Below are positions 1 through 11,374 of a DNA stretch of 11,374 nucleotides, piece after piece (within the stretch, counting starts at the first letter, position 1; each line of letters begins with the position of its first letter). The DNA is taken from NCBI GenBank assembly GCA_041690355.1, contig JAWLHK010000038.1:1-11374 (forward strand), read 5' to 3'. The notes under the pieces were generated by a model. The model ran no database searches. It was not told where the DNA came from and saw only the letters and a list, made by a program, of their open reading frames with translations. The position numbers were made by a program, and so were the translations under genes. Source of the DNA: JAWLHK01 sp041690355 [NCBI: bacterium] (GTDB lineage Bacteria; J088; JAWLBW01).

Positions 1-22
1 ACACATGCCCCAACCAGACAAC

Positions 23-1674
<1,652 letters not shown>

Positions 1675-1678
<4 letters not shown>

Positions 1679-1854
1679 GGTCCCGGACTCCTCTGCTCGC
1701 GCGCCTCCTCGGCCCGCTCCAGCTCCTCAAGCCACTCCGCCGCCGCCTGGCGCGCCAGCACCCGCGCCAGCTCAAGCACCGCCTCGGGCGGCTCCTCGGG
1801 TCGGGTGGGGGCGCCGCCGCGCGACGGCTTGATGTTGTGCGCGTTCCGGGTCAT
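1675..1854 (-). CDS. Small helical protein coupled to the recombinase
   Basis: 59 aa, beginning MTRNAHNIKPSRGG. It has an N-terminal basic/proline-rich part (residues 1-23) followed by one predicted amphipathic, Glu/Ala/Arg-rich helix (about 24-54). Its TGA overlaps the recombinase ATG in an ATGA arrangement. The overlap and the unbroken frame are the main support, since there is no clear SD ahead of the ATG. Function is unknown. Small ORFs coupled to serine recombinases are often accessory or directionality proteins, but nothing in the sequence shows that here. Confidence 0.6.
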
Positions 1855-1914
1855 GGCGAGGCTTTTCCCGGATCCGCGCCTGCACGAAAAAGTGCGAAAT
1901 AATCACAAAACCCC

Positions 1915-2697
1915 TCACGAAACCTCCCGGCGCCGTCGGCGTTGGAAATCGAAGCGCCGGCCGAGCACGTTGCGGATGGTTTCCTCCTTGGGCAGATCGT
2001 TCTCGCCCGTCGGCAGCCCCTCTTGCGCCAGCGTCTGGCGCAGCCACGCCCGCAGCCAGCGCGCCTCGCCCATGGCGCTGCCCACGACCTTGCCGGTGCG
2101 GACGCGCTCCTCGAATTTGGCCAGGTAGCGGTCGGCGTATTTGCGCGGGCGCCCCGGGCGTCGCTCCGCCACCGCCACCGCGGCGTCGACGCCGTGCTCG
2201 GTCAGGCGCCGGCGCAGCACCTCGGGCTCGAGGAAATCGTGGCGCCGGCAGACCTCCCGCAGGTGGCGCAGGGGCAGGATGAGGCGCCCGATCAGTGTCC
2301 GACCGGGGGCGGGGTAGTCCGCCCACGCCACGGCGGTCAGGCTCAGGAACAGCGCGCGGGCGGCGTCGGGGTCGCCGTCCATGCGTCGGGCGAGCGAGCG
2401 CGCCGCCGCCGGCAGACCGTCGCACCAGGTGAGACCGTGCACGATGTCGTGGCGGGTGACCGGCTGGGGCTGCGGCGCCACCTCCCCACCCAGCAGCGGG
2501 TGCGCCACCACCGCATGCGGATGGCAGTCGGGGCCGAGGTCGCCGTCGCAGGCGTAGAATGAGTCCCGCCAGAGCTCGCGCACGAGGGCGTCGCGGAGGA
2601 CGGCGACCGCGATGCCGCGACCGCCGTTGTCCCACGCCAGCGCCTTCACGAACGCAGCGAACGCTAAGGGCGAGTCAGACTCCCTGAAGAAGCTCAT
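1915..2697 (-). CDS. Hypothetical protein with basic RPGRPRKY segment
   Basis: 260 aa from the ATG at 2697, whose first base is shared with the stop of the 115-aa gene (TGATG). An upstream in-frame extension to 2901 exists, but it would run through that gene and is rejected. I do not recognise the family. The N-terminal two thirds is mixed helical with several Trp, His and Cys residues (for example Cys50, Cys58 and Cys92). The C-terminal third holds an AT-hook-like RPGRPRKY (180-187), then a basic helical part and PKEETIRNVLGRRF (236-249), which resembles a DNA-binding helix-turn-helix. It ends in a run of arginines. It sits between the 115-aa gene and the 59-aa/recombinase pair on the same strand, so it is probably part of the integration operon, perhaps as a DNA-binding accessory factor (inference). 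Confidence 0.75.
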   Translation of the reverse strand: MSFFRESDSPLAFAAFVKALAWDNGGRGIAVAVLRDALVRELWRDSFYACDGDLGPDCHPHAVVAHPLLGGEVAPQPQPVTRHDIVHGLTWCDGLPAAARSLARRMDGDPDAARALFLSLTAVAWADYPAPGRTLIGRLILPLRHLREVCRRHDFLEPEVLRRRLTEHGVDAAVAVAERRPGRPRKYADRYLAKFEERVRTGKVVGSAMGEARWLRAWLRQTLAQEGLPTGENDLPKEETIRNVLGRRFDFQRRRRREVS

Positions 2698-3044
2698 CAC
2701 CCGCGATGGTAGGGCGTCGCCGGCGCCTCGACCAGGGCGCGCCGCACGTTGCGCAGAACCGCCAACACGATGGGCGGGTGGTTCCAGTCGTCCTCGAGCT
2801 CCTCCACGGCGAAATCCAGCGCCGCGAGGGTGTCCTCGGGGCTCGTCGGACGCAGGCGCGCCACGTCCTCCGCCGCCGCGTCCACGGCGCGGTCGAGCCA
2901 CTCGAGCGTATCGTCGTCGGGCAGGAGAGTGATGTCGAAGCCGCGCAGGTCCCGGTAGCGCGTGATCGTGCTCGCCATCGACGAGGCGGAAGCGTCGTTG
3001 ACAGCAGGGTAGGGGGTGTAGGAAGAGAAATCAGCCTTGCGCAT
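2697..3044 (-). CDS. Hypothetical acidic small protein, first gene of the recombinase operon
   Basis: 115 aa beginning MRKADFSSYTPYP. The start at 3044 is chosen because GAGGTGA lies 5 nt upstream on the minus strand. The longer frame to 3266 has no such site and would cross the promoter at 3154-3182. The protein is acidic in its middle (DDDTLEWLDRAVDAAAEDVA, about residues 46-65) and mainly helical, with no signal peptide or membrane segment. Family and function are not recognised. Its stop overlaps the start of the 260-aa gene by one base (TGATG), which argues that the two are made together. Confidence 0.75.
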   Translation of the reverse strand: MRKADFSSYTPYPAVNDASASSMASTITRYRDLRGFDITLLPDDDTLEWLDRAVDAAAEDVARLRPTSPEDTLAALDFAVEELEDDWNHPPIVLAVLRNVRRALVEAPATPYHRG

Positions 3045-3153
3045 GATGGTCACCTCATCGTGTGTGGGGTCAGGCCATCGTCGCGGCGGCAACCGCGGCG
3101 GTGGCCGATTTACTGTCGGGGCACCGAGAATTTCCTCAAGCACCAACCCAGTA

Positions 3154-3182
3154 ATTATAGCCGGTTGCGCGGGCGTGGCCAA
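3154..3182 (-). promoter_or_regulatory. Sigma70-type promoter for the recombinase operon
   Basis: On the minus strand TTGGCC (3182-3177) is followed after exactly 17 nt by a perfect TATAAT (3159-3154). It lies about 110 nt before the start of the 115-aa gene. TATAAT is rare in such G+C-rich DNA, which strengthens the call. Confidence 0.7.
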
Positions 3183-3283
3183 GGCCCGGCGCGTTTTTGT
3201 TTTGCGGGGACTGCAGGTCGCGCAGGTAGTTGTCAGGCGCTCCAAGATCTGGGGGCGCGGCGCCATATGTCCCGACTAACGGG

Positions 3284-3298
3284 CGTGACGATGTCACG
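3284..3298. promoter_or_regulatory. Palindromic operator 1, CGTGAC-N3-GTCACG
   Basis: A perfect 6+6 dyad with spacer GAT. Its centre is 38 bp from that of the next copy. Its arms contain GTGAC/GTCAC, the form GTSAC. Confidence 0.65.
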
Positions 3299-3321
3299 TC
3301 GTGGAATGCGCCACGCCGTCG

Positions 3322-3336
3322 CGTGACCACGTCACG
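3322..3336. promoter_or_regulatory. Palindromic operator 2, CGTGAC-N3-GTCACG
   Basis: The same dyad as at 3284 with spacer CAC. It ends 4 nt before the weak -35 candidate at 3341. Confidence 0.65.
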
Positions 3337-3472
3337 ACCCTTGTTCCCGGTCTCGCGGACGCTTAACGACCGGGGCGACTTCCGCCTGCCGCCCCCAGTG
3401 ACCGATGGTAGCCAGCGCTTCTCCCTTCCGGATCGCCAACCCCATTCCCTCGTCCCCCCCTTGATCTCCGGT

Positions 3473-3487
3473 TGTGACGCGGTCACG
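3473..3487. promoter_or_regulatory. Palindromic operator 3, GTGAC-N3-GTCAC
   Basis: A perfect 5+5 dyad (3474-3486, spacer GCG) in the leader of the methyltransferase gene, 17 nt before its SD. The possible GTG start at 3474 lies inside this dyad, a further reason to prefer the ATG at 3516. Confidence 0.6.
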
Positions 3488-3515
3488 CTACCACCGTTGG
3501 GATTGGGAGGGGGCG

Positions 3516-5363
3516 ATGAGCAACAGAAAAAAGGAGCCGAGGGAGCGGGTGCGCGCGCGCAAACGTCGCGAGCGCGAAAGGCGCAGAAACGCCGGCGCCC
3601 AACGCAAGGTAGTGTCGATAGATCACGTCGCTCACGCAAGTCTCAAGGGACTCGCCGACCTTTGGGACTGCGACATACAGACCGCGACCTCGCATCTCTC
3701 GAAGTGGGCTTATTTCCGGATGGAGAGGGCGCGCCGGAAGAACCAGAAGACTCCCATACCACCGCCGGAAGCCGCTTCACCACGACGAAAGAGCGACGAC
3801 ACGATCCGGGGGCGCGTCCACTACCTGTCCCTGTTTTCCGGCGTCGAGTGTCTCATGCATGCGGTTAGCCACTACTGGCGCTGCTGGGGCGTTGCGCAGT
3901 TCGACCCCAAGGACGGAACGAAGCAGTTCGCCGCCCGCGTGCTGGCACGGCGTCTGCCGAGGGGCGTGGAGAACCTCGGCGATGTCACGAAGCTTCAGCC
4001 GAACTTCATCGGGGACATCGACTTAATCGTCGGCGGCAGCCCGTGTCAGTCCTTCAGCCGCGCCGGCGCCAGGAACGCGATGACGGATCCGCGCGGCCGG
4101 CTGACGCGGGTGTTCATGGAACTGGCGATGAATGCGAAGGGGGCGTCGTCGCTGGCAGACACGCCCGGTGTACCGATGATCCTTTGGGAGAACGTGCCCG
4201 ACGTGTTGCTAAACAAGAAAAACAGGACTACCGGGCGCAAACGCAGCCCCGACGAGCATCCATTTTGCATCATCCTCGGCATGCTGGGCGGGGCGGATGA
4301 TGGAGCGCCTTTGTCCTTTCCCGACGAGACCATGACCTGGCCGAAGACCGGCTACTATATCGGCCCGCAACGACGCGTGGCCTGGCGGGTGCTTGACGCA
4401 TCGCTGTTCGGGCTGCCGCAGCAGCGGCAGAGGCTGTTCCTGGTGGCGACGCGCAACGGCGACGGTTTGGAGCCGATCAACTGCCTCTTCGACAAGCCGC
4501 CTCCGCTCGGACCGCCGCTCGAGACACCGCAGGGAGAACTCTATCTGCTCCCCGAGGGCTCTATGGGGCCAAGCGAACCAGTCTCCTGGAGTTTCGAGGA
4601 AGTCTTCGAGTGCAACCCGGAGCGGGAGGCAAGATTTGCGCTTGACCCCGACTCGGCGCGGACGATCCGGGAGAACGCCCTGAAAGCGTTCAAGAAATAT
4701 CGGAAGAACCCGGAAGCGGAGAAGCAGAGGAACCGATGGATACTGAACGCCCTGGCGCGGGTGGCGCAAGGGCGGGAGATAGACCCCGCGGCGGTTCCCG
4801 GCGATGCGGTGCTGGTGGACGTCTATGGGATGAACGGGCGCATCTCGACCCGCATCGATAAAGCCGCCTGCACGGTTACGGCGGCCTACGGCGACTTGCA
4901 CCGACCCAACCGGCCCATCGTGGCGCGACGGGAGGAGGGTCGCGCTTGGCTGCGCTGGCTGATGCCGGTGGAGGCTGAGCGCTTGATGGGCCTGCCCGAC
5001 AACTGGACGCGATTACCCGACATTCCCGAGGAGGAGCAGGACGGAGACCGCTTCCGCGCCATCGGCAACGGGATCGCCGTGCCGCCGTTGCGCTGGATCT
5101 GCGAGCGCATCGAGGCGGAGTTCGGGCGGGTGAGGGCGGCGGGTGTTTATGAGACGGACCCGGCGGCGTATGTGTTTAATCCCCTCACCAGGGACATGAC
5201 CGCCCCCATGCAGGTGAAGGAGGAGGTGCCGCCCACCGGCATCGCGCGGCTGGTGAGGCTTGATCGTCAGGACCGGATTTACGACGAGCGGCTGGACACT
5301 GAATTTGCCTTGATAGCGGGAATGGGTGCGCCGAAGAAGAAGGGGAAGAAGCGGGGGAAATGA
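3516..5363 (+). CDS. Solitary DNA (cytosine-5) methyltransferase with basic N-terminal extension
   Basis: 615 aa. It transfers a methyl group from S-adenosylmethionine to C5 of cytosine in a specific DNA site. Motif I is LSLFSG (104-109), motif IV is GGSPCQSFS with catalytic Cys177, motif VI is ENV (225-227), motif VIII is QQRQRLF (302-308), motif IX is in RWLMPVEAERLMGLP (480-493), and motif X is RAIGNG (514-519). The stretch between VIII and IX (about 310-478) should be the target recognition domain. Residues 1-100 are an extension rich in Arg/Lys with a possible helix-turn-helix at about 43-67, and the protein ends in a lysine-rich tail. Start at 3516: GGGAGGGGG lies just upstream. A GTG 14 codons earlier is in frame but has no SD and lies in an operator. 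No endonuclease gene is visible, so it is an orphan methyltransferase of the phage or island type. Its site cannot be read from sequence. Confidence 0.95.
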   Translation: MSNRKKEPRERVRARKRRERERRRNAGAQRKVVSIDHVAHASLKGLADLWDCDIQTATSHLSKWAYFRMERARRKNQKTPIPPPEAASPRRKSDDTIRGRVHYLSLFSGVECLMHAVSHYWRCWGVAQFDPKDGTKQFAARVLARRLPRGVENLGDVTKLQPNFIGDIDLIVGGSPCQSFSRAGARNAMTDPRGRLTRVFMELAMNAKGASSLADTPGVPMILWENVPDVLLNKKNRTTGRKRSPDEHPFCIILGMLGGADDGAPLSFPDETMTWPKTGYYIGPQRRVAWRVLDASLFGLPQQRQRLFLVATRNGDGLEPINCLFDKPPPLGPPLETPQGELYLLPEGSMGPSEPVSWSFEEVFECNPEREARFALDPDSARTIRENALKAFKKYRKNPEAEKQRNRWILNALARVAQGREIDPAAVPGDAVLVDVYGMNGRISTRIDKAACTVTAAYGDLHRPNRPIVARREEGRAWLRWLMPVEAERLMGLPDNWTRLPDIPEEEQDGDRFRAIGNGIAVPPLRWICERIEAEFGRVRAAGVYETDPAAYVFNPLTRDMTAPMQVKEEVPPTGIARLVRLDRQDRIYDERLDTEFALIAGMGAPKKKGKKRGK

Positions 5364-5403
5364 ACGGTCGATCGCGCCGAAACGCGCAGCCTCGGACCCC
5401 AAA

Positions 5404-5488
5404 GCACCACCGCGCCCAGCAGCCCCGCCTCGGTCACCGCCTGCTCGCGGGTGGCGGCGCCCAGCTTCCGCTTGGCGTTGGCAATGTC
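5404..5488 (-). pseudogene. C-terminal remnant of a second LuxR-family regulator
   Basis: The minus strand encodes DIANAKRKLGAATREQAV and runs on to TEAGLLGAVV. This matches the last helices of a LuxR-type HTH domain and closely resembles VEFHVENAKRKLGVFNRTHAVVKAI of the intact luxR nearby. Upstream of Asp (5488) the frame reads unrelated sequence, and downstream it runs antisense into the methyltransferase, so only about 28 codons survive. The 70 nt to the left of the 60-aa gene (5489-5556) read as unrelated, possibly old coding sequence. It suggests a former second copy of the quorum-sensing module. Confidence 0.6.
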
Positions 5489-5556
5489 AGCCGGCGGCCG
5501 CCCTCGGGCATGGCGGGGTTACCGGCGTCGACGTCCAGCCCCCACAGCAGCGGCCG

Positions 5557-5739
5557 CTACTCCCGGTCGTCGGGATGTTCATCGGTGAGGGCGGTTTCGG
5601 CCCGCCTCAGATACCCTGCCACCTCCTGAAGCCCAAGCCGCTCGGCCTGGTGGACCAGATAGAGAAGGGCCGAACGCAGGGCGCTGCGTTCGTCCGGTTC
5701 GTGGTTGTGATCAGGCCGCACGATATCCCCACACTTCAC
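5557..5739 (-). CDS. Small helical protein, paralogue of the protein after luxI
   Basis: 60 aa if started at the GTG at 5739. A second GTG at 5721 has a better SD-like GGGGA and is also possible. The core (about 20-51) LRSALLYLVHQAERLGLQEV...AETAL aligns with LESALVYLQQEAARMDFREV...ILAL of the gene at 7341-7523, sharing the L-SAL-YL, A-R and EV positions. It is predicted as two amphipathic helices, with no signal or membrane segment. It is divergent from luxR, with 122 nt between their starts. Function unknown. The two copies flanking luxR-luxI suggest a role linked to quorum sensing (inference). Confidence 0.65.
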   Translation of the reverse strand: MKCGDIVRPDHNHEPDERSALRSALLYLVHQAERLGLQEVAGYLRRAETALTDEHPDDRE

Positions 5740-5781
5740 CCATGGTCGGCCTCATCATGGCGCGTGAGGTGATGCTTTTGA

Positions 5782-5802
5782 CCCCGGCAAATTTACCAGG
5801 GG
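5782..5802. promoter_or_regulatory. Candidate LuxR-binding inverted repeat upstream of luxR
   Basis: CCCCGGC, AAATTTA and CCAGGGG form an imperfect dyad 60 nt before the luxR start. Its form (CCCC-GGC, A/T-rich centre, CC-AGGGG) resembles the inverted repeat upstream of luxI at 6611-6632. A possible -35 TTGACC (5778-5783) adjoins it, but no clear -10 follows. Confidence 0.45.
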
Positions 5803-5834
5803 TTGCCCGCTGGCCTCCGATGGGGGAACCTATG

Positions 5835-5851
5835 CCAAGGCTTCGCCTTGG
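5835..5851 (+). promoter_or_regulatory. Hairpin at the luxR ribosome binding site
   Basis: A perfect 7-bp inverted repeat, CCAAGGC - TTC - GCCTTGG. Its 3' arm overlaps the first two bases of the luxR SD (GGAG, 5850-5853). In mRNA it could limit ribosome access or simply be a leader stem. Confidence 0.45.
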
Positions 5852-5861
5852 AGTAGGCGCC

Positions 5862-6599
5862 ATGCACATCGAGGCGCACGACCTCCTTCAGCGGTTCATC
5901 GAGCGCCTGAAGGCGGCGGAAGACCCGGAGGAGTTGGAACGAGTCTTTCAGGAGACGGTGGCGGAGCTCGGCTTCAAGTACTTCGCCTACCACGTCGTGT
6001 CGATCGGCGGCGTGGGCGATCGCCTCCCCTACGCCATCACCAACTACGCCGACGAATGGGCCAGGCGGTACGTCCACGCCGGTTATCTGCAAATCGACCC
6101 GGTCACCGGCGAGGCGCCGCATCGGGTGGTGCCCTACGGCTGGCGGGAACTGATGGCGCCGGAGCGTCTGACGCCGCTACAGCGCCAGATGTTCTTCGAA
6201 GCGGAAGACTTCGGCATTTGCGATGGCCTCACCATCCCGATGCACGGCCATGGCCGCGAGTTCGCCACCATGTCGCTCGTGCCCGACGGCAAGGCACCGT
6301 CGGCGGATATCCATCTCCTGCATCTGCTGTCGCTGTACTACCACCAGCACAGCCGTTCCATTTTGCTGGAGCGTGCAATGAGTCCGCCGCGGGCGAAGGC
6401 ACTGCTGTCGCCGCGGGAGAAGGAAACCCTGCAATGGGTGGCGGTCGGCAAGAGTGCCTGGGAGATCTCCGAGATCCTGGGCATTGCCGAGAAAAGCGTC
6501 GAATTCCACGTTGAGAACGCCAAACGCAAACTGGGCGTCTTCAACCGGACGCACGCCGTCGTCAAGGCGATCATGCTGGGCCTGATCCAGGGCCAGTGA
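5862..6599 (+). CDS. luxR: LuxR-family acyl-homoserine-lactone-responsive transcriptional regulator
   Basis: 245 aa. The N-terminal autoinducer-binding domain (about 1-165) keeps the family's ligand-pocket residues: the Trp and Tyr of EWARRYVHAGYL, Asp-Pro in QIDPVTG, Trp in YGWREL and Gly in DFGICDG. The C-terminal HTH (about 180-243) has LSPREKETLQWVAVGKSAWEISEILGI, with the conserved Glu, Leu and Gly, then the recognition part KSVEFHVENAKRKLGV. The start at 5862 is chosen because GGAG lies 8 nt upstream and the length is then normal for the family. An in-frame ORF begins further upstream at 5742. It should bind an acyl-homoserine lactone, probably the LuxI product, and then DNA dyads such as those at 5782 and 6605. 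luxI follows 118 nt downstream. Confidence 0.93.
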   Translation: MHIEAHDLLQRFIERLKAAEDPEELERVFQETVAELGFKYFAYHVVSIGGVGDRLPYAITNYADEWARRYVHAGYLQIDPVTGEAPHRVVPYGWRELMAPERLTPLQRQMFFEAEDFGICDGLTIPMHGHGREFATMSLVPDGKAPSADIHLLHLLSLYYHQHSRSILLERAMSPPRAKALLSPREKETLQWVAVGKSAWEISEILGIAEKSVEFHVENAKRKLGVFNRTHAVVKAIMLGLIQGQ

Positions 6600-6604
6600 C
6601 CGCC

Positions 6605-6639
6605 GTTATTCCCCTGGCGTTTTTCCCAGGGGGAATAAC
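6605..6639. promoter_or_regulatory. Long inverted repeat, candidate lux box and/or luxR terminator
   Basis: GTTATTCCCCTGG (6605-6617), a CGTTTTT loop and CCCAGGGGGAATAAC (6625-6639) make a near-perfect dyad with one unpaired base. It starts 5 nt after the luxR stop and abuts the -35 position of the luxI promoter candidate, the usual place of a LuxR box. There is no T-tract after it, so termination is less likely than operator function. Confidence 0.6.
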
Positions 6640-6664
6640 CGGGGGGAAACCACCCAGCTAATAT
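6636..6664 (+). promoter_or_regulatory. Candidate luxI promoter
   Basis: A good -10 TAATAT (6659-6664) has no matching -35 at 17 nt (TAACCG, 6636-6641). A poor -35 beside an activator dyad is what a LuxR-activated promoter usually shows. Confidence 0.4.
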
Positions 6665-6686
6665 CCAAGAGGGCATCAGGCACATG

Positions 6687-6711
6687 CTCTCTGGCGCCAA
6701 ACGCCAGGGAG
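6687..6711 (+). promoter_or_regulatory. Hairpin sequestering the luxI ribosome binding site
   Basis: CTCTCTGGCG - CCAAA - CGCCAGGGAG pairs over 10 bp, one pair being G-U in RNA. The whole SD of luxI (AGGGAG, 6706-6711) lies in the 3' arm. The core CTGGCG...CGCCAG also echoes the lux-box candidate at 6605, so DNA binding is an alternative. Confidence 0.6.
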
Positions 6712-6717
6712 ATGGTG

Positions 6718-7344
6718 ATGCTGAAAGTTCTCTCTCTCAATGACCCTCATCATGCGGGCCTTCTTGATTCGTTTTTTCGCCTGCGGCACGAGGTCTGTGT
6801 GAAGCGCCTGGGGTGGGACAACATCCTCGGCGACGACAACCGCGAGATCGACCAGTTCGACGACGACCGCGCCGTCTATCTCGTCCAAAGCAACGTCGAC
6901 GGCGAGGCCATCGCCGGCGCGCGCATGCTGAACACGGTCGAGCGCTGCCTCCTCAACGAGGTCTTCCCCGAACTGGTGGACGCGACGCTGCCGCGCTCGC
7001 GGCGCGTCTGGGAGGTAACCCGCTTGGTGGTTGACCACCGCCGCGAGCGGCTGGAGGGCTGCGGCAATGTCTGCGGTCAGCTCCTCTGCGGCCTCCTTGA
7101 CTTCGGCTTTTGGGTCGGGGCGTCCGATTTGGTTTCGGTCTCGGACACGCGAATTGAACGCCTCCTGCTGCGGGCGGGCTGGCGGGTACAGCGCCTCGGG
7201 CAGGTCATCCCGATGGGCAGGGCGCGCGTGGTGGCCGAGCGCCAGCCGCTCGACCCGTCCGTGCTGGCCGAGTGCCGGCGCCGGAACGGCATCACCGAAT
7301 CAGTCCTGGAAATTCCGAGCGAAGAAGAAAGGAGAGTGGCATGA
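6718..7344 (+). CDS. luxI: LuxI-family acyl-homoserine-lactone synthase
   Basis: 208 aa. It makes an acyl-homoserine lactone from S-adenosylmethionine and an acyl donor. The family residues are present as Arg23 (RLRHEV), Trp33 (LGW), Asp45 and Asp48 (EIDQFD), Arg69 (GARML), and Glu99 and Arg102 (WEVTRLVVD). The usual Phe four residues after the first Arg is Cys27 here. The start at 6718 is chosen over the ATG at 6712 because AGGGAG ends at 6711, leaving proper spacing only for the second ATG. It lies downstream of luxR on the same strand and its stop overlaps the start of the 60-aa gene (ATGA). Translation may be controlled by the hairpin over its SD and transcription by LuxR. Confidence 0.93.
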   Translation: MLKVLSLNDPHHAGLLDSFFRLRHEVCVKRLGWDNILGDDNREIDQFDDDRAVYLVQSNVDGEAIAGARMLNTVERCLLNEVFPELVDATLPRSRRVWEVTRLVVDHRRERLEGCGNVCGQLLCGLLDFGFWVGASDLVSVSDTRIERLLLRAGWRVQRLGQVIPMGRARVVAERQPLDPSVLAECRRRNGITESVLEIPSEEERRVA

Positions 7345-7523
7345 ACGTCATCAACATGTCGGCGCGTCGTCGCGCCGTACGGGAAGAGGATCCCCGGAAC
7401 CTGGAGTCGGCGCTCGTCTACCTGCAGCAGGAGGCGGCGCGGATGGATTTCCGCGAGGTCGAGCATTTCATCGGCTGCAGCATCCTCGCCTTGCACGAGG
7501 CCCTTCGCAGGCATTCCAACTGA
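7341..7523 (+). CDS. Small helical protein translationally coupled to luxI
   Basis: 60 aa from the ATG at 7341, which overlaps the luxI stop by 4 nt (ATGA) and has AAAGGAG upstream. A basic N-terminus (ARRRAVREE) is followed by two amphipathic helices, NLESALVYLQQEAARMDF and REVEHFIGC...ALHEALRR. The core aligns with the minus-strand gene at 5557-5739. No catalytic motif, signal or membrane segment is seen. Function unknown. Its coupling to luxI suggests it is made in proportion to the synthase. Confidence 0.78.
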   Translation: MNVINMSARRRAVREEDPRNLESALVYLQQEAARMDFREVEHFIGCSILALHEALRRHSN

Positions 7524-7533
7524 TCCCGAGGGA

Positions 7534-7562
7534 GGGGGGCTGCCGTCGCGCCCCCTTCTTTT
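7534..7562 (+). terminator. Rho-independent terminator of the luxI operon
   Basis: A GGGGGC/GCCCCC stem (7535-7540 with 7550-7555) with a 9-nt loop is followed by TTCTTTT. It begins about 10 nt after the stop of the 60-aa gene. Confidence 0.75.
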
Positions 7563-7580
7563 GGCTGTGACATGCAATCA

Positions 7581-7603
7581 TCCGTTGCGTCTCCGTTTGC
7601 GTC
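7581..7603 (+). repeat. Short tandem repeat upstream of the XRE regulator
   Basis: TCCGTTGCGTC is followed directly by TCCGTTTGCGTC, an 11/12-bp tandem pair about 42 nt before the start of the regulator gene. It could be an operator spanning one helical turn per unit. No clear promoter elements can be set around it. Confidence 0.35.
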
Positions 7604-7644
7604 TGGCAGCATTAAAGGCGCGGACCCTTTGCGAGGAGGTGCGG

Positions 7645-8121
7645 ATGCCGAAGGACACTGCACGACGGAAGCCCCACCGGGGACGCTGCCCGGACGGCTC
7701 GCCCAATCCCGTCGATGTCCATGTGGGTCAGCGCCTGCGGTTGCGGCGGACGCTTCTCGGCCTTACTCAGGAAAAGCTGGGCGAAGCCCTCGGGGTGACC
7801 TTCCAGCAGGTGCAGAAGTATGAGCGCGGGAGCAACCGGATAGGTAGCAGTCGCCTGTTCGACCTCAGCCGGATCCTCGATGTCTCCGTCGGCTACTTCT
7901 ACGAGGACATGCCGGAGAGCATTCAGGCGCGAAGCCCCCGGCGCATGAACGGCCGCATGGACCCGCTGCCCGAGCCCGAGCCCGACCCCATGAGCAGGCG
8001 CGAGACCCTGGAGCTGGTGCGAGCTTACTACCGCATCGGCGATCCGACGCTGCGAAGGCGAGTGCTTGATCTTGTTCGGGCTGCCGCGACACGTCGCGTC
8101 GATGCCGAATCGGCGGATTGA
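7645..8121 (+). CDS. XRE-family helix-turn-helix transcriptional regulator
   Basis: 158 aa. The HTH domain lies at about residues 26-90: VGQRLRLRRTLLGLTQEKLG, then EALGVTFQQVQKYERGSNRI and SSRLFDLSRILDVSVGYFYE, the classic Cro/CI-type five-helix pattern seen in many alphaproteobacterial regulators. The C-terminal part is a Pro/Glu-rich linker and a helical tail (LELVRAYYRIGDPTLRRRVLDLVRAA). The start at 7645 is chosen because GAGGAGG lies just upstream. The longer frame from 7561 would begin in the previous terminator. It is transcribed alone after the luxI terminator. Its target is unknown. The 21-bp repeat array that begins about 70 nt after it, or its own upstream tandem repeat, are candidates. 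Confidence 0.9.
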   Translation: MPKDTARRKPHRGRCPDGSPNPVDVHVGQRLRLRRTLLGLTQEKLGEALGVTFQQVQKYERGSNRIGSSRLFDLSRILDVSVGYFYEDMPESIQARSPRRMNGRMDPLPEPEPDPMSRRETLELVRAYYRIGDPTLRRRVLDLVRAAATRRVDAESAD

Positions 8122-8145
8122 CTGACAGCAGCCCCGCGCGTTACG

Positions 8146-8167
8146 GCGCCACCGCGCCCAGTGGCGC
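8146..8167 (+). terminator. Possible terminator hairpin after the XRE gene
   Basis: GCGCCAC (8146-8152) and GTGGCGC (8161-8167) make a perfect 7-bp stem with an 8-nt loop, 25 nt after the stop codon. No T-run follows, so it is a weak or rho-assisted candidate. Confidence 0.4.
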
Positions 8168-8192
8168 TGGTCGACCCACGTCGGCGACAAGC

Positions 8193-8340
8193 GCTGCTGG
8201 AGATTTCCGTTACTAGATGCTGCAAAGTCGATTCATAATTCTATTTTGCCGTGTCCAGTCATGAGAACCGCGATTCCTGCTTGGAGATCGTCGCTACAAT
8301 TCGCGGGAAATTCGTTACCTAAGTCGGAATTTTGCGATTC
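8193..8340 (+). repeat. Array A: seven degenerate direct repeats with 21-bp period
   Basis: A six-base core of CGTTAC/CGATTC type begins at 8208 (CGTTAC), 8229 (CGATTC), 8250 (CGTGTC), 8271 (CGATTC), 8292 (CGCTAC), 8313 (CGTTAC) and 8335 (CGATTC). Steps are 21, 21, 21, 21, 21 and 22. Most units carry a purine stretch like GGGAAA just before the core. An outlying CGTTAC occurs at 8139. The region is more A/T-rich than its surroundings and contains no gene. Spacing of two helical turns implies protein sites on one face of the DNA. Confidence 0.8.
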
Positions 8341-8355
8341 AGAATGCCGAAATAA

Positions 8356-8694
8356 GGGGGGGACGCCGTACAGAGGGTTCCGCCACCCGTCGTGAGGGCA
8401 GCATCCAGGGTGCGCATCCCCGACCGCGTCATGCGCTGGTTCGGCCAGGGCTCGGAAGGCCTCGGCGAGGAGCAGGACAACGACCAGTCCGTGGCCTTCA
8501 TCGTCGGGCACACGACGCGCGGCGCCCACAGCACCATGCAGGGCGCCGGGCGCGCCACCGCCGGGATGCTCGCCGGGCAGGGCGGAGGAGCGGCCGCGAA
8601 GAACACCGGGAGAATCGCCGATCCCAGAGGTGGAGGCGGCGGCGACGGCCGCGCGAAGCGGGGGAACCCAGGCGGCGAGGGCAAGGTGAAATAA
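8356..8694 (+). pseudogene. Gly-rich protein, probably the C-terminal remnant of a larger gene
   Basis: The frame is open from 8356. The first usable start is GTG at 8392 (100 aa), with others at 8410 and ATG at 8431, and none has a clear SD. The sequence RVRIPDRVMRWFGQG, EGLGEEQDNDQSVAFIVGHT, then a Gly/Ala-rich tail, reads like the C-terminus of a large protein. The VMRWFG...LGEE part faintly recalls membrane proteins of conjugation systems such as the TraY/DotA type, which is only a guess. It begins right after array A and ends 4 nt before a strong hairpin, so its 3' end appears intact while the 5' part is missing. A genuine small gene remains possible. Confidence 0.45.
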
Positions 8695-8698
8695 CGAG

Positions 8699-8724
8699 AA
8701 CGGGAGGGCTGAAGCCCTCCCGTT
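8699..8724. terminator. Bidirectional terminator between convergent genes
   Basis: AACGGGAGGGCT and AGCCCTCCCGTT form a perfect 12-bp inverted repeat around GA. It lies between the stop at 8694 and the stop of the minus-strand gene at 8746, with AA/TT at its ends. Confidence 0.7.
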
Positions 8725-8745
8725 CCGCTTCGTCCTGGCGCCCGA

Positions 8746-9108
8746 TCAGTCGGCGCGGCGCTCGGCGGGGTCGTCGATGCCCAGCTCCCGCGCGGTCGCG
8801 TCGAAGGCGCGCTCGTAGAGGTCGTGGTAGATGTGCTTGGCGTCGCCGTCGCGGAAATATTTGCCGCTGTACTGCATGAGCGGGCTGTTCTTGTGCGCCT
8901 CCTTGAAGCCGTCGAAGATGGCCTTGAGACCAGCGGCGTGGGCGGTCTTCACGGCGAGGCGGTCCTTGAGCTCATCGACCTCGGCCTCCAGTTCGCGGGC
9001 GTATTCGACCCACTTGACCAGCTTCTCGGAGATCGCCGCCGCCGCGTTGCCGTTCTTGCGGGCCGCGTTCAGTGCCGCGAGTTCGCCGATTTCCGCCGGA
9101 TTGAACAT
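8746..9108 (-). CDS. Hypothetical coiled-coil protein
   Basis: 120 aa beginning MFNPAEIGELAALNAARKNG. The start at 9108 has a textbook SD (AAAGGAGG, 5 nt away) and a good promoter upstream. The in-frame extension to 9135 would start at the promoter's transcription start. Residues about 22-52 form a charged coiled coil (SEKLVKWVEYARELEAEVDE). The C-terminal half has a more conserved-looking globular part, FDGFKEAHKNSPLMQYSGKY and IYHDLYERAFDATARELGI. There is no signal or membrane segment. Family not recognised. Array B sits immediately upstream of its promoter, so regulation through that array is likely. Confidence 0.82.
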   Translation of the reverse strand: MFNPAEIGELAALNAARKNGNAAAAISEKLVKWVEYARELEAEVDELKDRLAVKTAHAAGLKAIFDGFKEAHKNSPLMQYSGKYFRDGDAKHIYHDLYERAFDATARELGIDDPAERRAD

Positions 9109-9133
9109 GTCTGCCTCCTTTGATCTTGATGTC

Positions 9134-9163
9134 ATTGTAGCAAGGGGCGTGGGTGGGTGTCAC
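9134..9163 (-). promoter_or_regulatory. Promoter of the coiled-coil protein gene
   Basis: On the minus strand GTGACA (9163-9158), an 18-nt spacer and TACAAT (9139-9134) each differ by one base from the sigma70 consensus. The leader would be about 20 nt, containing the SD. Array B starts 20 bp upstream of the -35. Confidence 0.7.
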
Positions 9164-9182
9164 CGGCCTAAATTACAACCAC

Positions 9183-9312
9183 CGCTTTCCAAAACTCGGA
9201 AAGCGATTCGGCGCTGTGGGAAACCGTTACAAGCCTGCGGAAGCGCGTTACTTCGCGCCATGGAATTCCGTTACCTGGTTTTAGATTTTCGATTCCAGGT
9301 GGTGGAGTAACG
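9183..9312 (+). repeat. Array B: direct repeats with 21-bp period between divergent genes
   Basis: Cores start at 9204 (CGATTC), 9225, 9246 and 9269 (all CGTTAC) and 9290 (CGATTC), with a weak unit at 9183 (CGCTTT). Steps are 21, 21, 21, 23 and 21. A reversed copy, GTAACG, lies at 9307-9312. Units read like TGTGGGAAACCGTTAC. The first two units also form an exact inverted repeat, CGCTTTCC - 7 nt - GGAAAGCG (9183-9205). It lies between the promoter of the minus-strand coiled-coil gene and the small plus-strand ORF at 9331. Confidence 0.8.
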
Positions 9313-9330
9313 GGGGGAGTGGTCATCTGC

Positions 9331-9480
9331 GTGGAGCCGCATTATCCGCCCCCCAACTCTACCTTTGAATATCGGCAGGAATTGCGGATGCGAGCGCCGG
9401 GGGTGGGGCAGGCGCAGGCGGTCGTCGCGATTGACCAGGCGACGGAGGTCTGGCGCAGGCGCGACCGAACTTCGTGGTGA
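9331..9480 (+). CDS. Possible small protein of 49 aa
   Basis: From GTG at 9331 the frame reads VEPHYPPPNSTFEYRQELRM and continues to VVAIDQATEVWRRRDRTSW. G-rich SD-like sequence (GGGGGGAG, 9312-9319) lies about 11 nt upstream, and a GTG at 9319 is an in-frame alternative. The part after residue 13 is predicted helical. It starts 19 nt after array B and has sensible codon use for this G+C-rich DNA. It is too short to be certain and the family is not recognised. Confidence 0.4.
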   Translation: MEPHYPPPNSTFEYRQELRMRAPGVGQAQAVVAIDQATEVWRRRDRTSW

Positions 9481-9592
9481 ACACGACCTTGACCATGAAC
9501 GGTCCCCCCCCCGCCCGCCATCGCGACTGTTGCCGCTATTATAAGCGCCGACGGGCTGGGATGGGGCGGGGCAATGTCTTGTCAGCGCGGCA
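9481..9592. other. Non-coding stretch before array C
   Basis: It contains a run of nine C (9504-9512) and an isolated TATAAT on the minus strand (9543-9538) without a matching -35. No gene, RNA or clear promoter could be supported. Confidence 0.4.
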
Positions 9593-9609
9593 GCGTGACG
9601 GCGTCACGC
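9593..9609. promoter_or_regulatory. Fourth GTGAC-N3-GTCAC palindrome
   Basis: GCGTGAC - GGC - GTCACGC is a perfect 7+7 dyad of the same type as the three upstream of the methyltransferase. Its right arm starts in the 21-bp phase of array C (CGTCAC at 9602). Confidence 0.6.
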
Positions 9610-9733
9610 CTCGCCATGACGCCGGTTCTCCGCTGTGGGTTTCCGATTCGCGCCTGTGGATCGCCGTTACACGCCGTGGCGAAAGCGTTTCTTGTTCTCC
9701 GAAAATCGTTACAGAGGACAATAAATCCGATTC
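9602..9733 (+). repeat. Array C: direct repeats with exact 21-bp period
   Basis: Cores begin at 9644 (CGATTC), 9665 (CGTTAC), 9686 (CGTTTC), 9707 (CGTTAC) and 9728 (CGATTC), each exactly 21 bp apart. Two weaker units continue the phase leftward at 9623 (CGGTTC) and 9602 (CGTCAC). The first units carry CTGTGGGTTTC or CTGTGGATCGC before the core, like array B. Because 21 is a multiple of 3, an 88-codon frame (9474-9740) stays open through it, which I regard as spurious. Confidence 0.8.
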
Positions 9734-9771
9734 ACGATGATGAGCGTAGGGTCGGGGGGCTCCGTGACCAA

Positions 9772-9797
9772 CGAGGGGCTGGATCACCAGCCCCTCG
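9772..9797 (-). terminator. Hairpin terminator of the truncated minus-strand gene
   Basis: CGAGGGGCTGG - ATCA - CCAGCCCCTCG is a perfect 11-bp stem, 11 nt beyond the stop at 9809 on the minus strand. Only two T follow, so strength is uncertain. Confidence 0.6.
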
Positions 9798-9808
9798 CGC
9801 GGCATTCA

Positions 9809-9953
9809 TCAGTGCAGGCGACGTCCATCATCCGCCGAGACCGCCAGCGCCCGACGCACTGCGGCCTTTAGGCGTCGCGGCGATCCGCCCCTGATGAAGG
9901 CGTCAAGCAGCACGCCCTCCGTCGCCTCGTGCAGCGTCGGCAGGTCGTGCGGG
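9809..9953 (-). pseudogene. C-terminal end of an unknown gene cut by the IS
   Basis: 47 codons read [20 protein letters not shown], then RGGSPRRLKAAVRRALAVSA, ending in RRLH and a TGA, followed by a terminator hairpin. Codon use and the hairpin indicate a real 3' gene end. The frame enters the IS inverted repeat at its upstream side, so the 5' part is lost or lies elsewhere. It looks helical and basic. Family not recognised. Confidence 0.5.
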
Positions 9954-9981
9954 GTGAACCGCCCCGGGTTTGCCGGAGGCT
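9953..9981 (+). repeat. Left terminal inverted repeat of the IS
   Basis: It begins GGTGAACCGCCCCGG and ends CCGGAGGCT, an exact reverse complement of 11249-11277. Confidence 0.9.
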
Positions 9982-10008
9982 CCAACTTCTGAGTAGGATG
10001 GAGCCATC

Positions 10009-10334
10009 ATGAGCAAGACCACGAACAAATATTCCGCTGAAGTGCGCGAGCGCGCGGTTCGCATGGTGCGGGAGCACGAGGGCCGGCACGACTCCCGTTG
10101 GGCGGCGATCGTCTCGATTTCGTCGAAGATCGGCTGCGCTCCGCAGACGCTGAACGAGTGGGTCAAGAAGGCCGACGTCGACAGCGGGCACCGGGCCGGC
10201 GTTCCCACCGAAATGGCCGAGAGAATGAAGGCCCGGAGCGCGAGAACCGGGAACTCCGGCAGGCCAACGAGATCCTGCGCAAGGTGAGCGCTTATTTTGC
10301 CCAGGCGGAGCTCGACCGCCGACCGAAATCATGA
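10009..10334 (+). pseudogene. IS3-family transposase orfA, frameshifted
   Basis: The helix-turn-helix subunit that binds the IS ends. It starts at the ATG at 10009 and reads [20 protein letters not shown], then an HTH ([25 protein letters not shown]). After [12 protein letters not shown] the family's leucine-zipper segment (L)[31 protein letters not shown] continues in the next-lower frame. A single base is missing near 10233-10236, where GCCCGGAG stands for an expected GCC CTG GAG. As read, orfA stops at 10287 with a wrong tail. In the repaired frame it ends at 10334, overlapping the orfB start (ATGA). The site is not a slippery heptamer, so it looks like a mutation and not the programmed shift. 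Confidence 0.8.
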
Positions 10335-11236
10335 GCGCCTTTATCGACGATCATCGTGAGGAGCATGGGGTCGAGCCGATCTGCAAGGTGTTGCCGATCG
10401 CCCCGTCTACCTACTACGAGCGCCTGGCGAAGCGCGCGGACCCGTCCCGCCAGTCGGCCCGTGCGCAGCGCGATGCGGACCTGCGGCCTGAGATAATGCG
10501 CGTCTTCAACGACAACTTCCGGGTCTACGGAGCGCGCAAGGTCTGGCGCCAGATGCGCCGGGAAGGCTTCGACATCGCCCGCTGCACTGTCGAGCGGCTG
10601 ATGATGTCGCTGGGTCTCGCTGGCGCCCGCCGGGGCAGGACAGTAAAGACAACCGTCCCGGACAAGGCGGCGCCCTGTCCGCTGGACCGCGTGAACCGCC
10701 AGTTCTGGGTGGCCGCGCCGGACACGCTCTGGGTCTCGGATTTTACCTACGTCGCCACCTGGCAGGGCTTCGTTTACGTGGCCTTCGTCATCGACGCTTT
10801 TGCCCGCCGCATCGTCGGTTGGCGGGTCAGCAGGACAGCCCATGCCGGATTTGTCCTCGACGCCCTCGAACAGGCCGTCCATCAGCGCCGGCCAGCCAAA
10901 GGGGCCGGCCTGGTCCACCATTCCGACCGCGGGTCTCAATACCTGTCCATCAAGTACACCGAGCGCCTGGCCGAGGCCGATATCGACCCTTCGGTTGGTA
11001 GCGTCGGCGACAGCTACGACAACGCCCTGGCCGAAACCATCAATGGCCTGTTCAAGGCCGAGGTCATTCATCGGCGCGGGCCGTGGCGCAGCTTCGACGC
11101 CGTGGAGTACGCCACGCTCGAATGGGTCGACTGGTTCAACAACCGCCGACTACTCGAGCCCATCGGCAACATTCCTCCCGCCGAGGCCGAGGCAAACTAC
11201 TACGACGCCCTGGCACAGCCCGCCATGGCCGCGTAA
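10331..11236 (+). CDS. IS3-family transposase orfB (DDE catalytic subunit)
   Basis: 301 aa. An N-terminal HTH-like region (HGVEPICKVLPIAPSTYYE, then VYGARKVWRQMRREG) precedes the retroviral-integrase-like core with Asp137 (WVSDFTYV), Asp199 (HHSDRGSQY) and Glu235 (NALAETINGL). That is the D-D-35-E spacing exactly. It ends with PAEAEANYYDALAQ, as usual in this IS group. In IS3 elements it is normally made as an orfAB fusion by -1 frameshifting. The orfA mutation upstream probably leaves this copy unable to make the fusion. Confidence 0.92.
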   Translation: MSAFIDDHREEHGVEPICKVLPIAPSTYYERLAKRADPSRQSARAQRDADLRPEIMRVFNDNFRVYGARKVWRQMRREGFDIARCTVERLMMSLGLAGARRGRTVKTTVPDKAAPCPLDRVNRQFWVAAPDTLWVSDFTYVATWQGFVYVAFVIDAFARRIVGWRVSRTAHAGFVLDALEQAVHQRRPAKGAGLVHHSDRGSQYLSIKYTERLAEADIDPSVGSVGDSYDNALAETINGLFKAEVIHRRGPWRSFDAVEYATLEWVDWFNNRRLLEPIGNIPPAEAEANYYDALAQPAMAA

Positions 11237-11248
11237 CTAAGACCAATC

Positions 11249-11277
11249 AGCCTCCGGCAAACCCGGGGCGGTTCACC
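11249..11277 (-). repeat. Right terminal inverted repeat of the IS
   Basis: Exact reverse complement of 9953-9981, 13 nt after the orfB stop. Confidence 0.9.
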
Positions 11278-11374
11278 GCGTCCTCAACATCGTCGATGAC
11301 TTCAGCAGGGAGAGCCCCGGTCAGCTCGTCGATGTGTCGATCTCCGGCGACCGCATGGCGCGGTTCCTCGACCG
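11277..11374 (+). pseudogene. Fragment of a second IS3-family transposase (IS407-like orfB)
   Basis: The frame RVLNIVDDFSRESPGQLVDV, continuing SISGDRMARFLD, is the internal VVDDFTRE...SLSG..V...LDR region of IS407-type orfB proteins. It starts at the outer edge of the first IS and runs to the window end. Its 5' part is not on the other side of the IS. Whether it continues intact beyond the window cannot be seen. Confidence 0.75.

Follow-up and report, generated by a model that had tools for sequence, protein, structure and literature searches.

The window, that is, the whole stretch of 11,374 nucleotides that was analysed, begins at a tRNA-Met gene (23-99) adjoined by a serine recombinase. 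Further along it encodes an HTH_32-like protein (below cut-off), a C5-cytosine methylase, LuxR, LuxI and an XRE protein. The HTH_32-like protein had no match among plasmids, and the methylase matched 379 plasmid records, all at less than 60% identity. Beyond these genes lie three arrays of short phased sites, designated A, B and C. To the right of array A is the C-terminal remnant of a DotA/TraY-family conjugation protein (8392-8694, plus strand), which matched the Bosea DotA/TraY protein by tblastn (E-value 2e-4 over 46 aa) and shares its convergent gene order. It is followed by a gene for a small protein (8746-9108, minus strand; 120 aa from the ATG at 9108, or 129 aa from 9135). By tblastn this gene was found in two plasmid records, Bosea pBSY19_1 and Azospirillum ramasamyi, in both of which the homologue is convergent with a DotA/TraY gene; relatives of the 120-aa protein were found in none of 385 alphaproteobacterial genomes and in no viral contigs. 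Because of the DotA/TraY remnant and the convergent small gene shared with plasmids, the window appears to represent the end of an island that is, or once was, conjugative.

The original prediction had described three same-strand arrays of CGWTWC cores with a near-constant 21-bp step, and each of the 17 cores that it listed was confirmed. Array A (8208-8340, plus strand) contains seven cores, at 8208 (CGTTAC), 8229 (CGATTC), 8250 (CGTGTC), 8271 (CGATTC), 8292 (CGCTAC), 8313 (CGTTAC) and 8335 (CGATTC), with steps of 21, 21, 21, 21, 21 and 22 bp; those at 8250 and 8292 are degenerate and are the two of the 17 that deviate from CGWTWC. Array B (9204-9295, plus strand), approximately 95-190 bp upstream of the ATG at 9108 of the minus-strand small gene, has five cores (CGATTC at 9204, CGTTAC at 9225, 9246 and 9269, and CGATTC at 9290) with steps of 21, 21, 23 and 21 bp. 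The five cores of array C (9644-9733, plus strand) are CGATTC at 9644, CGTTAC at 9665, CGTTTC at 9686, CGTTAC at 9707 and CGATTC at 9728, and every step is exactly 21 bp. The only exceptions to the 21-bp step were the last one of A and the third one of B. A single extra CGWTWC occurs outside the arrays, at 8139, and the reversed copy said to end array B is GTAACG at 9307. The G+C content was ~45% in array A (8200-8349) and 53-55% in arrays B and C, compared with 57-77% in most neighbouring windows. Profile R1, whose training set included arrays A and C, matched array A at 8221-8302 (51.9 bits) and array C at 9678-9737; array B, which was outside the training set, was matched at 9197-9252 (13.7 bits) and 9263-9297 (16.7 bits).

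Shuffled sequence did not reproduce the periodicity of the CGWTWC core. Eight pairs were separated by 21 bp between 8101 and 9800, whereas for lags 21 and 22 together 1000 dinucleotide shuffles averaged 0.006 and never exceeded 1, and no single lag exceeded 2. The autocorrelation proposed for the looser CGNNNC was less decisive: the 20 pairs found (16 separated by 21 bp, 4 by 22 bp) exceeded all shuffles for both lags together (mean 4.8, maximum 15), but shuffles reached up to 21 at some single lag. The CGWTWC core had been picked after the data were seen, and therefore its recurrence in other genomes weighs more than these counts. Head-to-tail copies about 70% alike, which characterise a tandem repeat or minisatellite, were not found by Tandem Repeats Finder at score 30 within 8100-9800, so the window sites are phased rather than copied. 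Nor do the sites fit a CcrM methylation cluster, which has GANTC in every unit with N free: CGTTAC and CGTTTC contain no GANTC, and among the 16 inner steps that are skipped in the Rhizobiaceae and Hoeflea set described below, only one (CGAGTC) differs from GATTC at the N. The CTGTGGGAAA-like lead that had been proposed to precede the cores was partly recovered, as a consensus of approximately CtgTGGAAatc in 12 window units, with low information, and it was not shared as a lead by the other array sets.

Each array is followed by a run of 6-7 G, a feature that the original prediction did not mention. Measured from the start of an array's last core, the run begins after 21 bp in A, 22 bp in B and 26 bp in C, and the whole window has six runs of at least 6 G on the plus strand in all. 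The motif RRAGTAAYGGGGGGA is referred to here as the G-box. Array A ends in a G-box-like sequence, GAAATAAGGGGGGGA (8349-8363, plus strand), with 2 mismatches to it, and array B is followed by an exact match, GGAGTAACGGGGGGA (9304-9318, plus strand), where a mean of 1.01 matches would be expected with up to 3 mismatches allowed. The run after array C (9754-9759, plus strand) is a weak G-box, unmatched to RRAGTAAYGGGGGGA at up to 3 mismatches. In array B, 11 bp separate the last CGATTC from GTAACGGGGGG, a spacing common to the L107, L153 and L201 loci and to 11 viral-contig loci. Hoeflea loci, too, show this spacing.

Genomes of GTDB species were scanned with a four-unit mixed pattern, and ten of the 42 stretches obtained were convincing by eye (L085, L086, L090, L097, L100, L101, L107, L108, L111 and L125). 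All ten were alphaproteobacterial (Rhodovibrio, Hoeflea, Rhizobiaceae); the other 32 were judged by eye to be minisatellites, coding repeats or chance. The Rhodovibrio locus (L125) has ten units at 21 bp and no G-box within 8 kb. A four-unit CGWTWC scan of viral contigs returned 74 stretches, mostly coding or copied tandem repeats among the matches listed, of which only the array locus L065 looked related; it was likewise the only convincing one of the 12 stretches from a three-unit mixed scan. A class-wide profile search of 385 genomes, a shallow first look, found only the centre genome itself.

The geometry of the arrays was maintained in these relatives. Across 31 chosen loci, a pool that includes the window and loci found via array patterns, 162 of 233 successive same-strand CGWTWC steps (≤60 bp) were exactly 21 bp and 20 were 42 bp; the inner steps that were skipped mostly carry near-miss cores. 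Most of the information in each unit resides in the 6-bp core, and the 15-bp leads summed to 3.0-5.4 bits in the Hoeflea, Rhizobiaceae and window sets and to 7.2-9.4 bits in the G411 and Rhodovibrio sets. Array positions were occupied by CGATTC, CGTTTC and CGTTAC; CGATAC was absent from them in the loci counted. Three paralogues from one genome, which were fetched by the G-box, picked for their longest arrays and aligned in a register set from the last core, differed at 0-1 of 72 core positions and at 31-53 of 180 spacer positions (p = 2e-5 to 4e-8 for three pairs that are not independent). Variable sites in seven Rhizobium loci (without L065, which did not fit the regex) numbered 1 of 30 in cores versus 19 of 60 in the other sites, a comparison in which core conservation is biased because the fetching pattern fixes most cores.

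The G-box alone, a retrieval that carries no information on arrays, was searched in 121 Rhizobiaceae genomes and gave 30 sites in 20 genomes, with up to three sites per genome; the same pattern read backwards gave 1. A facing array was present in 13 of the 30 loci under a strict rule (shuffles 0/600), and 25 faced a chain of at least three units under a relaxed rule (CGWTWC or TGATTC units with steps of 20, 21, 22 or 42), the five without such a chain being L174, L178, L194, L200 and L203. Arrays in these loci are up to 13 units long. A small protein of ~100-115 aa was encoded in 26 of the 30 (no small gene at E 1e-3 in L174, L178, L194 and L200). The array stands upstream of the small gene, with the cores of any one array facing one way, and downstream of the gene there is a unit of opposite orientation: CGATTC, 11 or 23 bp, then GTAAYGGGGGGA. 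The small gene is thus bracketed by sites in the relatives, whereas in the window the G-runs adjoin the arrays and share their strand.

The neighbourhood of the module was variable. Genes for an AAA ATPase and an M41 or Zn-protease adjoin it in L107, L145, L146, L148, L151, L152 and L153, as identified by Pfam or otherwise by plasmid annotation, and they lie upstream in all of these but L148; ABC transporter genes take this upstream place in L144. The L107 locus has arrays and a G-box, and no small gene was recognised there. In L148 and L208, annotated helix-turn-helix genes occur some kb away from the module. The window's XRE protein, named for binding assays in the original prediction, gained no support as the candidate binder from these results. 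More widely, a near-identical G-box pattern was found in 1 of 385 class-level genomes, at a locus with no recognised small gene. An order-level search gave hits in 2 of 43 genomes, one of which was by eye a chance match inside a coding region; no small gene was recognised in the other (G304, L156). In seven of eight plasmids measured, the small gene lies ~7-26 kb from repABC, and in the eighth, from Tardiphaga, 43.5 kb. The combined p for this proximity was 0.038, from plasmids that are related and with some rep end coordinates estimated, and a link to plasmid maintenance is therefore only suggestive. These eight were drawn from 12 plasmid records; two from Shinella (unannotated), pNgVX and the Hoeflea plasmid were left out, the last having no repABC in the parts read.

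Retention at homologous loci, proposed earlier as a check on the arrays, was mixed. The Rhizobiaceae module keeps its arrays; the only two homologues of the window gene pair that were found, in Bosea and Azospirillum, are distant and have none in their 16-kb loci. The array profile had no match in the whole Bosea record and one weak match (E 0.077), far from the gene pair, in the whole Azospirillum record.

The ~100-115-aa small protein of the relatives reached no curated family cut-off in Pfam or NCBIfam, and 1 of 15 members touched one PHROG of unknown function (E 0.0039). Its predicted structure, from an alignment of 15 sequences with L097, L100, L108 and L165 left out, combines a long helix at the N terminus with three more helices (mean pLDDT 81.6). 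A Foldseek search against the PDB gave no match at E ≤0.001, and the best VIA Z was 5.0; no match was convincing. A PDB sequence search returned nine sequences, mostly designed helical proteins. A profile search (two mis-framed rows of 12 left out of the profile) did not find this small gene in the window. Read from the sequence, its place is occupied by an open frame on the minus strand (9812-10006), with its 3' end to the right of the array C G-run and an IS3-family element running into it; the family profile did not recognise this frame. With the small gene unrecognised, the window arrays would therefore be the control regions of a decayed or partly seen module.

Eleven viral-contig stretches carry the 11-bp form of the G-box, which by estimate is about the chance number for so short a pattern. 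All 11 also have RRA before and A after the box, and in 10 a minus-strand open frame of at least 75 aa ends within 250 bp of it. The proteins of these loci matched the small-protein profile weakly (best L167, 6e-8 in a search of few sequences), and L162 and L165 share the same protein. None of the 11 records matched profile R1 at E 1, so the box and the array are separable; other repeats were seen by eye upstream of the small and Rep genes.

The observation is real and extends beyond what had been claimed for it: the element recurs, is under constraint, and comes with a motif at its boundary and a family of companion genes. The interpretation that accompanied it was partly supported. Among the functions first offered, a multi-promoter regulator on one DNA face or a partition site gives the best fit to the relatives, in which arrays stand upstream and face uniformly, core and spacing are conserved and spacers vary. 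We give a probability of roughly 45% to the arrays being operator or centromere-like tracks on which a candidate protein coats one face of the DNA in the manner of StbA. Each array would present a DNA-binding protein with a row of weak sites on one side, and the subunits of this protein would contact CG(AT/TT/TA)C once per two helical turns, spread cooperatively along one face and halt at the G-box. The most likely binder would be the small protein itself, by autoregulation. Such a coat would act on several promoters of the mobile element simultaneously. It may also serve as a maintenance site resembling a centromere, a role that StbA has on its direct repeats. Cores fixed at two turns, freer spacers, a single facing and an opposed unit fit the needs of a cooperative one-face coat.

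Iterons of a theta-replicating plasmid origin, at which a Rep_3-type initiator binds phased repeats and melts adjacent AT-rich DNA, are an unlikely alternative, and we regard plain Rep iterons as less likely than a one-face coat. The origin put forward in the original prediction held up in form, since Rep_3 iterons (RepE/RepA/TrfA type) are likewise AT-rich direct repeats at about two helical turns and the same-strand 21-bp phasing and AT-rich array A are of this kind. Rep3_N-like initiators are also encoded in 6 of the 11 viral G-box loci (in two of these the score falls short of Pfam's threshold), and the Azospirillum homologue of the 8746-9108 gene lies ~1 kb from an annotated replication initiation protein. 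However, in classical iterons conservation extends across most of the repeat, and that of the window-type units is mostly confined to 6 bp. The viral records with a G-box and Rep_3-like genes lack this array, their Rep genes being preceded by different repeats (by eye). Three arrays within 1.5 kb also argue against an origin, and no Rep was found among the 10 window proteins tested, the window being part of an element.

Equally unlikely is a true parC-like centromere, in which a small adaptor would load on the array and couple the element to a ParA-like or other motor. The position of the arrays upstream of the small gene in relatives and the 7-26 kb between some modules and repABC are compatible with this, and the gene next to the Tardiphaga module has a ParA-like Walker motif, KGGCGRS. 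That motif class was present in only two of 25 loci (window included), however, namely the Tardiphaga gene, which has no Pfam match, and RepA itself. The repABC system encodes its own partition proteins (RepA and RepB are annotated in the plasmids), and a single centromere would hardly be expected to come with as many as three G-box sites per genome. ParR/parC and omega/parS resemble the module in having promoter-region direct-repeat arrays coated by small proteins, but their period and core differ.

It is quite improbable that the sites mark the ends at which a recombinase or transposase binds a mobile element, the G-box lying close to a terminus. The small gene does lie between opposed sites, conservation of the G-box composite (CGATTC at 11 or 23 bp) is sharp, and integrase genes occur in L065 and, weakly matched, in L146. 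BLAST similarity halts at the G-box GAATCG in two of three G411 paralogue pairs, but in the third it continues far beyond the box; flanks past the G-box are by eye still array-unit-like, and all three window arrays face one way. Coincidence or a coding minisatellite, which is what most other pattern-scan matches proved to be (tandem minisatellites, coding repeats or chance), is very unlikely for the arrays as a class, given the empty Tandem Repeats Finder result, the shuffles and the recurrence on G-box retrieval; for array C taken by itself, the G-box is weak.

The nearest studied case known for a one-face coat is, by analogy, StbA on the stbDRs of plasmid R388. According to the excerpted source, the stbDRs flank the stbABC promoter, recur in other R388 promoters and, with StbA, serve plasmid stability (PMC3098194). 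The stbDRs are 9 bp long and spaced by 2 nt, whereas the window arrays have 6-bp cores in 21-bp steps, and the excerpted stbDR description contains no counterpart of the G-box (PMC3098194). The StbA gene stands directly downstream of the repeats, and in the array relatives this place is taken by the small gene, whose product would be a putative binder. StbA was absent among the matches listed from the Pfam, PHROG, PDB-sequence and fold searches of the small protein, which matches no family searched. The open-licence literature yielded nothing on the 11-letter G-box string or on 21-bp iteron-like repeats with Rhizobium, and for the core hexamers there was no relevant title among the matches listed.

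A broader proposal, which is possible and put forward tentatively, is that these loci belong to a system, so far undescribed, for the maintenance or regulation of mobile elements in Alphaproteobacteria. In it, a new ~110-aa helical family would polymerise on 21-bp phased CG(AT/TT/TA)C tracks that end at a GTAAYGGGGGG stop. Variants of the system would occur in plasmids, in Rep_3-like phage-like elements and in conjugative islands, in many cases next to a split FtsH-like AAA/M41 protease pair. The compact DNA motif, the small protein of unknown family and the fixed geometry make up a testable module across Rhizobiaceae plasmids and genomes, and the G-box is also present in viral contigs. If the small protein binds the track, the module would provide a simple model for the polymerisation of a protein along one face of DNA, as well as a marker for such elements.

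On Rhizobiaceae plasmids, a split FtsH-like pair, made up of an AAA ATPase gene and a separate M41/Zn-protease gene, was found repeatedly among the comparison loci (L146, L148, L151-L153, L170, L207 and L210). In several of these plasmid cases, repABC and the small gene, which encodes a ~100-115-aa protein of no known family, lie close to the pair. The gene that follows the module (small gene, upstream array and opposed G-box unit) on the Tardiphaga plasmid (L150, 6810-7496) carries a ParA-like Walker motif, KGGCGRS, at the start of its protein, and a Pfam search with this product gave no match. In four elements (L161, L162, L165 and L167), the final codons of the small gene (PPITS or PPITP) overlap the G-box, the conserved G-run motif that in the window ends array B.

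The genome scan detected copied-unit repeats of 21 bp in Sporosarcina, Oceanobacillus and cyanobacterial genomes (L095, L110, L112, L093, L109 and L113), and these share a CGWTTC core because the search pattern demanded it.

Within the window, an inverted repeat, GTTATTCCCC...GGGGAATAAC, lies between the LuxR and LuxI genes (6605-6650), and a motif search showed that the G-run following it has three mismatches to the G-box. Four copies of the palindrome GTGAC-NNN-GTCAC were read from the sequence. Three flank the start of the C5-methylase gene (3285-3297, 3323-3335 and 3474-3486) and one lies directly left of array C (9595-9607); the palindrome may be an operator common to both sites. An IS3-family element with an ALIL pseudoknot occupies 9955-11280; by eye, a second transposase-like fragment follows it at the window end. 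At 23-1678, a serine recombinase frame extends to the 3' side of a tRNA-Met, and this region is a likely attachment site for an island.
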